In this document: one piece after another, positions 1 through 64,000 of the stretch
Numbering within the stretch: position 1 is the first letter of the stretch
Layout: each line of letters starts with the position of its first letter
Translations under genes and position numbers: made by a program
Notes under the pieces: model-generated
The model's input: only the letters and a program-made list of their open reading frames with translations
Told to the model about the DNA's origin: nothing
Database searches by the model: none
Assembly: GCF_900107545.1 (NCBI RefSeq)
Contig: NZ_FNQZ01000005.1
Location: 1 to 64,000, forward strand
Length of the DNA: 64,000 nucleotides
Direction: 5' to 3'
Source of the DNA: Pseudobutyrivibrio sp. ACV-2
GTDB taxonomy: Bacteria; Bacillota; Clostridia; Lachnospirales; Lachnospiraceae

Positions 1-98
1 GGCAGCGTAAATTTGTACTCGGAAAACACAGAAAAGACTATCCCTGTGCATTTGTGATAAGAATTAGATTTGAGATTATCTTACTCTTTTTCTCTTTT

Positions 99-346
99 AA
101 AAGGAAGCCCTGCTCCGCAGGCCGCTGATTAATGCTCAATGCCTAACTTTCTTGTACAACAAATAATCCTTCGGTTGCTTGTTGATATTTTATCTGCCTT
201 GAAATGCGTGTCAAGGACTATGCCTTCGGTGCAAAGCATCCTTGACACCCATTTCTTGGCAGATACACTGTAATCAAGCAAATGAAAGATTAGGTCCGTG
301 CGTAGCACTTTATTCAAGGCAACACCGTAAGGTGTTGTTTCCTTTT
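99..346 (+). ncRNA. Candidate structured RNA inside the insertion sequence
   Basis: The segment between the transposase stop codon and the left terminal repeat folds, by eye, into a closed multi-branch structure. The outer stem pairs AAAAGGAA (99-106) with TTCCTTTT (339-346). Inside are five hairpins: 109-121 (CCTGC/GCAGG), 157-184 (CAACAA/TTGTTG with inner CC-TTC-GG), 191-265 (about 24 bp with a C-C mismatch and a TTCG-capped tip at 221-233), 298-308 (GTGC-GTA-GCAC) and 320-337 (CAACACC-GTAA-GGTGTTG). The TTCG and GTAA tetraloops are stable only when read on the plus strand, hence the strand given. No known RNA family was recognised. It could instead be a 3' untranslated structure of the transposase mRNA or a nested element. 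Confidence 0.5.
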
Positions 347-1842
347 TACAGTTTTCCATGTAGATAAAATGTTAATCGTTTTGAACTTTGTATGGATAAA
401 CTTGAACTCATAGTCTGTGCATATTTTCCATACTCTTTTTGAAGTTTAGTTCTATTTGTTCTCTCTGATGCTAAAATAGCAGTCGCACTTAGAACAACTT
501 CTTCAGCTCCTGCAGCTAAAGGAACATCTTCCTTTTGATATTTCGCAAGCTCAAGCATATCTCCGCCATTCAATTTATATTCTCTGAGCCTTGCCATCTG
601 GTTTGCACCAACTGTGCTCCACCCAAGAGCTTGTGTGCTCATCCTTCTGGATAACGCATGATAAACATGGCCTTCAGTTGAACTTCCTACAACTCCTTCT
701 TTTTTCTTTAATCTAAGTTTTGCTGCTGTCCAGTTGGAAGTCATGTACTTGGCTGCATCATCAATCTTTTTATGAGTCTTTTCTGATGTTGTGCATCCTT
801 TTAGCTTTTCAACGACTTTGAAAAAATCTTCCTTTGTTTGATTTCTAATGCATGAATAAATCTCATTTCTTGCATCATCTTGAGTGTCCTTAGTGTGAGC
901 TATCATTTTGAACACATACTTAGATAAGTGAAATTCATCTAAAACAAATGTGGTATCAGCTAACCCTCTATATCCTGTCTTTATCCATTGGCCACCATCT
1001 GAATTAATATAAATCTTCTTTATCTTATCGACATCATATGTTACATCTATATATTCAAAAACCTCTTTCCACATATCTTTACTAGACTGGTCATAGCCCC
1101 TCAAGAAGTAGTGTGTATTTATAAGTTTATTGCGGTCACTCTTTGGTGCTTCTGGCTCTATACCTTCATACACGTAAATCATTTTTGTCATAGCACCATT
1201 ATTCTTTCTGCCATTCTCATTTACTTCTATGTCACCTCGAGCCTCATGAAACTGCAAATGATAATGATCTTCGTCAGCATCAATGTAAAGATAATCGACT
1301 GTCTTTTTCGTTTCTGGAATCTGAAAGCTTCTTGGAAACTGTGTCTTATGAAGAAGATTCTTTACCGTCTGCTTCGTAATCCCTTCAGGTGCACATTCAA
1401 CACCTGCTTTTTGATATGATGTATCAACCGCCTCTTCGTAGATTTTTGACACTACATCCTCAGTCATTGATTGATTTTCCTCTAACTTTAGGAATTTATC
1501 TAACAAGTAACATTGGAGTTCTTTTCCATCGTCAGTCAATTCTGTTTTTGATGTATACAAAGTCTTTGTAAAAACAATTTCGCCTAATGTTGTAGTTAAA
1601 CTTTTCTTATCTGCAGAACGCTCAACATACCACTGTCGCTTCCTCTCAGGAAGTTCCTTTATTAGCAAATCCATCTCTGAAATAAAGCATTCAAGGACCT
1701 TCCTTCCTAGTTTATCAGTCTCATTTTTCGTAGCTAAAGCAAGGTCTCCAACACAATGATGCTCATCTTTATAAAAATTTATCCTAACATCAATGATTTT
1801 AGGGATGAAAACCTCGTAAAAATAGCTTATAATTTCTTCCAT
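346..1842 (-). CDS. ISLre2 family transposase (UPF0236)
   Basis: This 498-residue protein belongs to the UPF0236/ISLre2 transposase family. The N-terminal third carries the WYVERSADKKSLTTTLGE region and the central part has the acidic DYLYIDADEDHYHLQFHE block, probably part of the catalytic core. A further conserved stretch, INSDGGQWIKTGYRGL, follows, then VLDEFHLSKYV. Length is normal for the family and the frame is intact, so it may be active. The ATG follows a GGGAGG ribosome binding site that lies partly inside an inverted repeat, which should limit translation. The gene fills most of the element between its terminal repeats. Family assignment is confident; activity is inferred. Confidence 0.92.
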   Translation of the reverse strand: MEEIISYFYEVFIPKIIDVRINFYKDEHHCVGDLALATKNETDKLGRKVLECFISEMDLLIKELPERKRQWYVERSADKKSLTTTLGEIVFTKTLYTSKTELTDDGKELQCYLLDKFLKLEENQSMTEDVVSKIYEEAVDTSYQKAGVECAPEGITKQTVKNLLHKTQFPRSFQIPETKKTVDYLYIDADEDHYHLQFHEARGDIEVNENGRKNNGAMTKMIYVYEGIEPEAPKSDRNKLINTHYFLRGYDQSSKDMWKEVFEYIDVTYDVDKIKKIYINSDGGQWIKTGYRGLADTTFVLDEFHLSKYVFKMIAHTKDTQDDARNEIYSCIRNQTKEDFFKVVEKLKGCTTSEKTHKKIDDAAKYMTSNWTAAKLRLKKKEGVVGSSTEGHVYHALSRRMSTQALGWSTVGANQMARLREYKLNGGDMLELAKYQKEDVPLAAGAEEVVLSATAILASERTNRTKLQKEYGKYAQTMSSSLSIQSSKRLTFYLHGKL

Positions 1843-1910
1843 AAAAGAACATCCTCCCTTGTTTTGTTTTTTCGCAAAAATAACTTTATCACAAAGAAGG
1901 ATGTTCTTTT
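1843..1910 (-). promoter_or_regulatory. Inverted repeat masking the transposase ribosome binding site
   Basis: Bases 1843-1855 and 1898-1910 form a perfect 13-bp inverted repeat (arm AAAAGAACATCCT). On the minus strand the inner arm runs straight into the transposase ATG and includes part of its GGGAGG ribosome binding site. A transcript entering from outside would contain both arms and hide the start site, while one starting inside the element between the arms would not. This is the design known from IS10 and IS50; its operation here is inferred. Confidence 0.55.
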
Positions 1911-1970
1911 TTATTTATTCAATTTTCCGAGTGAAATTTTACTCTAGCCTCTTATTTATTATTTTGACTC

Positions 1971-2000
1971 AAAAAAGACAGCCCATTTTTATCGGGCTGC
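1971..2000 (-). terminator. Rho-independent terminator after the MCP-like gene
   Basis: A GCAGCCC/GGGCTGT stem (1994-2000 with 1978-1984) is followed on the minus strand by a run of T (bases 1977-1971). It lies 18 bp beyond the stop of the MCP-like gene. Confidence 0.85.
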
Positions 2001-2017
2001 CTCAAAATCATATATTT

Positions 2018-2977
2018 TTACAAATCTGTCAATGCGCCAATCTGTTCCAGTACATTGTTCATATCCTCAAACATAAAGCCCTTCTGGGTAATCTTAACCT
2101 TGATATCTTCAATGTCATTTGAAACGGTGTCGAAATAGCTGCGGGAATCCTCGATATTGTTTGAAATATCATTGATAGATGCCTCACAGTTTTCAAATAC
2201 GCCTGCCATCTGTTCGCTTTGATTTGTTACTTCATCGGCAACTGTTCTAATCTGGCCTACAACCTCCTGTGTTTCAACAACACGCTCATGAGAGGTCTCG
2301 ATGGCTTCTTTTGTATGGCCTACAGACTCAACCAGACGATTGTTGTTTTCATCCAGCTCCTTCATACTGTCGTAAATAGAAGCTACCACGCTTTGAATTT
2401 CGGTAGAAAGATTTGTTACCTCATCAGCAACAACGGCAAAGCCTCTTCCTGCCTCACCTGCGCGGGCTGCCTCAATAGAAGCATTTAAAGCCAGCAGATT
2501 TGTCTGTTTTGCAAACCCACCAATCTGTTCAACCTTTTCTCTGATATCATCAAAGCTCTTCTGAAAGGCTGCAAAAACCTCCTCAACCTCTGCGATTGTA
2601 TCAGCTACCGCTCCAGAGCTGGAGTCGACCTTTTCCATTCCGTCATGAGAATCATCAGCTGTTATAACAAGCTTTTTTACAATATCATCAAAGGCCTTTG
2701 TGATTTCCTCGATTGTTCTGAACTGCTCCTTGAAGTCGGTTACAGAATCAGAAATATTGCCATACTTGTCTTCAACTACGGAAAATGAATCTCTGATAGT
2801 TTCAATACCACGGATAGTATTTGCTTCCTCCTGTTCAAGCTTTTCCTTCTGAAGTACAGAGAAACGGCCAACTTCCTTAATAGCCTTCATTCTGGATTTT
2901 AAATCAATCTTCTTTTCCTGTTCAGCAGCTGCAGCCTTTGGCTCTTCTACAGCTTTTTTTCTTCCAAAAAGTCCCAT
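2018..2977 (-). CDS. Soluble methyl-accepting chemotaxis-like protein
   Basis: A 319-residue cytoplasmic signalling protein with a methyl-accepting chemotaxis protein signalling domain. The hairpin tip is clear at about residues 163-200: [19 protein letters not shown] then [17 protein letters not shown], the region that contacts CheA and CheW in classical receptors. There is no transmembrane segment or signal peptide. The N-terminus is charged and Ala/Glu-rich, and most of the rest is predicted coiled coil. The start is supported by GGAGGAG seven bases upstream of the ATG. It follows the FIST-domain gene by 51 bp on the same strand, so the FIST protein probably provides the sensory input. A terminator follows. 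MCP-family membership is certain; the partnership is inferred. Confidence 0.88.
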
Positions 2978-3028
2978 ATAATATCTCCTCCAAGAACCCT
3001 CATCAACTGAAAACCATAATCTGGATGA

Positions 3029-4123
3029 TTATTCAAATACTGCACAAACCATGGTCTGATTTACGTGCTGTCTTTTGTACTGCTCGCCACCACCTACTAT
3101 TCCAATATGAGGGCCAAGTGATGACATATTGCTTATGAACTCTTTTAGATATCCTTTATTGTCGAATAGTAAATGTCTGTATATACAGTTAACAGAAAAG
3201 ACTAATGAAATCTTTCCACTTCCGCTCTTGATACTCTGTCTTGTATCATACTGGATTGAATCGTAATCCTTGAGCTCAAGTACCTGAATGGAATCATTTT
3301 CGTTAACTCTCTTGTAATTGATAAGGGAACCGTTATTTCCGATAGCATACGGACTACATACAAATATCTGATCTCCGATTACACGTCCTAATGGATTTGT
3401 AAGTACATTATCAGCAATCTGATTTCGACTTACATCAGTATCCTGGCAATACACATCTGCTGCAGGTCTGCCATCAAGAGAAATAAGCTCCTTGTTTGAC
3501 AGATTAACCTTTGTAGCAATATGTGTTTTTGCACCTGGCATCGGGCCATAAATATTCTCAGAATATGTTCTAATTTTTCCTGATTTACTCTTGATAAGAG
3601 CATAGCAGCATGCGTCAGGATATAGCTGTCCATTCATCAATACCTTTGGCGTGTATCCCTGTGGATAGCCAAAGATTGTTCCACCAACGATTGGAATACG
3701 AGCTCTCTCAAGAGCCACATTTAAAGTGGTTACAAGTCTCTCCTCGTCGTTGGTGCAGAATTCCAGACATACTGTGTTACTGTCGCCTGCTGAAATTTTT
3801 GAGACCTTTTCCTCCATTGCAGGAATGTCAAACATTGGTGCAGTAGATAACTTGCGAATAACGCCTACTTCAACATCTATATCATTGCCAAAGGCAATTA
3901 AAATTGTTCTTTTGTCTGAGGAATCTTTATCCCAATAAGAAATTGTTCCTGTTCCAATGATTGGTGTGTCAGGGTATTTTTCCGATATGACTGTTGAAAT
4001 CTTCTCAAACAAATCAAAGGATGTGAGTAGAATTAGAAGTTTTGGGCTACCTACCTTTGCAGTTACCTCAGCTGCTGCAGCTGTGGCATCAGTTTTAAAA
4101 GATGTACCGATACTAATTTGCAT
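3029..4123 (-). CDS. FIST-domain sensor protein
   Basis: A 364-residue protein with an N-terminal FIST domain (about residues 20-215; AKVGSPKLLILLTSFDLFEK, IIGTGTISYWDKDSS, VGGTIFGYPQGYTP) and a FIST_C domain (about 225-355; IVGGGEQYKRQHVNQTM near the end). FIST domains are proposed small-ligand sensors, often found with signal transduction proteins. No membrane segment is present. The start follows AAAGGGG. The gene is first in a two-gene unit with the soluble MCP-like protein, a split version of the FIST-MCP combination. The ligand is unknown. Confidence 0.85.
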   Translation of the reverse strand: MQISIGTSFKTDATAAAAEVTAKVGSPKLLILLTSFDLFEKISTVISEKYPDTPIIGTGTISYWDKDSSDKRTILIAFGNDIDVEVGVIRKLSTAPMFDIPAMEEKVSKISAGDSNTVCLEFCTNDEERLVTTLNVALERARIPIVGGTIFGYPQGYTPKVLMNGQLYPDACCYALIKSKSGKIRTYSENIYGPMPGAKTHIATKVNLSNKELISLDGRPAADVYCQDTDVSRNQIADNVLTNPLGRVIGDQIFVCSPYAIGNNGSLINYKRVNENDSIQVLELKDYDSIQYDTRQSIKSGSGKISLVFSVNCIYRHLLFDNKGYLKEFISNMSSLGPHIGIVGGGEQYKRQHVNQTMVCAVFE

Positions 4124-4253
4124 AAAAACCCCTTTCTGTGTATTATCCCACTATTTGGATTCTAGCACAGAAAGGGGTCTATATATATTTTTTCACATTT
4201 AATTCATTGAATGTTTAAAAAAGGGGCAAAATGCTCCTTTAGTCTGTAAGCGG

Positions 4254-4338
4254 GAAAACCCAGCCATTAGGATTGCCTCCGGCAATGGGGCTGGGTTGTG
4301 GCAGACAGGCAACTCCCTAAAGGGACCCTCCTGTCTGC
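4254..4338 (-). terminator. Terminator region of the ABC exporter operon
   Basis: On the minus strand, GCAGACAGG (complement of 4330-4338) pairs with CCTGTCTGC (4301-4309). A second stem, ACCCAGCC with GGCTGGGT (4289-4296 with 4258-4265), follows and is trailed by TTTT (4257-4254). A third copy of the CCTGTCTGC arm overlaps the permease stop at 4343-4351, so alternative pairing is possible. The second stem looks like the real terminator. Confidence 0.7.
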
Positions 4339-4350
4339 TTTTCCTGTCTG

Positions 4351-5652
4351 CTATTCATATCTTAAAGCGTCGATAGGATTTAGCTTAGCAGCCTTATTGG
4401 CTGGGTAATATCCAAAGAAGATACCGATAGCCATTGAGAAGCCAACTGCTATAAAGATACTTGAAACTGAAACAGCAGCCTCGTATCCCATTAATTTAAC
4501 AGCGAATGTTCCAAGGATAACTCCAAGGATGATTCCGATAATACCACCGATTACACAGATAACCACAGACTCTGTAATGAACTGAAGTCTGATGGAACCA
4601 TTTGTGGCACCAAGTGCTTTTCTAGTTCCGATTTCCTTGGTTCGTTCGGTGATGGAAACAAGCATGATGTTCATAACACCGATACCACCAACCACCAGTG
4701 AAATACCTGCGATTACAGATAGTGCAAGCTCAATCATATTCATCATGGAATTCATTCTATCCATCATGGATGTCATGCTGATAGCTGCCACCTCGTAGGA
4801 ATCATTTCTAGAGTAGAAACGTGTATTGAAATAATCTCTGGCAACTGTAACAAACTGATTGTTATCTGTGTTTACAGATGTAACAAGCATGAAATATTCA
4901 TAGCCCTTATTCTGAGTATGATTTTCCCTTCTGGCAGTGACATATGGAATCATAACCTCTGTGGTTGGATTGTCTGAAACACCAAATGAGAACTGATCGT
5001 TCACATATTTATAAACACCCACTACATAGTAAGTATAGTAAGTATCGCCACGTACAATCTCTATTTCCTTGCCTAGCACCTTGCTGGCATCACCCTTGTA
5101 CAATCTCTCAACCATCTTGTCGGAAACCATACAAACCTTGTTGGCATTTTTGTAATCCTGATCAAGGAAATTACGACCTGCCACCACTTCCTTATCGTTG
5201 AAAAGCATGTAGTCTTTGTTGTAGCCTACAATTTTAACATTGGCACTCTTAGTACCTTCGGTAACCTTTGCAGCACTGCTGTAATAATCACCTATATTTT
5301 CCTGTAAAAGGATATATTTAATATCATCTTTGTACTCATTTGCGAAAGCGGCAATCATATCATTTGTGATAAGATCTTCATCAGTCATTTCACGGGTATA
5401 TCCACTACCGTAGTTCATTCCTGAATCTGTAGTTTCAGTATCCTGTGACTTTGCCATAACACCTACCTGAAGGTTGTTGGCACCCAGCTCCTGCATGGTA
5501 CTGTTTACAATCAAAGTGATGGAATTACCAACTGTCATTATGGCGATAACCGATGCTATACCGATTATTATTCCAAGCATTGTAAGCAGGGAACGCATGA
5601 TGTTTGCTTTAAGTCCCGCAAGTGCAACGAGGATATTTTCTGTAAATAACAT
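4351..5652 (-). CDS. MacB/FtsX-like ABC transporter permease
   Basis: A 433-residue permease of the MacB family. One N-terminal transmembrane helix ([20 protein letters not shown], about residues 22-41) is followed by a long extracytoplasmic MacB-type domain (about 45-300) and three C-terminal helices in the FtsX domain (about 310-430), including [20 protein letters not shown]. The gene directly abuts the ATPase gene; its AAAGGAGG site lies in the ATPase 3' end. With the adaptor and ATPase it should form an exporter for a peptide, antibiotic or lipid-like substrate. The substrate cannot be read from sequence. Confidence 0.9.
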
Positions 5653-6381
5653 TTACGCACCCTCCTTTGCATTTAATCCGCTCCAGGTTCCCTTTGACTC
5701 GCCGATGATGCTTCCATCCTTTAGAGTGATAATCCTCTCTGTCTCCATTGAAAGTTCTGGAGAATGGGTGATTAGAATGATTGTCTTTCCCTGCTCCTCA
5801 TGAAGACGATGGAAAATATCCATGATAAGTCGTCCAGTAGCCGAATCAAGAGCACCTGTAGGCTCATCAGCAAGTATAATTGCAGGGTCGTTTGCCATGG
5901 CTCTCGCGATGGCAACACGCTGTTTTTGTCCACCGGAAAGCTCATCTGGCTTGTGCATCATTCTGTCCGTCATTTCAACCTGCTCTAAGAGCATTTTTGC
6001 ACGCTCAGTACGTTCTGCTCTTCCCATGCCTGCGTACATCATAGGAAGCTCTACATTTTTAAGAGCACTGGTTCTGGCAATAAGGTTGTAGGTCTGAAAA
6101 ACAAATCCTATCTTTTTATTTCTAAGAACCGATAGCTCATGGTCTTTTGCCTTCTCAATATCAACTCCATCCAAGGTATATTCGCCCTCAGTAGGTCTGT
6201 CCAAAGCGCCGATGATGTTCATCAGTGTGGACTTACCTGAACCTGACTGACCCACGATGGAAACAAACTCACCTTCATTAACGCTGAAGTTGAGTCCGTG
6301 AAGAACCTCAAATTCATTAGGTGTACCAATGAAAAAGCTTTTATGTATATTGCGAAGGTCAAGCATTTTATTGTCTGCCAT
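5653..6381 (-). CDS. MacB-type ABC transporter ATPase
   Basis: A 242-residue ATP-binding subunit. Walker A is GQSGSGKST (about residues 44-52), the Q-loop is FVFQTYNLI, the ABC signature is LSGGQKQR and Walker B is IILADEPTGALD, all typical of the MacB/LolD/FtsE group. AGGAGG precedes the ATG. It sits between the adaptor gene (9 bp upstream) and the permease gene (immediately downstream), giving the common Gram-positive order adaptor-ATPase-permease. Confidence 0.95.
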   Translation of the reverse strand: MADNKMLDLRNIHKSFFIGTPNEFEVLHGLNFSVNEGEFVSIVGQSGSGKSTLMNIIGALDRPTEGEYTLDGVDIEKAKDHELSVLRNKKIGFVFQTYNLIARTSALKNVELPMMYAGMGRAERTERAKMLLEQVEMTDRMMHKPDELSGGQKQRVAIARAMANDPAIILADEPTGALDSATGRLIMDIFHRLHEEQGKTIILITHSPELSMETERIITLKDGSIIGESKGTWSGLNAKEGA

Positions 6382-6390
6382 ATAAACCTC

Positions 6391-7827
6391 CTACTCCATA
6401 TATACATAATCCATAAGGTCTGTACTTGGAGCATCCTCAACGATAGCTTCCACTGTCATACCCTTTTTAAGATTTTTTCCTTTAATCTCAACTAAATAGT
6501 CACTCTCAAGTCCCGTGGTAACACTAATATCTTTTTTGTTGCCATCTTTGTCTATAGTTGTAACAAAGTTTTTACCGTCATCATCTGTCTGAACACAGTC
6601 GTACGGAACACATAAAACATCTTTAACTGAGTCAAGAATTACGCTGGCCTTCGCTGTCATGCCCACGCGCATTCTCTTGTCCACTTCATTAAGCTTAATC
6701 TTTACATTGTATGTAGCTACTGATGAACCGCCCTGTCCCTGCTGACCTGCATTATTTGCAATTGCTGCAGTAGATGCCAAAGAAACAAATGTAACATCGC
6801 CATCAAAAGTCTCATCTCCAGTTGCCTCAAATTTAACCTTTGCTGGAAGTCCTTCCTCAATATTTGCGATATCATATTCGTTGACTGTAGCTTCAACAAC
6901 AAATCCGCTTGTATCTGCTATCGTAAATACGGTATTACCCTGAGCATAGTTGTTGCCCTCTGTTACATTCATTGTGATGATGTAGCCTGAAATTGGTGCT
7001 GATACGTGGGTAGCGTCCTTGCTTTCGTAAACCTTATCTTTTTCGTCTACCTGAGTGTAGCTTTTTGCATAGTTCTGATTCATTTCTGCAAGCTGAATTT
7101 TGTTCTGCAAAGAAAGAATTGTATTTTGATAAGTAGCTATCTGATTCTGCTGAGCCTTGATTCCATCACGTCTTGTTTCATAGCCTGTAATTGTCACTGG
7201 GTCTGAAAGTGCTGCAGCTGCTGCAGATTCACTCATCCAACGACTAACGACGCTGCTATCTGAATCCTTGTATTTTTCATACTGGTCAAAGGCATCCTTT
7301 AAATTGTTGTAAATAGTCAGATTCTCATCAAGCCATTTCTGGTCTTTTTCGATTTTGTCCTGGATGTCCTGAATATTTCTCTGAGTCTCTTCTATCTGTC
7401 TTTGAGCTTCCTCCATGCTCTGGGTGCTCTGTAACTCATCAATGCTATATTTTGCATTTAATTCAGTGATCTTTCTGTCATAGTCATCACCATCAAATTC
7501 AACTACAACGTCGCCTGCCTCTACATAATCACCTTCCTTGAAGTTGATTTTTTTAACTTTAATACCTGTCATGGTACCACCGATTGTAGATGTAACCTTT
7601 GCTGAATCAACAGCATTCAGCGTTCCTGTAACAGAAACAGATTTCTGCAAATCCATCTGATCTATGGTAGCTGTAACTGGCTGATTTGCCTGTTCCTCCA
7701 AAACTTCCTTAGCCTTTTGCATACTGTAGCGCACGTAAATGGCTATGGCCACAACAATCACAAGCACGATAATCAGCTTGATATGCTTCTTTAAAAAGCG
7801 GCCAATTTTCTTAAAAAACTCCTTCAT
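6391..7827 (-). CDS. HlyD/MacA-like membrane fusion (adaptor) protein
   Basis: A 478-residue adaptor. An N-terminal transmembrane anchor (LIIVLVIVVAIAIYVRYSM, about residues 18-36) is followed by a biotinyl-lipoyl-like half motif (about 65-110), a coiled-coil hairpin (about 120-265, rich in QIEETQRNIQDIQDKIE-type heptads), the second lipoyl half (SAPISGYIITMNVTEGN) and beta-barrel domains. In Gram-positive bacteria such proteins assist MacB-like exporters by extending into the wall space. It is first in the three-gene exporter operon. The 247 bp upstream lie between this start and the AraC gene terminator and hold its promoter region; no clear promoter was identified. Confidence 0.9.
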   Translation of the reverse strand: MKEFFKKIGRFLKKHIKLIIVLVIVVAIAIYVRYSMQKAKEVLEEQANQPVTATIDQMDLQKSVSVTGTLNAVDSAKVTSTIGGTMTGIKVKKINFKEGDYVEAGDVVVEFDGDDYDRKITELNAKYSIDELQSTQSMEEAQRQIEETQRNIQDIQDKIEKDQKWLDENLTIYNNLKDAFDQYEKYKDSDSSVVSRWMSESAAAAALSDPVTITGYETRRDGIKAQQNQIATYQNTILSLQNKIQLAEMNQNYAKSYTQVDEKDKVYESKDATHVSAPISGYIITMNVTEGNNYAQGNTVFTIADTSGFVVEATVNEYDIANIEEGLPAKVKFEATGDETFDGDVTFVSLASTAAIANNAGQQGQGGSSVATYNVKIKLNEVDKRMRVGMTAKASVILDSVKDVLCVPYDCVQTDDDGKNFVTTIDKDGNKKDISVTTGLESDYLVEIKGKNLKKGMTVEAIVEDAPSTDLMDYVYME

Positions 7828-8020
7828 CTAAAAATCCTCCATTTTAATAATGTCCCTTTTAATCATTCATATTTATACCCAATTGAAGGAGTCAAAATAC
7901 AATTGTGTTTTAACTCCATACTTAGCTAGTTTATGAATAATTCACATTTCTGTAAATAAGTATCCTTTATATTTTATAAAATTTTAATCTTTTTAAATAC
8001 AGTAATTATAATATACAAAA

Positions 8021-8058
8021 AAAACAGACTAAACATCACACTGATATTAGTCTGTTTT
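8021..8058 (-). terminator. Terminator after the AraC gene
   Basis: The inverted repeat AAAACAGACTAA (8021-8032) and TTAGTCTGTTTT (8047-8058) continues on the minus strand into more T residues. It ends the AraC-type gene that stops at 8075. Confidence 0.85.
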
Positions 8059-8074
8059 ACACTAAATTAGTGCC

Positions 8075-8950
8075 CTAGGCTTTTTTCGCATCATTTATCC
8101 AATACATGCTTTTGAATTCAGTAGGTGTACAGCCCTTTTGAAGCTTGAACATCCTTATAAATGAGGATATGGATGTGAACCCGCAATTTAAAGCAACCTC
8201 TGTGACGGATACACCCGGCGCCACCAGTAAATCCTGAGCTTTGGCGATGCGCTTTTGATTTACATATTTATAAAAGCTGGTACCTGTGAACTGCTTGAAT
8301 AATCTTTCAAAATAGAATTTGCTGAAGCCGCTCATATCTGCTATATCATCCAGCTTTAGATCCTCGGCGCAGTGGGCATTGATGTAATCACATATCTCCA
8401 TAAATTTAGGAGCATACTCTTCTTTAATGATAGGATTGTAATTCGTATTTACGTTACTAACAGAATAGTGTGTGCCAATCAACACAAGCATATCAAGAAG
8501 CTTGCTATAAATGCTCACCTCTGAAAATGGTAATCCCCCCATGTATTCCTCACGGATATCAACAAGCATTTTCCTGAGTGTTCCGTGGATATCCGGATAA
8601 TCCCTTTTTGTGATAACACAATATGGAGACATAATGGAAAACAGCACCTCCACCTCACGCAGGAAACGAAGCGTATTTGGGTTAGGCTGGAAAATAATAC
8701 GTCTTCCCGTAGGTGGTGCGATAATAGAATGAACGCAGCCTGGACAAATGATACAAATATCATTTTCCTTAAGAATTACCTCCCCATTTGAAAACACCAG
8801 CTTGTAGGAATTTTCCACTGGCATGACAATCTCGATGGCAGGATGCCAATGCATGGGATAATCCTCATACTGCACATTATCATACAGCTTCAGGCTGGTA
8901 CTTTGCTTGTAATTTACGGTCTCATAAATACCGTCAAGTGTTTCAATCAT
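8075..8950 (-). CDS. AraC-family transcriptional regulator
   Basis: A 291-residue regulator with an N-terminal cupin sugar-binding domain (about residues 15-130; WHPAIEIVMPVENSYKLVF) and two C-terminal AraC helix-turn-helix motifs (about 190-285; LKLDDIADMSGFSKFYFERL and VTEVALNCGFTSISSFIRMF). The start at 8950 is preferred over the longer frame from 8989 because AAGGAG lies nine bases before this ATG. It is divergent from the sugar ABC importer and GH43 genes, which it most likely activates in response to the transported oligosaccharide. Confidence 0.9.
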   Translation of the reverse strand: MIETLDGIYETVNYKQSTSLKLYDNVQYEDYPMHWHPAIEIVMPVENSYKLVFSNGEVILKENDICIICPGCVHSIIAPPTGRRIIFQPNPNTLRFLREVEVLFSIMSPYCVITKRDYPDIHGTLRKMLVDIREEYMGGLPFSEVSIYSKLLDMLVLIGTHYSVSNVNTNYNPIIKEEYAPKFMEICDYINAHCAEDLKLDDIADMSGFSKFYFERLFKQFTGTSFYKYVNQKRIAKAQDLLVAPGVSVTEVALNCGFTSISSFIRMFKLQKGCTPTEFKSMYWINDAKKA

Positions 8951-9357
8951 AACGACCTTCTCCTTAATATCTATAAAATAATTCCCCAATTATTTGTCTT
9001 TATTTTTGAATCATTTATTAAAGCAATAATTAATATTAACTCCTCAAACTAATTGTTGCTCTTATTGTATATAAAAAACACAGGTATTTGCCATAATTTT
9101 CTCATCTAAATATGACAATTTGTGTATTTTGCACCATTTTTCCATCACGTTTTAGGATTATTTATACAATAGTACCTTTGTTCGATTTCGCAGTATAGCA
9201 ATTTTTGATAATCAAGAAACAACAATTTAAAAGAATGTGAATAAATTGTGTGCTACATTGAAATTAACAAAAAGCTAGCCGGTAAATGAGTCATTTGTAC
9301 GACAAAACTAAATATGGAGGGAGGCTCATTTGCCCTAGTAATTAAGGAGGAGAAATA
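8951..9357. promoter_or_regulatory. Divergent promoter region, AraC gene / sugar ABC operon
   Basis: This 407-bp gap has no gene. For the minus strand a possible promoter is TGGCAA (9088-9093) with TATACA (9066-9071), spacing 16. The plus-strand side is AT-rich with no confident sigma-A promoter, as expected if activation by the AraC protein is needed. GGAGG-type ribosome binding sites precede both starts. Confidence 0.4.
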
Positions 9358-10656
9358 ATGAAAAAGAAAATTCTCGCGACCTTAATGGCCGCAATGATGG
9401 TTGCAACTGTATTTACAGGCTGTGGTTCATCATCAAGCTCATCTGATTCAGCTTCGGGGGATGCTGCATCAGCAGACGGTGTACAGGAAATCACATGGAT
9501 GTTCTGGGATGACCTTGATGCCACACAGGATCTTATCTCTCTTGGTTACAAGGAAAATGTTGAAAGATTCAACAAAGACTACGAAGGTAAGTATCACGTA
9601 AATGTAGTTACTACAAACCTTGAAGAATACTATGACAAGCTAAATGCGCTGGTAGCTGCTGGGGAAACACCAGATGTATTTATTGTCAGCCCAGGTCCAC
9701 AGCTTACAGATTATGTAGCACCTGGCATCGCTGCTCCACTTGATGATTATCTTGCACAGGATGGCTGGAAGGATACATTCACAAGCGATGCAGTATTTAC
9801 ACAGCAGACATACGACGGAAAGATTTACGCCGTTCCTCTTAATACAGCTGCAGCTTGCTGCTTCTACAACACAGAGATGTTTGAAGACGCAGGCGTTGAA
9901 GTTCCTACAAATTGGGATGAAATGCTCACAGCTTGTGACAAGCTTCAGAAAGCAGGTTACACACCAATCACTATTTCAGCTGGTACAGCATGGTGCCTCT
10001 CAATGGTTGCTGGTTACCTTTGCGAAGCTGAAGGCGTTGACCTTGCAAAGCTTGCAGATGGTTCTGCTTCTTGGGAGGATGGAAAGCTTGAGTCAGCAGC
10101 TAATAAGCTTTTAGAGCTTTCTAAGTACTTCCAGAAGACAGCAGCTGGTGATACAAACGATGTTGCTACAGCAAACTTCTACAATGAAGAAGCTGCTATC
10201 CTAATCCAGGGTTCATGGGCAATCGGACAGATCAACGGTGAAAACCCAGAGTTCGAGTCTAAGTGTGGTGTATTCCAGTTCCCAGGTGTTCAGAGACTTA
10301 TCGCAAAATCTGATTCACTTTGCATGAGCTCATCAACAAAGAATCCTGAAGCTTGTGCAGCATTCATGAAGTACTTCACAGATGACACAGCTCAGAAGTA
10401 CACAGCTGAGGTTGGTGGAAAGATTCCTGTAACAAAGGTTGAATACGATGCATCTGCAGCACCTGCACAGCTTGCATACGTTATGGACATATTTGAAAAC
10501 GCAAAGGGTACATTTGGTTTCTACAACGAATCAATGCCAACAACAGAGACAGGTTCTCACTTCGATGACACAATGGTTTCAGTATTCCTTGGTGATATGA
10601 CACCAGCAGAAGCTGCTACCGACATGGAAGAGTTCTATGAGGCTAATTGCCGTTAA
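9358..10656 (+). CDS. Sugar ABC transporter substrate-binding lipoprotein
   Basis: A 432-residue extracellular solute-binding protein of family 1. A lipoprotein signal (residues 1-22, basic MKKK start, hydrophobic core, lipobox FTGC with Cys22) is followed by a Ser-rich linker and the two-lobed binding fold (ITWMFWDDLDATQDLISLGY, TPDVFIVSPGPQLTDYV, KIYAVPLNTAAACCFYNTEM). Two permease genes and a GH43 gene follow, pointing to uptake of a xylan- or arabinoxylan-derived oligosaccharide. No ATPase is encoded here; a shared MsmK-type ATPase elsewhere is likely. Confidence 0.93.
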   Translation: MKKKILATLMAAMMVATVFTGCGSSSSSSDSASGDAASADGVQEITWMFWDDLDATQDLISLGYKENVERFNKDYEGKYHVNVVTTNLEEYYDKLNALVAAGETPDVFIVSPGPQLTDYVAPGIAAPLDDYLAQDGWKDTFTSDAVFTQQTYDGKIYAVPLNTAAACCFYNTEMFEDAGVEVPTNWDEMLTACDKLQKAGYTPITISAGTAWCLSMVAGYLCEAEGVDLAKLADGSASWEDGKLESAANKLLELSKYFQKTAAGDTNDVATANFYNEEAAILIQGSWAIGQINGENPEFESKCGVFQFPGVQRLIAKSDSLCMSSSTKNPEACAAFMKYFTDDTAQKYTAEVGGKIPVTKVEYDASAAPAQLAYVMDIFENAKGTFGFYNESMPTTETGSHFDDTMVSVFLGDMTPAEAATDMEEFYEANCR

Positions 10657-10687
10657 CATTCTTTTTCTTCAATACCTTTTATTATAT

Positions 10688-10710
10688 GGGGCGCAACTTC
10701 CCTGCGCCCC
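10688..10710 (+). promoter_or_regulatory. Intercistronic hairpin after the binding-protein gene
   Basis: GGGGCGCA (10688-10695) pairs with TGCGCCCC (10703-10710), with only a weak T-rich tail. Hairpins in this position usually protect the binding-protein mRNA or partly terminate transcription, so that less permease is made than binding protein. Confidence 0.65.
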
Positions 10711-10750
10711 ACTTCTTTTACCAAAAATCAGCATTTAAGGAAGATTAGTT

Positions 10751-11635
10751 ATGGATAAATTATTAAGAAATAAAAAAGCCATTATTATTTTTATGGCACC
10801 AGCGTTGATTCTGTTTACATTTATTCTATTTATTCCAATTTGCCAGTCCGTATATTACTCATTCTGTGATTACAACGCACTGACACCACCAAAATTTGTT
10901 GGATTAAAAAATTATCAGGCATTAATCGGGGACAAAACTTTAAAAATAGCACTGAAAAATTCGGTATTCTTTCTTATATATTCCTGTGTAACTCAGCTTA
11001 TTATGGGTCTGTTTTTAGCAGCCCTTCTTACAAACATAGATAAGGGAAGAAACCTTTTCAAAAATATCATATATCTGCCATGTGTACTTTCATCTGCAGC
11101 TCTTGGTCTATTGTGGATGTTCATCTTCAGTCCAAAACTTGGTATCAATCAGCTCCTTGAGAAAGTTGGCATCGAAGGCCCACTGTGGCTTATGGATACA
11201 AAGGGATTTATCATTCTTCCAATGTGGGTAATCGCATTTGTAGCTTTATGGCAATACGTCGGTCAATCAATGATGCTTTACATGGCTCAGATTTCCGGCA
11301 TTAGCAAATCCTTATATGAGGCAAGTTACATTGATGGTTGCAGCAAGGTGAAGAGCTTTAGATACATCACTCTCCCACTCATTCGCCCAATGGTTGCAAC
11401 CGCAATGTCACTTAATGCAATTGGCTCTCTTAAATTCTTCGACATGATTTTCAACATGACAGAAGGTGGCCCAAACCACAAGACAGAGGTACTTGCTACT
11501 CACCTGTATCAGCAGGGTTTTAAATATTTCAAATACGGCTACGCCAGCGCGATTGGCGTGCTGCTTTTAGTGCTTTGTCTGGCCGTTACGCTGTTTATAA
11601 ATAAGGTGGTAAAAACTGAGCAGTACGAGATGTAG
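10751..11635 (+). CDS. Sugar ABC transporter permease (MalF/UgpA type)
   Basis: A 294-residue integral membrane protein with six predicted helices. The cytoplasmic EAA loop is recognisable as EASYIDGCSKVKSFRYITLP (about residues 195-214), where the ATPase docks. It begins 95 bp after the binding-protein gene and is separated from the second permease by 11 bp. It forms half of the membrane channel of the importer. Confidence 0.93.
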   Translation: MDKLLRNKKAIIIFMAPALILFTFILFIPICQSVYYSFCDYNALTPPKFVGLKNYQALIGDKTLKIALKNSVFFLIYSCVTQLIMGLFLAALLTNIDKGRNLFKNIIYLPCVLSSAALGLLWMFIFSPKLGINQLLEKVGIEGPLWLMDTKGFIILPMWVIAFVALWQYVGQSMMLYMAQISGISKSLYEASYIDGCSKVKSFRYITLPLIRPMVATAMSLNAIGSLKFFDMIFNMTEGGPNHKTEVLATHLYQQGFKYFKYGYASAIGVLLLVLCLAVTLFINKVVKTEQYEM

Positions 11636-11646
11636 GAGTATATACT

Positions 11647-12474
11647 ATGAAAAAATTATCAATATCCAAAATCATTATTTATATTTTTCTGGTGCTCATG
11701 GCTATACTGTACCTGGCACCACTACTTTGGACATTTAATGTGGCATTCAAGACAAATAAAGAGATTTTTACTGCTCCATTTGCTCTGCCACAAAATCCAA
11801 CCTTTGAAAATTTCACATTTGCATGGACTGCCGGAAAGCTGGGCATCGCAACACTTAACTCATTTATCGTATGTGTAGTTACTCTTTTGCTCAGCATGGT
11901 TATCGGCTCAATGGCAGCCTTTGGAATCGCTCGTATGCGCTGGAAGGGCGCACATCTTGCTTTGGTATATTTCCTTACAGGCATGATGATTCCTGTGCAC
12001 TGCGTATTGATTCCTTTATTTACACGTTTTGCCAAGGTTGGCCTTTCAAACAGCCTTACTGGTCTGATTCTTCCATATCTGACCTTTGCTCTTCCAATCA
12101 CCATATTTATCATGGTTGGATTCTTCGAAGGCATGCCAAACGAACTGATTGAAAGTGCCTGCATCGACGGTGCAACAATCTATCAGATTTTCTTTAAGGT
12201 TTGTCTTCCACTTGGTAAAACCGGACTTTTCGTTACAGGACTTATGACCTTCGTAGGCAACTGGAACGAGCTTTTACTTGCAATGGTATTTATATCTGAC
12301 GATTTAAAGAAAACACTTCCTGTTTCTCTTTCAAAATTCGTTGGACCTTACAATACAAATTACTCACAGATGTTTGCAGCTATTATCATCGCAATCGTAC
12401 CAACAATCATTGTATATTGTGCTTTCTCTAACCAGATTGTAGATGGATTAACAGCTGGAGCTGTTAAGGGATAA
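11647..12474 (+). CDS. Sugar ABC transporter permease (MalG/UgpE type)
   Basis: A 275-residue partner permease with six predicted membrane helices. Its EAA-type loop is ESACIDGATIYQIFFKVCLP (about residues 173-192). MalG-type features include the N-terminal LAPLLWTFNVAFKTNKEIF segment and a C-terminus ending QIVDGLTAGAVKG. It pairs with the preceding permease; the GH43 gene follows within the same apparent operon. Confidence 0.93.
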   Translation: MKKLSISKIIIYIFLVLMAILYLAPLLWTFNVAFKTNKEIFTAPFALPQNPTFENFTFAWTAGKLGIATLNSFIVCVVTLLLSMVIGSMAAFGIARMRWKGAHLALVYFLTGMMIPVHCVLIPLFTRFAKVGLSNSLTGLILPYLTFALPITIFIMVGFFEGMPNELIESACIDGATIYQIFFKVCLPLGKTGLFVTGLMTFVGNWNELLLAMVFISDDLKKTLPVSLSKFVGPYNTNYSQMFAAIIIAIVPTIIVYCAFSNQIVDGLTAGAVKG

Positions 12475-12555
12475 GGAGACAAGCATTAATGGCTGCGCTT
12501 TCCCGCTAGCCTTATAGTGAGTAAATTACTATTATTAACAGGAGATTTTAAAAAC

Positions 12556-13530
12556 ATGAAACCACAAAACAAACCCCTAATCACTGAACTTTTCACTGCA
12601 GATCCTTCTGCACATGTCTACGAGGACAAGATTTACATCTATCCTTCACATGACATCCCTCACAATGGTGAAGACAACGACAATGGTGATGAATACCAAA
12701 TGGAAGACTACCATGTATTTTCAATGGAGGAAGGCTCAGATGAAGTAACAGACTACGGCATGGTACTTCATCAGACGCAAGTCCCTTGGGTAAGCAATCA
12801 GATGTGGGCACCTGATTGTGTATTTAAAAATGGAATCTACCACCTGGTATTCCCAGCTAGAGACAAGGATGGAATATTTAGAATAGGCATTGCAGAAGGC
12901 AAAAACCCTGCAGGACCATTTACACCAAGACCTGATTATATTCCAGGAAGCTTTAGCATCGACCCTTGCTCTTTCATCGACGATGATGAAAAAGTATATA
13001 TCTACTTCGGCGGTCTCTGGGGCGGTCAGCTTGAAAAATACCGCACTGGTACATTTGATCCAAACGGTGCAGAGCCAGAAAAGAATGAGCATGCTGTATG
13101 GCCAAAGGTTGGTCTTATGAAGGATGACATGAGTGGATTTGAGAAAGAGCCTGTAGATGTGGTTATTCTAGATGAGAATGGCAATGAGCTTTTAGCTGGT
13201 GATGAGGATCGCAGATATTTCGAAGATCCATGGATGCATAAGCACAATGGCAAGTATTACTTCTCTTATTCTACTGGCACCACACACTATATCGTATATG
13301 CGGTAGCTGATAATCCATATGGCCCATTCACCTATCAGGGACGAATCCTTGAACCAGTACTTGGCTGGACCACACACCACTCTATCGTAGAGTATCACGG
13401 TAAAACATATCTGTTCTACCACGATTGTGAAATATCTCAAGGTATCAACCACAGACGAAATGTTAAGTACTGTGAGCTTGAATACAATGAAGATGGCACC
13501 TTTAAAACCATTACACCTGAATATAACTAA
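12556..13530 (+). CDS. GH43 glycoside hydrolase (beta-xylosidase/arabinofuranosidase type)
   Basis: A 324-residue intracellular five-bladed beta-propeller glycosidase. The three expected GH43 acidic residues are visible: base Asp16 (FTADPSAHVY), pKa-modulating Asp136 (SIDPCSF) and acid Glu223 (RRYFEDPWMH). There is no signal peptide or carbohydrate-binding module, consistent with cleaving imported oligosaccharides. The start at 12556 is chosen because ACAGGAG lies about 11 bases upstream; the frame extends back to a GTG at 12517 without such support. It closes the importer operon and is followed by a terminator. Specificity between xylose and arabinose linkages cannot be settled. Confidence 0.9.
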   Translation: MKPQNKPLITELFTADPSAHVYEDKIYIYPSHDIPHNGEDNDNGDEYQMEDYHVFSMEEGSDEVTDYGMVLHQTQVPWVSNQMWAPDCVFKNGIYHLVFPARDKDGIFRIGIAEGKNPAGPFTPRPDYIPGSFSIDPCSFIDDDEKVYIYFGGLWGGQLEKYRTGTFDPNGAEPEKNEHAVWPKVGLMKDDMSGFEKEPVDVVILDENGNELLAGDEDRRYFEDPWMHKHNGKYYFSYSTGTTHYIVYAVADNPYGPFTYQGRILEPVLGWTTHHSIVEYHGKTYLFYHDCEISQGINHRRNVKYCELEYNEDGTFKTITPEYN

Positions 13531-13536
13531 TTCCGT

Positions 13537-13568
13537 AAAGTCCTTTGATTTACTCAAGGGACTTTTTT
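13537..13568 (+). terminator. Terminator of the sugar importer-GH43 operon
   Basis: AAAGTCCTTTGA (13537-13548) pairs with TCAAGGGACTTT (13554-13565) with one mismatch, followed by a run of T. Confidence 0.85.
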
Positions 13569-13668
13569 TCATAATTTTTTATACACAATTGTATGTTATC
13601 ATCGTGACACGGGTTGGAATGTAGACGTATCTGTATCCATTGTATGAGTGTTAGGAGTGAAAGCAGTT

Positions 13669-15339
13669 ATGAAGATTAGACGCTTTCGAAGAGCAGCAGC
13701 TTTAATATATTCATTTATCGTTATCATAAGTATATGTGTTGGTTTTCAATATTCCAATGATTCTGATAGTGAATACCGTGAGGATTTCCGATATTTGAAT
13801 GAAAACTGGTCTGTAGATGGACAGCCCATTGAGTTTCCTTACGGTGAAAGTGAGCAGGCTTTTACTATTAAAAATACTTTGCCTGAAGTAAGGAACAACG
13901 AGTTTCTTATTATCAGGGCCTACTATGATACATTTTCAGCCCATATTGACGGTGAAGAAGTGGGGCATTCCGTTGAAAATGTATTTTTAGGCCGTTCTAC
14001 TGTAGCTGGGAAAAAAGAGTTTTGGATTCCTTTATACGAAAAATATTCAGGTAAGGACATTTCTATTGATATGAAGATGCGCAAGGAGCTCTACGGTGCA
14101 TCTATATCAGAGGCATTTATAACAAGCCGCGCCCTTTACGGCACCAGAGTAGCAAAAGAAAACATCATTCTTATACTATTTTTTGCAGCTTTTACTGTCA
14201 CAGGTATCATTGAAATTATAATCGCCTGCACCTTTGCCATCACAACTGCAGGGAAAAATCGTAGAAGGATTTTCGGAGCTTTACTCTATGCCGGTATATT
14301 TTCAATTGGTTCCGCCCAATGGATGTTGAATGACTGCAGGCTTCCTTTTATACTGTTTGGACACATAGTAGGTTATTCTATCCTCACCATTCTCTCTTAC
14401 CACATTATGCCTCTATTATTTTTCCGAATGCAGCGCTATGTGTATGAAAGAGATACCTTGGTAGACTATGTGGTAGGTGATACTATCTCTGGGATCTCAT
14501 GCATTGCAGTTTGTCTGGCTTTATTCGGTGTCACAGAATGGGGCACTTTGATTTATTTAGGCCAAATCTACATAGTAGTAGTATTTTTAGCAACAGGCTA
14601 CTACTCAATTGTTGATGTAATAAACAGAAAGAACTCCGGAAAAAATCTGATAGTCTCATATGTGAATCTGGCATTTATTGTTTTAGCTTTGATTTCACTT
14701 GTACTCTATATTAACAATGTGCTTTTCAGATATGTAGACATCCTTGTTTTTGATATATATCTTTATGTTCTGGCTCAGGTACTTTTGATTTATAAAAGAA
14801 TTAGCATGTCCATCAAAGAACAACAGGAGTACGATATCACAAAATTTTATGCCTTCAATGATGAACTTACGAAGCTTGGTAACAGGAGAAAATTTTACCT
14901 GACCATAGACGAACTCAAAAAGAATGGATTGCCAAAGGATTTCACAATCATAATGGTGGATTCCAACAGACTGAAATACTACAACGATAACTTTGGTCAC
15001 GAGGCTGGGGATGAGCTGATAGCCACCACTGCAAAAATACTTCAGTCCACATTTGAAGGCTTTGAGAAAGCAAATATTTGTCGAATAGGTGGAGATGAAT
15101 TTGCAATTTCTCTTCTAGCCCAAAAGTCAGAGGTGGAAAAGGCCATCCTCCTGTTTAAAACCAGGCTGTCAGAATACAAAGGACAATATATAAATAGTAT
15201 GTCCGCAAGCGTGGGCTACGCCCAATATAGTGACTACCCTGGTTCAACTGTGGATGAACTTCAGACAAAAGCTGACGAGGCTATGTATAAAGACAAAAGT
15301 ACTTTCTATCAGGCCAGTGGTTTTGATAGACGAAAATAA
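13669..15339 (+). CDS. Membrane-bound GGDEF protein (probable diguanylate cyclase)
   Basis: A 556-residue protein with an N-terminal membrane anchor (about residues 8-28), an extracytoplasmic domain (about 35-150, beta-rich, resembling 7TMR-DISM sensory domains), about seven membrane helices (about 155-375) and a C-terminal GGDEF domain (about 395-550). The catalytic motif is intact (RIGGDEFAISL) and DELTKLGNRRKFY starts the domain. The product-binding I-site RxxD is not conserved (FEKA occupies that place), so feedback inhibition may be absent. The start at 13669 follows TAGGAG by 11 bases; an in-frame GTG lies 21 bases earlier. The gene is monocistronic. Confidence 0.87.
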   Translation: MKIRRFRRAAALIYSFIVIISICVGFQYSNDSDSEYREDFRYLNENWSVDGQPIEFPYGESEQAFTIKNTLPEVRNNEFLIIRAYYDTFSAHIDGEEVGHSVENVFLGRSTVAGKKEFWIPLYEKYSGKDISIDMKMRKELYGASISEAFITSRALYGTRVAKENIILILFFAAFTVTGIIEIIIACTFAITTAGKNRRRIFGALLYAGIFSIGSAQWMLNDCRLPFILFGHIVGYSILTILSYHIMPLLFFRMQRYVYERDTLVDYVVGDTISGISCIAVCLALFGVTEWGTLIYLGQIYIVVVFLATGYYSIVDVINRKNSGKNLIVSYVNLAFIVLALISLVLYINNVLFRYVDILVFDIYLYVLAQVLLIYKRISMSIKEQQEYDITKFYAFNDELTKLGNRRKFYLTIDELKKNGLPKDFTIIMVDSNRLKYYNDNFGHEAGDELIATTAKILQSTFEGFEKANICRIGGDEFAISLLAQKSEVEKAILLFKTRLSEYKGQYINSMSASVGYAQYSDYPGSTVDELQTKADEAMYKDKSTFYQASGFDRRK

Positions 15340-15372
15340 CAAGAGCCCTACCATTTTTGGTAGAGCCCTTGT
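15339..15372. terminator. Shared bidirectional terminator
   Basis: An imperfect stem (15339-15353 with 15358-15372, two A-C mismatches) with a TTTT loop lies between the convergent GGDEF and DUF2798 genes. Confidence 0.65.
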
Positions 15373-15374
15373 AA

Positions 15375-15875
15375 TTAGCAAGCTTCTGCTTTATTTGTTT
15401 GTGGATTTTTTGAAATAGCTCTCATAATAAGACCAAATACATTTCTAACAAATGGGCCAGCAAAAAATATCTGCCAGCAAAGAGCCATTGGGAAATTCAT
15501 GGCTGTAGTCTGAAGCCATACTGCTATGATTTCACTTCCTGCATCCTTAAAAAGAATTGTAGCTGCAAGACTCATAAGTGGACACATAAGGCATACAGAC
15601 ATAGCTGATATACCAAGAATCATCATAATCATAGGATCCTTGCCTGGTGTAACAAATCTAAATGCAAGCTTTTGTGCAAGCTTTCCTACAAATAAAAGCT
15701 CAAGCACGACTGCGATAGGCCACATAATGATAATCTCATGGAAGGCTGCAAGGAAAACATAATTGTGCATTCCTCCAACGTTAAGTGAAATGTTATAGCA
15801 AATCATTGCATAAACCATCACAAATGCCATAAAGGCAGTAAAAAATACATCCTGTAGTTTGCTCTGTGGTAACAT
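15375..15875 (-). CDS. DUF2798-family membrane protein
   Basis: A 166-residue integral membrane protein with four predicted helices arranged as two related halves (DVFFTAFMAFVMVYAMICYN and ISAMSVCLMCPLMSLAATIL each begin a half), as in DUF2798 proteins. Function is unknown. It is a single-gene unit with a clear promoter about 125 bp upstream and a compact potentially folded leader between promoter and ribosome binding site, so its expression may be controlled at the RNA level. The start is supported by GAGAGG upstream of the ATG. Confidence 0.75.
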   Translation of the reverse strand: MLPQSKLQDVFFTAFMAFVMVYAMICYNISLNVGGMHNYVFLAAFHEIIIMWPIAVVLELLFVGKLAQKLAFRFVTPGKDPMIMMILGISAMSVCLMCPLMSLAATILFKDAGSEIIAVWLQTTAMNFPMALCWQIFFAGPFVRNVFGLIMRAISKNPQTNKAEAC

Positions 15876-15905
15876 AAATATTTCCTCTCTTTCTTAATAA
15901 AATGG

Positions 15906-15976
15906 AGAAGATATCTGTGTTGTTCGTTAGCATCCTACAGGATGTGCGTTTCCAATATAATACCCTGAAATCTTCT
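15906..15976 (-). promoter_or_regulatory. Structured 5' leader of the DUF2798 gene
   Basis: In the transcript AGAAGAT (complement of 15970-15976) can pair with ATCTTCT (complement of 15906-15912), closing a 71-nt domain that contains a CATCC/GGAUG hairpin (around 15931-15944) and unpaired-looking purine-rich segments. It lies between the promoter and the ribosome binding site. No known riboswitch consensus was recognised. Confidence 0.4.
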
Positions 15977-16000
15977 ATATGTTTTTCCCGATAGTCAAGG

Positions 16001-16029
16001 ATTATAGCAGATTATTTTGGTATGTGTAA
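16001..16029 (-). promoter_or_regulatory. Sigma-A promoter of the DUF2798 gene
   Basis: On the minus strand a -35 TTACAC (16024-16029) and a -10 TATAAT (16001-16006) are separated by 17 bp. Transcription should start near 15994, giving a leader of about 118 nt. Confidence 0.65.
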
Positions 16030-16080
16030 GTGTTTTTTTATTTTTTATAGAATAGCAAATTTCATCAGAAATTAGCCATC

Positions 16081-17076
16081 TTAAACCTGCACAAATGCAG
16101 GTGTGTCAGCTGGAGCCTCAAGAAGCTTCTTTAGTTCATCATCTACCTTTAACAATGTGATTGAGAAGCCTTCCATATCCAGGGATGTCATATAGTTGCC
16201 TACAAGAGTTTTTGCTATCTTGATGCCCTTGCTATCAAGAACCTCCTTTACATGCTTATTAGCAATAAAAAGTTCCATAAGAGGTGTGCCTCCCATGCCA
16301 TTTACCATGACTGCTACCTCATCGCCTGAGTTGTAGATACCTTCTGCAAAAATCTTGTCTAAAAGTTTATCTGCTATCTCATTTACAGTACCTATCTTTT
16401 CACGGTTTACTCCAGGCTCACCATGGATTCCAATACCAATTTCGATTTCATCTTCTGCTAAATCAAAGCTTGGCTTTCCTGCAGCCGGAACTGTGCAGGC
16501 ATCCACTGCCATACCCATTGAACGGACATTTTCGATAACCTTTTCAGCCACACGCTTAACATCAGCTAGACTGCCACCTGCTTCTGCACAGGCACCTGCA
16601 ATCTTGTGTACAAAAATAGTACCAGCTATTCCACGACGGCCTGTGGTCCAGGTGCTGTTTTCCACAGCCACATCATCAGCTGTGATAACCTGCTCTACCT
16701 CGATGCCTTCATCACGAGCCATATCTGCTGCCATTTCAAAATTCATTACATCACCAGTGTAGTTTTTGATTACAAGCAAAACGCCCTTGCCGCCATCTGC
16801 AGCTTTGATTGCCTCATAAACCTGATCAGGTGTTGGAGATGTAAATACTGCACCGGCAACTGCTCCATCCAACATGCCCTTGCCTACATATCCACCATGG
16901 GCAGGCTCATGACCACTACCACCGCCTGATACCAGGGCAACCTTGCCTTTAGAGCCACCTGCTCTAACTACAACATCAAGCCCATCCAAACGACGGATGT
17001 ACTGTGGATATGCGGCTACCATACCCTCTAGCATTTCATCTACCACGTTGTCCACTTCATTAATCAGTTTTTTCAT
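16081..17076 (-). CDS. dhaK: Dihydroxyacetone kinase subunit DhaK
   Basis: The 331-residue substrate-binding subunit of PEP-dependent dihydroxyacetone kinase. His218, which holds dihydroxyacetone covalently, is visible in IGIGIHGEPG at the expected position. GGGSGHEPAHGGYVGKGM (about residues 51-68) is the phosphate/substrate loop. It phosphorylates dihydroxyacetone to DHAP with the DhaL-bound ADP, recharged by DhaM. It is last in the dhaL-dhaM-dhaK operon, 45 bp after dhaM. Length is normal. A fragment matching the 5' arm of the dispersed hairpin element lies in the gap before it. Confidence 0.95.
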   Translation of the reverse strand: MKKLINEVDNVVDEMLEGMVAAYPQYIRRLDGLDVVVRAGGSKGKVALVSGGGSGHEPAHGGYVGKGMLDGAVAGAVFTSPTPDQVYEAIKAADGGKGVLLVIKNYTGDVMNFEMAADMARDEGIEVEQVITADDVAVENSTWTTGRRGIAGTIFVHKIAGACAEAGGSLADVKRVAEKVIENVRSMGMAVDACTVPAAGKPSFDLAEDEIEIGIGIHGEPGVNREKIGTVNEIADKLLDKIFAEGIYNSGDEVAVMVNGMGGTPLMELFIANKHVKEVLDSKGIKIAKTLVGNYMTSLDMEGFSITLLKVDDELKKLLEAPADTPAFVQV

Positions 17077-17104
17077 ACATTTACCTCCTCCTTAGGTATT
17101 CTCT

Positions 17105-17124
17105 CGCCTGTTACGCTAACGTTA
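17105..17124. repeat. Remnant of the dispersed hairpin element (one arm)
   Basis: The sequence CGCCTGTTACGCTAAC (17105-17120) is identical to the base of the 5' arm of the hairpin element at 32331-32346. No matching 3' arm follows, because dhaM coding sequence begins here. It sits just upstream of dhaK on the same side as the intact copies sit upstream of their genes. Confidence 0.5.
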
Positions 17125-17514
17125 TAAGATCTTCTTCTGTCCACGACAGTCTTCTGCGGATTTTAGGACTGCTTCCAGGCTATTTCCAACCATTGCACTC
17201 ACTGCGGCGGCTATGGTGCCTTCTACTAACGGTGCATCCGCTAAGACTACCTTTATATCTTCATCTTCAAGAAGCTCTATTGCTGTCTCGGAGCTCATTA
17301 CCCCACTTCCAAGATCAGCTAATACTACCACCCCATCTCCGTCATTTGCCTGACGGATTGCTTCGGAAATACGAATTGCATCTGTGCCAATGGAACCGTC
17401 CTCCATTCCCCCGGCTGCTACAATCCCTTTATGCTTTGAAGCTATCTCTGCAGTTAAATCTTTTAGGCCCTCAGCTATTTTTCCACTATGGGATACCAAA
17501 ACAAGTCCAACCAT
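17122..17514 (-). CDS. dhaM: Dihydroxyacetone kinase phosphoryl-donor subunit DhaM
   Basis: A 130-residue PTS EIIA-mannose-like protein that carries phosphate from HPr to the ADP bound in DhaL. His9 in LVLVSHSGKIAEG is the phosphorylation site. Only the EIIA-like domain is present, without the HPr and EI-like extensions found in some Gram-negative DhaM. The start at 17514 is preferred over the ATG at 17520 because AAGGAG in the end of dhaL lies nine bases before it, but only three before the earlier ATG. Presence of DhaM shows the PEP-dependent rather than ATP-dependent kinase. Confidence 0.93.
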   Translation of the reverse strand: MVGLVLVSHSGKIAEGLKDLTAEIASKHKGIVAAGGMEDGSIGTDAIRISEAIRQANDGDGVVVLADLGSGVMSSETAIELLEDEDIKVVLADAPLVEGTIAAAVSAMVGNSLEAVLKSAEDCRGQKKIL

Positions 17515-17520
17515 ACACAT

Positions 17521-18141
17521 TTACTCCTTTAAAAAATCTCTGATTGTTTCTAGTGTCATGGTAAGAGATGTGGCGCCTGGGTCCTGATGACCTATACTAC
17601 GGTCTCCTAAATAGCTGGCACGTCCTTTTGTGGCTGCGATAGTTTTTGTAAACTCAACGCCTTCTGCTGCCGCTGTACAAGCCGCATCAAGAGCCTCTAC
17701 TAAGCTGGCACCACCTGCTATCTTTTCTGAAAATACATCTGTCGCTGGCATCAAGGCATCAAGCATCGTCTTTTCTCCCTTTACTGCTTTTCCTCGCTTT
17801 TGAATGCCTGCTATTGCAGCTTCAAGTGCGGCTTTGAAGTCTTCCCCACCTACTTCTGTTTTGCCTGCAAATACCTTTGCAGCCTCCATGTAGGCTGTGC
17901 CATACAGCGGACCAGATGCTCCACCCACAGTAGAAAGCAGAGTCATGCCTGTTTTCTTTAGGACATTTCCAATATCTGCATCCTCTGGGTCCACTTTTTC
18001 GATTACTGCCTGAAAGCCCCTGGCCATGTTGACACCGTGATCAGCATCGCCTATTTCTCTGTCTAAATCGGTGAGAAAATCTTTATTTTCAATGATTTTC
18101 TCGCCTATCTGCTTCAGGCAATCATACACCTTTGTAGACAT
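17521..18141 (-). CDS. dhaL: Dihydroxyacetone kinase ADP-binding subunit DhaL
   Basis: A 206-residue all-helical nucleotide-binding subunit. The metal-binding motif is in REIGDADHGVNMARG (about residues 26-40), with further conserved GGASGPLYGTAY and GRASYLGDRSIGHQDPGA. First gene of the dhaLMK operon; its stop region contains the dhaM ribosome binding site. The start follows GGGGG. An extended -10 promoter lies about 37 bp upstream. Confidence 0.95.
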   Translation of the reverse strand: MSTKVYDCLKQIGEKIIENKDFLTDLDREIGDADHGVNMARGFQAVIEKVDPEDADIGNVLKKTGMTLLSTVGGASGPLYGTAYMEAAKVFAGKTEVGGEDFKAALEAAIAGIQKRGKAVKGEKTMLDALMPATDVFSEKIAGGASLVEALDAACTAAAEGVEFTKTIAATKGRASYLGDRSIGHQDPGATSLTMTLETIRDFLKE

Positions 18142-18176
18142 AAAAATTCCCCCTTTGTTAAAATTTTGCTAAGTTA

Positions 18177-18185
18177 ATTATAACA
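18177..18185 (-). promoter_or_regulatory. Possible extended -10 promoter of the dha operon
   Basis: TGTTATAAT on the minus strand matches the extended -10 consensus. No good -35 is present. It lies about 37 bp upstream of the dhaL start. Confidence 0.4.
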
Positions 18186-18248
18186 AAACTCTAACAAAAG
18201 AGGGTTAGTTTTTTGACAATTATTAAACTTTTATGGCAATTTTCTCAC

Positions 18249-18501
18249 TTGATAATTATTGCCTTCCTGGGGTTCAAATGCTGCCAAGGTAAGCAGCATT
18301 TGAATCTGCCTTTGGCAGACACTAATTTTGTTCCAAAATCAGTGCCATGTACGGAAAGTAATAATTTGATAATTATTACTTTCCTGGGTTCAAATGCTGC
18401 CAAGGTAAGCAGCATTTGAATCTGCCTTTGGCAGACACTAATTTTGTTCCAAAATCAGTGCCATGTACGGAAAGTAATAATTTGATAATTATTACTTTCC
18501 T
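18249..18501. repeat. Tandem 116-bp multi-hairpin repeat, two copies plus a partial third
   Basis: Unit starts fall at 18249, 18366 and 18482 (period 116-117 bp). The two full copies are almost identical, differing by a few bases near TTCCTGGG. Each unit holds CAAATGCTGC/GCAGCATTTG, CTGCC-TTT-GGCAG and CACT-A-ATTTTG/CAAAAT-C-AGTG hairpins. Across unit borders, GGAAAGTAATAATT-TGAT-AATTATTACTTTCC forms a perfect 14-bp stem. The third, partial unit overlaps the last codons and stop of the esterase gene. No coding role was seen. Confidence 0.9.
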
Positions 18502-19328
18502 ATGTTACCGCTGTTGATTCCATTTTTAGAAATTTCTGTTGGAAGAAACTCGTCGATAGCTATCTTTAAATATTTATCCCAGAAATCCCATTCGTGATTT
18601 CCTTTGTCGATTGTAAGGGTAACATCAAGTCCCTTGCTCTTTAAATCTTCGTACATGCTTTTATTGTGTGGTAGTAAATCATCATCCTCACCACAAGCCA
18701 TAAAAATCTTTGGGCACTCCTTGCCTGCTTTGATATTTTCACTTGCTATGTATTTTGGATTAAGGTCGCTATCTATAGCTTTTTCTAAATCTCCGAATAC
18801 GCTTTCAGCATAATCCCTGCGGTCCATAAACATCGGTGTATCGTTGGTGCGCTCTGTTAAGTCATCAATAATATAGGCTCCAGAAAGAGCTACCACATAA
18901 CCAAATGTGTCACAATATTTCAGGCCATTTCTCATAGCTCCGAAACCTCCCATGGAAAGGCCGCCTATAAATGTGTCCTCTCTTTCGTGAGACAGTGGAA
19001 ATATCTTTCTGGTAAGTTCTACTAATTCCTTACCAATAAACTCTCCATAATTGTTGCAAGCCCATGGCTGATCCACATAGAACGCATTGTCACCAGATGG
19101 CATAACCACTGCAAGATTGTTCTCCTCTGCCCATCTGGTAATTCTGGTGCCGTTTACCCAGTCTGTGTAGTTGCCCAGGATTCCGTGAAGCAGGTATAAA
19201 GTCTTAAAAGGCTTATCCTCTCGCTTTGGTTCACCTGGAAAATATAACTTGTCTGCCGGTAAAATTACGTTTACCGGTACTGTTCGCTTTAATGATTCTG
19301 AAAGCAAACTCATTGTAATAAAAGCCAC
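18492..19328 (-). CDS. Alpha/beta-hydrolase esterase (tributyrin esterase / esterase D-like)
   Basis: A 278-residue serine esterase. The nucleophile elbow is GGLSMGGFGAM (about residues 122-132), the likely acid Asp is in CGEDDDLLPHN and the His in DKGNHEWDFWDKY. N-terminal TMSLLSESLKRTV is typical of the EstA/tributyrin-esterase group, related to CE1 acetyl- and feruloyl-esterases. There is no signal peptide. The start is GTG after GGGGGA. The last codons (NIGK-stop) lie in a copy of the tandem hairpin repeat. Genes for a DUF624 protein and a single-pass membrane protein precede it on the same strand. Short acyl esters or xylan acetyl groups are possible substrates. Confidence 0.88.
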   Translation of the reverse strand: MAFITMSLLSESLKRTVPVNVILPADKLYFPGEPKREDKPFKTLYLLHGILGNYTDWVNGTRITRWAEENNLAVVMPSGDNAFYVDQPWACNNYGEFIGKELVELTRKIFPLSHEREDTFIGGLSMGGFGAMRNGLKYCDTFGYVVALSGAYIIDDLTERTNDTPMFMDRRDYAESVFGDLEKAIDSDLNPKYIASENIKAGKECPKIFMACGEDDDLLPHNKSMYEDLKSKGLDVTLTIDKGNHEWDFWDKYLKIAIDEFLPTEISKNGINSGNIGK

Positions 19329-19372
19329 TTTAAAATCCCCCTTTTATATTGATTAGCCAAGTAAAGCTTAGA

Positions 19373-20002
19373 TTATCTCAATTCCTCTTCCATCTGAAGG
19401 TCTTCTTCGCTCATGTACTTGTGGAATACCTTTTCAAGAATAGGCTGGATAGCGCATGAAATAAGTCCTGGTGAGAATAAAATCAACACAGGAAAACGAT
19501 ACATTACCAGCAAAAGTATGATGATTTCGCCTAAAATAACAAGGCTCCATCCAAAATTGATTACCATGAATACTGCGGAAACTTTGAATGATTCCTTAAA
19601 GCCATTGCTGAAACGCGCAATATATGCAAAATGATAAATAGCCCAAATAATGGTAAATACAAACAGCACTAGGAAAAATAATGATGCTGCAGCAAATGGG
19701 CTGTCAGGGCTGATTAGGTGTCTGGTGATGTAAATATCACCACCTAAGATAGCAAAAATAGCCATGAATATAAGCCATGACAATGTGGACTGCTTGAAGT
19801 TTTCCTTGAAAGAATGGAAAAATTCTGTGGTGTAGCCGCGGCCTCTATAGATGCATTTGTTAGTGGCATAGTATAGGCCTGTGGCGCTGGCTCCAATGGT
19901 AAATATAGGTAGTGAGCACACTATGAAGTAAAAGCCTATTAGTATGATGTCTGTAATTTTTGAAATTCCATCGAATAATCTGTTGTTAAAAAATTTGTTC
20001 AA
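19373..20002 (-). CDS. DUF624 (YesL-like) membrane protein
   Basis: A 209-residue integral membrane protein with about five helices, matching the DUF624/YesL family (NKFFNNRLFDGISKITDIIL, SLPIFTIGASATGLYYATNK). YesL-like proteins are often encoded beside carbohydrate uptake and degradation genes; function unknown. A TTG start at 20002 is chosen because GAAAGGAG lies ten bases upstream; the frame runs further back to 20068 but that part encodes an atypical Arg-rich stretch and overlaps an extragenic repeat. Confidence 0.8.
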   Translation of the reverse strand: MNKFFNNRLFDGISKITDIILIGFYFIVCSLPIFTIGASATGLYYATNKCIYRGRGYTTEFFHSFKENFKQSTLSWLIFMAIFAILGGDIYITRHLISPDSPFAAASLFFLVLFVFTIIWAIYHFAYIARFSNGFKESFKVSAVFMVINFGWSLVILGEIIILLLVMYRFPVLILFSPGLISCAIQPILEKVFHKYMSEEDLQMEEELR

Positions 20003-20029
20003 GGTTGGGGTTCTCCTTTCAGCGTAGTG

Positions 20030-20089
20030 TGTGAGGGTCGCCAGACACCTCATCCGCCCTCTGGGCACCTTCCCCTCAAGGGGAAGGCT
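20030..20089. repeat. Extragenic CCTCATC...GGGGAAGG repeat
   Basis: This gap contains CACCTCATCCG, CCCTCTGGGCACC and CTTCCCCTCAAGGGGAAGG, the last a CTTCCCC/GGGGAAG hairpin. A related sequence is at 41441-41549. Such palindromic extragenic repeats are common between genes in Clostridia. Confidence 0.55.
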
Positions 20090-20788
20090 TTATTTACTTT
20101 CTATATCTTCTAACAATTTATAAAAATTGTTCATGTATTCTTCTGATTCACTGAGTCCTGCGATCAGCAAATATTTTGTATTGTCATCTAATCCGAAATA
20201 CTCATGAATTGGACTGCCACTGATGTCTACCGCAACATCGTAGGTGGCGGTGATGCCGTCATCATCTGTGACTTCCATGCTGTATAGCAAATCCTCTGAT
20301 TGCCATTTTGAAAGCAATTCGTCTGGAACTGTGTCCTTCAGGTCTCGTACTGCACCCATATCCACCAGATGCTTTATGCCCTCTTCATCCGTAAATGCGA
20401 AATCCAGCTGGCCAGCCATGATGTAGATATCAAGCTTATTTCCATAGCCGCCCATATTGTAAGCCTCATCTGTATATAAATCCGCTGTGAGACTGAAGCC
20501 ATCATGCTTTTCCATTCCTAAAATATCGTGCATCTGCTCTTCCACTTCAGTGCTATACTGGCTGGAATTGATGACCATACCAAAGAATTTGTACTGAACA
20601 TAGGTCAGGGCATGATGGATACCCCATCCTAAGACACCGATTATCATAAGCACTACAAAAATGTGAAGCTTGTAGTATGCCCAAATATAATCCAGCTTTT
20701 CCTTGAAACTCATGGTGGAAAGCTTGGCCTTCTCCCCAGCAAAAGTTTTATTTACTGATTCTTGTTCTTTGTCAATATAATCTGCCAT
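20090..20788 (-). CDS. Single-pass membrane protein of unknown function
   Basis: A 232-residue protein with a hydrophilic N-terminus (about 38 residues), one transmembrane helix (LHIFVVLMIIGVLGWGIHHAL, about 41-61) and an acidic extracytoplasmic domain (about 65-232) containing DLYTDEAYNMGGYGNKLDIYIMAGQ-type sequence. I do not recognise a family with certainty; it resembles proteins found next to YesL/DUF624 genes. It is first in a likely three-gene unit with the DUF624 protein and esterase. The start has only a modest AGAGG-like ribosome binding site. Confidence 0.7.
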   Translation of the reverse strand: MADYIDKEQESVNKTFAGEKAKLSTMSFKEKLDYIWAYYKLHIFVVLMIIGVLGWGIHHALTYVQYKFFGMVINSSQYSTEVEEQMHDILGMEKHDGFSLTADLYTDEAYNMGGYGNKLDIYIMAGQLDFAFTDEEGIKHLVDMGAVRDLKDTVPDELLSKWQSEDLLYSMEVTDDDGITATYDVAVDISGSPIHEYFGLDDNTKYLLIAGLSESEEYMNNFYKLLEDIESK

Positions 20789-20870
20789 AATACCTCTCCC
20801 GCTGATAAGCTAACAATTGGGAAAATTGTTGCTTCAGCAATTTACACACTATGAAAGATGATAAACCAAA

Positions 20871-20904
20871 AAAATGGCTATCGCAATACGCGATAGCCAT
20901 TTTT
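20871..20904. terminator. Bidirectional terminator after pgi
   Basis: AAAATGGCTATCGC pairs with GCGATAGCCATTTT across a five-base loop. A and T runs flank it on both sides. It ends pgi on the minus strand. Confidence 0.9.
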
Positions 20905-20929
20905 AATAAACATTTTAGATTGTAAAATC

Positions 20930-22513
20930 CTAGATATCAAGAAGCTTTACATAAGCTGCAAGTGCATCTGATGTATCACCTGAAAGTACCTTCTTTGCAA
21001 GAGTCTTGCCAAGCTGAACACCTTCTTGATCGAATGAGTTAAGGTTCCATACAAAGCCCTGGAACATAACCTTGTTTTCGAAGTGAGCAAGAAGTGCACC
21101 AAGTGTCTCTGGTGTAAGCTGATCACCTACGATGATAGATGATGGACGGTTACCTGCGAAATATTTATTTCTGTTGTCGTCGTCCTTACCACAAGCAAAA
21201 GCCATAACCTGTGCTACTACGTTAGCGCAAAGCTTCTGTTGTGATGTGCTGTCCTCGATAACAACGTCTGTTGCCATCTGGCTCTTCTTGAAGCCTACGA
21301 ACTGAAGTGGAATGATATCTGTTCCCTGGTGAAGGAGCTGATAGAAGCTGTGCTGTCCGTTTGTACCTGGCTCACCAAAGATAACTGGACCTGTAACATA
21401 ATCAACAGGCTCACCGAAACGGTTAACGCTCTTGCCGTTTGACTCCATGTCAAGCTGCTGTAAATGAGCTGGGAAACGGCTAAGTGCCTGTGAGTATGGA
21501 AGAACTGCTGTAGTACCAAATCCAAGTACGTTTCTCTCATAAACACCGATTAATGCATCAAGCATTGCTGGGTTCTTGCGGATATCAGCATTCTTTGCAA
21601 GAGCATCCTCTGCTGCTGCACCATTTAAAAATCTGGCAAATACTTCTGGACCAAATGCAAGTGAAAGTACTGCACCACCTACAGAAGATGTAGATGAGTA
21701 GCGTCCACCGATGTAATCGTCCATGAAGAATGCGTCAAGATAATCAGCTGACTTTGCAAGTGGTGAAGTCTCAGATGTAACAGCAATCATGTGCTTTGAT
21801 GCATCAAGACCTGCCTTTGCAAGTGCATCCTTAACAAATGACTCGTTTGTAAGAGTCTCAAGTGTAGTACCTGACTTAGAAACAAGGATAAAGATAGAAT
21901 GTGCAACATCAACGCCTGCAAGAACTGATGCAGCATCATCTGGATCTACGTTTGAGATGAAACGAGCTTCCATCTTAAATGTGCCTGTAACCTTTGCCCA
22001 GTTTTCAAGAGCAAGATACATAGCACGAGGGCCAAGATCCGAACCACCTATACCAATCTGAACAACAGTTGTGAACTTTTCGCCTGCTTCGTTTGTGATT
22101 TCACCTGCGTGAACCTTGTTAGCGAACTCAGCGATACGCTCCTGCTGCTTTACATAGAACTCTCTCTTATTTACATCATCAGCAATAACATCGCCACCAA
22201 GCTGTCCACGTGTAAGCTGGTGAAGAACTAATCTCTTTTCGCCAGTGTTGATAACCTCACCGTTGAAAAGTGCTGAATACTTGTCTGTAAGCTCTGCCTC
22301 ATCTGCAAGTTCCTGAAGTGCTTCAAGAACCACATCATCAACCTGCTTTGAAGCGAAGTTATAAGCCATTCCATTTGACATTGGTACTGAGTATTCTGCA
22401 ACTCGCTTTGCACCATTTGAGCCTGCCATTACAGACTTAAGCTCTACCTGGTCTTTGAGACCCTGAAGCTTCTTGTAAGACTCCAACTGGTCTAAATTCT
22501 TCCATTCAATCAT
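20930..22513 (-). CDS. pgi: Glucose-6-phosphate isomerase
   Basis: A 527-residue enzyme interconverting glucose 6-phosphate and fructose 6-phosphate. Sugar-phosphate isomerase motifs are intact: VQIGIGGSDLGPRAMYLA (about residues 150-167), KSGTTLETLTN, GGRYSSTSSVGGAV, and the catalytic-region GPVIFGEPGTNGQHSFYQLL. It is transcribed alone. A hairpin (AGAACTGCA arms at 22541-22574) lies in the leader shortly upstream of the start. The product belongs to central metabolism. Confidence 0.97.
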   Translation of the reverse strand: MIEWKNLDQLESYKKLQGLKDQVELKSVMAGSNGAKRVAEYSVPMSNGMAYNFASKQVDDVVLEALQELADEAELTDKYSALFNGEVINTGEKRLVLHQLTRGQLGGDVIADDVNKREFYVKQQERIAEFANKVHAGEITNEAGEKFTTVVQIGIGGSDLGPRAMYLALENWAKVTGTFKMEARFISNVDPDDAASVLAGVDVAHSIFILVSKSGTTLETLTNESFVKDALAKAGLDASKHMIAVTSETSPLAKSADYLDAFFMDDYIGGRYSSTSSVGGAVLSLAFGPEVFARFLNGAAAEDALAKNADIRKNPAMLDALIGVYERNVLGFGTTAVLPYSQALSRFPAHLQQLDMESNGKSVNRFGEPVDYVTGPVIFGEPGTNGQHSFYQLLHQGTDIIPLQFVGFKKSQMATDVVIEDSTSQQKLCANVVAQVMAFACGKDDDNRNKYFAGNRPSSIIVGDQLTPETLGALLAHFENKVMFQGFVWNLNSFDQEGVQLGKTLAKKVLSGDTSDALAAYVKLLDI

Positions 22514-22540
22514 CCTTAATACTCCTTTAAAATTAAATGA

Positions 22541-22574
22541 AGAACTGCATATTTTTACCGAAAAATGCAGTTCT
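22541..22574 (-). promoter_or_regulatory. Leader hairpin upstream of pgi
   Basis: AGAACTGCAT (22541-22550) and ATGCAGTTCT (22565-22574) form a stem extended by A/T pairs, about 27 bp before the pgi start. No T run follows, so it is more likely an mRNA-stabilising or regulatory hairpin than a terminator. Confidence 0.45.
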
Positions 22575-22752
22575 GGCCTAACTGCTTTACTGTATCGTTT
22601 ACGACAAGAATTTTAAACTAATCTCTTTTTCACGTCAACAATGTAAGACACAATATATTTCTCCTTAATTCATTTTTTAGTCACAGAATGGTCAAATTCT
22701 AATAGTATTCTATTTTTACAGTATTTTATAGGCACTCACAAAGGAGTTATTT

Positions 22753-23115
22753 ATGGCAGGAAGAGAGGACCTAATCAAAGGACTGAGTCAGGCGATGAGC
22801 GGTGGGAAAGAAGACGAATTAGGTCGTCAGTTTTTTGCAGACACTAACACCTTAAAAACAGGTGCTGCTGGTGGGAACGTCGAAGTGAGTGTAACAGTTT
22901 CAAAAGAAGAATTTGCACGAATTGCAAGTGGAATTGTCAGATACCACGTTACTGACCGTCGAGGAATTGAAGATGGTAATGATATCATTTTTAATGAAGT
23001 GGAAAGCGATGGCTTTACTCAAACAGGTCACAGACTCACCAAAAGAGTTCTTGATGTAAAGTCCTATTTGCAGGTGCAAGGACTTAAGGACGGTTTTTCT
23101 ATCGTTTCCTTTTAG
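22753..23115 (+). CDS. Small hypothetical protein
   Basis: A 120-residue soluble protein with a good AAGGAG site seven bases before the ATG, followed by a terminator, so it is likely a real single gene. The N-terminus (REDLIKGLSQAMSGGKEDEL) is charged; the C-terminal half is predicted alpha/beta (VSVTVSKEEFARIASGIVRY, SYLQVQGLKDGFSIVSF). I do not recognise a family. No membrane segment, metal motif or helix-turn-helix is evident. Confidence 0.7.
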   Translation: MAGREDLIKGLSQAMSGGKEDELGRQFFADTNTLKTGAAGGNVEVSVTVSKEEFARIASGIVRYHVTDRRGIEDGNDIIFNEVESDGFTQTGHRLTKRVLDVKSYLQVQGLKDGFSIVSF

Positions 23116-23169
23116 CTGAAGGCTTTAAGGTTACGGTAAACTGCGCACTATGTGCGCTGATATAATAAA

Positions 23170-23209
23170 AGCCTCTGGTACCATCCAGTTTAGATGGGGT
23201 CCAGAGGCT
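23170..23209. terminator. Bidirectional terminator between convergent genes
   Basis: AGCCTCTGG (23170-23178) pairs with CCAGAGGCT (23201-23209), with an inner CCATC/GATGG stem. It separates the small hypothetical gene from the GH43 gene. Confidence 0.85.
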
Positions 23210-23224
23210 ATTCCATTTTATAGG

Positions 23225-24844
23225 CTATTTAATTTCAAACCAATCAAACTTTGCGCTATTGTCAATATCTGTACCATTTCCGGTAGCGTACATTCCCACA
23301 AGTGTTCCTGTCATGCAACCAACCTTTTCAGGGTTGATGATGTGACCATCCACCTTGCAAAGCTCTCTAAGCTCAGACTCATTTTCACCAAAGCGTACTG
23401 TAAAATCCTCGCCCTGCATTTCAAGCTGAAGCACTATATCTTCCTTATCGTATGGCGCTGCTGCTACCACTTTTACATTTGTTGTGCTTTCAAAGCCTGG
23501 AATATAAGGTGGTATAGCATAATCTGCTGTGATTACTGCTGCTTTAACAACATGCTTACCGTCTTCAAGGCATCTGAAGATATGAAGCTGATGATTCATA
23601 GCTTGTACTAAAGCAAGGCCAGCACACTCAGCTGCTTTTGGTTCAAAGGACATCTTGCATGCAAATGTCTGGTCAATCTGAGTCTGTCTCTTTCCGAGGA
23701 ATGCAACATAATTGTCATCTGAAAGATTAACCTCAAAGCTCATAGATCTAATATCGTCCTCAAGCTTTTGGCGAATACACTTTAGCTCAAGCTTTGAATC
23801 CTTAATCTGCCAGATATCATCCTGTGGACGTCCCCAGAATACCATATCAAGAGGAAGCTTGTCGCTGTCGAAGTCTACTCTTGCTGCAGGTTTTTCAACA
23901 GGACATTCCTTTAATGAAGCAGGACCTTCGTATTCCCATTCAACCTTTCCTGTTTCTGGTGTAAATACTGGCCAGTCGCGCTCCCAGATTACAGGACAGA
24001 TAAAGGTTTCACGGCCAAGGTTTTTGCACTCGCCATCGATAAGGCGTGATGCAAGCATTACTGCATACCAACTGCCATCCTTAAGCTGAACAAAATCAGC
24101 GTGCCCCACGTTGATGATAGGGCTTCTAAATCCCATATGTCGATGGGTGAGAACAGGGTTGGCTGGATTGCCCTCAAAGAAACTGAAAAGCTCCTTAGAA
24201 CGGGCTACAGCAACAGAATGATAATGCTCTGTGCCGCCTTCAGCAATCATTAAATAGTAGTAATCCCCTATATGATACAGATGTGGAGACTCTGGTGAAG
24301 CAGCGTTTCTGAGTGCGCTATTGTAAATAGTGAATGGCTCAGATTTAAGCTTAAAATTGTCTATATCAAATTCTGCAACCCAAATTCCTCGTTCCATCTG
24401 GCCTGCGCCGTTGTCCCAGCAATCGCCAGTTCCCATTACGTAGCACTTATCATCGTCATCAAAGAAAATTGATGCATCAATGCCTGGCACATCATCAAGC
24501 CAGTGAGGCTCAGACCAAGGTCCCTTAGGATCCTTTGCAGTGATGATGTAATTACCCTTGTCTGCGAAATTGGTGTTGATGATATAGTATGTTCCTTTAT
24601 GATAGCGAAGGGTTGGAGCCATAACACCACCTACGCCACAGTTTTTCTCCATGTGAAATCCATTTTCAGGTCCAATTGCATTTGCAATCTGTTCCCAGTG
24701 TGCTAAATCCTTGCTATGGAAAATAGGCAAGCCAGGGCACATCTCAAAGCTTGAAACAGCGATATAAAAATCATCATCCACTCTGATGATAGATGGATCT
24801 GGATAGTATCCAGGAATAATTGGGTTTTGTAATTTGTACGACAT
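23225..24844 (-). CDS. GH43 beta-xylosidase-type enzyme with C-terminal beta-sandwich domain
   Basis: A 539-residue intracellular glycosidase. The GH43 propeller (about residues 5-310) has Asp16 (PGYYPDPSII), Asp123 (PGIDASIFFDD) and Glu185 (AASPESPHLY). A concanavalin-like C-terminal domain (about 335-535; VFWGRPQDDIWQIKD, FLGKRQTQIDQTFACKM) is typical of GH43 beta-xylosidases that remove xylose from short xylo-oligosaccharides. The start at 24844 is supported by AGGAG seven bases upstream, rather than the longer frame from 24895. No signal peptide. It may have its own promoter because a hairpin separates it from the esterase gene. Confidence 0.93.
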   Translation of the reverse strand: MSYKLQNPIIPGYYPDPSIIRVDDDFYIAVSSFEMCPGLPIFHSKDLAHWEQIANAIGPENGFHMEKNCGVGGVMAPTLRYHKGTYYIINTNFADKGNYIITAKDPKGPWSEPHWLDDVPGIDASIFFDDDDKCYVMGTGDCWDNGAGQMERGIWVAEFDIDNFKLKSEPFTIYNSALRNAASPESPHLYHIGDYYYLMIAEGGTEHYHSVAVARSKELFSFFEGNPANPVLTHRHMGFRSPIINVGHADFVQLKDGSWYAVMLASRLIDGECKNLGRETFICPVIWERDWPVFTPETGKVEWEYEGPASLKECPVEKPAARVDFDSDKLPLDMVFWGRPQDDIWQIKDSKLELKCIRQKLEDDIRSMSFEVNLSDDNYVAFLGKRQTQIDQTFACKMSFEPKAAECAGLALVQAMNHQLHIFRCLEDGKHVVKAAVITADYAIPPYIPGFESTTNVKVVAAAPYDKEDIVLQLEMQGEDFTVRFGENESELRELCKVDGHIINPEKVGCMTGTLVGMYATGNGTDIDNSAKFDWFEIK

Positions 24845-24953
24845 TTTCCTTCTCCTATTCTTTACATTCTTTTTACATTTTACCTGTAAAGTCACCTTTT
24901 AACATTTGAAAAATGCGTTATTTTTTATTTTATTTTCGACATTTTTTTAACGT

Positions 24954-24984
24954 CAAATAGACTGCAAAAAAAGCAGTCTATTTG
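24954..24984. terminator. Hairpin after the esterase gene
   Basis: CAAATAGACTGC (24954-24965) pairs perfectly with GCAGTCTATTTG (24973-24984) around an A-rich loop. The minus-strand tail lacks a clear T run, so termination may be partial, allowing some read-through into the GH43 gene. Confidence 0.6.
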
Positions 24985-24994
24985 TTGCATATAT

Positions 24995-26047
24995 TTAAAT
25001 ATTAGGGATTTTATTTAATACTTTGTTGAGTTCTGCAATATCTACTGGCACATGTCGTTCCATTAAGAGGTCTTTCAGTTTCATGTTTCTCATGATGTTC
25101 ATCATATCTTCAAAGGTCATGTCTGGCGCAAAAGGAACTATGTATTCCTTCATCACCTTGATAAACTCAGCAATATCCTCTACGGCCTTTGGGTTTCCGA
25201 ACACCCTGCCAATTGTACAGTCAACAGATAACCAGGCATTGCCGTCATCTACAATATGTGGTCGACAAACCGGTTCTTCCAATCCTGTATTGTTTTCACC
25301 AGGTTGTTGGTCGGCCTTGAATTTACCTAGCATATCCTGCAGGAAGCCAATACTGTCATCTACCCAATGAGGAATTCTTTCACAAAAAGCTGCGCTCTTT
25401 CCTTGGATTGAATCCTCGCCTGTGGAAAAACCATGTGGTCCAAATGGATAAATGTGGGTTTCAAATGTGATATTGTTGTCAGCCAGCGCCTGCTGCATCT
25501 TTATAAGATTATTTACATTTACCACGCTGTCAGCGCAAGAGCCAAAGATAAAACAAGGAGCAGTGTCCTTATCCACCTTTTGATAGATATATGGCGCTCC
25601 TGGAAGGATTTCATCCACTGTTTCAGTGAGAACCGGATAGCCCAATATGGCAGCCGCAGGCTTATGCTTTGCCAATGTAGCCACTGCACCTGCCAGATGG
25701 CCACCTGCCGAAAATCCACAAACAGCTATTTTATCTATGTTAATTTTCCACTCCTCAGCGTGGGCTTCAATATAGCTAAATGCCTGCTCATAATCCAAAA
25801 GTGGCTTTGGCCAGGTTGCATCTTCATTCAGTGAATAGCGAAGCACAAAGGCATCATATCCAGCGCCAAGGTATTTAAAAGCGATTGGATCTGCCTCTCT
25901 GTCAGAGCAAAACATATATCCGCCACCAGGTATTACAATTACTGCAGGTCTTTTGATTATTGACCTGTACTCCCCTTCTGTCTCCTGGATGTATGCATCA
26001 AGAGTAACGCCGCACTTTTCATCAAGTACAATATGTTCGTATTTCAT
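24995..26047 (-). CDS. BD-FAE-like alpha/beta hydrolase (acetylxylan esterase type)
   Basis: A 350-residue esterase. The oxyanion region is VIPGGGYMFCS, the nucleophile is in CGFSAGGHLAG (about residue 113), the acid Asp in GSCADSVVNVNN and the His in YPFGPHGFSTG. These fit the BD-FAE/Axe group acting on acetylated or feruloylated xylan oligosaccharides. A C-terminal helical extension of about 90 residues (FAPDMTFEDMMNIMRNM onward) is unusual. The ATG overlaps the stop of the symporter gene (TAATG), so the two are translationally coupled. No signal peptide, so substrate is probably imported. Confidence 0.88.
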   Translation of the reverse strand: MKYEHIVLDEKCGVTLDAYIQETEGEYRSIIKRPAVIVIPGGGYMFCSDREADPIAFKYLGAGYDAFVLRYSLNEDATWPKPLLDYEQAFSYIEAHAEEWKINIDKIAVCGFSAGGHLAGAVATLAKHKPAAAILGYPVLTETVDEILPGAPYIYQKVDKDTAPCFIFGSCADSVVNVNNLIKMQQALADNNITFETHIYPFGPHGFSTGEDSIQGKSAAFCERIPHWVDDSIGFLQDMLGKFKADQQPGENNTGLEEPVCRPHIVDDGNAWLSVDCTIGRVFGNPKAVEDIAEFIKVMKEYIVPFAPDMTFEDMMNIMRNMKLKDLLMERHVPVDIAELNKVLNKIPNI

Positions 26048-27426
26048 TATTTACCCCCATTTCTCTCATCGAGAGCATTTGCGATTTCATCCATCTTTCC
26101 ATCAAGTCTGTAGAAGAAAAGTGGAACAACAGAAAGTAACATAACTGCTGCTGGGAAAAGATTTACAAGTGCATTGATTCCCATTTTTGCTGTCTCTGTC
26201 TGGTCAGCATTTGGTACATAACCTACCTTGGCTAGTAAAAGTACTGTAACAGAACCTGTAATAGCAGTTGCAAGCTTTACGCCAAATCCCATAAATGAAA
26301 ATGTAAGACCTTCGTCTCTTACACCATACTCATAATCACCGTAGTCTATACAGTCTGCCAGCATACCTGTACAAATATTTCCACTACACATTGTCAATCC
26401 AATCAGGGCACTTACAGATAAAAGGAATACCGGATTATCTGCTGGTACTAAAAACATAAGTACAAGCCCTGTTATAGACAGGAATGTAAGTATCAAAAGA
26501 TAATTTCTTTTACCAAAGGTCTTTGTTCCCCAAGGAAGTGTGAAGCTTCCAAGTAAACTGCATACAGTCATTGTAGTGTAGATAGGTGCAATCATAGTAA
26601 ATGAACCTACTACATAAATTACATAGAATGAAAGCATTGACATTCTTGCCATAGCGCCACAAGCACCTGCGAAAACGCAGAATACTGTCATTAAAAGATA
26701 TTTGTTCTTAAATAATGCCTTAAGTGATTTTCCAATTGGCTTCTTTTCTGCTGGTGCATCTATTTTTGTCGCGTGAACTGTTTCCTTACATTTCCATGCA
26801 CATAACCAAAAGCATGGAATAAGAATGATTGAGCAAATCACTACTGTCATAAAATAGCCATGGGCATCCGCTGCCTTCTCACCATTTTTCATTGTGTTAC
26901 TGAAAAATAGAATAACCGGCATAACCACAGCTGATAAAATCATTGAAAGAACACTGGCTGCAATTGATTTTGCTGTAACATAATTCATTCTTACCTGTGA
27001 GTTTTTTGCAATACGATTTATCAATCCGCCATAGCTGATGTTTACAACTGTATATGCCATTCCAGCTCCAATGTAGCAAATCATACAGATGGCAACCTTT
27101 AAAGCACCCTCAACTGGAAATACTGTAAATGTCAAAATATTAAACAGTGCTAAAAATGGTGGGGCAAACATCAAGTATGGTCTGAATGTACCCCAACGTG
27201 TTTTTGTTCTATCAGCTATTGCCCCCATCATTGGATCATTGACGGCATCCCATATTCTTGCAATAAGCATAATCATTGATATTGCAACTGCCGAAAGTCC
27301 CACAACATCTGTATAAAATACTGTAAGGTATGTGTTTATCATATACCATGAAAGATCTGACCCGATTTGTCCTAAGCTGTAAAAGAAAGCAACTTTAGGA
27401 TTTGTTTTTTCTGTTTTCTGATTCAT
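26047..27426 (-). CDS. GPH-family sugar:cation symporter
   Basis: A 459-residue transporter with about twelve membrane helices. The GPH motif is clear: IARIWDAVNDPMMGAIADRT (about residues 51-70) and RWGTFRPYLMFAPP. Similar to XynP/MelB-type carriers for xylosides and pentosides. It lies between the AraC-GH39 gene and a coupled esterase in a xylo-oligosaccharide locus. It has a close relative in the window (56823-58244), also beside an AraC-GH39 gene. Confidence 0.93.
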   Translation of the reverse strand: MNQKTEKTNPKVAFFYSLGQIGSDLSWYMINTYLTVFYTDVVGLSAVAISMIMLIARIWDAVNDPMMGAIADRTKTRWGTFRPYLMFAPPFLALFNILTFTVFPVEGALKVAICMICYIGAGMAYTVVNISYGGLINRIAKNSQVRMNYVTAKSIAASVLSMILSAVVMPVILFFSNTMKNGEKAADAHGYFMTVVICSIILIPCFWLCAWKCKETVHATKIDAPAEKKPIGKSLKALFKNKYLLMTVFCVFAGACGAMARMSMLSFYVIYVVGSFTMIAPIYTTMTVCSLLGSFTLPWGTKTFGKRNYLLILTFLSITGLVLMFLVPADNPVFLLSVSALIGLTMCSGNICTGMLADCIDYGDYEYGVRDEGLTFSFMGFGVKLATAITGSVTVLLLAKVGYVPNADQTETAKMGINALVNLFPAAVMLLSVVPLFFYRLDGKMDEIANALDERNGGK

Positions 27427-27602
27427 TATTCCTCTCCTTCAAAATCTCAGTACTGATTTAATTTTTACAATCATTGCATAATCCTATGATAAATATTTTT
27501 TGGGAAAGATGCTTTTCTGTTATTCAATTTTTGATTGTCAATTATTTCGTCAATGTGTACTTGCTACTTATTTTGAAACATCAATTTGTCATTTCTTTCA
27601 TT

Positions 27603-29999
27603 TTAATTTGCGCCTCGTAGGCATATTTGTCGAACCTCATTTGGTTTCAATTCCACATTAAGCTCTAACGAAGAATTCTCAATTGTTATCTCCTCTATCA
27701 GCGTTTCTGGAATAGACACATTTTTTAAATATTGCAAATCCTCCCTGCTTAGATTATGACTACAGCCCATCTGTATCCAATGATGAAGCACTGAGCCATG
27801 GTCTTCATTTAGTATATTCTGATGTATCTGCACCTTATCGCCAAAGGCTACACCTTCCAACTTTATTTTTAGAATCAGAGGCTTGGAAGAAAACATCTGG
27901 GATACCTCTGTAGGCTTAAATGCATCCTCAGATAACAGATAATAATCCGCCTCTGGAGATTGACAGTTGTGCAATAGTATTTTGATTTCACTGCCATCAT
28001 TATTGCCGGTGATTATGCAGTTATCTGTTTTAAAAAACACCTGCTTTCCTAATTGACCTAAAAATCTAAAAGCATGAAATACAGGTTTTTCTATCCCGTC
28101 TCGGCTCAAAATTCCTGCGCTGCCCTGCAATAATGACCTGGTATCAGAGTATGCCGACAATAAATCAGATGCATAGAAAATACCAAACACATCTACATCA
28201 TCCATGCTGTTAATTATGCACTGTGCTGTATATGCTGCCCTGAATGTGGAATCCTGAAGATAATTTCTGCTGGAAATGCTGTAGTTCCAGTCCGTAATAA
28301 TACATTTTCCAAGGTAATTGTTCGCCCTTAATATTTCAGTAAGCCCCTTTATCCTATCCACTATTTCAAGAGTGTTTGATGACCTGTGAAACTCTCTATC
28401 CCCAACTGTCCTGTAGCTTTCAATCCGTTCATCACCATCTTTGATTGAATCATTGTAGGGAAATGAAATACATGTTATGTAATCTGGTTTTTCATCCGCT
28501 GTAAGCAGATGTTCTACCCACATTTTATTGAGGTCTTTATCATTCACCAGTGGCATTCCAGGCCCGGCCACCTTCATACCTGGTATTTTTCTCCTGATCA
28601 TTGCCACTGTTTCATTCCAAGCATCAACTGCCGAGTACCCAGTCCCCTCATAATAAGGAGCATTATTAAGGAAAAAGGAAACCTCAATAACCCAGTTGCT
28701 AACTGCCCTATCATATCTGTATCGTATATGATCCAAAAAGCTTTCTACCATGTGAAGCCACTCTTCTTTGGAATGAAAGATTAGAAAATTTTGCTCCTCA
28801 AATACCATTGTACTTTCATTTGCTCTGGCGCCATCCCCTCTAAGACCGATATCCAAAAACAGGTTCAAATCATGATCCACTATGTAGTCTAAAATCTCAT
28901 CCATAAATGAGAAATTGTAGACACCTTTATTTTCTGTTTGAAGATGCAAATCATTTGCAAACATCCCCCACAAACGGACATATTTTATACCAAGGCTATC
29001 AGTAATATATGTGACCTGCTTTTGCATCTGAGCGGAGCTTAATGATTTCAGAGTTCCTACATTTAAAATTGGTGGCTGATAGGTCACCAATTTTGTATTC
29101 CTAGAAACATTCGATAGGTTTACTGTTAATTCATGGTCCTCATCATCTTCGCTAGATTCTAACAGAGTACTTAACGCTTCATCATTTTCAGCCTCGCTTT
29201 TATCCGGTTTCATTGGATGTGCATTTCGGTACTCTGATGGAGTTGTTCCTATATATTTAAGAAACAGCTTGTTCATGGCAGATGGACTGCCAAAACCTAC
29301 ATTCAAAGCTATTTCAGTAATAGTATCTCCTGTCGTTTCAAGTAGTTGTTTTGCCTTATTAAGCCGCAGTGTCCTGACATAATCCCCAAACTTTACACCT
29401 GTAGTGTCATAGAAGACCCGGGACGCTGTAGGTGTGGAGATATAAAGGCTATCTGCCACTTCATCCAGGGATATGTGATTGCGGAAATTCATATGAATGT
29501 AGCGAAGCATTTTTGAGCCATAATCATCTAAAGAGCCTTTAGAGATTGGATTTTTTACTACATAATGCTTTATCAAATCATCAAGTAAAGTATAGTATGC
29601 CCCCGTTTCTCCAAAACCGCCCTTCGAATTAGAATCTGCCCTAACAGCCCAAAAGCCCTTGATTAATTCAGCAGTGTGAGACAACTTTTTATTTTCAGAG
29701 ACTGTCTTATGTGCAGAAAAGAAAATATCCTGTATTCCACTTTTGGTATGAAGAATTCCAGAGTCGATTTTTAAATTTAGGATTACGCTTTCCTTCTGCC
29801 AATTAAGCTGTGCCGATTCTGAAGGATTTAAAAAGAAAAAATCCCCTTTTTCACATCTGTGCAACTGTCCCTGCAAGGTGATAGAAACACTGCCGCGGAC
29901 TATATACAGCACAAAATAGTCTTCTCTTGAACTGATAGTATTTCCATTTTCTTTAGTTAAAATTTCTGTTGTATATTCACTGGACATAGATTGTTTCAC
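27603..29999 (-). CDS. AraC-type regulator fused to a degenerate GH39 domain
   Basis: A 798-residue one-component regulator. A cupin domain (about residues 15-120) is followed by AraC helix-turn-helix motifs (about 175-265; ISLDEVADSLYISTPTASRVF, ITEIALNVGFGSPSAMNKLF), an acidic linker and a GH39-like domain (about 300-795). The usual catalytic acid in FEIWNEP is lost: the aligned segment is IEVSFFL (about residues 438-444), with Phe for Glu, and the nucleophile motif reads ITDWN with Asp570 for Glu. This suggests a sugar-binding sensor rather than an enzyme. A GTG start at 29999 is chosen from AAGGA eight bases upstream; this also removes overlap with GH3. It lies between GH3 and the symporter gene. 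Confidence 0.88.
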   Translation of the reverse strand: MKQSMSSEYTTEILTKENGNTISSREDYFVLYIVRGSVSITLQGQLHRCEKGDFFFLNPSESAQLNWQKESVILNLKIDSGILHTKSGIQDIFFSAHKTVSENKKLSHTAELIKGFWAVRADSNSKGGFGETGAYYTLLDDLIKHYVVKNPISKGSLDDYGSKMLRYIHMNFRNHISLDEVADSLYISTPTASRVFYDTTGVKFGDYVRTLRLNKAKQLLETTGDTITEIALNVGFGSPSAMNKLFLKYIGTTPSEYRNAHPMKPDKSEAENDEALSTLLESSEDDEDHELTVNLSNVSRNTKLVTYQPPILNVGTLKSLSSAQMQKQVTYITDSLGIKYVRLWGMFANDLHLQTENKGVYNFSFMDEILDYIVDHDLNLFLDIGLRGDGARANESTMVFEEQNFLIFHSKEEWLHMVESFLDHIRYRYDRAVSNWVIEVSFFLNNAPYYEGTGYSAVDAWNETVAMIRRKIPGMKVAGPGMPLVNDKDLNKMWVEHLLTADEKPDYITCISFPYNDSIKDGDERIESYRTVGDREFHRSSNTLEIVDRIKGLTEILRANNYLGKCIITDWNYSISSRNYLQDSTFRAAYTAQCIINSMDDVDVFGIFYASDLLSAYSDTRSLLQGSAGILSRDGIEKPVFHAFRFLGQLGKQVFFKTDNCIITGNNDGSEIKILLHNCQSPEADYYLLSEDAFKPTEVSQMFSSKPLILKIKLEGVAFGDKVQIHQNILNEDHGSVLHHWIQMGCSHNLSREDLQYLKNVSIPETLIEEITIENSSLELNVELKPNEVRQICLRGAN

Positions 30000-30054
30000 T
30001 TTTTTATTCCTTATAGCAGAATAAGTGGCAGAAAGACTCTGCCACTTATAACAT

Positions 30055-32262
30055 TTATTTAAACTGAATTCGGATTTCCGCTTCAAGAGTATCTCTTGAA
30101 TTGCCACCTACGTATATACGGTATAAGCCATCCTCGCATAGGTACTTACCTGCGTTATTATAGAAGCCCATATCGCATTTACGAAGTGAAAGTGTAAGCT
30201 GCTTTTCCTCTCCTGGGTTAAGCTGAACTCTCTCATAAGCCTTGAGCTCTCTCACTGGACGAACAAGGCTGGCTGTTACATCCTGCATGTAAAGCTGTGC
30301 TATTTCTGTGCCTGCCACATCACCTTTATTTTTCAGTGTAAATGAAGCTACTACCTCATCTGCTGTTTCTGTAAGCTTCAAATCGCTGTACTCAAATGTT
30401 GTGTAAGACAAGCCGTAACCAAATGGGAAGCATGGTTCGATTGGTGCGTCTAAATATTTAGATGTAAATTTACTCTTTGAGCCTGGACGTCCTGTGTTTG
30501 GATGATTGTAATAAAGTGGCTCCTGTCCGTTTACTGATGAAAATGTGCTAGAAAGCTTTCCTGATGGGTTCACATCACCGAATAGTACCTTTGTAATGGC
30601 ATTACCCATCTGAATTCCAAGATGCCAGCCCTCGATGATTGCAGGAAGTTTTTCTGCCTCCCAGCCAAGGGCAAGAGGTCTTCCGTTCATAAGAACTGCT
30701 ACTACCTTTTTGCCTGCTGCAACAAGCTTTTTAAGCATTTCCTGCTGATGACCTGGCAATGTGATATCAGCCTTTGAAGATGCTTCACCACTCATGCTGG
30801 TGTATTCTCCAACTACCGCAATTACGATATCTGAATCTGACTCGATAGCAGCTTTTAATTCATCAGCATTAAGGTCTCCCTCTGGACCACATACAGGATA
30901 ATATTCGAAGCTAACGCCTGCCGCCTCAAGACCTGACTTGATTGAAACGCAGTCATCCTTTTCCCATGCAAGGGACCATGCACCTACTACCTCATCTGCT
31001 CTATCTGCAAGCTCGCCTACTACAGTTACCTTTGCTGATTTATCAAGTGGCAGAAGCTTGTCATCATTTTTAAGTAATACGATAGATTTTTCTGCTGCTT
31101 CCTCGCAAAGTGCTACGTGCTCTGCTGGAAGTGCCTTGCTATAGGCATCAATTACATCCTGTGGAACATAAGGATTTTCAAATAATCCAAGCCATACTTT
31201 TACACTAAGAATTCTTCTGACTGCATCATCAAGTGTTTCCATTGAAACCTTACCAGCCTTTACAGCATCTGCAATATGGTTATAGAAAATTCTAGTACCC
31301 ATATCCATATCAAGACCTGCATTTAAAGCCTGAATACCTGCATCCACATCATCCTCTGCAATACCATGTGTAACGCATTCACGAATTCCATTTGCATCAC
31401 TTACTACAAAGCCTTTAAGGCCAAGCTCACCCTTAAGGATGTCTCTAAGTGTGTATGAATTTACAGTGCATGGAACACCATTCAAATCGTTGAAGGAAGC
31501 CATTGCTGAGCATGCCCCCTCTTCCATAGCCGCCTTGAAGGTTGGAAGATATACATTGTAAAGCTGTGACGTAGACATTGTGGTTGTGTTGTAATCACGG
31601 CCTGCCTCGCAAGCTGAATATGCAACATAATGCTTTGTGCAGGCTGCTACATAGCTGTCTGTTGCCTCATTATTGTTCTGAAGCCCCTTGATTTTTGCTC
31701 TGGCAAAACGGCTTGCAAGGAACGGATCCTCGCCTGGTCCTTCGGAAACACGGCCCCATCTTGAATCTCTTGCTACATCAAGCATAGGAGCAAAGTTCCA
31801 GTTGATACCATAGGCTCTTGATTCCTTGGCAGCCATCTGTGCAGTACGCTCCATCAAATCATCATCGAAGCTTCCTGCCTCTGCAATGGCAATAGGGAAC
31901 ACACTTCTAAGACCATGGATAACATCAAAGCCCATAAGAAGTGGGATGCCAAGGCGTGTTTCTTCCACTGCAATCTTTTGCAGCTCGTTGGCCTTTACTG
32001 GGTCGTTGCCCATAACAGCGCCAACCATGCCTGCTCTGATATCATCCTCATGGAAGTCTCTTTCTGCTGTGGCCATTATTTTGCCAAATTCTTCCTGAGA
32101 TATTCTTCCATCAGTGAGCATCTCTATCAATTCTTCAAAAGGCACGTCAAAACCACCTACTATGGATGGCGAATCCTGATTGAGCTGGCCTACCTTTTCT
32201 TCAAGTGTCATTTTGTTAAGCAAGTCTTCTACAAACTGCTTTTGAGTATCAGTTAAATTCAT
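30055..32262 (-). CDS. GH3 beta-glucosidase/beta-xylosidase
   Basis: A 735-residue intracellular GH3 enzyme. The N-terminal barrel (about residues 1-340) has DVIHGLRSVFPIAIAEA, NFAPMLDVARDSRWGR and the nucleophile Asp in GFVVSDANGI (SDA rather than the usual SDW). The alpha/beta sandwich (about 380-600) and Fn3-like C-terminal domain (about 650-730) are present. No signal peptide. It is the first gene of a minus-strand run with the AraC-GH39 regulator, symporter, esterase and GH43. A long hairpin of the dispersed family lies in its upstream region. Xylose or glucose specificity is uncertain. Confidence 0.93.
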   Translation of the reverse strand: MNLTDTQKQFVEDLLNKMTLEEKVGQLNQDSPSIVGGFDVPFEELIEMLTDGRISQEEFGKIMATAERDFHEDDIRAGMVGAVMGNDPVKANELQKIAVEETRLGIPLLMGFDVIHGLRSVFPIAIAEAGSFDDDLMERTAQMAAKESRAYGINWNFAPMLDVARDSRWGRVSEGPGEDPFLASRFARAKIKGLQNNNEATDSYVAACTKHYVAYSACEAGRDYNTTTMSTSQLYNVYLPTFKAAMEEGACSAMASFNDLNGVPCTVNSYTLRDILKGELGLKGFVVSDANGIRECVTHGIAEDDVDAGIQALNAGLDMDMGTRIFYNHIADAVKAGKVSMETLDDAVRRILSVKVWLGLFENPYVPQDVIDAYSKALPAEHVALCEEAAEKSIVLLKNDDKLLPLDKSAKVTVVGELADRADEVVGAWSLAWEKDDCVSIKSGLEAAGVSFEYYPVCGPEGDLNADELKAAIESDSDIVIAVVGEYTSMSGEASSKADITLPGHQQEMLKKLVAAGKKVVAVLMNGRPLALGWEAEKLPAIIEGWHLGIQMGNAITKVLFGDVNPSGKLSSTFSSVNGQEPLYYNHPNTGRPGSKSKFTSKYLDAPIEPCFPFGYGLSYTTFEYSDLKLTETADEVVASFTLKNKGDVAGTEIAQLYMQDVTASLVRPVRELKAYERVQLNPGEEKQLTLSLRKCDMGFYNNAGKYLCEDGLYRIYVGGNSRDTLEAEIRIQFK

Positions 32263-32290
32263 GTTATACCCCCTAGGATTTTCTAAATAT

Positions 32291-32310
32291 TCCGCCTGTT
32301 AGAATTACAA
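32291..32310. repeat. Partial copy of the dispersed hairpin arm
   Basis: AATATTCCGCCTGTTA (32287-32302) repeats the sequence just before and in the 5' arm at 32325-32340, then diverges. It looks like a small duplication or degenerate copy of the element base. Confidence 0.45.
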
Positions 32311-32332
32311 GCTAGTTTTTCTCAATATTCCG

Positions 32333-32416
32333 CCTGTTACGCTAACAATCAATTATATTTCTACGTCGAGCATGGAAAGCTCTCCTTAAGAAACATAATT
32401 AATTGTTAGCTACAGG
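32333..32416 (-). repeat. Dispersed long hairpin element, copy E1 (upstream of GH3)
   Basis: The arms at 32333-32361 and 32390-32416 pair over about 25 positions: CCTGT/ACAGG, then a TAC/T internal loop, GCTAACAAT/ATTGTTAGC, and two further A/T-rich stretches split by single mismatches. The 28-base loop region (32362-32389) runs TACG...AGC..GGAA.GCT...CTTAA and can form a small GAGC/GCTC tip. A second copy with different stem sequence but the same internal loop and loop motif is at 44606-44691. In both, the element lies a short way upstream of a minus-strand gene. Confidence 0.75.
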
Positions 32417-32518
32417 CTAGACTTTCTATACCTAGAAGTATAACTTGACCATGGGCACGCCTCAATATTATTATTGTAATATATATAGTACATTTTTAAG
32501 ATGAGAGGTGACAGGCGG

Positions 32519-33343
32519 ATGCTACGTTCTTTTCAGTATAAGAAAAATGAATATGACACTATTCCTTTGAAGCTGGTATTACTGGGGGCAAACCACGACC
32601 AGGAGCCGGTTTACAGAATGCATGGAATTAATCTAAATCAGATTATTTTCTGCAAGGAAGGCCAGGGTGAGCTAATACTTGATAACCGTAAATACGTTAT
32701 TGATAAGGGACAATGCTTTATTATTTTCAGCAACACCCCCCATGAGTATCACAGCACAGGCGGAAAATGGATTTTAGACATTGTGGGATTTAATGGCAGT
32801 ATCGTGCCACTGCTATTTCGTGCACTAAAGATTAATTCCTCAGGTGCCTACCTGTTAAGCAACCGTGAAATGATTGACGCTCATCATAAAAAGCTAATAG
32901 AAATTGCTGAGCAAAACAGCCGCCATAAGCATATGCTTTTATCACAGGAGACCTACGCGCTTATTACCGATTTATCATTCTGTCTGACTCACATTGCTTC
33001 AGGCTCTGCCGACTATGGTAACCCCACCATCACTCAGGCGATAGAATATTTAGAGGCTCACTATGGAGAGGATGTTTCATTGGACACTCTGGCTCAGATT
33101 ACCTCTAGAACCCCTGAATACCTTTGCAGTATTTTCAAAGAGCATACAGGCGTTACCATAGTAAAATATTTAAATGGCATTCGACTGCTGCATGCCCAGA
33201 TTCTACTGGTCCAGGAGCCCTCTATGTCTATCAAAGAAATTGCAGAAAAATGTGGCTACACCAGCGCCAGCTATTTCGGAAAAGTATTTTTCAAACAATA
33301 CAAACTAACTCCAAATCAATACCGCATGAGCCACATTATGTAA
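32519..33343 (+). CDS. AraC-family transcriptional regulator
   Basis: A 274-residue regulator with an N-terminal cupin (about residues 15-100; YRMHGINLNQIIFCKEGQGE, HEYHSTGGKWILDIVGF) and C-terminal AraC motifs (about 175-270; VSLDTLAQITSRTPEYLCSIF, IKEIAEKCGYTSASYFGKVF). The start at 32519 follows GAGAGGTG by eight bases; an in-frame ATG 18 bases earlier has no such site. It is divergent from GH3 and upstream of the GH35 gene, either of which it may control. Confidence 0.88.
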   Translation: MLRSFQYKKNEYDTIPLKLVLLGANHDQEPVYRMHGINLNQIIFCKEGQGELILDNRKYVIDKGQCFIIFSNTPHEYHSTGGKWILDIVGFNGSIVPLLFRALKINSSGAYLLSNREMIDAHHKKLIEIAEQNSRHKHMLLSQETYALITDLSFCLTHIASGSADYGNPTITQAIEYLEAHYGEDVSLDTLAQITSRTPEYLCSIFKEHTGVTIVKYLNGIRLLHAQILLVQEPSMSIKEIAEKCGYTSASYFGKVFFKQYKLTPNQYRMSHIM

Positions 33344-33489
33344 TTGTTCTACAATATCTTAATATTTTACTATCAAGGTTAGATAACTAAGATTGAATCA
33401 CATACCCTCAACGTATTAAATTTATATGTAGATAACAAAAGAAATGCCTGCTGCAAGGGCGCAGCTGGCTTATTAGGAGGGTTTAATAA

Positions 33490-35031
33490 ATGTGTAAATC
33501 AGAATTTAAAGTAGACGAAAAAGGCATTGGTACTCTATACGTTGATGGCAAGCCTTTTTTCATGCACAGTGGGGAAATTCACAACTCAAGTGCATCCACA
33601 TTACAGGAAATGGAAGAAAAAATCTGGCCTCAGGTTAGAGAGCTTAATCTCAACTCTTTAATCGTCCCTATATACTGGGAATGTATCGAGCCTGAGGAAG
33701 GCAAATACGACTTTTCTCTCATTGATGGAATCATAAATCAGGCACGTAAGGAAGGCAAAAAGCTTGTATTCCTTTGGTTTGGTCTTTGGAAAAATGCTGA
33801 ATCAATGTACGTTCCAAGCTGGGTTAAGCTCGATTCTAAAAAATATTTTTTAGCTGAAAAGGTAAATGGCGACAAAATAAGCACTATCTCACCACTTTGC
33901 CATGAGGCAATTGAAGCAGACAAAAAGACCTTTGCAGCAATCATGGCTCACATCAAATCAATCGATGAAAATGAATGCACAGTAATAGGAATGCAGGTAG
34001 AAAATGAGATTGGACTACTCGGCACTGCCAGAGATTACTCTGCAAAGGCTAATGAGCTTTTTGAATCACCAGTTCCAGAGGAAATCGGAAAGCTTTATGA
34101 TGTGGCTTGCACCTGGAAGGAAGCATTTAAGGATAATGCAGAAGAATTTTTCATGGCATATCATTTTGCAAAAGCCGTAGAGGAAATCACAGTTGCAGGT
34201 CAAAAGGAATACAACCTGCCTTGCTACGCCAATGCATGGTTAAAGCAATATCCATGGATTGCAGGAACTTACCCATCAGGTGGTCCAAACCGAGATGTCC
34301 ACAAAATCTGGAAGGCTGTCGCTCCATCACTTTTTGCTTTGGCTCCAGATGTTTATGTGCCATTCTGCGCAGATGTTATGGATGAATACGCTTATGAAGG
34401 AAATGCCCTCTTCATCCCTGAAATCAGAAAGGATGCAGTGGCATCTTCTTACGCACTTTACGCCCAGCTTCACCACAATGCAGTTTGCTTTTCACCATTT
34501 GGAATCGAAGAATTGGCACTTGATCCTGAGCTCGTAGACAAGCCACCAATGGAAGTCATGATTGCCCTTAATATCGACCCATCTGCGTTTGATACAAGAG
34601 GAAGCAAGGAAGCCCTTGCAGCTACTTACAAATTATTAGATGAGCTTGAACCACTTTACTTACAGTACCGTGGCACCAATAAGCTTCAGTCATATGTTCG
34701 TCATGGGGAGTACGACTACGGCTGCCTTGTTCGCTGCAAAGAGTACGATTTCAAAGTTGGCTATTCTCCAAGAACATCTGGAAAGCCTCTTGGAAGCTTC
34801 TCAGTATTTGAGCTTGATGATAACAAATTCTTACTGATTGGTCTGGAATGCTCTGTAAGCTTTGATGTTAAGACAGGTGAAAACAAAAAAGCAGACATCC
34901 TAAGCCTTGAGGCAGGTCATATGGAAAATGGAAAATTCATCTCCGACAAACGCCTCAATGGTGATGAAAAAATGGCACTTCACTTTGGAAATATGCCTGG
35001 AGTGTTTATGCTGGAGTTGTATAAATACTAA
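33490..35031 (+). CDS. GH35-like beta-galactosidase with DUF5597-type C-terminus
   Basis: A 513-residue intracellular glycosidase. The TIM barrel (about residues 5-345) shows the clan GH-A acid in MQVENEIGL (Glu173) and nucleophile in LFIPEI (Glu311). The C-terminal part (about 370-510) resembles DUF5597, which follows the barrel in a group of GH35 enzymes acting on plant side chains such as xyloglucan galactose. AGGAGG precedes the ATG. It stands alone between the AraC gene and a terminator. Exact sugar specificity is unknown; GH42-like activity is an alternative. Confidence 0.85.
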   Translation: MCKSEFKVDEKGIGTLYVDGKPFFMHSGEIHNSSASTLQEMEEKIWPQVRELNLNSLIVPIYWECIEPEEGKYDFSLIDGIINQARKEGKKLVFLWFGLWKNAESMYVPSWVKLDSKKYFLAEKVNGDKISTISPLCHEAIEADKKTFAAIMAHIKSIDENECTVIGMQVENEIGLLGTARDYSAKANELFESPVPEEIGKLYDVACTWKEAFKDNAEEFFMAYHFAKAVEEITVAGQKEYNLPCYANAWLKQYPWIAGTYPSGGPNRDVHKIWKAVAPSLFALAPDVYVPFCADVMDEYAYEGNALFIPEIRKDAVASSYALYAQLHHNAVCFSPFGIEELALDPELVDKPPMEVMIALNIDPSAFDTRGSKEALAATYKLLDELEPLYLQYRGTNKLQSYVRHGEYDYGCLVRCKEYDFKVGYSPRTSGKPLGSFSVFELDDNKFLLIGLECSVSFDVKTGENKKADILSLEAGHMENGKFISDKRLNGDEKMALHFGNMPGVFMLELYKY

Positions 35032-35042
35032 GTCTAAATCGC

Positions 35043-35081
35043 AAAACAGCTTGGCACATATAATTGTGTCAAGCTGTTTTT
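35043..35081 (+). terminator. Terminator of the GH35 gene
   Basis: AAAACAGCTTG (35043-35053) pairs with CAAGCTGTTTT (35070-35080), with an inner CACA/TGTG pair, followed by T. Confidence 0.9.
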
Positions 35082-35167
35082 CAAATGTAGTTTCCAATAT
35101 TGTATTCCCACATTGTCTATGCTACTGTGTACTTAATACATAACTAAATACTGACTGGGGGCTTGCT

Positions 35168-35947
35168 ATGAATTTTACTGTATTCCAAGGTGTAATGATT
35201 CCATTTTTAGGCACCAGCTTAGGTGCTGCAATGGTCTTTCTTTTAAAAAATCAGATTTCAGAAAAATTACAAAAAATACTCACTGGATTTGCAGCGGGAG
35301 TCATGGTGGCGGCTTCATTTTGGAGTTTATTACAGCCATCACTAGAGAGCTCTTCTGGCATGGGAAAGCTTTCTTTTATCCCGGCAGCCATTGGTTTTCT
35401 CATAGGTATGGGTTTTCTACTGTTTCTTGATGTGGTGACACCACATATCCACATGGACAATCAGGAAGAAGGTATAAAATGCAACTTTTCCAAAACCACA
35501 AAAATGATTTTGGCTGTGACCCTACATAATATTCCAGAGGGAATGGCTGTTGGTGTTGTATATGCAGGCTGGATGTCAGGGCATGTGAATGTAAGTCACG
35601 CAACTGCCCTGGCTCTTGCACTGGGTATTGCTATCCAGAATTTCCCTGAGGGTGCCATCGTTTCCATGCCACTTCGCTCGGAAGGGATGTCAAAAGGTAA
35701 AACCTTTTTCTATGGAGTGCTCTCTGGCGCGGTTGAGCCTGTAGCTTCAGTGCTCACTATTTTAGCCACAGGCCTTGTGGTGCCTGTGCTGCCATATCTG
35801 TTGGCCTTTGCCGCAGGAGCAATGATATATGTAGTTGTAGAGGAATTGATTCCTGAAATGTCCGAAGGAAAGCACTCAAATATTGGCACTATAGCATTTT
35901 CTTTAGGCTTTGTGCTTATGATGATACTTGATGTGGCACTTGGATAA
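35168..35947 (+). CDS. ZIP-family divalent metal transporter
   Basis: A 259-residue membrane protein with eight predicted helices. The helix IV and V metal-site motifs HNIPEGMAVGV (about residues 118-128) and QNFPEGAIVSMP (about 157-168) are intact. A short His/Asp-containing loop (TPHIHMDNQEEG) lies between helices III and IV. Members import zinc or other divalent metals. It has its own terminator and no link to the sugar genes around it. Confidence 0.93.
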   Translation: MNFTVFQGVMIPFLGTSLGAAMVFLLKNQISEKLQKILTGFAAGVMVAASFWSLLQPSLESSSGMGKLSFIPAAIGFLIGMGFLLFLDVVTPHIHMDNQEEGIKCNFSKTTKMILAVTLHNIPEGMAVGVVYAGWMSGHVNVSHATALALALGIAIQNFPEGAIVSMPLRSEGMSKGKTFFYGVLSGAVEPVASVLTILATGLVVPVLPYLLAFAAGAMIYVVVEELIPEMSEGKHSNIGTIAFSLGFVLMMILDVALG

Positions 35948-35955
35948 TAATTTTC

Positions 35956-35991
35956 AAAAAAATCAGGTCACTGGCGGGTGACCTGATTTTT
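35956..35991. terminator. Terminator between ZIP gene and the large glycosidase gene
   Basis: AAAAATCAGGTCAC pairs with GTGACCTGATTTTT across a six-base loop; it is symmetric enough to serve both strands. Confidence 0.9.
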
Positions 35992-36020
35992 GTTATATGG
36001 AGTACTTTTTGCAAAGGATT

Positions 36021-38618
36021 CTACTTATAAAATCTCACCTGCACCTCCCCAAACATACCAGTTGGTTCGATGATGGTTCTTTCTTTGCCAAATATTCCTG
36101 GCTTTGTATTGGCATCTCGAAGAGCTGTTGTTGCCACACGAACTTTTAATATGTTTGTTCCTACAGTCAATGTGTCTGTAACGTCCACCTCATATGGTGG
36201 TGTTATTTTCTTTCCGGCTTCTTTGCCGTTTACCTCTACTGTCATGCACTCAAACACCTGCTCAGCAAAGAAGGTAGCCTTATTTGGAATAGACTCCACC
36301 TCAAACTCTGTAGTGTAAACTATCTCACCTGAGAAATCTCTGTAAACATTAGAGATTGGCTGAAGCTTAAAGGCCTTTTCATATCGTGGAGTATCACAGG
36401 CTATCTGATTAAGCTGTACATCAAATGTATCTAGTGAAACAGCTTTATCAAAATTAATTGCTGCTGTTGGCTCCTGGCATTCTTCTGGATTCGTATATAC
36501 GATAATTGATTCATAAGGCTTTAAGCACAAATGCATTTTTCCTTCATTAGGTATAAGTCTAACTGATATATCATGCATTGCATCGTAAACTGCATAGCCA
36601 TCTGCTTTTGGCAATACTATATCGCCCTCGATAGTCTCGCTAACAGATGCATTAATCAGAAAATATATATCTTTACCGTCTTTACGATAATGGTACTGAC
36701 GAAGATGCTCATTATATTTAGAGAGATAAAGGTCATCTCTGATACCCTCATTCATCAGTCTATAGCCTATCAAATCAAAAGCTACACCATCCATCTTTTC
36801 TCTTCTTAAAATACCTGTAAATAAGTCGCTGTCATCATTTTCCGCAATTCCATGTGGTTTTTCATTTACATAGTAGACCTGTAAATCAGGGTTATCTAAA
36901 ATAAATTTAGCAGCTACCTTGGATAAATACTGACACTCAGGAATTATGAGCGCTTTCATAGTTCTGTCGTTTACAATCAGATTGCCATCTTCTACTCGGC
37001 ATCCATAGTAATCAGCATTTTCAAATACATCTGCTGGAATAAATTCAAAATCAATCTGATGATTCAGTAGGTCTCTTGCAACTTCATAACCATACATTGT
37101 GTTGCCTGCCCAATCGGACTCAGCCTCGTAAAGCACAGCTACCTGAGGCACATTTTTACCACCAGAAAACAGCTTACACAGCCTGTCTGTATATTTCATC
37201 AAATGGCAGAAATACTCAAACTGAGGGTTATTTCCTCTGGCATAGAAGTGTGGTGGACAGTCATTGTCAGGATATTCAGCCATTGAAAATGCATGAGGTA
37301 CAAAGTAATTCACACCCTGCGCCACCTGATAATCCACAATCCATTTCATATCACGTACGCCTAGTCTCCAACCGTATGCCCCAAAGGTCTCGCACATCAG
37401 ACGTCCCTTTTTCGCTGGATCAATTGCTGCAGCTGAAGAACCAAGCTTTCCTACCTGATAATGATAAAAGTCAGGTATGATATCGGAAAATCCTGTGTGA
37501 CGTGTAGCTACATCATTGCCTGGCATTAGCTGATAACCAATATTGTCGATTCCAGCCATATCCTGACCAGCCATGGCTCTAAAATAGTGTCCCGGACCGG
37601 CTCCAAGTCTCATGTGGTTGTTATAGTCCTCTACAATGTGGCCTATGTACATAACATTGTGAGCCCTGCACCACTCCCCAAGCTTGCAGCTAAAGTTCTT
37701 TGAATAAAGCTTTGAGACTAAATCCATATATGTCATTCGCAATTCTCGACATTCATCCTCACTGTCTTCTGCAAAAAGAAGTGGAAGCTTTAGATATGCA
37801 TCTTTGCCAAGGGCTTTTGTCAATTGCTCTTCAAGCTCCTTACCCCAAGGTAATGTAGCCTTGTCTCCAATCTTCATGCTGCCATAGCCTTCAGAGTTGT
37901 AGAAGCCTGGTTCATCTGAGAAAAATCCTGCAATTACAGTTCCGAATAAATCCTTGTATCGAGCGTAGTGTTTCTCATAAACCTCGTCAATAAGCACCTG
38001 AACTGAACCATCCTCAATATAATTGATGTACTCAAGCTTTGGCCCCATTTTCGTAGTTGAGAAAGTAACAAATACTCTCCATACCCCTGCAGGGAAATCT
38101 GCTGTAAGGTAACCATCTTTAACCTTATCAGTTAAATCTATATATTCCCCTGTCAGTTCATCATCCTTGTATACCTTGTAGGCGGTTACTGATAAAAGCT
38201 TTGTCTCATCATAGATTGGCTCTGAGAACTGCTTGCCAAAATCCTGCCATGTAAACTGTCTTGTAGTAAGGAGTTCAACATCCACCTGACCCTGTGGTAG
38301 TGGCCCTACCACATCAACAAACTGTGTAAATAAATAACGTCTGCATTTTTCCGGCTGGTTCTTCATGCCATCATTTGCCATTCCTGTTGGGAAATGTGCA
38401 TCATCTAAAATCCAGATTGTCATATCACGCTTTTTTGCTTCGTCAATGACAATATCCACATCATGCCACCACTTATCTCCCGCATACTCAGGATGTGGAC
38501 GAGCCTCAAGGCATACTGATTTAATTCCTGCTTCATCTATTTTTGCAAGCTCAGTGCGGATAATTTCCTCATCTTCACCACGCATCCATAAAAATGGAAA
38601 AATATGATTATCTTTCAT
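36021..38618 (-). CDS. Large glycoside hydrolase, GH106-like or uncharacterised family
   Basis: An 865-residue cytoplasmic protein. The N-terminal half is TIM-barrel-like (GIKSVCLEARPHPEYAG, WILDDAHFPTG), with candidate catalytic acids in AGFFSDEPGFY and MCETFGAYGW. The middle (about residues 510-650) looks like a glutaminase-like or beta-galactosidase trimerisation fold, and the C-terminus (about 730-865) is a jelly-roll (FECMTVEVNGKEAGKKITPP, TNILKVRVATTALRDAN) as in GH2- and GH106-related enzymes. I am not sure of the family. An ATG at 38618 is used; a GTG directly before it is equally well placed relative to GGAGG. It is divergent from the next AraC gene, its probable regulator. Confidence 0.75.
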   Translation of the reverse strand: MKDNHIFPFLWMRGEDEEIIRTELAKIDEAGIKSVCLEARPHPEYAGDKWWHDVDIVIDEAKKRDMTIWILDDAHFPTGMANDGMKNQPEKCRRYLFTQFVDVVGPLPQGQVDVELLTTRQFTWQDFGKQFSEPIYDETKLLSVTAYKVYKDDELTGEYIDLTDKVKDGYLTADFPAGVWRVFVTFSTTKMGPKLEYINYIEDGSVQVLIDEVYEKHYARYKDLFGTVIAGFFSDEPGFYNSEGYGSMKIGDKATLPWGKELEEQLTKALGKDAYLKLPLLFAEDSEDECRELRMTYMDLVSKLYSKNFSCKLGEWCRAHNVMYIGHIVEDYNNHMRLGAGPGHYFRAMAGQDMAGIDNIGYQLMPGNDVATRHTGFSDIIPDFYHYQVGKLGSSAAAIDPAKKGRLMCETFGAYGWRLGVRDMKWIVDYQVAQGVNYFVPHAFSMAEYPDNDCPPHFYARGNNPQFEYFCHLMKYTDRLCKLFSGGKNVPQVAVLYEAESDWAGNTMYGYEVARDLLNHQIDFEFIPADVFENADYYGCRVEDGNLIVNDRTMKALIIPECQYLSKVAAKFILDNPDLQVYYVNEKPHGIAENDDSDLFTGILRREKMDGVAFDLIGYRLMNEGIRDDLYLSKYNEHLRQYHYRKDGKDIYFLINASVSETIEGDIVLPKADGYAVYDAMHDISVRLIPNEGKMHLCLKPYESIIVYTNPEECQEPTAAINFDKAVSLDTFDVQLNQIACDTPRYEKAFKLQPISNVYRDFSGEIVYTTEFEVESIPNKATFFAEQVFECMTVEVNGKEAGKKITPPYEVDVTDTLTVGTNILKVRVATTALRDANTKPGIFGKERTIIEPTGMFGEVQVRFYK

Positions 38619-38768
38619 CACAATAAATCCTCCATGTAACTATTTCATATTATGATAATACGGCATCCGGCATGTTGTTAGCTTGTATATGTTTTGCTCT
38701 AAACATGTAAAATTTTGACATTATGTGATATCATTACTGTTATGAAAATAGAAGGAGAATGGTAGGAT

Positions 38769-39839
38769 TTGAGATACGAAAACTTTGAGAAATTGCCTAT
38801 GGATGAAGAAGAGCGTCTCTGTAGAGCAGCCTATCTAAGCTCTGATCACAGTCTATGGTCAAAAGCCATCCCCATTGGCGAATACCTGGATTTAGCTGAC
38901 CAGGGCAAAATAGTTATTACCTCTACTTCCCATTATTTTTTAGATAAAAGTGAAAATAAGAAGGGTGTCACCATAAGCGATGTACAAAGCAGCTCAAATG
39001 TAGGTATCACACGACATCGCCGCTACAGCTATCCTGTTTTGCACAATCACAACTATGTGGAGATAGTCTATGTTGCCACCGGCCACTGCACCAACTGCTT
39101 TGAGGGGTATTCCTTTGAAATGAATACTGGTGATGTGTGCATCATGACACCTAGCTCCATCCATGCACTATCCTGCACCAATGATGATTCCGTGATATTA
39201 AATCTGATGATGAACAAGGATTATTTCGACCAGAATTTTTTGAGTCTGATAAGAGGTGGCAAGGTACTTATAAATTATCTGGAAAATATCATATATCAAA
39301 AAGATAACAGTCCTTACATTTTATTTCCTACAGGCCATGATGAATGGTTAAAGGAAATAGCCATACATCTGCTATCGGAAGCGGTACAAAAGCCACATGC
39401 CTATGAGTATTCCATAAGCCTTCTCACCCAGGAATTCCTGCTTCATCTGGTACGTGAATACGAAATGCAAGCCATTGTGCCTAATCTGAAATCTCAATCA
39501 CAGAACAATCTGATGGTGGCGATTCTAGGGTATCTCAGCATCAACTACAAAACTGCCACTTTGGAAGGCACCGCCCAATTTTTTGGATATTCCACCGCGT
39601 ATCTTAGCCGCCTTATCCATAGAACCACCGGTAAAAGCTTTACAAATATCATCACCGAATCGCAGATGGAGCATGCCTTGGAAATCCTGAAAAATGGCAA
39701 AACAAATCTCACCGATATTGCACTTGAGGTGGGCTGCTTTGATTCAAGTCATTTCAGCAAAAAGTTCAAAGCCTATTACGGCATATCACCTAAAGCCTAC
39801 ATTAAAACAAAGCTCTCAATTTCATCGGCTGTCAAATAA
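38769..39839 (+). CDS. AraC-family transcriptional regulator
   Basis: A 356-residue regulator. The N-terminal about 75 residues are an unusual extension; a cupin follows (about 85-170; YPVLHNHNYVEIVYVATGHC, GDVCIMTPSSIHAL) and the C-terminal AraC domain is at about 255-350 (LEGTAQFFGYSTAYLSRLI, LTDIALEVGCFDSSHFSKKF). A TTG start is used because AAGGAG lies 11 bases upstream; the nearby ATG at 38759 is out of frame. It is divergent from the large glycosidase and upstream of an esterase. Confidence 0.85.
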   Translation: MRYENFEKLPMDEEERLCRAAYLSSDHSLWSKAIPIGEYLDLADQGKIVITSTSHYFLDKSENKKGVTISDVQSSSNVGITRHRRYSYPVLHNHNYVEIVYVATGHCTNCFEGYSFEMNTGDVCIMTPSSIHALSCTNDDSVILNLMMNKDYFDQNFLSLIRGGKVLINYLENIIYQKDNSPYILFPTGHDEWLKEIAIHLLSEAVQKPHAYEYSISLLTQEFLLHLVREYEMQAIVPNLKSQSQNNLMVAILGYLSINYKTATLEGTAQFFGYSTAYLSRLIHRTTGKSFTNIITESQMEHALEILKNGKTNLTDIALEVGCFDSSHFSKKFKAYYGISPKAYIKTKLSISSAVK

Positions 39840-39950
39840 AAAAATGTCGCACATAGGTTAATATTGTACTATTTTTTTGAATGACAATTATAATATAATT
39901 AGCTGCGTAGGTATGATACCTGCGCTATTTTCGATTATAAGGGGGAAGAA

Positions 39951-40994
39951 ATGTATACACTAAATAACACTATCAATGACATTTTAGGTGATGAAGCAGT
40001 TATGGCACATTTTACATATATGATGCCACTTGAATTCATCGAAATGGTTCCAGATGAGCTGAGAGATTTGCCTATCAAAGAAGTAAACACTATGTTGAAA
40101 ATGCCTTGGGGTGCTCCTTATCTAGGAGATGGCATCGTAGAAATTTCCAACAAAATCCATGAAATTTTGGAGACAGATAAATATTCATTTATTCAGCTAT
40201 GGTCGGATGAAACACCTGACGATTTCTTTGCTGCAACTGACGGCAAGCAGGAGCATTTGGGCTTACTTAAGTTAAACGAAAGCTTCAAGGAACATCGTAA
40301 AATGGCACTTGTTGTACCTGGCGGTGCATACATGACTGTCTCCATCTCGAATGAAGGAATGGAAACAGCTGCTGTGTTGGAAAAGGCCGGCTATGCTGTA
40401 TGTATCACAAATTACAGATGCACACCAAACTTCTATCCTATTCCACAAAAGGATTTAACACTTGCAATCAAGTGCATGAGATATTTGGCAAAACAGTATA
40501 ACCTAGCCGATGATTTGCTGGTTATAGGATTTTCTGCTGGTGGTCATCTTACAGCATCACAGGCTTGCTATCATGATGAATACAACAAACTGGTAAATGA
40601 AGAATTAGCAGAAAGCTTTCCTGTTCTTTATGAGCGCTACAAGGACTTTTCCGGAAGACCTGATAAGGTAGCACTTTCTTATCCTGTAATCAGTTTTGAA
40701 AGTGAACAGCACGAGGATAGCTTCAGAGCTCTTGCAGGTGCAAATGATAGCCTACGTAATCCTCTTTCCATTGATTTACATGTGACACAGGATTATCCAA
40801 AGACCTTTGTGTGGGCCTGCGATGATGATGATTTGGTTCCACCTAGCAACGCGCTCAGAATGTATCAGGCTCTTGAAAATGCAGGTGTAGAGGTAATGTA
40901 CAAAGCCTATCCTACTGGAGGTCACGGCTGCGCCACTGCTGTAGGTACATCGGCAGCAGGCTGGATGAGCGAGATGATAGAATTTATGAATTAG
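39951..40994 (+). CDS. BD-FAE-like alpha/beta hydrolase
   Basis: A 347-residue esterase with an N-terminal extension of about 110 residues before the hydrolase fold. Oxyanion VVPGGAYMTVS, nucleophile elbow IGFSAGGHLTA (Ser about 199), acid DDDDLVPPSNA and base TGGHGCATA are in order. It resembles acetylxylan or feruloyl esterases like the one at 24995-26047 but the extra domain is at the other end. AAGGGGGA precedes the ATG. It follows the AraC gene by about 110 bp and ends at a terminator. No signal peptide. Confidence 0.85.
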   Translation: MYTLNNTINDILGDEAVMAHFTYMMPLEFIEMVPDELRDLPIKEVNTMLKMPWGAPYLGDGIVEISNKIHEILETDKYSFIQLWSDETPDDFFAATDGKQEHLGLLKLNESFKEHRKMALVVPGGAYMTVSISNEGMETAAVLEKAGYAVCITNYRCTPNFYPIPQKDLTLAIKCMRYLAKQYNLADDLLVIGFSAGGHLTASQACYHDEYNKLVNEELAESFPVLYERYKDFSGRPDKVALSYPVISFESEQHEDSFRALAGANDSLRNPLSIDLHVTQDYPKTFVWACDDDDLVPPSNALRMYQALENAGVEVMYKAYPTGGHGCATAVGTSAAGWMSEMIEFMN

Positions 40995-41000
40995 AATTAA

Positions 41001-41037
41001 AAAAATCTTATTTGACGCGCGTCAAATAAGATTTTTT
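41001..41037. terminator. Bidirectional terminator between esterase and acpS
   Basis: AATCTTATTTGACG and CGTCAAATAAGATT form a near-perfect stem with almost no loop, flanked by A and T runs. It serves the convergent esterase and acpS. Confidence 0.9.
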
Positions 41038-41424
41038 TTATGATATGAGTTCTGCTATAGCAATTGCTAAATCACCTTGATTTGAGATGGAAATTTTCAC
41101 ATCTGTGGCGCCTATTGTTTTAAGGATCTTAAGGAGTTGTTCATTTTGTATGAATTTGGGTGCGCCGTTTGACATCCGTTTGGTTTCCACCCGTCTGAAA
41201 TCAAAGTTGATATCTGTAAAGCTGCCACAAATAGCTTTGTAGACAGCTTCCTTTACAGCAAATCTGCCTGCCAGAAACTCGTAGTAGTTAGACGCAGATT
41301 TTGCATCCTCTTTTTCAATTTCAGAATATGTCTGCTTGACGAATGCACCCTTTGTGCGCTCATCAAGGTCTTTTATTTCACTGATTGATACAAGGTCGAT
41401 ACCTACGCCTAGTACACCCCTCAT
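41038..41424 (-). CDS. acpS: Holo-[acyl-carrier-protein] synthase
   Basis: A 128-residue phosphopantetheinyl transferase that transfers 4'-phosphopantetheine from CoA to a serine of acyl carrier protein. Metal-binding Asp10 (VGIDLVSI) and Glu59 (GRFAVKEAVYKA) are present. It is the last gene of the minus-strand block that includes an acyl carrier protein gene (42602-42841), so that unusual ACP is a likely substrate. GAGGTGG precedes the ATG. It could instead be the housekeeping AcpS. Confidence 0.92.
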   Translation of the reverse strand: MRGVLGVGIDLVSISEIKDLDERTKGAFVKQTYSEIEKEDAKSASNYYEFLAGRFAVKEAVYKAICGSFTDINFDFRRVETKRMSNGAPKFIQNEQLLKILKTIGATDVKISISNQGDLAIAIAELIS

Positions 41425-41440
41425 AGCATGCCACCTCTTT

Positions 41441-41549
41441 AGCCCTCATCAGTCACCTTCGGTGACAGCTTTTCTCCGCTGCCGCTCCGGTCGGCTCAAA
41501 GCAGAGGTCCCCCGGACCTCTTTCGCCCCCACAGGGGGAAGCCTTTTTT
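41441..41549. repeat. Extragenic palindromic repeat cluster between acpS and pta
   Basis: This gap holds three small hairpins: TCACCTTCGGTGA (41453-41465), GAGGTCC/GGACCTC (41504-41520) and CCCCC-ACA-GGGGG (41526-41538), ending in GGAAGCCTTTTTT. It shares the CCTCATC start and GGGGAAG end with the sequence at 20047-20087. It may also act as a terminator for plus-strand reads; no gene is present. Confidence 0.6.
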
Positions 41550-41555
41550 GTAAAA

Positions 41556-42563
41556 CTAGTTTTTCTTTTGACCAAGTGCACGGACTGCTGAAATGATTAC
41601 ATTACCCTTGATTTCTGAAACAGGGGCCCCTCTTGAGCAGTCACATACAATGCTGTTGAAGCCCTGAAGCATTGGTCCGTATGCATCTGCATGACCAAAC
41701 TGCTGGATAAGCTTTACAGCTGTATTACCTACGTTAAGATCTGGCCAGATAAGAACGTTTGCCTTACCTGCTACCTTGCTCTCACGGTTAACCTTCTTTG
41801 CTGCTACTGCAGGAACAATAGCTGCATCAAGCTGGAACTCACCATCGATATCAAGGTCAGGACGCTTTTCATTTGCGATAGCAAGTGCTTCCTTTACCTT
41901 GTCGATAAGCTCGCCCTGGCCTGAACCAAGTGTTGAATAGCAAACCATTGCACATCTTGGCTCCCAGTCAAGGAGTCCCTTTACAGTGTCACAAGCAGAG
42001 ATTGCAATATCAGCAAGCTGCTCTGCTGATGGATTTGTACAAACAGCACTGTCGCCTACTGCAAGAAGCTGTCCTTCACTACCCTCGAAACCAGGAATAT
42101 CGCAAAGTCCGATAGATGAAACTGTGCTGATGCCTTCCTTAAGTCCGATAATCATCTGACCAGCGAGAAGTACATCACCTGTTGTATTGTCGATACCTGC
42201 AAATGTAACATCTGCTTCACCAACAGCCTGCATAGCCATTGCATAGTAAAGTGGATTTTCCATACGACGGCCAAGAGCCTTTTCCTTAAGCTTTGTGTCT
42301 GGAAGTGCTACATACTTTGCGATGATATCATTCTTATAATCCTCATCTGCGATATCAACTATCGTAAATACGGATTCCTCATAACCGCGCTCAGCTATAA
42401 GTTCTTTAATCTTTGCACTGTCGCCTACTAATACAGGAACAATATATCCTTCCTTTCCTGTCTCATAAGCGGCTTGCATCATTTTTTCATTTTCAGCTTC
42501 AGGAAACGCAACCTTTTGTGGGTTGGCCTTAGCCTTCTCGTAAATTTTATCAAGTACGCTCAT
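41556..42563 (-). CDS. pta: Phosphate acetyltransferase
   Basis: A 335-residue class I phosphotransacetylase (acetyl-CoA or another short acyl-CoA plus phosphate to acyl phosphate plus CoA). Conserved segments include TVSSIGLCDIPG, SYSTLGSGQGE-like CYSTLGSGQGELIDKV, DGEFQLDAAIVP and KANVLIWPDLNVGNTA. It is closer to Pta than to phosphate butyryltransferase. It lies in a block with thiolase and butyrate kinase genes, so acyl phosphate made here could feed either acetate or butyrate kinase. Confidence 0.9.
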   Translation of the reverse strand: MSVLDKIYEKAKANPQKVAFPEAENEKMMQAAYETGKEGYIVPVLVGDSAKIKELIAERGYEESVFTIVDIADEDYKNDIIAKYVALPDTKLKEKALGRRMENPLYYAMAMQAVGEADVTFAGIDNTTGDVLLAGQMIIGLKEGISTVSSIGLCDIPGFEGSEGQLLAVGDSAVCTNPSAEQLADIAISACDTVKGLLDWEPRCAMVCYSTLGSGQGELIDKVKEALAIANEKRPDLDIDGEFQLDAAIVPAVAAKKVNRESKVAGKANVLIWPDLNVGNTAVKLIQQFGHADAYGPMLQGFNSIVCDCSRGAPVSEIKGNVIISAVRALGQKKN

Positions 42564-42601
42564 TATATTCTCCTTCGTATATACGAATTGAAAGCTTTAA
42601 A

Positions 42602-42841
42602 TTAAAGCTCTTCTTCAACCTTGTCTACTAACTCGCCAATTGTTGCGCAAGCTGCTGCATCCTGAAGTGCAATCATAGCATCAAGCTCATTTTCGATTTC
42701 AGATACAAGACCTACCATAAGCACAGAAGCGCCCTTAAGGTCCTCCTTAAAAGTTGTCTCCATTGTAAGACCTGCTGCGTCTACGTTGTAGCACTTAGCT
42801 ACCATCTCAATAATCTGTGCTTCTAATTCTTTTCTTTCCAT
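42602..42841 (-). CDS. Acyl carrier protein with a non-standard attachment motif
   Basis: A 79-residue four-helix carrier protein. Ser39, in DLKGASVLMVGLV, takes the place of the usual DSL serine that receives phosphopantetheine; the canonical Asp-Ser-Leu is Ala-Ser-Val here. The remaining helix II (LVSEIENELDAMI) and acidic character are normal. It is encoded 2 bp after a DUF35 protein and shortly after a thiolase, so it probably serves that pathway rather than fatty acid synthesis. Confidence 0.85.
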   Translation of the reverse strand: MERKELEAQIIEMVAKCYNVDAAGLTMETTFKEDLKGASVLMVGLVSEIENELDAMIALQDAAACATIGELVDKVEEEL

Positions 42842-42843
42842 TT

Positions 42844-43269
42844 TTAATTTCCTCCTAAATACTTTTCGTCTAAGTCAAATACGACTGTCTTATATCCATC
42901 ACGCTGGTAAATTGCTGCGTGAACATCAAGTGGGAGCTTATCAAGGAGCTCCTTACGTGTCTTCTTTGAGATACCACGTACTACTGCGTTAAGGCGTGCG
43001 CCTTCTTCTAATTCGATTTCGCCATAAGCGAATTTACCCATAGCCTTGTATTCAGGCTTTGATGAAAGAGCAGCTGGCATAACGATTGAATGCATTTTTG
43101 CATTTCCAGAAATCTCATACCACTCTGTCTCAAGGTTACCGCATGAGTTACATGCATATACTGGTGGGAATTCTACAGCGCCACACTTAGGGCACTTTCT
43201 ACCACAAATCTTTCCCTCTTCAAGGCGATCATAGAAGCCCTGAACGACTTTTTCTAACTTAATTGCCAT
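42844..43269 (-). CDS. Zn-ribbon OB-fold protein (DUF35), thiolase partner
   Basis: A 141-residue protein with a rubredoxin-like zinc ribbon, CGRKCPKCGAVEFPPVYACNSCG (Cys pairs at about residues 22-41, key residues CxxC-x11-CxxC), and a C-terminal OB-fold (KMHSIVMPAALSSKPEYKAM, YGEIELEEGARLNAVV). DUF35 proteins bind degradative thiolases of the SCP-x type and bind CoA through the OB-fold. The thiolase gene ends 15 bp upstream. GGAGG precedes the ATG. Confidence 0.9.
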   Translation of the reverse strand: MAIKLEKVVQGFYDRLEEGKICGRKCPKCGAVEFPPVYACNSCGNLETEWYEISGNAKMHSIVMPAALSSKPEYKAMGKFAYGEIELEEGARLNAVVRGISKKTRKELLDKLPLDVHAAIYQRDGYKTVVFDLDEKYLGGN

Positions 43270-43283
43270 TTCGACACCTCCAA

Positions 43284-44579
43284 TTAATCGATAGTTCTAA
43301 TGATGTAAGAGCAGATATTCTGAGCTCCGCCGTAACCACGTAACATAGCTGTCTTTGGAAGCTTCTTAACCTGTCTCTCGCCACACTCGCCACGCATCTG
43401 CTTAACACACTCATAAAGGTCAGCAAGACCTGAAGCTGCATGTGCATGACCGAATGAAGTTCTACCACCGTTTGTATTGATTGGCTTGTCTCCGTCGTAA
43501 GCTGTTCTGCCTTCGCAGATGTATTTCCAGCCTTCGCCGTATGGCAAGTAGCCAGCGATTTCTGCTGATACAAGGTGTGATGTGATAATGAAGTCGTTTG
43601 CGTAGAAGATATCAAGCTCTTCTGGCTTAACACCTGTTACATCATAAACCTGACGGATAGCTTCTTCTGTAGCTCTAACCTCGAAGTGAGGAGTTGTAGC
43701 CTCGCAAGCTGCGCATCCACAACCAAGTACCTCGATAGGCTTGTGGTTCTTGTTGCCCATGTATTTGTCAACCATATCTGTTGCACAAACGATAACAGCT
43801 GCAGCACCGTCACACTTAAGCTCGATACCACTCATTCTAAGGAAGTCACCATTCTTTGGGTTGTATGGGCTTCTCATGTAATCCATTACATTATCAAAGC
43901 CAGCTTCCTTTGCGATTTCTTCATAAGTACGACGCTCGATAGCAAGCTCATCCTTTGAAGCATTCTTTCTATTGTTGATAGACATCCAGTTGATTGTATC
44001 GTCCATCTGCTCATCTGTAAGTCCGCGAGTTCTCTTGTACCACTCAGCAGCATCATCATAGATAAGCTCCTGTCCAGCCATAAGTGAACGTGTGTAAGTT
44101 CTGTCATAAAGCCAAGCTGTTGTCTGGAGGAATTTCTCCATTGTAAGCTTTTCACGCTTATATGGATGATTTGGAACTGCTGCGCTATCACCAAATTCAA
44201 CACATCCTGAAAGTACACAATTGTACTTACCAGATGCTACTGCATTTACAGCCTGCTCGATTGCATAGTAACCTGTACAACAAGCTTCTGAATGATGGAT
44301 AGAAGCCTTGCCCTTCATACCAAACCAGTTTGCAATCTGTACGTTTGGTGTAAGGTAATTTGACTGGTGAAGTGGTGAAGCCTCACCATGGAAATAAAAA
44401 TCAATATCCTGTGGATTTACGCCAGCATCTTCCATTGCTTTAAGTGCTGCATATCCGAATAACTCTCCCTCAGTAAGACCGTCTGTTTCTGGATTATCAA
44501 CTGTGTACATGAATGGAGTACATCCAACACCGATGATCGAAACACTACGTGAATATGGATTAACTTTTGTCTGATTCAT
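43284..44579 (-). CDS. SCP-x-type thiolase
   Basis: A 431-residue thiolase-family enzyme. The nucleophilic Cys lies in HHSEACCTGYYAIEQA (Cys100 or Cys101), and the C-terminal His/Cys-region motif is GGRTSFGHAHAASGLADL. Sequence is of the lipid-transfer/SCP-x thiolase group that works with a DUF35 partner to cleave or form 3-ketoacyl thioesters. The start at 44579 follows AAGGAG by seven bases. A long hairpin (44606-44691) lies just upstream, between this gene and butyrate kinase. The actual acyl substrate is unknown. Confidence 0.88.
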   Translation of the reverse strand: MNQTKVNPYSRSVSIIGVGCTPFMYTVDNPETDGLTEGELFGYAALKAMEDAGVNPQDIDFYFHGEASPLHQSNYLTPNVQIANWFGMKGKASIHHSEACCTGYYAIEQAVNAVASGKYNCVLSGCVEFGDSAAVPNHPYKREKLTMEKFLQTTAWLYDRTYTRSLMAGQELIYDDAAEWYKRTRGLTDEQMDDTINWMSINNRKNASKDELAIERRTYEEIAKEAGFDNVMDYMRSPYNPKNGDFLRMSGIELKCDGAAAVIVCATDMVDKYMGNKNHKPIEVLGCGCAACEATTPHFEVRATEEAIRQVYDVTGVKPEELDIFYANDFIITSHLVSAEIAGYLPYGEGWKYICEGRTAYDGDKPINTNGGRTSFGHAHAASGLADLYECVKQMRGECGERQVKKLPKTAMLRGYGGAQNICSYIIRTID

Positions 44580-44605
44580 CTTTACTCTCCTTAGTAACAT
44601 AGTCC

Positions 44606-44691
44606 GCTTTGTTACGGCTACAAACTTGAGGTCTCTACGCTCAGCTAGGAATGCTTCGCTTAAGAGACCTCAAATTTGAAGCCTACAAAGC
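44606..44691 (-). repeat. Dispersed long hairpin element, copy E2 (upstream of thiolase)
   Basis: Arms at 44606-44635 and 44664-44691 pair through GCTTTGT/ACAAAGC, a TAC/T internal loop, GGCT/AGCC, CAAA/TTTG and TTGAGGTCTC/GAGACCTCAA with two single mismatches. The 28-base loop region (44636-44663) has TACG, AGC, GGAA, GCT and CTTAA at the same positions as copy E1 (32362-32389). Stem sequences differ almost throughout, so the shape and loop, not the stem sequence, are conserved. It lies 27 bp before the thiolase start. Confidence 0.75.
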
Positions 44692-44741
44692 TCATCTAAA
44701 TTTGTTAATGTGTATCGGTAATCGACACACAATTGAAAACG

Positions 44742-45842
44742 CTATAACGATTCTGGTGTCCAGCTTGGCTGGCCGTTGTAGACTTTGGCTTGCTCTTCGC
44801 CATCTAGGACGCGGATGGCGCCTGCAGCCATGGCTTCAAGCTCGAACTCTCCTGGATATGCTGTAACTGGTGCAATCCATGAGCAGGCGTCTGTGATGTC
44901 GGCAACCAGCTTTTTATTGTGAACCATTCCACCGCCAAGAAGGATTCCATCTACCTGACCATGAAGAACAGTTGCCATTGAGCCAATGTATCTGATAATC
45001 TGGTAAGTCATTGTATCCCAGAGAAGCTTTGCTTCTTTGTCACCAGCCTCTGCTCTGTTAAATACATCAAGAGCATCTGATGTTCCTAAGTGACTTACAA
45101 AACCACCTGTCTTTGTTGTGAGACTAAGTGTCTCTTTTTTATCTGGATGATCATATGCGTAGCGAATCATCTGTGCTGCTGGAACTGAGCCGCAGCGGGT
45201 TGGTGCCATTGGGCCATCACCTGTAACGATGTCGTTTCCATCAATCATCTTGCCCTTGCGGTGAGCTGAAATTGAAACACCACCACCGATATGGCAAACT
45301 ATATAATTTTTGTCTTCGTACTTAACGCCGTTAAGATTTGAATGACGAATAGCTGTTTCCTTAAGGTTAAGTGCGTGAAGATGTGACTCACGATAAACGC
45401 CCTTGATACCTGTCATTCTAGCTTCGATAATAAACTCATCTGTGTCAGGTGGGTTTACTACAAAAGCTGGCTTTGAGTACTGCTTTGCAAATTCATTTGC
45501 GAGCTGTGAACCAAGCTGTGCAGGATGCTGAATACCATTAGCACCACGCTTTGCATGATCTAAAAGTACATCGTTTACCTCATAAGTACCGCCCTCTACT
45601 GCAAGAAGTCCGCCACCTCTTCCAACAAAAGCATCTACTGTTGAAAGGTCAATGCCTGCTTTCTCAATCTCAGCAAGAATAATTTCTTTTCTGTATGGAA
45701 GCTGATCACTGATAGTTGCAAACTCAGCAAGCTTTGCAGCATCATGAGATACATTTACAGAAAACTCAAGCTCTTCCCCATTAAAGAAGCCTACTTTAGT
45801 GGATGTTGAGCCTGGATTGATTGTTAAAATCTTATAGCTCAT
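44742..45842 (-). CDS. buk: Butyrate kinase
   Basis: A 366-residue acetate/butyrate kinase-family enzyme converting butyryl phosphate and ADP to butyrate and ATP. ASKHA motifs are clear: LTINPGSTSTKVGFF at the N-terminus, CHIGGGVSISAHRKGKMID, MAPTRCGSVPAAQ and ILLGGGMVHNKK. Length and sequence fit Buk rather than AckA. It is upstream of the thiolase in the same direction, separated by hairpin E2. Its upstream region shares a CGCAA...AAGATAT block with two other genes of the cluster. Confidence 0.92.
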   Translation of the reverse strand: MSYKILTINPGSTSTKVGFFNGEELEFSVNVSHDAAKLAEFATISDQLPYRKEIILAEIEKAGIDLSTVDAFVGRGGGLLAVEGGTYEVNDVLLDHAKRGANGIQHPAQLGSQLANEFAKQYSKPAFVVNPPDTDEFIIEARMTGIKGVYRESHLHALNLKETAIRHSNLNGVKYEDKNYIVCHIGGGVSISAHRKGKMIDGNDIVTGDGPMAPTRCGSVPAAQMIRYAYDHPDKKETLSLTTKTGGFVSHLGTSDALDVFNRAEAGDKEAKLLWDTMTYQIIRYIGSMATVLHGQVDGILLGGGMVHNKKLVADITDACSWIAPVTAYPGEFELEAMAAGAIRVLDGEEQAKVYNGQPSWTPESL

Positions 45843-45924
45843 GTTTATTCTCCTAAATTATTTACCTTTTTGATTTATGATTATTTTAGTTTTTAAACAA
45901 ACTAAATCATATTTTACGTGGTTC

Positions 45925-45950
45925 ATATCTTTTTCTTTTATTGCGGATTG
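45925..45950 (-). promoter_or_regulatory. Shared upstream box, buk copy
   Basis: On the minus strand this reads CCGCAA, ten bases, AGATAT, preceded by AAT. The same arrangement occurs upstream of the DUF1097 gene and, with 11-base spacing, of the first flavodoxin gene. It may be an operator or an activator-dependent promoter element. Confidence 0.45.
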
Positions 45951-46000
45951 TATTTACTATAAAATGCACTACGCAACAAAAGTCGTTGTTATGTTGCAGC

Positions 46001-46504
46001 TTATTTGCTAAAGATTTTGATTAAGAGCTTTTGGAATAAATCTCCAACAACGCCTACATACCAAACACCTGCAAGCATAGCTACGGCAATTTGTGGCACC
46101 ATGGAACCAATAAGGTTTATATCCATAGGACCCATGATTGTAAGACCGATTGCCCATCCTGCAAGCCAGGCAGGAACAAAAATCACTTTTTCTCCGATAG
46201 AGCCAAGGATTACTGCAAGTCCGCCTAAAACAAATAATGTAAGGTAAAGTGTCAGGTTTGGATTAAGTGATGAGTGTGCCATAATCTGAAGCGCAACCAC
46301 TGCCCATACATCGCCTAAAACAAATCCCATGGAAACCGGAATAGCCTTTTTTATATCATTGCCAAGACAAGCAAAAAGCCCTGCACATATAAGTGCTACA
46401 GCTCCAACTGTCACACCGATGTATGGTGAAAGTACTGCCCAAATCGGTGGCAACAAAGCTACAGTAAATGCTAACGTAAATACGTTAATCCATTTTTCTT
46501 TCAT
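46001..46504 (-). CDS. DUF1097-family membrane protein
   Basis: A 167-residue inner-membrane protein with about five helices (FTLAFTVALLPPIWAVLSPY, GFVLGDVWAVVALQIM, GGLAVILGSIGEKVIFVPAW), matching DUF1097/YcdZ. Function is unknown; it may be a small transporter or a channel. It lies upstream of buk on the same strand with its own upstream element. The start follows GGAGG. Confidence 0.75.
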   Translation of the reverse strand: MKEKWINVFTLAFTVALLPPIWAVLSPYIGVTVGAVALICAGLFACLGNDIKKAIPVSMGFVLGDVWAVVALQIMAHSSLNPNLTLYLTLFVLGGLAVILGSIGEKVIFVPAWLAGWAIGLTIMGPMDINLIGSMVPQIAVAMLAGVWYVGVVGDLFQKLLIKIFSK

Positions 46505-46579
46505 TTATTATTTCCTCCAGCATTGTTTTCTTTTCCAGGTTATTTTAGGTTTTATCCTTATGTAATCATATTTTTAAAA

Positions 46580-46609
46580 CCTAATATCTTTTTCATATTT
46601 TGCGACTTA
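46580..46609 (-). promoter_or_regulatory. Shared upstream box, DUF1097-gene copy
   Basis: The minus strand reads AAGTCGCAA, then AATATGAAAA, then AGATAT. Alignment to the buk upstream region continues downstream through AAATATGATTA and AAACTAAAATAA-like blocks, so similarity extends over about 70 bp. Confidence 0.5.
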
Positions 46610-46687
46610 GTCTTTCTGAAAAAGAGAAGGTGCAACACTCTATTTTTGAACGTTGCACCCTCATAAAACTTTATTACAGCGCGAAAC

Positions 46688-47578
46688 TTAAGCTGGATTT
46701 ATTATTCCTCTATATTCGTGATCAACGAATTTTTCTGGACGAGCGATATCGATTGCTGCAAGATAACCAGAACGTGTGCACTGATCTACCTGACCAGGCT
46801 TGATTGAATCACCTACGATAAATACTTCAGCATCACCTGCTGCAGCCTTTAATTCATCATAAGGTACCGTCTTCATACCAAGAGCAAAAAGGACTGTGTC
46901 AGCCTCAAGTGTCTGCTCACCATCTGCATTTTCTACTCTCACACCATTTGGAAGAATTTCAAGACACTTTGTCTTTGGCATAGACTTCATGCCATGATTT
47001 CCCATTTCCCAAACAAGAGCCTCACGGTAGCTTCCGTATGCTTCGTTTGCTACACGGTCAAGCATCTCTACTACGGTTACCTCATGACCAAGCTTTGTAA
47101 GATGAAGACCTGTCTCACAGCCTACAAGACCGCCACCTATCATTACAACCTTCTTGCCAACCTCAAGACCATCATAAACCTCCATAGCCTGATGAGCATT
47201 TTCGATACCCTTGATTGGTGGGCATGTTGGAAGTGAACCTGTTGCAATGATTACTGTGTCTGCACCAAATTCCTTAACAAACTCTGGTGTAGCCTCAGTA
47301 TTGAGACGCACATCAATATCACGCTTTTCAACCTCACGGATGAGCACGTTCTTGAAGTTACGTAAATCTGGCTTGTCTACATCAATATCTGTGAAGTAAA
47401 GAAGTCCTCCAAGGTTGCCCTTCTTTTCCACAAGTGTCACCTTATGACCTCTGTCAAATGCTGTGATTGCAGCCTGAAGTCCTGCTGGGCCACCACCGAT
47501 TACAAGTACCTTGTTACTCTTTGTAGCAGCTGGCACTGTAGCTGGATCAATTGATAACCCTGAAATTGTAGCTTCCAC
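46688..47578 (-). pseudogene. 5'-truncated OYE-type flavin oxidoreductase, C-terminal half only
   Basis: The 296-residue reading frame matches the C-terminal FAD/NAD-binding half of enoate reductase or 2,4-dienoyl-CoA reductase-like proteins (about 640-680 residues). The FAD dinucleotide motif VLVIGGGPAGLQAA and a second VVMIGGGLVGCETG are present, ending in VGDSIKPGQVDQCTRSGYLAAIDIA. The N-terminal old-yellow-enzyme TIM barrel with the FMN and iron-sulfur cluster is missing. The only start is a GTG with a poor ribosome binding site. Homology ends near 47560-47578, where a fragment of a divergent regulator gene begins. Probably a non-functional remnant. Confidence 0.75.
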
Positions 47579-47579
47579 A

Positions 47580-47843
47580 ATTCACCCTGCCCTGAAATTT
47601 ATGGAAGCCTATGATACTAAAAATGGAACGGAATACCTTACCACACTTAAAACCTACATTCAAAAAAATAGAAGTGCCCCAGCCGCAGCCGAAGCACTTC
47701 ATATTCATAAATCTACGTTTTTTTATCGAATCGAAAAAATGAAAGCTCTATTTGGGATTGATATTACAAATCCCGATGATATGTTTGCTTATGAGATTTC
47801 ATTAAAGCTAATGAACATCTCACGCTATCACAGGAACAATTAA
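47580..47843 (+). pseudogene. 5'-truncated PucR/CdaR-type regulator, C-terminal HTH only
   Basis: About 88 residues match the C-terminal PucR helix-turn-helix domain: IHPALKFMEAYDTKNGTEYL, then AAAEALHIHKSTFFYRIEKM and GIDITNPDD. The upstream sensory and GGDEF-like domains of a normal regulator (400-550 residues) are absent. The reading frame runs back to an ATG at 47511 only because it crosses the opposite oxidoreductase fragment. Its stop overlaps that of the convergent flavodoxin gene by a few bases. Confidence 0.75.
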
Positions 47844-48844
47844 GCCTTTACATTGCCATTTGCATTTGTATCAACTGGCCATACGCCTGGGTTGAAGTCT
47901 GCATAAGGCTGCTTAAGCTCCTTGAGGTTCTTGATAGTGCCTGCTGGCTGAGCCTGAGTCTTGATTTCTGTAGAGTGCTCAAGCTTACCACCCCAACGAA
48001 GTCTTGAACGATCAAGCTCTTCCTGTGTGTAGTGCATTACAAACTCACCATCAACAATATCAAATGTTCCACGGCTTCCGCAAACAAGGCAAGAAGCTGT
48101 CTTTTTGTCATGAGCAAACTGGATAAGTCTTGTGTGGCAGATTGGGCATGTTCCCTCTTCCTCGCCACGGAACTTGATTCTTTCTTCCTCATCCTCAGCG
48201 TTGATAGAAGCAACGATGTTCTTACCAACCTGAGTCATTCTAGACATCATCTCTGGGTTACCTGCTACGTTCTCGCAAGCCATAGCTCCGTAGTACTCAA
48301 CTGTATCTACAACATCGATAGCCATTGGGAATGTGAACTCGTACATCATTGGAAGTGTAAGAGCAATCCACTCTTCTGTCATAGCTCCACCTACAGAAAT
48401 AAGAGCTGCTGAACGCTTCTTGAAAGCTCTTGTATCTGGAAGCTGCTCCTCTGGAACACCAGCTGCCTTTCCTTCATCGTAGCGAGCCTTTCTGAATGTG
48501 ATATCGTGGCTAGGTCCGATTCTATCGCAAATAGTTTTGAATCTACCTGTAACTGATGTCTCATATGTAGGGCAAGCAAGGATAACAGCATCTGCCTGCA
48601 TAACTGCCTCATCAAGAATATCGAAATCATCATGCTTTACACAGTATCCACGGCCACGGCCAGACATCATACCGATAACACATGCGATACATCCTGTACA
48701 ATTATTGATATCTAAATCATCTGCGCGAAGAAATGCAACATCACAACCTTCTCTCTCGCACTCCATAAGTGCTTCTTTAACCATAACATCACAGTTTGAC
48801 ATCTTACGGCCAAATGAAATACCAAGTACTTTTTTCTTTTCCAT
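47840..48844 (-). CDS. Flavodoxin-like oxidoreductase with C-terminal zinc ribbon
   Basis: A 334-residue NADPH-dependent FMN reductase-type flavoprotein. The flavodoxin-like domain (about residues 1-220) has GISFGRKMSNCDVMVKEAL at the phosphate loop, a CTGCIAC motif, and CPTYETSVTGRFKTICDRIG. A zinc ribbon follows (CPICHTRLIQ...CLVCGS, about 239-265) and a tail of about 65 residues. It has a paralogue at 53144-54100. It probably reduces a flavin or an organic substrate, or supplies electrons to a flavin oxidoreductase like the broken one next to it. Confidence 0.82.
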   Translation of the reverse strand: MEKKKVLGISFGRKMSNCDVMVKEALMECEREGCDVAFLRADDLDINNCTGCIACVIGMMSGRGRGYCVKHDDFDILDEAVMQADAVILACPTYETSVTGRFKTICDRIGPSHDITFRKARYDEGKAAGVPEEQLPDTRAFKKRSAALISVGGAMTEEWIALTLPMMYEFTFPMAIDVVDTVEYYGAMACENVAGNPEMMSRMTQVGKNIVASINAEDEEERIKFRGEEEGTCPICHTRLIQFAHDKKTASCLVCGSRGTFDIVDGEFVMHYTQEELDRSRLRWGGKLEHSTEIKTQAQPAGTIKNLKELKQPYADFNPGVWPVDTNANGNVKA

Positions 48845-48890
48845 GAAATATTTTACCTCCGGGTTATTACCTGTTTTCTATAGTGATACT

Positions 48891-48919
48891 ATATCTTAAT
48901 AATTATGTTGCGACTTTAA
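48891..48919 (-). promoter_or_regulatory. Shared upstream box, flavodoxin-gene copy
   Basis: The minus strand reads AAGTCGCAA, 11 bases, then AGATAT, matching the boxes before buk and the DUF1097 gene. It is about 50-75 bp before the start. Confidence 0.4.
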
Positions 48920-49095
48920 AAATGTTATGCCTCCTTTTGTCAATTTTTGCAAGGATATTTGATTGTTAAAAAATACGCAATATTTCTTTGTCAAATATTG
49001 CAGCTCAAAAAATATTACTATTGTCGACTCTTCTACTTCATAGAAAAAACTTAATTATGTAGTATTCTTAGGATAGTGCGTTGGAGATTTCAATA

Positions 49096-51303
49096 ATGAA
49101 TAATTTTTTTAAAAAAATATATTTTTTTATCATTTTTTCTTTAATACTTACTCCATTTTGTGTAATCAAATCTACTGCCAGTTCCGGAACCTTAAAACCT
49201 ACTATTACAGTAGGTGTACCTACAGATAGGTGTCCTATGCTTTACGTGGACGATTCAGATAATATCGTTGGTATAGGCATTGATTTATTGCGGATTGCGG
49301 CTGAAAACGCAGGCTATGATGTGACATTTGAGGAAATTGAAGAAAAAACCCTAAAGGACGCGCTTGATAACCCAGCGTATGATTTAGTTATGCCACTAGG
49401 TAGCGCTATAAAAAGTGCTGCAGGACAAGACACTGTTATTTCAGAAGATCTCATGGTAACACCATTTACTATTGTCACTTCTGTTGGAGACCCACTTCCA
49501 GACCTTACTCATTCAAAAATAGGAATGCTAAGCTCATTAGCTGGTGGTGCAGAAACTCTCAAAACTTTATATCCTGAAATAGAAATAGTTTTCTTTAAAA
49601 CAATGCCAGATTGTATAGATGCCCTTCGCAAAGATAGGGTAAATGCTCTGATTCACAATACTTATGTGTGGAGCTATATTCTTCAAAAGCCTTCATACAA
49701 GGATTTGATTATACATCCTTCTACTGTGTATACTGTGGAATTTCAGGTTGGTGCCATAGATACACCTGAAAGCAGGGCTCTCATTAGCGGTATTAATCAG
49801 GGCATTTCAATGATTAGTGATTCCCAAAGACAGGCTATTATTTTGGATTACACTTCACGTAAACTTTATAAATACACTTTCTACGATTATATTTATGTTT
49901 ATGGCTACATTATTTTTAGTGCCTGCATAATCATTATTCTTATTACACTACATTTTATCTCGCAGCAACGACTGATCAAAAAAGAGCAGGAACATAAAAT
50001 CCGCCAATTGACTGAGTATGATTCTCTCACTGGTGCCTTCAGCGCTGCGGGCTTTAACAAAAAAGTTATTGAACTATTACAAACAAATCCTACAACACCT
50101 TACATTATCACCTATAACAATATTAAGAATTTTAAATTTATAAACAATCAATTAGGTAGACAGGCGGGGGATGACTTACTTAGATTTTTCGTTGAAAGAG
50201 TGTCTGAACACCTTACTCCTAAGGAAGCTATAGGAAGACTGGACGCTGATCATTTTGTCCTACTTGCTATAATTCCTGAAGGAAGCATTTTGGACAATCG
50301 AGTCCAATCCATATTAACACCAATAAAAAATTTCTTTATTAACAGAGGCAGTGACTATGATGTGCAGGTAAGCTATGGTATCTATGTTTTAACACCATCT
50401 GACTACGAAACCTTGGAAATAGACCATATGCTAGACTATGCAAGATTTGCCGAAAGAAAAGCCAGGGAATCTAATAGTGGTGATTATGAGGTATATAACA
50501 TTGACCAATGGGAAAAGGGAAAACTTCTTTCAGATGTATGCGGACATTTTTCTACAGCTTTAAAACAAAATGAAATTCAAGTGTGGTATCAACCACAGGT
50601 AAATTACAAAACAGGTAAAATAGTTGGTGCTGAGGCTTTATGTAGATGGAATCATGGTGCTTTAGGCTGGATTAGCCCTGGTCTTTTTATTCCTATGCTA
50701 GAGCAAGCAAATCTCATCTATGAGTTGGACAAATATGTATGGGACAAAGTCTGTCAGGATATACACAGGTGGGATAAACAGGGTGACAAAAAATCCATTT
50801 CCATCAACCTGTCTCGATTCGATATTGAGGCAAATAACAATATTGCAAAATACTTTAGTGATTTGACTAAACGCCATAATATATCGCCTTTACAATTACG
50901 AATAGAAATTACCGAAGGTGCCTACGTGGCAAACTCGCAGCTGATACTAGAAACCACAGAAAGACTCCATGAATATGGCTTCATAGTAGAAATGGATGAT
51001 TTCGGCAGTGGATACTCCTCTTTAAATATGCTTAAAGAAGTACCTGTAAATGTAATAAAACTAGACTATGGTTTCTTTAGAGGCGAGCTGCACAAGGATA
51101 AAAGTAAAATTATTATCAATCATATAATAAAAATGTTACGTAGTCTTCAAATTGACCTTATAGCTGAAGGCGTCGAGACAAAAGAACAGGCAGATTTCCT
51201 TTTAGATAAAGGTTGTGACATCATGCAAGGCTTTTACTTTTTCAAACCTATGCCGGTAAATGATTTTGAAGCTTTAGATTTTAATAATATCAGCCTTAAA
51301 TAA
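49096..51303 (+). CDS. Periplasmic-sensor GGDEF-EAL protein, probable c-di-GMP phosphodiesterase
   Basis: A 735-residue membrane protein. A signal/anchor (about residues 6-30) precedes a family 3 solute-binding domain (about 38-262; TITVGVPTDRCPMLYVDDSD), a transmembrane helix (about 272-293), a degenerate GGDEF domain (about 310-455; DADHF replaces GGDEF) and an EAL domain (about 480-725). EAL residues are intact: GAEALCRW, RIEITEGAY, MDDFGSGYSSLNML, LIAEGVETKEQ, QGFYFFKPMP. It should hydrolyse c-di-GMP in response to an extracellular amino acid-like ligand. The ATG at 49096 follows GGAG by ten bases; the upstream in-frame TTG at 49081 is less likely. A terminator follows. Confidence 0.9.
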   Translation: MNNFFKKIYFFIIFSLILTPFCVIKSTASSGTLKPTITVGVPTDRCPMLYVDDSDNIVGIGIDLLRIAAENAGYDVTFEEIEEKTLKDALDNPAYDLVMPLGSAIKSAAGQDTVISEDLMVTPFTIVTSVGDPLPDLTHSKIGMLSSLAGGAETLKTLYPEIEIVFFKTMPDCIDALRKDRVNALIHNTYVWSYILQKPSYKDLIIHPSTVYTVEFQVGAIDTPESRALISGINQGISMISDSQRQAIILDYTSRKLYKYTFYDYIYVYGYIIFSACIIIILITLHFISQQRLIKKEQEHKIRQLTEYDSLTGAFSAAGFNKKVIELLQTNPTTPYIITYNNIKNFKFINNQLGRQAGDDLLRFFVERVSEHLTPKEAIGRLDADHFVLLAIIPEGSILDNRVQSILTPIKNFFINRGSDYDVQVSYGIYVLTPSDYETLEIDHMLDYARFAERKARESNSGDYEVYNIDQWEKGKLLSDVCGHFSTALKQNEIQVWYQPQVNYKTGKIVGAEALCRWNHGALGWISPGLFIPMLEQANLIYELDKYVWDKVCQDIHRWDKQGDKKSISINLSRFDIEANNNIAKYFSDLTKRHNISPLQLRIEITEGAYVANSQLILETTERLHEYGFIVEMDDFGSGYSSLNMLKEVPVNVIKLDYGFFRGELHKDKSKIIINHIIKMLRSLQIDLIAEGVETKEQADFLLDKGCDIMQGFYFFKPMPVNDFEALDFNNISLK

Positions 51304-51345
51304 AAATGATTCAGTGACGCTTAATAGCTCACTGAATCATTTTTT
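51304..51345 (+). terminator. Terminator of the EAL gene
   Basis: AATGATTCAGTGA (51305-51317) pairs with TCACTGAATCATT (51329-51341), followed by T. Confidence 0.9.
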
Positions 51346-51369
51346 AATCACTCACCGGAAAAATCTTTA

Positions 51370-52839
51370 TTAGATTCCACGATTATTATTTCTTTCTGTA
51401 AGACCATCTCTTACCTTGTCCATGTAACCTGGCTTGTCAAGAGTATAGAAAAGAAGTGGAATGATACCAAGTAAGAATACAATACCTGGAAGAAGGTTTG
51501 CACACATATCAATACCAAACTGGATGTGTGAAATCTGGCTTGTTAAATCAGCAATAACAGATGATTCTGTTGCTGCTTCAAGCTGACCCTTAAGAGCAAA
51601 CATATTGTCATAACCGAACTTACCCATGATTACAAGGAATAATGAGTTTGCAAGGGCTGTACCAATCTTTGTAGCCATTCCTGAGAATGAGAATGCCATA
51701 CCATCATTTCTGTAACCATACTTAAGATCGAAATCATCGATAGCATCAACTATCATACCACTTCCTGAAGGGCCAGCGATGTAACCTAAGCCGTAGATAA
51801 CCATCATAACAAAGTTGAATGGAATGCTCTCTGCTGGTCCAAAGAAGATGATGATAAGTGAAAGACCCTGAATAAGCATTGAAACAATAGCGATGTTTCT
51901 CTTACCATACTTCATGCAAAGTCTTGGAGCGATTGGCATTACAATTGTACCAACAATCATCTGCATCATCATGAAGATTGTGATGAATGCAAAGTTCTGA
52001 ACACAGTGCATATAGAAGTAAACTGCAACTGAAATACGACCAAGCATACCAAACATGTTCATTAAGCTATAAAGTAATGCGCAAACAAGGTTCTTGTTTT
52101 TAGCAATAAGCTTAAGACCTTCGATAATGCTACCCTGCTCGCTCTTCTTAACATCAATTCTTTCCTTTGAAAGTGCTGCTACTGCCCAGAACATTGGAAG
52201 TGCAATGAGTGCAAGAAGAATTGCTGTTGAATGATAACCTGCAGCCTGCTCGCCGTGACCAAACCACTCTACGAGACGAAGAACAAAAAGGTTAAGGATA
52301 ATCTGACCGATTGTCATACCCATCATCTGAGCTGCATTAAGCTTATTGATTTCCTTAGGGTCACGTGTCATAACAACTGGAAGTGCAAGATAAGGCACGT
52401 TTGTCATTGTGTATGACATACCAAGACCGATGTATGTAATGTAAGCATAAGCAAGCTTAGCTGGACCAGAGAAACCTGGCACTGTAAATGTAAGTACTGT
52501 AAAGATAACAAGGAATATTGCACCAACAACAATGTATGGACGGAAGCGGCCATGCTTTGTGTGAGTACGTTCCATAATTGTTCCCATCATAGGATCGTTA
52601 ATACCATCCCATACCTTTGCAATAAGCATCAGAAGTGCAACTGCACCTGTTCCTAAACCGAATACATCAGTATAGAAAATTGAAAGGTAAGTGCTTACCA
52701 TTGTCCATGAAAGCTGGGAAGCAAAGTTGCCCATTCCATAAACAAGATAGTTGATTGGCTTTAGTGGTGCCATGCCATACTGGTTCACTTTGGTGATGCC
52801 AGATTTTGCAGATGTGCCTGCCATGTTAGTAGTATCCAT
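51370..52839 (-). CDS. GPH-family symporter
   Basis: A 489-residue transporter with about twelve helices. The family motif IAKVWDGINDPMMGTIMERT and GRFRPYIVVGA are present. It is more distant from the two xylo-locus symporters in this window than they are from each other. It is downstream of the second flavodoxin/zinc-ribbon gene with two remarkable hairpins between them. That context suggests uptake of the substrate of the reductive pathway, perhaps a glycoside of an aromatic compound, but this is inference. GGGGG precedes the ATG. Confidence 0.9.
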   Translation of the reverse strand: MDTTNMAGTSAKSGITKVNQYGMAPLKPINYLVYGMGNFASQLSWTMVSTYLSIFYTDVFGLGTGAVALLMLIAKVWDGINDPMMGTIMERTHTKHGRFRPYIVVGAIFLVIFTVLTFTVPGFSGPAKLAYAYITYIGLGMSYTMTNVPYLALPVVMTRDPKEINKLNAAQMMGMTIGQIILNLFVLRLVEWFGHGEQAAGYHSTAILLALIALPMFWAVAALSKERIDVKKSEQGSIIEGLKLIAKNKNLVCALLYSLMNMFGMLGRISVAVYFYMHCVQNFAFITIFMMMQMIVGTIVMPIAPRLCMKYGKRNIAIVSMLIQGLSLIIIFFGPAESIPFNFVMMVIYGLGYIAGPSGSGMIVDAIDDFDLKYGYRNDGMAFSFSGMATKIGTALANSLFLVIMGKFGYDNMFALKGQLEAATESSVIADLTSQISHIQFGIDMCANLLPGIVFLLGIIPLLFYTLDKPGYMDKVRDGLTERNNNRGI

Positions 52840-52877
52840 TGTTTTTCCCCCTTTTTAACAAATGAATAATTTACTCC

Positions 52878-52959
52878 GTCATCTCTGTGAATATCTAATT
52901 ATTTTGGTTATCACTTTGTTATACTCAACCAAAATAATAAGATATTCATCAGAGATGAC
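52878..52959 (-). promoter_or_regulatory. Long covarying hairpin F1 upstream of the symporter gene
   Basis: A 31-bp stem with a fixed architecture: 10 bp (52878-52887 with 52950-52959), a bulged T at 52949, 9 bp (52888-52896 with 52940-52948), an A-A mismatch (52897, 52939), 12 bp (52898-52909 with 52927-52938), and the 17-nt loop ATCACTTTGTTATACTC (52910-52926). It lies 38 bp upstream of the symporter start. Compare F2. Confidence 0.8.
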
Positions 52960-52994
52960 TCACTTAACCATGTGAAATTCTAGTAATTTACCCC

Positions 52995-53076
52995 GCCATT
53001 CCTGTGAAAATCTAATTGTTTTTGTTATCACTTTGTTATACTCAACAAAAACAATAAGATTTTCATCAGGAATGGC
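52995..53076 (-). promoter_or_regulatory. Long covarying hairpin F2, tandem partner of F1
   Basis: The architecture is identical to F1: 10 bp (52995-53004 with 53067-53076), bulged T at 53066, 9 bp (53005-53013 with 53057-53065), A-A mismatch (53014, 53056), 12 bp (53015-53026 with 53044-53055) and the same 17-nt loop (53027-53043). Relative to F1 six stem pairs are changed, all on both sides so pairing is kept. The repeat period is 117 bp. Flanks (TAATTTAC.CC before, CTCA.TTAA after) are also similar. Confidence 0.8.
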
Positions 53077-53115
53077 TCATTTAAATTTGTTAGGTTTATT
53101 ATTCACCTGGGACAA

Positions 53116-53150
53116 GTGGGTTGCACACTGTGCAACGCTTAAGTTAGTCC
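53116..53150 (-). terminator. Hairpin at the end of the second flavodoxin gene
   Basis: GTTGCAC-ACT-GTGCAAC (53120-53136) lies just past the stop, enclosed by a possible GGGAC/GTCCC pairing that includes the last codons. There is no T run, so it may be a processing or partial-termination hairpin. Confidence 0.45.
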
Positions 53151-54100
53151 CAATGTAAATCGAAATTTTTGTACTTCTCCATCATCACCGGCAATGTGTC
53201 TTTGTTGGCTTGGAGTTTAGGGACGCAGACGGTGATCATGTTTTGGATTTCGTTGTAGTGCTCGTAGATTCCTGGAATTGTGTTACGAGCTCTATTCTTC
53301 TGCTCTTCAGAAAACTCTACTGTTACCTTATCCCCATCTACAGAGAGCTTTCCATAAATACCACAGATTGGGCACTCAACTGTTGTTGTGCCATTCATTG
53401 AAAGAAGTGGATTGTGGCAAACTGGGCAAACGCCTTCATCGCCAACCCATGTATCTACCTCATCATATGGCTTGCCCAAAGATTCAGCTACAGCTGTACC
53501 AAGGTCTGCACACTTCTTCATAAGGTCCTTGTCAAATAATGGATGACCTGTACGTCCCTGATCATATGCATCTACGTGACCTACGCACTTCATGCAGAAT
53601 GAGAATGAGAATAGATCAAGCATTGGAAGTCCAAGCGCTACCCAGTTGTGTGTCTGAGCACCACCAACTGAAATGTAACCTACATATCTGTCCTTGAAAT
53701 ATCTCTCATCAAGGAGTGGCTTGCCAGCTTCGGCACGCTTTTTGTTTTCCTCTAAAAGAGCTGCTCTATCGTGTGATGGACCAAATCTGTCTACAAAGTT
53801 TTTGAATTGACCAACGATACCTACAGCATAAACTGGAGCACCGATGATGATTCCGTCTGCCTCTAAGCACTTCTCCTCAAGGATTGAATAATCATCCTTC
53901 ATACAGCAGTGGATTTCCACGTCTCCCTTATCTCTGCAGCGGCTGCAATAATCGCAAGCTCTGCAATGTCCGATGTTAAGTCTTACTGTATTGATAAACT
54001 CTACTTCTGCCCCTGCAGCCTTTGCAGCGAAGAGAGCCTCCTTTACCATAACATCACTTCTTTGATCGATACGACCAAAAGAAATACCTAATACCTTCAT
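53144..54100 (-). CDS. Flavodoxin-like oxidoreductase with C-terminal zinc ribbon (paralogue)
   Basis: A 318-residue paralogue of the protein at 47840-48844. It has GISFGRIDQRSDVMVKEAL, a Cys-rich HCRACDYCSRCRDKGDVEI segment (a possible iron-sulfur or zinc site), PVYAVGIVGQFKNFVDRFG, and a zinc ribbon CPVCHNPLLS...CPICGIYG (about residues 228-250). The C-terminal tail (KNFDLHWD) is shorter. It is upstream of the GPH symporter, with the F1/F2 hairpins between. AAAGGAG precedes the ATG. Confidence 0.82.
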   Translation of the reverse strand: MKVLGISFGRIDQRSDVMVKEALFAAKAAGAEVEFINTVRLNIGHCRACDYCSRCRDKGDVEIHCCMKDDYSILEEKCLEADGIIIGAPVYAVGIVGQFKNFVDRFGPSHDRAALLEENKKRAEAGKPLLDERYFKDRYVGYISVGGAQTHNWVALGLPMLDLFSFSFCMKCVGHVDAYDQGRTGHPLFDKDLMKKCADLGTAVAESLGKPYDEVDTWVGDEGVCPVCHNPLLSMNGTTTVECPICGIYGKLSVDGDKVTVEFSEEQKNRARNTIPGIYEHYNEIQNMITVCVPKLQANKDTLPVMMEKYKNFDLHWD

Positions 54101-54220
54101 TACTTTCTCCTTTCACCCTTTCGAATGTTATGTGAACATTTTATGTCTAAATGCTGTTTCTTACTTTATCCATTTTGGCATGTATTATTTCCTAAAAATG
54201 CACCCCGACAAAGTATAGAA

Positions 54221-54260
54221 AAAGGCAGGACAAAAATCATACTATAATTTTTGTCCTGCC
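54221..54260 (-). terminator. Terminator of the second AraC-GH39 gene
   Basis: GGCAGGACAAAAAT (54224-54237) pairs with ATTTTTGTCCTGCC (54247-54260); the minus strand continues into TTTTT. Confidence 0.92.
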
Positions 54261-54274
54261 AAAATTTGCAAATA

Positions 54275-56677
54275 TCAATCATAATTAAATTGGTATTTTA
54301 TCTCTATAAATCTTACCTCTGAGGCTCTTAGAATATACTCTATCTCAAGCTTTCCGTCATTAACCTCTATCTGCTGCATCTCCATATTTGGATTGGCATG
54401 TTGTTTGATAAACTGGATTTCCTCACTCTCCATAGAGTTGGAAAGATTCAATCTCTTCCACAAATCCTGAACGCTACCGTATTCAGGATTTATGTAATAG
54501 GTCTTCACCTGATAGGTGCCATTTTGAACATTGTCCAGTCTAAAATTCAGCTGTAAATCTTCCGCATCCTCAAGGTAGTGCTCAATATCCTTTATCTGAA
54601 TCATATCCTCATCTATATCTAAATATTTTTCAGACAGACCCTTGAAGTTATGACATACTATAGAAAAGCTTCCTCTTCCATTAGTGTTTAGCATGGCATT
54701 TTCATTGCGCATCAGCTCCTTTGAGTGTGCCCTGTTCATAAATTCTATTGCATAGAATGATGGCTTTTTTATTCCATCCCTTGAAATCAATCCTGCATCG
54801 CCACTTAGGAGTGTGTTTGTATCATAAAATTCTGCATACAAATCCAGACCATGCCAGTAGCTCATTACATCCACATTCCCTGCCATATCAATGTAGTTTT
54901 TCATGATGTAAGCGGCCTGATTACAGCTATCGTTCAATACATTTCTATTTGAAATAGTAAAATTCCATTCATCTAGATGAATTTCCTTTACAGAAAAATT
55001 AGCATCTGCCATTTCCTGTTTTACTATTGTTATCTGATTGATAAGATAATTCTTATCTAGAGACTTCTTTCCATATGTATTATCACCATCTGTAAAAGAC
55101 ACATATTGATATGAGTTAAAGGATATGTAATCTGGTTGTATTTCTCTTTTTCGCCAGATAGCAAATACTGCCTTTGACAGTTCATTTTCATATCCAAGCA
55201 CCAGTCCTGGACCACCAATTCTAATGTCCTCACTGATATTTTTAAAGGTGGTATAAATCATATCGAAATACTTGTAATACTCACCATCAGCTCGTCCAAT
55301 ATGAAGCTTTGGATTGTTCCAGAATTCAAAATACCATTTTTCGATTTCTTCTATGCCATAGCGATTTACCAGATGGATCCCTAAATCCTTTATAAGCTCT
55401 TTATAGAAATCGTACTCAAATGGCTGCTCATCCTTCAGCTCATTAATATAGCGCTCCGGCCCATACATAAAAAGTGTAGGCTTCTGCCCCAACTCCATGT
55501 AGACCTTTATATCATTATCATTTAAAAAATCAAGAACATTATCAAGCTTATGAAAGCTATGCTTGCCGCCATCCCTGATGCACACTTCATCAGCAAATAC
55601 GTTCCATACCCTCACATGGGTGATGCCAAGCTTATTCTTTAGCTCCAAAAGCTGTTCCTGGGCTTCTTGTTGTAGCAGCATGTAGATATTTCCAATATTA
55701 ATAACTCTGGTTTTGTCCACGTAGCTCTTTTTATATTCTGTGGCATCCACCTCGATTAGTTTTTTGTTAGCTGCAAAATGAGCTTCGTGTGCCTCCTCGT
55801 TTTCAATAAATGAAATAATCTGCTTCTTACCCTGCTCATCAGCCTGTAAAATGGCATTCTGCTGTTTTCTATTTTCGTAATTTTTTCTGTATTCGCCAGG
55901 TGATACATTAAATACCTTTTTGAAGGATTTATTGAAGGCTGCAGACGTGCTAAAGCCATTATCCATAGCTATATGAGTCAAACTTTTATTAGTGTAAATC
56001 AACTCATCCACCGCATGGAAAAGACGAATGTTGTTCAGATAATCCACAAAGGTCATGCCAAATTTCTTTTTTATATACTTTGACAAATAAGCAGGTGTTA
56101 AAAACATCTGATCTGCCAGATCATTAAGACTTATGGCCGCCTGATAATGTCCCTGAATATAGCTTTGTATTTCACTTATGCGCTCTTTTTCAGCATCATT
56201 ATCAAAGAGAATTCTGGCTTCATCTGTTTTTACCATGAAATTGGCAATGAGGATATGAAGCATCTCATAATACAATGCCTGCAGATAGCAGTTGTCATGT
56301 TGCCCTTTGGCATAGTAATAGCGGATGATTTCTTTCATCTGATGTCTCAGCTTGTCGTAGGCTGAATTTTTATCAACCGCAGAATTGCATAAAAACAGCA
56401 TCTGGGTAGTGCCCACAGTCTGAGACAAAAGATAATAATCGATTGCAAATCTAATAGCCAAAAGATTTCCGGAGTTTTCAAATTTATGACGCTTATTTGA
56501 GTTAATAAGAATCATATCCTCCTTTTTCAGATTATAGATTTTGTCATCAATAACCACATCCACTGAGCCTGAAAGAACATAAAGCATATCTATATTCTGA
56601 TGATAGTGCTGCTCCCTTGGCTCACTGTTTGATTCATGAATAATATTAAATTCCACAATTTCTCTAATCTTTTCCAT
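54275..56677 (-). CDS. AraC-type regulator fused to a degenerate GH39 domain (second copy)
   Basis: An 800-residue protein with the same plan as that at 27603-29999: cupin (about residues 20-85; EQHYHQNIDMLYVLSGSVDV), AraC motifs (about 170-265; ISLNDLADQMFLTPAYLSKYI, THIAMDNGFSTSAAFNKSF) and a GH39-like domain (about 310-795). In the acid/base motif FEFWNNP the catalytic Glu is replaced by Asn455, while the nucleophile is retained as Glu570 in HLDEWNFTISNRN. Such a domain could bind but not efficiently hydrolyse a xyloside. It follows a GPH symporter gene. The ribosome binding site before this ATG is weak. Confidence 0.88.
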   Translation of the reverse strand: MEKIREIVEFNIIHESNSEPREQHYHQNIDMLYVLSGSVDVVIDDKIYNLKKEDMILINSNKRHKFENSGNLLAIRFAIDYYLLSQTVGTTQMLFLCNSAVDKNSAYDKLRHQMKEIIRYYYAKGQHDNCYLQALYYEMLHILIANFMVKTDEARILFDNDAEKERISEIQSYIQGHYQAAISLNDLADQMFLTPAYLSKYIKKKFGMTFVDYLNNIRLFHAVDELIYTNKSLTHIAMDNGFSTSAAFNKSFKKVFNVSPGEYRKNYENRKQQNAILQADEQGKKQIISFIENEEAHEAHFAANKKLIEVDATEYKKSYVDKTRVINIGNIYMLLQQEAQEQLLELKNKLGITHVRVWNVFADEVCIRDGGKHSFHKLDNVLDFLNDNDIKVYMELGQKPTLFMYGPERYINELKDEQPFEYDFYKELIKDLGIHLVNRYGIEEIEKWYFEFWNNPKLHIGRADGEYYKYFDMIYTTFKNISEDIRIGGPGLVLGYENELSKAVFAIWRKREIQPDYISFNSYQYVSFTDGDNTYGKKSLDKNYLINQITIVKQEMADANFSVKEIHLDEWNFTISNRNVLNDSCNQAAYIMKNYIDMAGNVDVMSYWHGLDLYAEFYDTNTLLSGDAGLISRDGIKKPSFYAIEFMNRAHSKELMRNENAMLNTNGRGSFSIVCHNFKGLSEKYLDIDEDMIQIKDIEHYLEDAEDLQLNFRLDNVQNGTYQVKTYYINPEYGSVQDLWKRLNLSNSMESEEIQFIKQHANPNMEMQQIEVNDGKLEIEYILRASEVRFIEIKYQFNYD

Positions 56678-56780
56678 AGTATCATTTTATCTAAAATTTT
56701 TTAGTTTTTCTCTAGTTATAATTACCGAATAAGCCTAATACCTTGCATAATTAATTAAGCGCAAATGTTTTTGTGCAACA

Positions 56781-56808
56781 AAAGAGCCCTGCCAGTTGCA
56801 GAGCTCTT
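56781..56808 (-). terminator. Terminator after the third symporter gene
   Basis: AAGAGCCCTGC (56782-56792) pairs with GCAGAGCTCTT (56798-56808) with one mismatch; TTTT follows on the minus strand. Confidence 0.8.
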
Positions 56809-56822
56809 GAATATTCATTATT

Positions 56823-58244
56823 TTATTTTTCTGCTGTTATGCAACGCTTTCCATTTTCAAGGTCTGTTCTGATTTCCTCAACCTTTGCTGGTGTAAGCTT
56901 ATAGAATAACATTGGAATAAGTGAAATTACACCAATTACAAATGGAAGAAGGTTTACAACCGCGTTGATACCCTGTCTAGCAGCTTCTGTCTGCTCTGCA
57001 TTTGGAACATATCCAACTGCTGCAAGAAGAAGAACACCTGCTGAACCGCAGATAGCTGTTGCAATCTTAACACCAAATGAAAGCATTGATGCAGCAACAC
57101 CTTCCTGACGACGACCAAGCTTCCAGTCACCATACTCAAGTGAATCACCTACAAGACCATAGCAAACACCTGAAGCTGAGTTACAGAAACCACATACTGC
57201 AGAGATAGCAAGAAGTGTTGGGATTCCTGAATTTGGAAGAAGGAACATAGCAAGGAATCCAACGTTCATTACCATCTGAAGGATGATGAGGTAGCCCTTC
57301 TTAGTGAAGGTGTTTGTTCCCCATGGAAGGAATAAGCTACCAACAAGCTGTGCAATAGTCATTACTGTAAAGAATGTTGCAATGTGCATGAAATCACCAA
57401 CTACATAAATGATGTAGAATGTGAGAAGTCCCATACGACCTGAAACGCAGATTGTACCAAGAACTGTTGCAAGAACTACCATAAGAAGCTGATCGTTCTT
57501 TACGATTTCCTTAAGAGCGCCGACGAAGCCAAGCTTTTCTGTATTGCCCTTGTTAGCGTGAAGCTGCTCTGTAAATTTTTCCTTGCAGATGAATCCGCAA
57601 ATAAGGAAAGGAATAATAAGAGCCACTGCCATGATAATAGCAAATCTGAAATATCCCTGTGCATCAGCTGCCTCAACACCTGGATGAGAAAGCTTTAAAA
57701 GTGTTGGAGCTGCTACGATTGAAAGCACGATACCGATAACAGATGCACCTACGTTACGGCTTGTAGCAAGGAACATTCTCTGTCTTGAATCAATAGCGAT
57801 AACGTTCTGAAGTGCCTGGTAAGCAATAGATGCTGCTGTGTATGCCATACCTGTACCAATGTAGCAAAGTAAGCAAACGATAACCTTTGCAATACCCTGC
57901 ATTGGCCATACAGTAAATGTCAAAACATTAAAAATAGCTAAGAATGGTGGTGCAAAGAAGATGTAAGGACGGAAACGACCCCATCTTGTATTGGTTCTGT
58001 CCGCTATAGAACCCATCATTGGATCATTGATTGCATCCCAAACTCTGGCAATCAACATAATCAACGAAATTGCCGAAGCTGTAAGTCCAACAATATCTGT
58101 GTAAAATAATGTCAGATAGTTGTTGATCATGTACCAAGACATCTGACATCCCACTTCACCGAAAGCATAGCCAACAGCAAGCTTTGGATCTGTTCTTTTG
58201 GATGTTGTAGCTGCTGTTGCAGCCTGGATTGAAACATCGCTCAT
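56823..58244 (-). CDS. GPH-family sugar:cation symporter
   Basis: A 473-residue transporter with about twelve helices and the motifs IARVWDAINDPMMGSIADRT and TRWGRFRPYIFFAPP. It is closely related to the symporter at 26047-27426 (shared NNYLTLFYTDIVGL-type N-terminus and C-terminal GYVPNAEQTEAARQGINAVVNL). It lies upstream of the second AraC-GH39 gene, its likely regulator, with a terminator between. Probably imports xylosides or related glycosides. AGGGAGG precedes the ATG. Confidence 0.93.
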   Translation of the reverse strand: MSDVSIQAATAATTSKRTDPKLAVGYAFGEVGCQMSWYMINNYLTLFYTDIVGLTASAISLIMLIARVWDAINDPMMGSIADRTNTRWGRFRPYIFFAPPFLAIFNVLTFTVWPMQGIAKVIVCLLCYIGTGMAYTAASIAYQALQNVIAIDSRQRMFLATSRNVGASVIGIVLSIVAAPTLLKLSHPGVEAADAQGYFRFAIIMAVALIIPFLICGFICKEKFTEQLHANKGNTEKLGFVGALKEIVKNDQLLMVVLATVLGTICVSGRMGLLTFYIIYVVGDFMHIATFFTVMTIAQLVGSLFLPWGTNTFTKKGYLIILQMVMNVGFLAMFLLPNSGIPTLLAISAVCGFCNSASGVCYGLVGDSLEYGDWKLGRRQEGVAASMLSFGVKIATAICGSAGVLLLAAVGYVPNAEQTEAARQGINAVVNLLPFVIGVISLIPMLFYKLTPAKVEEIRTDLENGKRCITAEK

Positions 58245-58361
58245 AATAAATAACCTCCCTAAACATTTTGTACTGAGTTGTTATTATAGTAACAAGCGTT
58301 CCTTTAACCCACTTTTAAAAAAAAAGGGTTTTCTAGTAAATTTTTGCGGGAAATCTTGAAA

Positions 58362-58401
58362 AAAAATGTGCCTGCAACAAATTAAACAAATCGTTGCAGG
58401 C
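58362..58401 (-). terminator. Terminator of the Phn-5'-nucleotidase operon
   Basis: GCCTGCAAC (58370-58378) pairs with GTTGCAGGC (58393-58401); on the minus strand the stem is followed by a run of T. Confidence 0.88.
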
Positions 58402-58440
58402 GTCATGTTGCATAAAATATTTAATACACAGATTGTGTAT

Positions 58441-59973
58441 TTAGTAAACAATACTAAATTTGTTATTAACGATTTCCTTTACAGGACTATTTTTTCTGAT
58501 GAAATTGATTACTAAGTCTGGCATTTCATCTGAATAGCTACGTGCCAGTGGAGCCTTACCGATACATTCATATCCACCTGTACCTGTGGCACGATAGTTG
58601 CTTGTTGACAGGGTGTAGGTTTCAGTATCTGAAAGCTCTGTTCCATCAAGCTTTTTAAGTGTAACTACTCTATCCCCTACAGGGCGTGTTATGTCAAATG
58701 TATATTCTAATCCAGCATAGAAATCATAGTTGTAATGCTCTACCTTTGGCTCTAAAAATACATTTGAAATCTTTACTTCATTTGTAGCTACATCATAATC
58801 AAAATACTCGGCACATCTTTCAAGCGCTTCTTTTAATACAGCTTTTGTAACCTGCTTTACTTCTACGGTATTTGCAAATTGATAAATGCCAAGCACGTCT
58901 CTTACTGTAATATCCTTTTTAAGTCCTAGTGGATCATTTGCCAGGCTTGTACAAGAAAAATCTGCACCAGTAAAATCCAGCTGCACCTGATTAAAAATGG
59001 CTGCCACTTTACTGCCATTAACAGCAGCATCAAGCTTTGACTCTGGTGCTATTTCCTGCTCCAAAGAACCGATTGGCTGATCCAGCCATATCTCTACCGC
59101 GTCCGTCAAATCATCCATGAAGTCATGCTCATCTATGATATAGGTAAGTCTTTCTTCATCAGGGTTAACATCTACAAGCTCTGAGGAAATTGAATATCCC
59201 TCAGCTACCTTTTCAATCTGCAGCTGACAGAATTTGATGCCATTTGCAGGTGGCTGTACGCCGTGGGTGCCCTCTATTTCAGCCGCCTCAACCGGCATGT
59301 GCTGATGACCAGATAATATAATATCAAAGCCTAGCTCTCTGGAAATCTTGCAGGCCTGATTTTCAGTGGTATCAGAAAGTAGCTTACCTGAATTTAAATC
59401 CTCTTCAAAACCACCGTGATAAATACATACTGTAATATCACATTGGTCCTTTAAAAGCTCATACTCTTCTTTAAGGACATCCATAGGCTCAAGCACTGTG
59501 AGAAGTTCAAGGTTGGCTGGCTGTTCCCACACATTAACATAGCCTGTAACAGCTCCGGTAATACCTACCTTTGTGCCATCTGCCATTGTGTGAATCACAT
59601 GCTTTTTAATATCAAGCTTGCCACCCTTGTCGATAACATTGGCACAAACCAATGTGGCATTCATGCTGGAAGCATAATCAACTATTGCGTCATATCCAAA
59701 GTTGAAATCATGATTTCCCAATGTGTAATAATCAAGTCCAAGCTCATTAAAGCCTTCTGCCATTGGATGAAACTCATATTCATCCCTGTGCTCTAAATAG
59801 TATGTCATAAGTGGTGTGCCCTGAAGTGAATCACCACCATCTATAATCAATGTATTATCATCTTTTTTCACCTGTGAAGAGATGCAAAAAAGCCCTGAAT
59901 TCTCAGGGCAGTTTTTTGCATAATTTACTGGAAATAGATGACCATGAGTATCTGATGTAAATAAGATACGCAT
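58441..59973 (-). CDS. 5'-nucleotidase / 2',3'-cyclic phosphodiesterase family protein
   Basis: A 510-residue metallophosphatase of the UshA family. Metal-site motifs are intact: SDTHGHLFP (residues 7-15), IDGGDSLQG, LGNHDFNFG and LSGHQHMPVE. The C-terminal 5'-nucleotidase domain (about 290-500) has GTGGYECIG. Unlike most family members, there is no signal peptide, so it should act in the cytoplasm. It is the last gene of the PhnCDE-like operon, 11 bp after a permease gene, suggesting it releases phosphate from an imported organophosphate. Confidence 0.88.
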   Translation of the reverse strand: MRILFTSDTHGHLFPVNYAKNCPENSGLFCISSQVKKDDNTLIIDGGDSLQGTPLMTYYLEHRDEYEFHPMAEGFNELGLDYYTLGNHDFNFGYDAIVDYASSMNATLVCANVIDKGGKLDIKKHVIHTMADGTKVGITGAVTGYVNVWEQPANLELLTVLEPMDVLKEEYELLKDQCDITVCIYHGGFEEDLNSGKLLSDTTENQACKISRELGFDIILSGHQHMPVEAAEIEGTHGVQPPANGIKFCQLQIEKVAEGYSISSELVDVNPDEERLTYIIDEHDFMDDLTDAVEIWLDQPIGSLEQEIAPESKLDAAVNGSKVAAIFNQVQLDFTGADFSCTSLANDPLGLKKDITVRDVLGIYQFANTVEVKQVTKAVLKEALERCAEYFDYDVATNEVKISNVFLEPKVEHYNYDFYAGLEYTFDITRPVGDRVVTLKKLDGTELSDTETYTLSTSNYRATGTGGYECIGKAPLARSYSDEMPDLVINFIRKNSPVKEIVNNKFSIVY

Positions 59974-59984
59974 AAGCTCCTCCT

Positions 59985-60794
59985 TTAACCTCTAGTAAGC
60001 TTTGTTCTAATCTTTGTTGAGATGTACTCAATAATAAGAATCAATATAATCAATCCAGCAAGGATTGCTCCTGCCTCGTTCCATCTGTATGCATTCATTG
60101 CAAAGATAAGTGGAGCACCAAAACCACCGGCACCAACCAAACCAAGAATTGTAGCATCTCTAAGGTTAATGTCGAAACGATAGATGGCTGTTGATGCAAA
60201 GTTTGGCATAAGCTGTGGCAAAATACCATAGCGAATCTTCTGCCATGTGCTGCAGCCTGCTGCATCTAAAGACTCGATAACATGAACATCCAAATCCTCG
60301 ATAGCTTCTGTGTACATTTTAGTAATCATACCTACTGAGCAAACACCCATTGTAAGAAGACCGGCAAAAGCACCTGGGCCTGTTACACGGATAAACATAA
60401 GACCATACACAAATGCTGGTATTGTACGAATGGCCATAAGAATCATACGTCCGATAAATGCTATAGGCTTTGGAACTAAGTTTGCTGCTGAAACAAATGC
60501 AAGTGGAATGGAAATAATAGCACCCACGATTGTGCCAAGAAAAGCGATACAAATTGTTTCAAGCATCAAATAAGGTACGCCTGTTGTGGAAAAGTTAAAC
60601 AAAAATCCAAGGTCTGGTGTAAAAAGTCCCTTGATGATATTCCATGCAATTGCGTTGCTGCCTTCTGCTGCACCTGTAGCTTCTACTGCACTGCAGCTCC
60701 AAGCAATAAGGGCAAGTGTGATAACAGCTACACATGTATTGTAGACCCAATTCTTAGGTCGTTTTTCATAAGCTTGTTCTATTCTACTATTCAT
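59985..60794 (-). CDS. phnE: Phosphonate-type ABC transporter permease (PhnE)
   Basis: A 269-residue MetI-like permease with about six helices. The ATPase-contact loop is VIESLDAAGCSTWQKIRYGILP (key residues E-x3-A-G) near residues 170-190, and LVGAGGFGAPLIFAMN is typical of PhnE. It follows the first permease by 12 bp. Two different PhnE proteins probably form a heterodimer. Confidence 0.9.
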   Translation of the reverse strand: MNSRIEQAYEKRPKNWVYNTCVAVITLALIAWSCSAVEATGAAEGSNAIAWNIIKGLFTPDLGFLFNFSTTGVPYLMLETICIAFLGTIVGAIISIPLAFVSAANLVPKPIAFIGRMILMAIRTIPAFVYGLMFIRVTGPGAFAGLLTMGVCSVGMITKMYTEAIEDLDVHVIESLDAAGCSTWQKIRYGILPQLMPNFASTAIYRFDINLRDATILGLVGAGGFGAPLIFAMNAYRWNEAGAILAGLIILILIIEYISTKIRTKLTRG

Positions 60795-60806
60795 TACTAC
60801 CCTCCA

Positions 60807-61631
60807 TTAAACCAATTTCTTACGGAAATATCTGCTGATTGATTCAATGATAAATACCGTAACGAAGAGAGCTATAAGAATCATACCAACACTTGGATAA
60901 TCTCTCCAAGAGATACGCTCGTTAAGGATAATACCGATACCACCGGCACCTACATAACCAAGCACTGCTGCGTATCTAACGTTACCTTCGAAGTTGAAAA
61001 GGCAGTTAGATAAGAAGAATGGAAGTACCTGTGGGATAATGGCTGTGATGAACGCCATAGAACGGGTTGAACCCATAGCTTCCATAGCCTCAAAGGCGCC
61101 CATATCTACTGTTTCGATTTCCTCGTATGTAAGCTTTCCAATGTAGGCAAATGAGAAAACTGCAATTGAAATAGTACCTGCAAGTGTACCAAAACCAACA
61201 ATAAGTGTTGCAACAAGAGCTGTAACGATGGTAGGAATTGTTCTAACGATACTGAAGAACAATCTTACAACAGAAACCACTACTTTGTTACGGCACACAT
61301 TTGTGCTGGCAAGCATTGCAAAAGGCACTGCCAAAAGTGAGCCTACAAGTGAACCAAGAAGTGACATTTTGATTGTGTCAAAAATTGGTCCCCAAACGTA
61401 ATCCATAAACTCAAGTCTAGGAGATTTGAACATATCACCAAGGATTACGAAAAACTCTCCTATTCTCTGGGCTAAAACTGCCATGTTAAAGCCTGTTATT
61501 TTAACTGACAAAATGCACATTGCCAAAACGATAATCGCATAAACAGGGCCGCGAGATGCTTTCTTCTCTACGGATTTGCCATTAGGCAATGTGTAAACGT
61601 GAGGCTTAAAAACCTTATCATATATACTCAT
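60807..61631 (-). CDS. phnE: Phosphonate-type ABC transporter permease (PhnE)
   Basis: A 274-residue MetI-like permease with about six helices. Motifs include FEAMEAMGSTRSMAFITAIIP and LGYVGAGGIGIILNERISW. The start at 61631 follows GGAG by seven bases and lies four bases after the ATPase stop; the longer frame from 61670 would overlap that gene. It is paralogous to the next permease. Confidence 0.9.
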   Translation of the reverse strand: MSIYDKVFKPHVYTLPNGKSVEKKASRGPVYAIIVLAMCILSVKITGFNMAVLAQRIGEFFVILGDMFKSPRLEFMDYVWGPIFDTIKMSLLGSLVGSLLAVPFAMLASTNVCRNKVVVSVVRLFFSIVRTIPTIVTALVATLIVGFGTLAGTISIAVFSFAYIGKLTYEEIETVDMGAFEAMEAMGSTRSMAFITAIIPQVLPFFLSNCLFNFEGNVRYAAVLGYVGAGGIGIILNERISWRDYPSVGMILIALFVTVFIIESISRYFRKKLV

Positions 61632-61635
61632 GCGT

Positions 61636-62409
61636 TTACTCCTCTTCTTCCTGTACGTTACCCTCGGCATCTACTCTGCCATTATATATATTTGTCAGAA
61701 CCTCCTGTGTAACTTCACTGGCAGGTCCATCATAAACAATTTCACCAGCTCTAATACCAACTACTCTGTTAGCATATTTAAGAGCTAAATCAACGTGGTG
61801 TATATTAATTAAAATAGAAATGTTCATGTCCTCGTTGATTTTCTTGAAATCATCCATTACCTGGTTAGCAGTTACTGGATCAAGTGCAGCAACTGGTTCA
61901 TCAGCAAGGATGATTGCAGGATTCTGAGCAAGTGTTCTGGCAAGAGCTACTCTCTGCTGCTGTCCACCTGAAAGCTGGTCAGCACGAACAAAAGCCTTAT
62001 CCAAGATTCCGACTTTATCAAGACACTGAAGTGCCTGTAACTTTTCTTCTTTTGTGTAAATTCCAAATACTGATCTGTACCATGGCATATCTGGCACAAG
62101 TGCAGTAAGTACATTTTTAATAACTGTAGTTCTAGTAATCAAATTGAATGATTGGAATATCATTCCGATTTTTCTTCTGAAGCGTCTGAGCTGCTTTCCT
62201 GAAAGTGACATAACATCAACGTCATCTACTGTAAGCTTTCCACTTGTTACATCATGCATTCTGTTGATTGTACGGATAAGTGTTGACTTACCTGCACCTG
62301 AAAGACCAATAATAGCAACAAATTCGCCCTGCTCAATTTCGAGATTGACGTGCTTTAACCCCTCAAAACCATTAGGATATTTTTTTCCAACATCTTCAAA
62401 TTTAATCAT
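61636..62409 (-). CDS. phnC: Phosphonate-type ABC transporter ATPase (PhnC)
   Basis: A 257-residue ATPase. Walker A GLSGAGKST (about residues 35-43), signature LSGGQQQR, Walker B IILADEPVAALDP, and the H-loop INIHHVDLA are intact; it matches PhnC well (MIFQSFNLITRTTVIKNV). A terminator-like hairpin separates it from the binding-protein gene, so it is made at a lower level. Confidence 0.93.
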   Translation of the reverse strand: MIKFEDVGKKYPNGFEGLKHVNLEIEQGEFVAIIGLSGAGKSTLIRTINRMHDVTSGKLTVDDVDVMSLSGKQLRRFRRKIGMIFQSFNLITRTTVIKNVLTALVPDMPWYRSVFGIYTKEEKLQALQCLDKVGILDKAFVRADQLSGGQQQRVALARTLAQNPAIILADEPVAALDPVTANQVMDDFKKINEDMNISILINIHHVDLALKYANRVVGIRAGEIVYDGPASEVTQEVLTNIYNGRVDAEGNVQEEEE

Positions 62410-62436
62410 TTAATAACTCCTGTTCTTTTTCAAAAA

Positions 62437-62464
62437 AAAGGAAGATACCGAAATATCTTCCTTT
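62437..62464 (-). terminator. Attenuator hairpin between phnD and phnC
   Basis: AAAGGAAGATA (62437-62447) pairs with TATCTTCCTTT (62454-62464), and the minus strand continues with eight T. It is 31 bp beyond the phnD-like stop and probably gives partial termination. Confidence 0.8.
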
Positions 62465-62494
62465 AATAGTTCGATTATTCGAATAAATAAAACA

Positions 62495-63562
62495 TTATTG
62501 TAATGACATAATAAGCTCTTGAGCTTTTCTCTCTGAGTCGTAATCCTCTGACTTAGCTTCAACGTAACCATTGTGGCTGTAGATAGAGATTACTTCCTTA
62601 CCAGCATCTGTGTTACCGATGTTGATGAATGCCTTTGAAAGGGCTGCCTTGAAAGCATCGTCCATGATAGGAGATGACTTGCTTACGCTGATTGTATCGT
62701 TGTAGATACCATCTGTTACACCAATAACATTTGTCTCATCCCAGATGCTTGCGCTTCTGCCGTACTCTGATGTCCATTTATCCTCGTTGTCGCGTCTAGC
62801 GTCAGCGTATGTAACAAGTACATCTACCTGACCTGATGCAAGTCTTGAGAATGCAGTACCATAGTTGTCTGATAATGCTGTATGTGAAAGATCTGTAATG
62901 TGCTTTCTATACTTGTCCTGAAGCCAAAGTGAAGGATAAATGTATCCTGCTGGAGATGAAGAATTCATTACGCTCCAGTTAAGTCCGTCTAAATCTTCCC
63001 ATGTAAGCTCTTCACCGCTGTTTACCTTTTCAGCAACAGCCTGACCAGCCTTTGAAGGGCCAGCAATGATAAGTGCTCTGTAGTATGTTACCTGATCTGA
63101 AGTAGCCTCTGTAGGCTTGTTGTCGTTCCAATCCTTTGCGCTATCGCTGTCAATTGAAAGACCATCTCTAGTTGCTGTAAGAAGTACGTCACAACCATCA
63201 TCATATAATACGTATGTACCACCTGGAATAAGTCCAACGTCGATAGTTCCAGCTGCAAGGCCTTCACCTACTGCCTCAAAGCTAGTTCCAACAGTGATAT
63301 CTACCTGACCAACCTCGTAACCAAGGCCTGCAAGCTCATCTGTGAGCATGTCCTTAAGTGGCTCTGTAGCTGTTACGATTTCGTCTGGCTCACGTGATGG
63401 TACGAAACCAATTGTTAATTTGTCAATTTTAACATTTTCTGAACCTGTTGTTCCTTCTGTTGTCTGTGTTGCTGTCTCTGTCTTTGAAGCATCGCTTCCG
63501 CAGCCAACGAACATTGACATTGCAACTGCACCGACAAGCATAGTAGAAATAAACTTCTTCAT
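62495..63562 (-). CDS. phnD: Phosphonate/phosphate-type substrate-binding lipoprotein (PhnD-like)
   Basis: A 355-residue binding protein. A lipoprotein signal with lipobox FVGC (Cys21) is followed by a Thr-rich linker and the PhnD-like domain (about 45-340; KLTIGFVPSREPDEIVTATE, GTIDVGLIPGGTYVLYDD, NSSSPAGYIYPSLWLQDKY). The Ser/Thr-rich SSSPAGY stretch is where PhnD and PtxB-type proteins bind phosphonate, phosphite or phosphate. No C-P lyase genes are nearby, so the ligand may be an organophosphate or phosphite rather than a phosphonate. First gene of the operon. Confidence 0.9.
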   Translation of the reverse strand: MKKFISTMLVGAVAMSMFVGCGSDASKTETATQTTEGTTGSENVKIDKLTIGFVPSREPDEIVTATEPLKDMLTDELAGLGYEVGQVDITVGTSFEAVGEGLAAGTIDVGLIPGGTYVLYDDGCDVLLTATRDGLSIDSDSAKDWNDNKPTEATSDQVTYYRALIIAGPSKAGQAVAEKVNSGEELTWEDLDGLNWSVMNSSSPAGYIYPSLWLQDKYRKHITDLSHTALSDNYGTAFSRLASGQVDVLVTYADARRDNEDKWTSEYGRSASIWDETNVIGVTDGIYNDTISVSKSSPIMDDAFKAALSKAFINIGNTDAGKEVISIYSHNGYVEAKSEDYDSERKAQELIMSLQ

Positions 63563-63603
63563 CTTTCCCCTCCTATAGGATATGATTATCGTTGTTATGC
63601 TAC

Positions 63604-63612
63604 ATTATAACA
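63604..63612 (-). promoter_or_regulatory. Possible extended -10 promoter of the phn operon
   Basis: TGTTATAAT on the minus strand, about 42 bp upstream of the binding-protein start, matches an extended -10. No clear -35 or Pho box was seen. Confidence 0.4.
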
Positions 63613-63742
63613 CAGTTTTATGCAAGCACGATTTAATAACTGTTTTCATTTATATACAAAATCACAACATATATAAGAGCAACAATAGGATTTTTGTTGA
63701 TAAATCCTACATCATTTACCTCAAAATTCTTTCCATAAAAAA

Positions 63743-63778
63743 ACTTCTATATCTTAAATTACATTAAGATATAGAAGT
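63743..63778 (-). terminator. Terminator of the Gfo/Idh/MocA gene
   Basis: ACTTCTATATCTTAA (63743-63757) and TTAAGATATAGAAGT (63764-63778) form a perfect 15-bp stem followed on the minus strand by a T run. Confidence 0.9.
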
Positions 63779-63784
63779 CTTTTA

Positions 63785-64000
63785 TTACTCAAAATCTACA
63801 CTCTTACCAGTACGAGCTGACTCTCTTGCTGCTTCCATAAGTCGGAGGACACGACGTGTCTCAGGAATCTTTACAAGGAATTCTTCCTGTCCATCATATG
63901 CTCTTGCATAGTTTTCGAAATAGTTTTCATGTGTTGTATCAGCTATTGGAAGTGGCTCAGTGATAAGCTTTCCTTCTGGTGGTGGACCGAATGAACGTGT
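63785..64000 (-). CDS. Gfo/Idh/MocA-family oxidoreductase, C-terminal fragment (runs off window)
   Basis: The last 71 codons of a gene that starts beyond the window. The translated end includes FLVKIPETRRVLRLMEAARE and SARTGKSVDFE, typical of the C-terminus of NAD(P)-dependent sugar dehydrogenases of the Gfo/Idh/MocA family. It is open to the window edge. The N-terminal Rossmann domain is not visible, so substrate cannot be suggested. Confidence 0.8.
   Translation of the reverse strand, partial: TRSFGPPPEGKLITEPLPIADTTHENYFENYARAYDGQEEFLVKIPETRRVLRLMEAARESARTGKSVDFE

Follow-up and report, generated by a model that had tools for sequence, protein, structure and literature searches.

Two long hairpins upstream of a symporter gene in Pseudobutyrivibrio sp. 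ACV-2, which we call F1 and F2, are a tandem pair from a family of dispersed RNA hairpins, which among the genomes searched was confined to Pseudobutyrivibrio and numbers about 40 copies in this genome. This assignment is well supported and, judging from the pattern of stem substitutions, maintenance of the fold at the RNA level likewise appears well supported. As to what the family does, our best reading, held with roughly even confidence, is a gained-and-lost intercistronic mRNA element that would affect processing or stability of the message.

The window, a 64,000-nt stretch of contig NZ_FNQZ01000005.1, carries both hairpins in the gap between two co-directional genes. The features at this locus are as follows.

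51370–52839, minus strand: downstream gene, a GPH:cation symporter of 489 aa (TIGR00792, 300 bits versus a cut-off of 231, E 2.4e-89)
52847–52851, minus strand: GGGGG tract resembling a ribosome-binding site of the symporter gene, 26 nt below the base of F1
52867–52967, no strand assigned: tandem repeat unit 1, hairpin plus flanks
52878–52959, minus strand: hairpin F1, 31 bp with a bulged A, a T·T mismatch and a 17-nt tip; matched by model R2 (see below) at 68.9 bits, by construction, as F1 is a training copy of R2
52910–52926, minus strand: apical motif of F1, GAGTATA-AC-AAA-GT-GAT, a variant of GARTATA-GC-GAAA-GC-GAT
52984–53084, no strand assigned: tandem repeat unit 2
52995–53076, minus strand: hairpin F2, with F1 geometry and six compensated pair changes; R2 match of 68.8 bits, also a training copy
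53027–53043, minus strand: apical motif of F2, identical to that of F1
53120–53136, no strand assigned: small palindrome GTTGCACACTGTGCAAC, directly after the stop of the upstream gene and outside the hairpin family
53144–54100, minus strand: upstream co-directional gene, a flavodoxin-like protein of 318 aa, named by sequence appearance

F1 and F2 lie in a direct repeat of 101 nt per unit, with 86% identity and a spacing of 117. On the minus strand, which is the strand of the genes, each folds, from base to tip, into stem segments of 10, 9 and 12 bp under a 17-nt loop, the first two segments being separated by a bulged A and the last two by a T·T mismatch; viewed from the plus strand, the irregularities are a bulged T and an A-A mismatch. 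Direct counting reproduced exactly the geometry and the unchanged loop, bulge and mismatch described in a first-pass annotation of this DNA, as none of the unpaired columns differs between copies. The six compensatory stem changes claimed there were also borne out: 6 of the 31 pairs differ, all six are two-sided, and all are paired in both copies. Four of these changes are possible via G·U, and two (TA/AT and GC/TA) are not. Folding stability is far beyond that of shuffled sequences (z of -9.8 to -10.9; in none of four foldings, which cover both strands, did any of 200 shuffles reach the same stability). The loop contains a 2-bp ministem (AC AAA GU) that covaries across the family. No T run lies 3′ of either stem in the window sequence, and the hairpins therefore do not have the form of intrinsic terminators. 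Scans of 52600–53300 found no promoter and no terminator, the latter scan allowing loops of 3–8 only. The G-rich tract before the symporter gene is present also in relatives without hairpins, and the upstream protein at 53144–54100 gave no NCBIfam match at E 1e-20.

The 17-nt tip recurs elsewhere in the same genome. There, blastn identified a third copy on contig C43 above a different stem sequence, and a pattern search located the exact tip at five places in 3.66 Mb, all of which cap long hairpins. Of the 10 tip places in 29 Pseudobutyrivibrio genomes, seven are hairpins; the other three, tip-like sites in G401, G416 and G422, have a changed first base. With one mismatch allowed, a search of 397 family genomes matched in 18 others, and at none of these 18 places does the tip end a long stem, as judged from foldings. 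Similarly, only one of 25 exact matches in genome_contigs is a hairpin, that of Pseudobutyrivibrio sp. SIG315, which lies upstream of the same GPH symporter gene. On these counts, the tip sequence alone was rejected as a family marker.

Covariance models gave a fuller account of the family. Model R1, built from seven copies, found many further copies and a wider tip; model R2, built from 38 copies and applied at a threshold of E ≤ 0.01, returned 109 matches in 18 of the 29 Pseudobutyrivibrio genomes. Forty-three of these are in the present genome (G000), 21 in G153, 11 in G421, 8 in G406 and 6 in G423; G404 and G414 have four each, G403 has two, and ten others have one each. Of the 18 positive genomes, 16 could be shown to have the tip motif as well, G409 and G420 being model matches only. 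The R2 search gave no match in the other 11 of the 29 genomes, which indicates that the element is dispensable. Beyond G000 and G153, R2 yielded a single weak hit in 397 family genomes (G124), which does not fold as a member, and in 391 class genomes, a set overlapping the family set, it matched only G000 and G153; with 13–14 candidates scored per genome in these searches, single distant copies could be missed. A set of 98 members was defined from 102 raw motif hits by removing four without a GARTATA...GAT tip, with identical sequences collapsed (the G398 copy equals the G399 copy). This motif filter kept 41 of 43 matches in G000 and 19 of 21 in G153, and missed a changed-tip copy in G400 and some of the 109 model matches. 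Overall, the element recurs at 59 distinct loci, and only within Pseudobutyrivibrio among the genomes searched.

The wider tip reads GARTATA-GC-GAAA-GC-GAT, with the ministem variants GT..AC, GG..CC and AC..GT, and the ministem pairs covary (GC/AU and CG/UA). At the other end, many members have a basal GC...GC stem, and many have an asymmetric A/GUA internal loop together with a CAA/UUG pair block, the conserved CAA/UUG pairs sitting 4 nt inside the GUA loop. A mid-helix of about 15 bp is paired while its sequence varies freely, and the inner stem is U-rich/A-rich, followed by GARUAUA, the 2-bp ministem with its small loop, and GAU. Stem length has a median of 37 pairs (IQR 34–39), and tandem G·A/A·G takes the place of two pairs under the tip in 8 of 24 full-length members. 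The family cleanly separates features that are held (tip, base, length and pairing) from a stem sequence that is free.

Covariation is extensive. In an alignment of 38 members (A5), with stems ungapped and anchored on the tip and with members with shifted stems among those found left out, 93.6% of cells are paired and all 23 modelled pairs show two-sided changes, the paired share being raised by the retrieval of most members through structure-aware models. The covariation score of these 38 members is 0.922, compared with 0.202 for shuffled alignments and 0.115–0.174 with partners slid. Given no structure, RNAalifold predicted 33 pairs from the 24 full-length members, 27 with double changes, and its consensus includes the basal helix and the A/GUA internal loop; these members were chosen partly by GTA motifs, and conservation of those letters is thus not independent. 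The full compensation described in the first-pass annotation stands for F1 and F2 but not family-wide, as the L073 and L074 copies differ by one-sided stem changes. Nonetheless, the outcomes named there as evidence against a selected structure, uncompensated homologues or confinement to one locus, are countered by this degree of pairing and by recurrence, which together support selection for the folded form. The foldings of F1 and F2 and the RNAalifold consensus of 24 members showed no second conformation. Kink-turn and loop-E readings of the base and tip, considered by eye only, were set aside.

Six copies (L117, L144, L145, L208, L209 and L222) form a subfamily with a tip ministem of GGCTTGACC or GGACTGACC. 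Four of the six were called between convergent genes, and in several the stem lies between A-rich and T-rich tracts, resembling a bidirectional terminator. A/T tracts are found at the stem base of some members between convergent genes.

A fold kept as RNA tolerates G·U pairs and not A·C, whereas a fold kept as DNA, or by arm-to-arm copying, predicts equality of the two. On the sense strand, we counted 83 G·T and 11 A·C at stem positions 4–18 from the tip in 94 members; this core count omits four of the 98, three lying between divergent genes and one without a downstream ORF. The ratio is 53:9 in the 58 of these members that come from loci outside model building, and by class it is 63:8 for sense (n = 72), 13:3 for antisense (n = 12) and 7:0 for convergent copies (n = 10). 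The seven copies sharing the F1/F2 tip exactly or with one mismatch gave 6:1 in a gapped count and 10:3 in a longer count. Keto skew is absent from both flanks (0.97) and 4-fold sites (0.98), and mutation would therefore not explain the G·T excess. Choosing members by structure-aware models and a pairing filter that counts G·U favours both pairing and G·U, a bias that we judge too weak to account for 83:11 because only 4 of the 109 matches score below 44 bits, with the limit near 31. The suggestion that the excess is confined to sense copies (137:28 versus 24:21 in the gapped count) was withdrawn, as the core-only comparison gave a Fisher p of 1.0.

From this asymmetry, an RNA fold rather than a cruciform appears to be kept; where the first-pass annotation had left a choice between an RNA and a protein-bound cruciform, the former is favoured and the latter disfavoured. 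A cruciform or recombination site acting as DNA would suit the long near-perfect palindromes and the tandem arrays with a period near 100 bp, but it is extremely improbable in view of the G·T/A·C asymmetry, the sense orientation bias described below, the lack of a phage or plasmid match for the pieces searched, and the finding of a hairpin in none of four tip-bearing viral contigs. Neutral templated correction, by which palindrome arms would copy each other in replication and produce compensation without selection, could explain the two F1/F2 changes that lack a G·U intermediate and the 1225 of 1410 core stem positions that are Watson-Crick in the 94 members. We regard it as very unlikely: the process is strand-neutral, yet G·T exceeds A·C, and the bulge and the T·T mismatch, which such copying would tend to remove, are both kept in F1 and F2 and the latter also in the G406 copy. 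Templated correction also leaves the nearly invariant tip and the covarying ministem unexplained.

The genomic context of the family is biased toward one orientation. Among the 98 members, 72 are in sense between co-directional genes, 12 are antisense, 10 convergent, three divergent and one unclear; collapsed by flanking proteins, the 59 distinct loci comprise 37 sense, 10 antisense, nine convergent, two divergent and one unclear. Sense exceeds antisense over distinct loci (37 versus 10, p = 1e-4). Eighteen of the 59 loci were found in more than one genome, and as many as five genomes carry the element ahead of the same gene. For 52 of the 56 single sense copies, those with a neighbour more than 300 nt from the tip having been dropped and three negative distances arising from start-codon calling, the median distance from hairpin base to start codon is 22 nt (IQR 15–55), versus 60.5 nt (36–100) to the upstream stop. 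With starts called by script, 33 of the 52 are nearer the start, 18 are nearer the stop and one is tied (Wilcoxon p 0.04).

Downstream genes that score above the NCBIfam cut-off are the GPH symporter gene, era, prfA, a fructose-6-phosphate aldolase gene, carA, rlmB and argJ. The nadB- and purF-like proteins have strong E-values below the cut-off, their sequences having been cut at 330 residues, and fabZ, dapA, gpsA, obg and fabF are further neighbour names given by sequence appearance only. Eight loci, that of the window among them, have tandem copies, spaced 79–142 nt apart. The largest array, at locus L197, has four copies at 101–102 nt spacing upstream of a nadB-like (L-aspartate oxidase-like) gene.

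Script positions 7873–8178 of L197 (G000 contig C37, about 210784–211148), minus strand: four-copy array

Two copies precede a similar gene in G421, and one does so in G153.

These surroundings revise the first-pass option of an RNA in the 5′ region of the GPH symporter gene. The family precedes genes as mixed as era, prfA, rlmB and the symporter gene, and its position here is a gap between co-directional genes that spans only 19–72 nt in relatives, so the element is probably inside an operon rather than in a separate leader. In addition, the 12 antisense and 10 convergent copies among the 98 share the G·T excess, an observation not expected from a role in operons alone. A regulated leader, in which the element would control translation or transcription of the next gene as a riboswitch-like or protein-binding switch, draws support from the proximity of the hairpin to the start codon, from the biosynthetic role of several downstream genes (nadB- and purF-like, carA and argJ) and from the presence of elements before the same gene in up to five genomes. 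The mixed gene set, the single conformation in the foldings made and the many convergent or antisense copies argue against such a switch, and we consider it quite unlikely.

Comparison with relatives points to gain and loss. The gap at the window locus measures 304 nt with two hairpins here and 167 nt with one in G406; where it lacks a family hairpin, it measures 72 nt in G417, 61 in G404, 37 in G408, 27 in both G412 and G421, 21 in G415 and 19 in G405, so that the element was either gained in, or lost from, an otherwise tight gene pair. At the aldolase gene, G000, G153, G404, G421 and G423 have the family tip upstream, and the other 24 of 29 loci with a readable start (27 genomes) lack it. 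Copies L073 and L074 are 98% identical at unlinked loci, which shows spread within a genome, and G153 has a sense/antisense copy pair of 89% identity. Overall, comparison of copies shows that they arise by tandem duplication and by spread to new loci, and that species have some loci in common.

The main rival to an mRNA element is a purely selfish, non-autonomous mobile repeat (MITE/REP-like). Such a repeat would have no host function and would spread in hairpin form, its sense copies surviving because antisense copies harm operons. Copy numbers from 0 to 43 among the 29 congeners, absence from orthologous gaps, near-identical unlinked copies, the 89% sense/antisense pair and the tandem arrays would all fit, and we hold this to be possible, though not probable. 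It is less easily reconciled with the 18 loci common to more than one genome, or with stems as the variable part, which a transposase would read as terminal repeats. In fact, MITE-type conserved terminal inverted repeats were not found in the family, in which most of the stem is variable and short basal letters recur. Furthermore, no target-site duplication was identified, the element-free gaps in relatives being too diverged to place junctions by eye, and transposases of the Y1 type, the only type examined, do not track copy number.

REPs are shorter and have conserved stems. As in REP/BIME elements, a GCC...GGC base occurs in many members here; many also have a GTAG tetranucleotide, but inside the stem rather than beside the hairpin, and the 24 full-length members were chosen partly by it. 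Unlike REP/BIME with RAYT, the family has no link to Y1 transposases: Y1_Tnp is found in 10 of the 29 genomes, with none at E 1e-5 in G421, G404 and G414, which hold 11, 4 and 4 copies. A REP/RAYT system was rejected because Y1 presence does not follow copy number. The present genome encodes a Y1 protein beside a comM-like gene (named by appearance) and a broken Y1 copy. Positions 52800–53150 gave no plasmid match, one full-length member gave no phage or plasmid match, and the exact F1/F2 tip is absent from viral contigs, four of which carry other tip variants without a hairpin. A phage, plasmid or viral origin was rejected on the basis of these searches.

Under the preferred reading of an intercistronic mRNA element, the hairpin would be transcribed inside a polycistronic mRNA, co-transcription being suggested by gene order, and an RNase or RNA-binding protein would recognise its tip and base. 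Recognition would then cut or protect the message at that point, and flanking genes would be expressed at different levels; in the window, the sugar symporter would be uncoupled from the redox-type gene above it. That the hairpins sit closer to the start codon below them would fit 5′-end protection or translation control as well. A mobile post-transcriptional regulon, which we consider unlikely, would have a dedicated factor reading the GARUAUA/ministem/GAU tip and the basal motif, with the helix as a spacer of set length; the bacterium would bring operons under this control through new copies, at times in tandem arrays of two to four.

Rfam 15 gave no match in the window at the gathering threshold, in line with the earlier suspicion that no known RNA family is involved. 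A relaxed search of 52700–53300 (E up to 1) returned 30 matches, all below gathering score and mostly to microRNA precursors. Release of small double-stranded or guide RNAs from the hairpin by an RNase III-type enzyme, loosely as from a microRNA precursor, would accord with these resemblances and with a constant tip and base around a variable stem of 37 pairs (median; IQR 34–39). Such a role is hardly credible, as the resemblances score far under the gathering thresholds and any long hairpin might produce them. Across 20 member loci, Rfam found only a lysine riboswitch, outside the element. This riboswitch (L120, 2639–2815, minus strand, 110 bits) lies near a family member preceding a dapA-like gene, named by appearance.

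Among the papers listed in open-licence PubMed Central for Pseudobutyrivibrio, Butyrivibrio, Lachnospiraceae or noncoding RNA, no description of this hairpin family was found, which is weak evidence of absence. The family thus appears to be an undescribed structured RNA, whose covariation is very strong and of which one genome has about 40 copies. Its mode of action may resemble that of selective RNA processing and stabilisation (SRPS) stem-loops and of NEMIS/BOX-type repeats. In the excerpt of PMC4423207, SRPS stem-loops in operon gaps set transcript ratios in Clostridium cellulolyticum; 3′ processing sites go with 27 of the 33, and the stem-loops are not described there as one common family. 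The present elements resemble those in that excerpt as operon-gap stem-loops that are mostly not terminators and are gained or lost between species (PMC4423207); 72 of the 98 members are in sense in co-directional gaps, and F1 and F2 are stable stem-loops with no T run. They differ from the SRPS of the excerpt in being one homologous family, in which tip and base are conserved, and in lying closer to the downstream start codon (PMC4423207).

The excerpts of PMC3049150 and PMC2229807 describe dispersed hairpin repeats that are targeted by RNase III or RNase E. Among them, the Correia/NEMIS elements of Neisseria, of about 107 and 155 bp, are transcribed with their neighbours and are proposed RNase III targets (PMC2229807, PMC3049150). 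The present family is similar in consisting of short dispersed hairpin elements; as the same excerpts describe them, Correia/NEMIS have 24-bp terminal inverted repeats and target-site duplications, whereas here stem sequence varies and no duplication was identified (PMC2229807, PMC3049150). For the BOX, RUP and SPRITE repeats of Streptococcus pneumoniae, the excerpt of PMC3049150 argues that repeats are better tolerated downstream of genes than between cotranscribed genes; in contrast, most copies here are in sense between co-directional genes. Membership in these listed families is not indicated, given the lack of an Rfam match, the variable terminal repeats and the lack of a Y1 transposase link. 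With this family, it becomes testable whether a repeat that spreads can turn into a layer of regulation, and by what route operon gaps acquire their hairpins.

Other features of the window were noted in passing. Two flavodoxin-like proteins of similar appearance, at 47840–48844 and 53144–54100 (both minus strand), flank the symporter gene. Two further genes are described by appearance only: one near the symporter gene for an 800-aa fusion of an AraC-type regulator and a glycoside-hydrolase-like domain at 54275–56677 (minus strand), and one at 49081–51303 (plus strand) for a 740-aa protein in which GGDEF and EAL domains follow a substrate-binding domain. A 116-nt tandem duplication next to a gene end at 18273–18500, where R2 gave no match, has 32-nt palindromes in each unit. 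Finally, positions 164–292 hold a long imperfect inverted repeat with arms of 54 nt that are 80% complementary.
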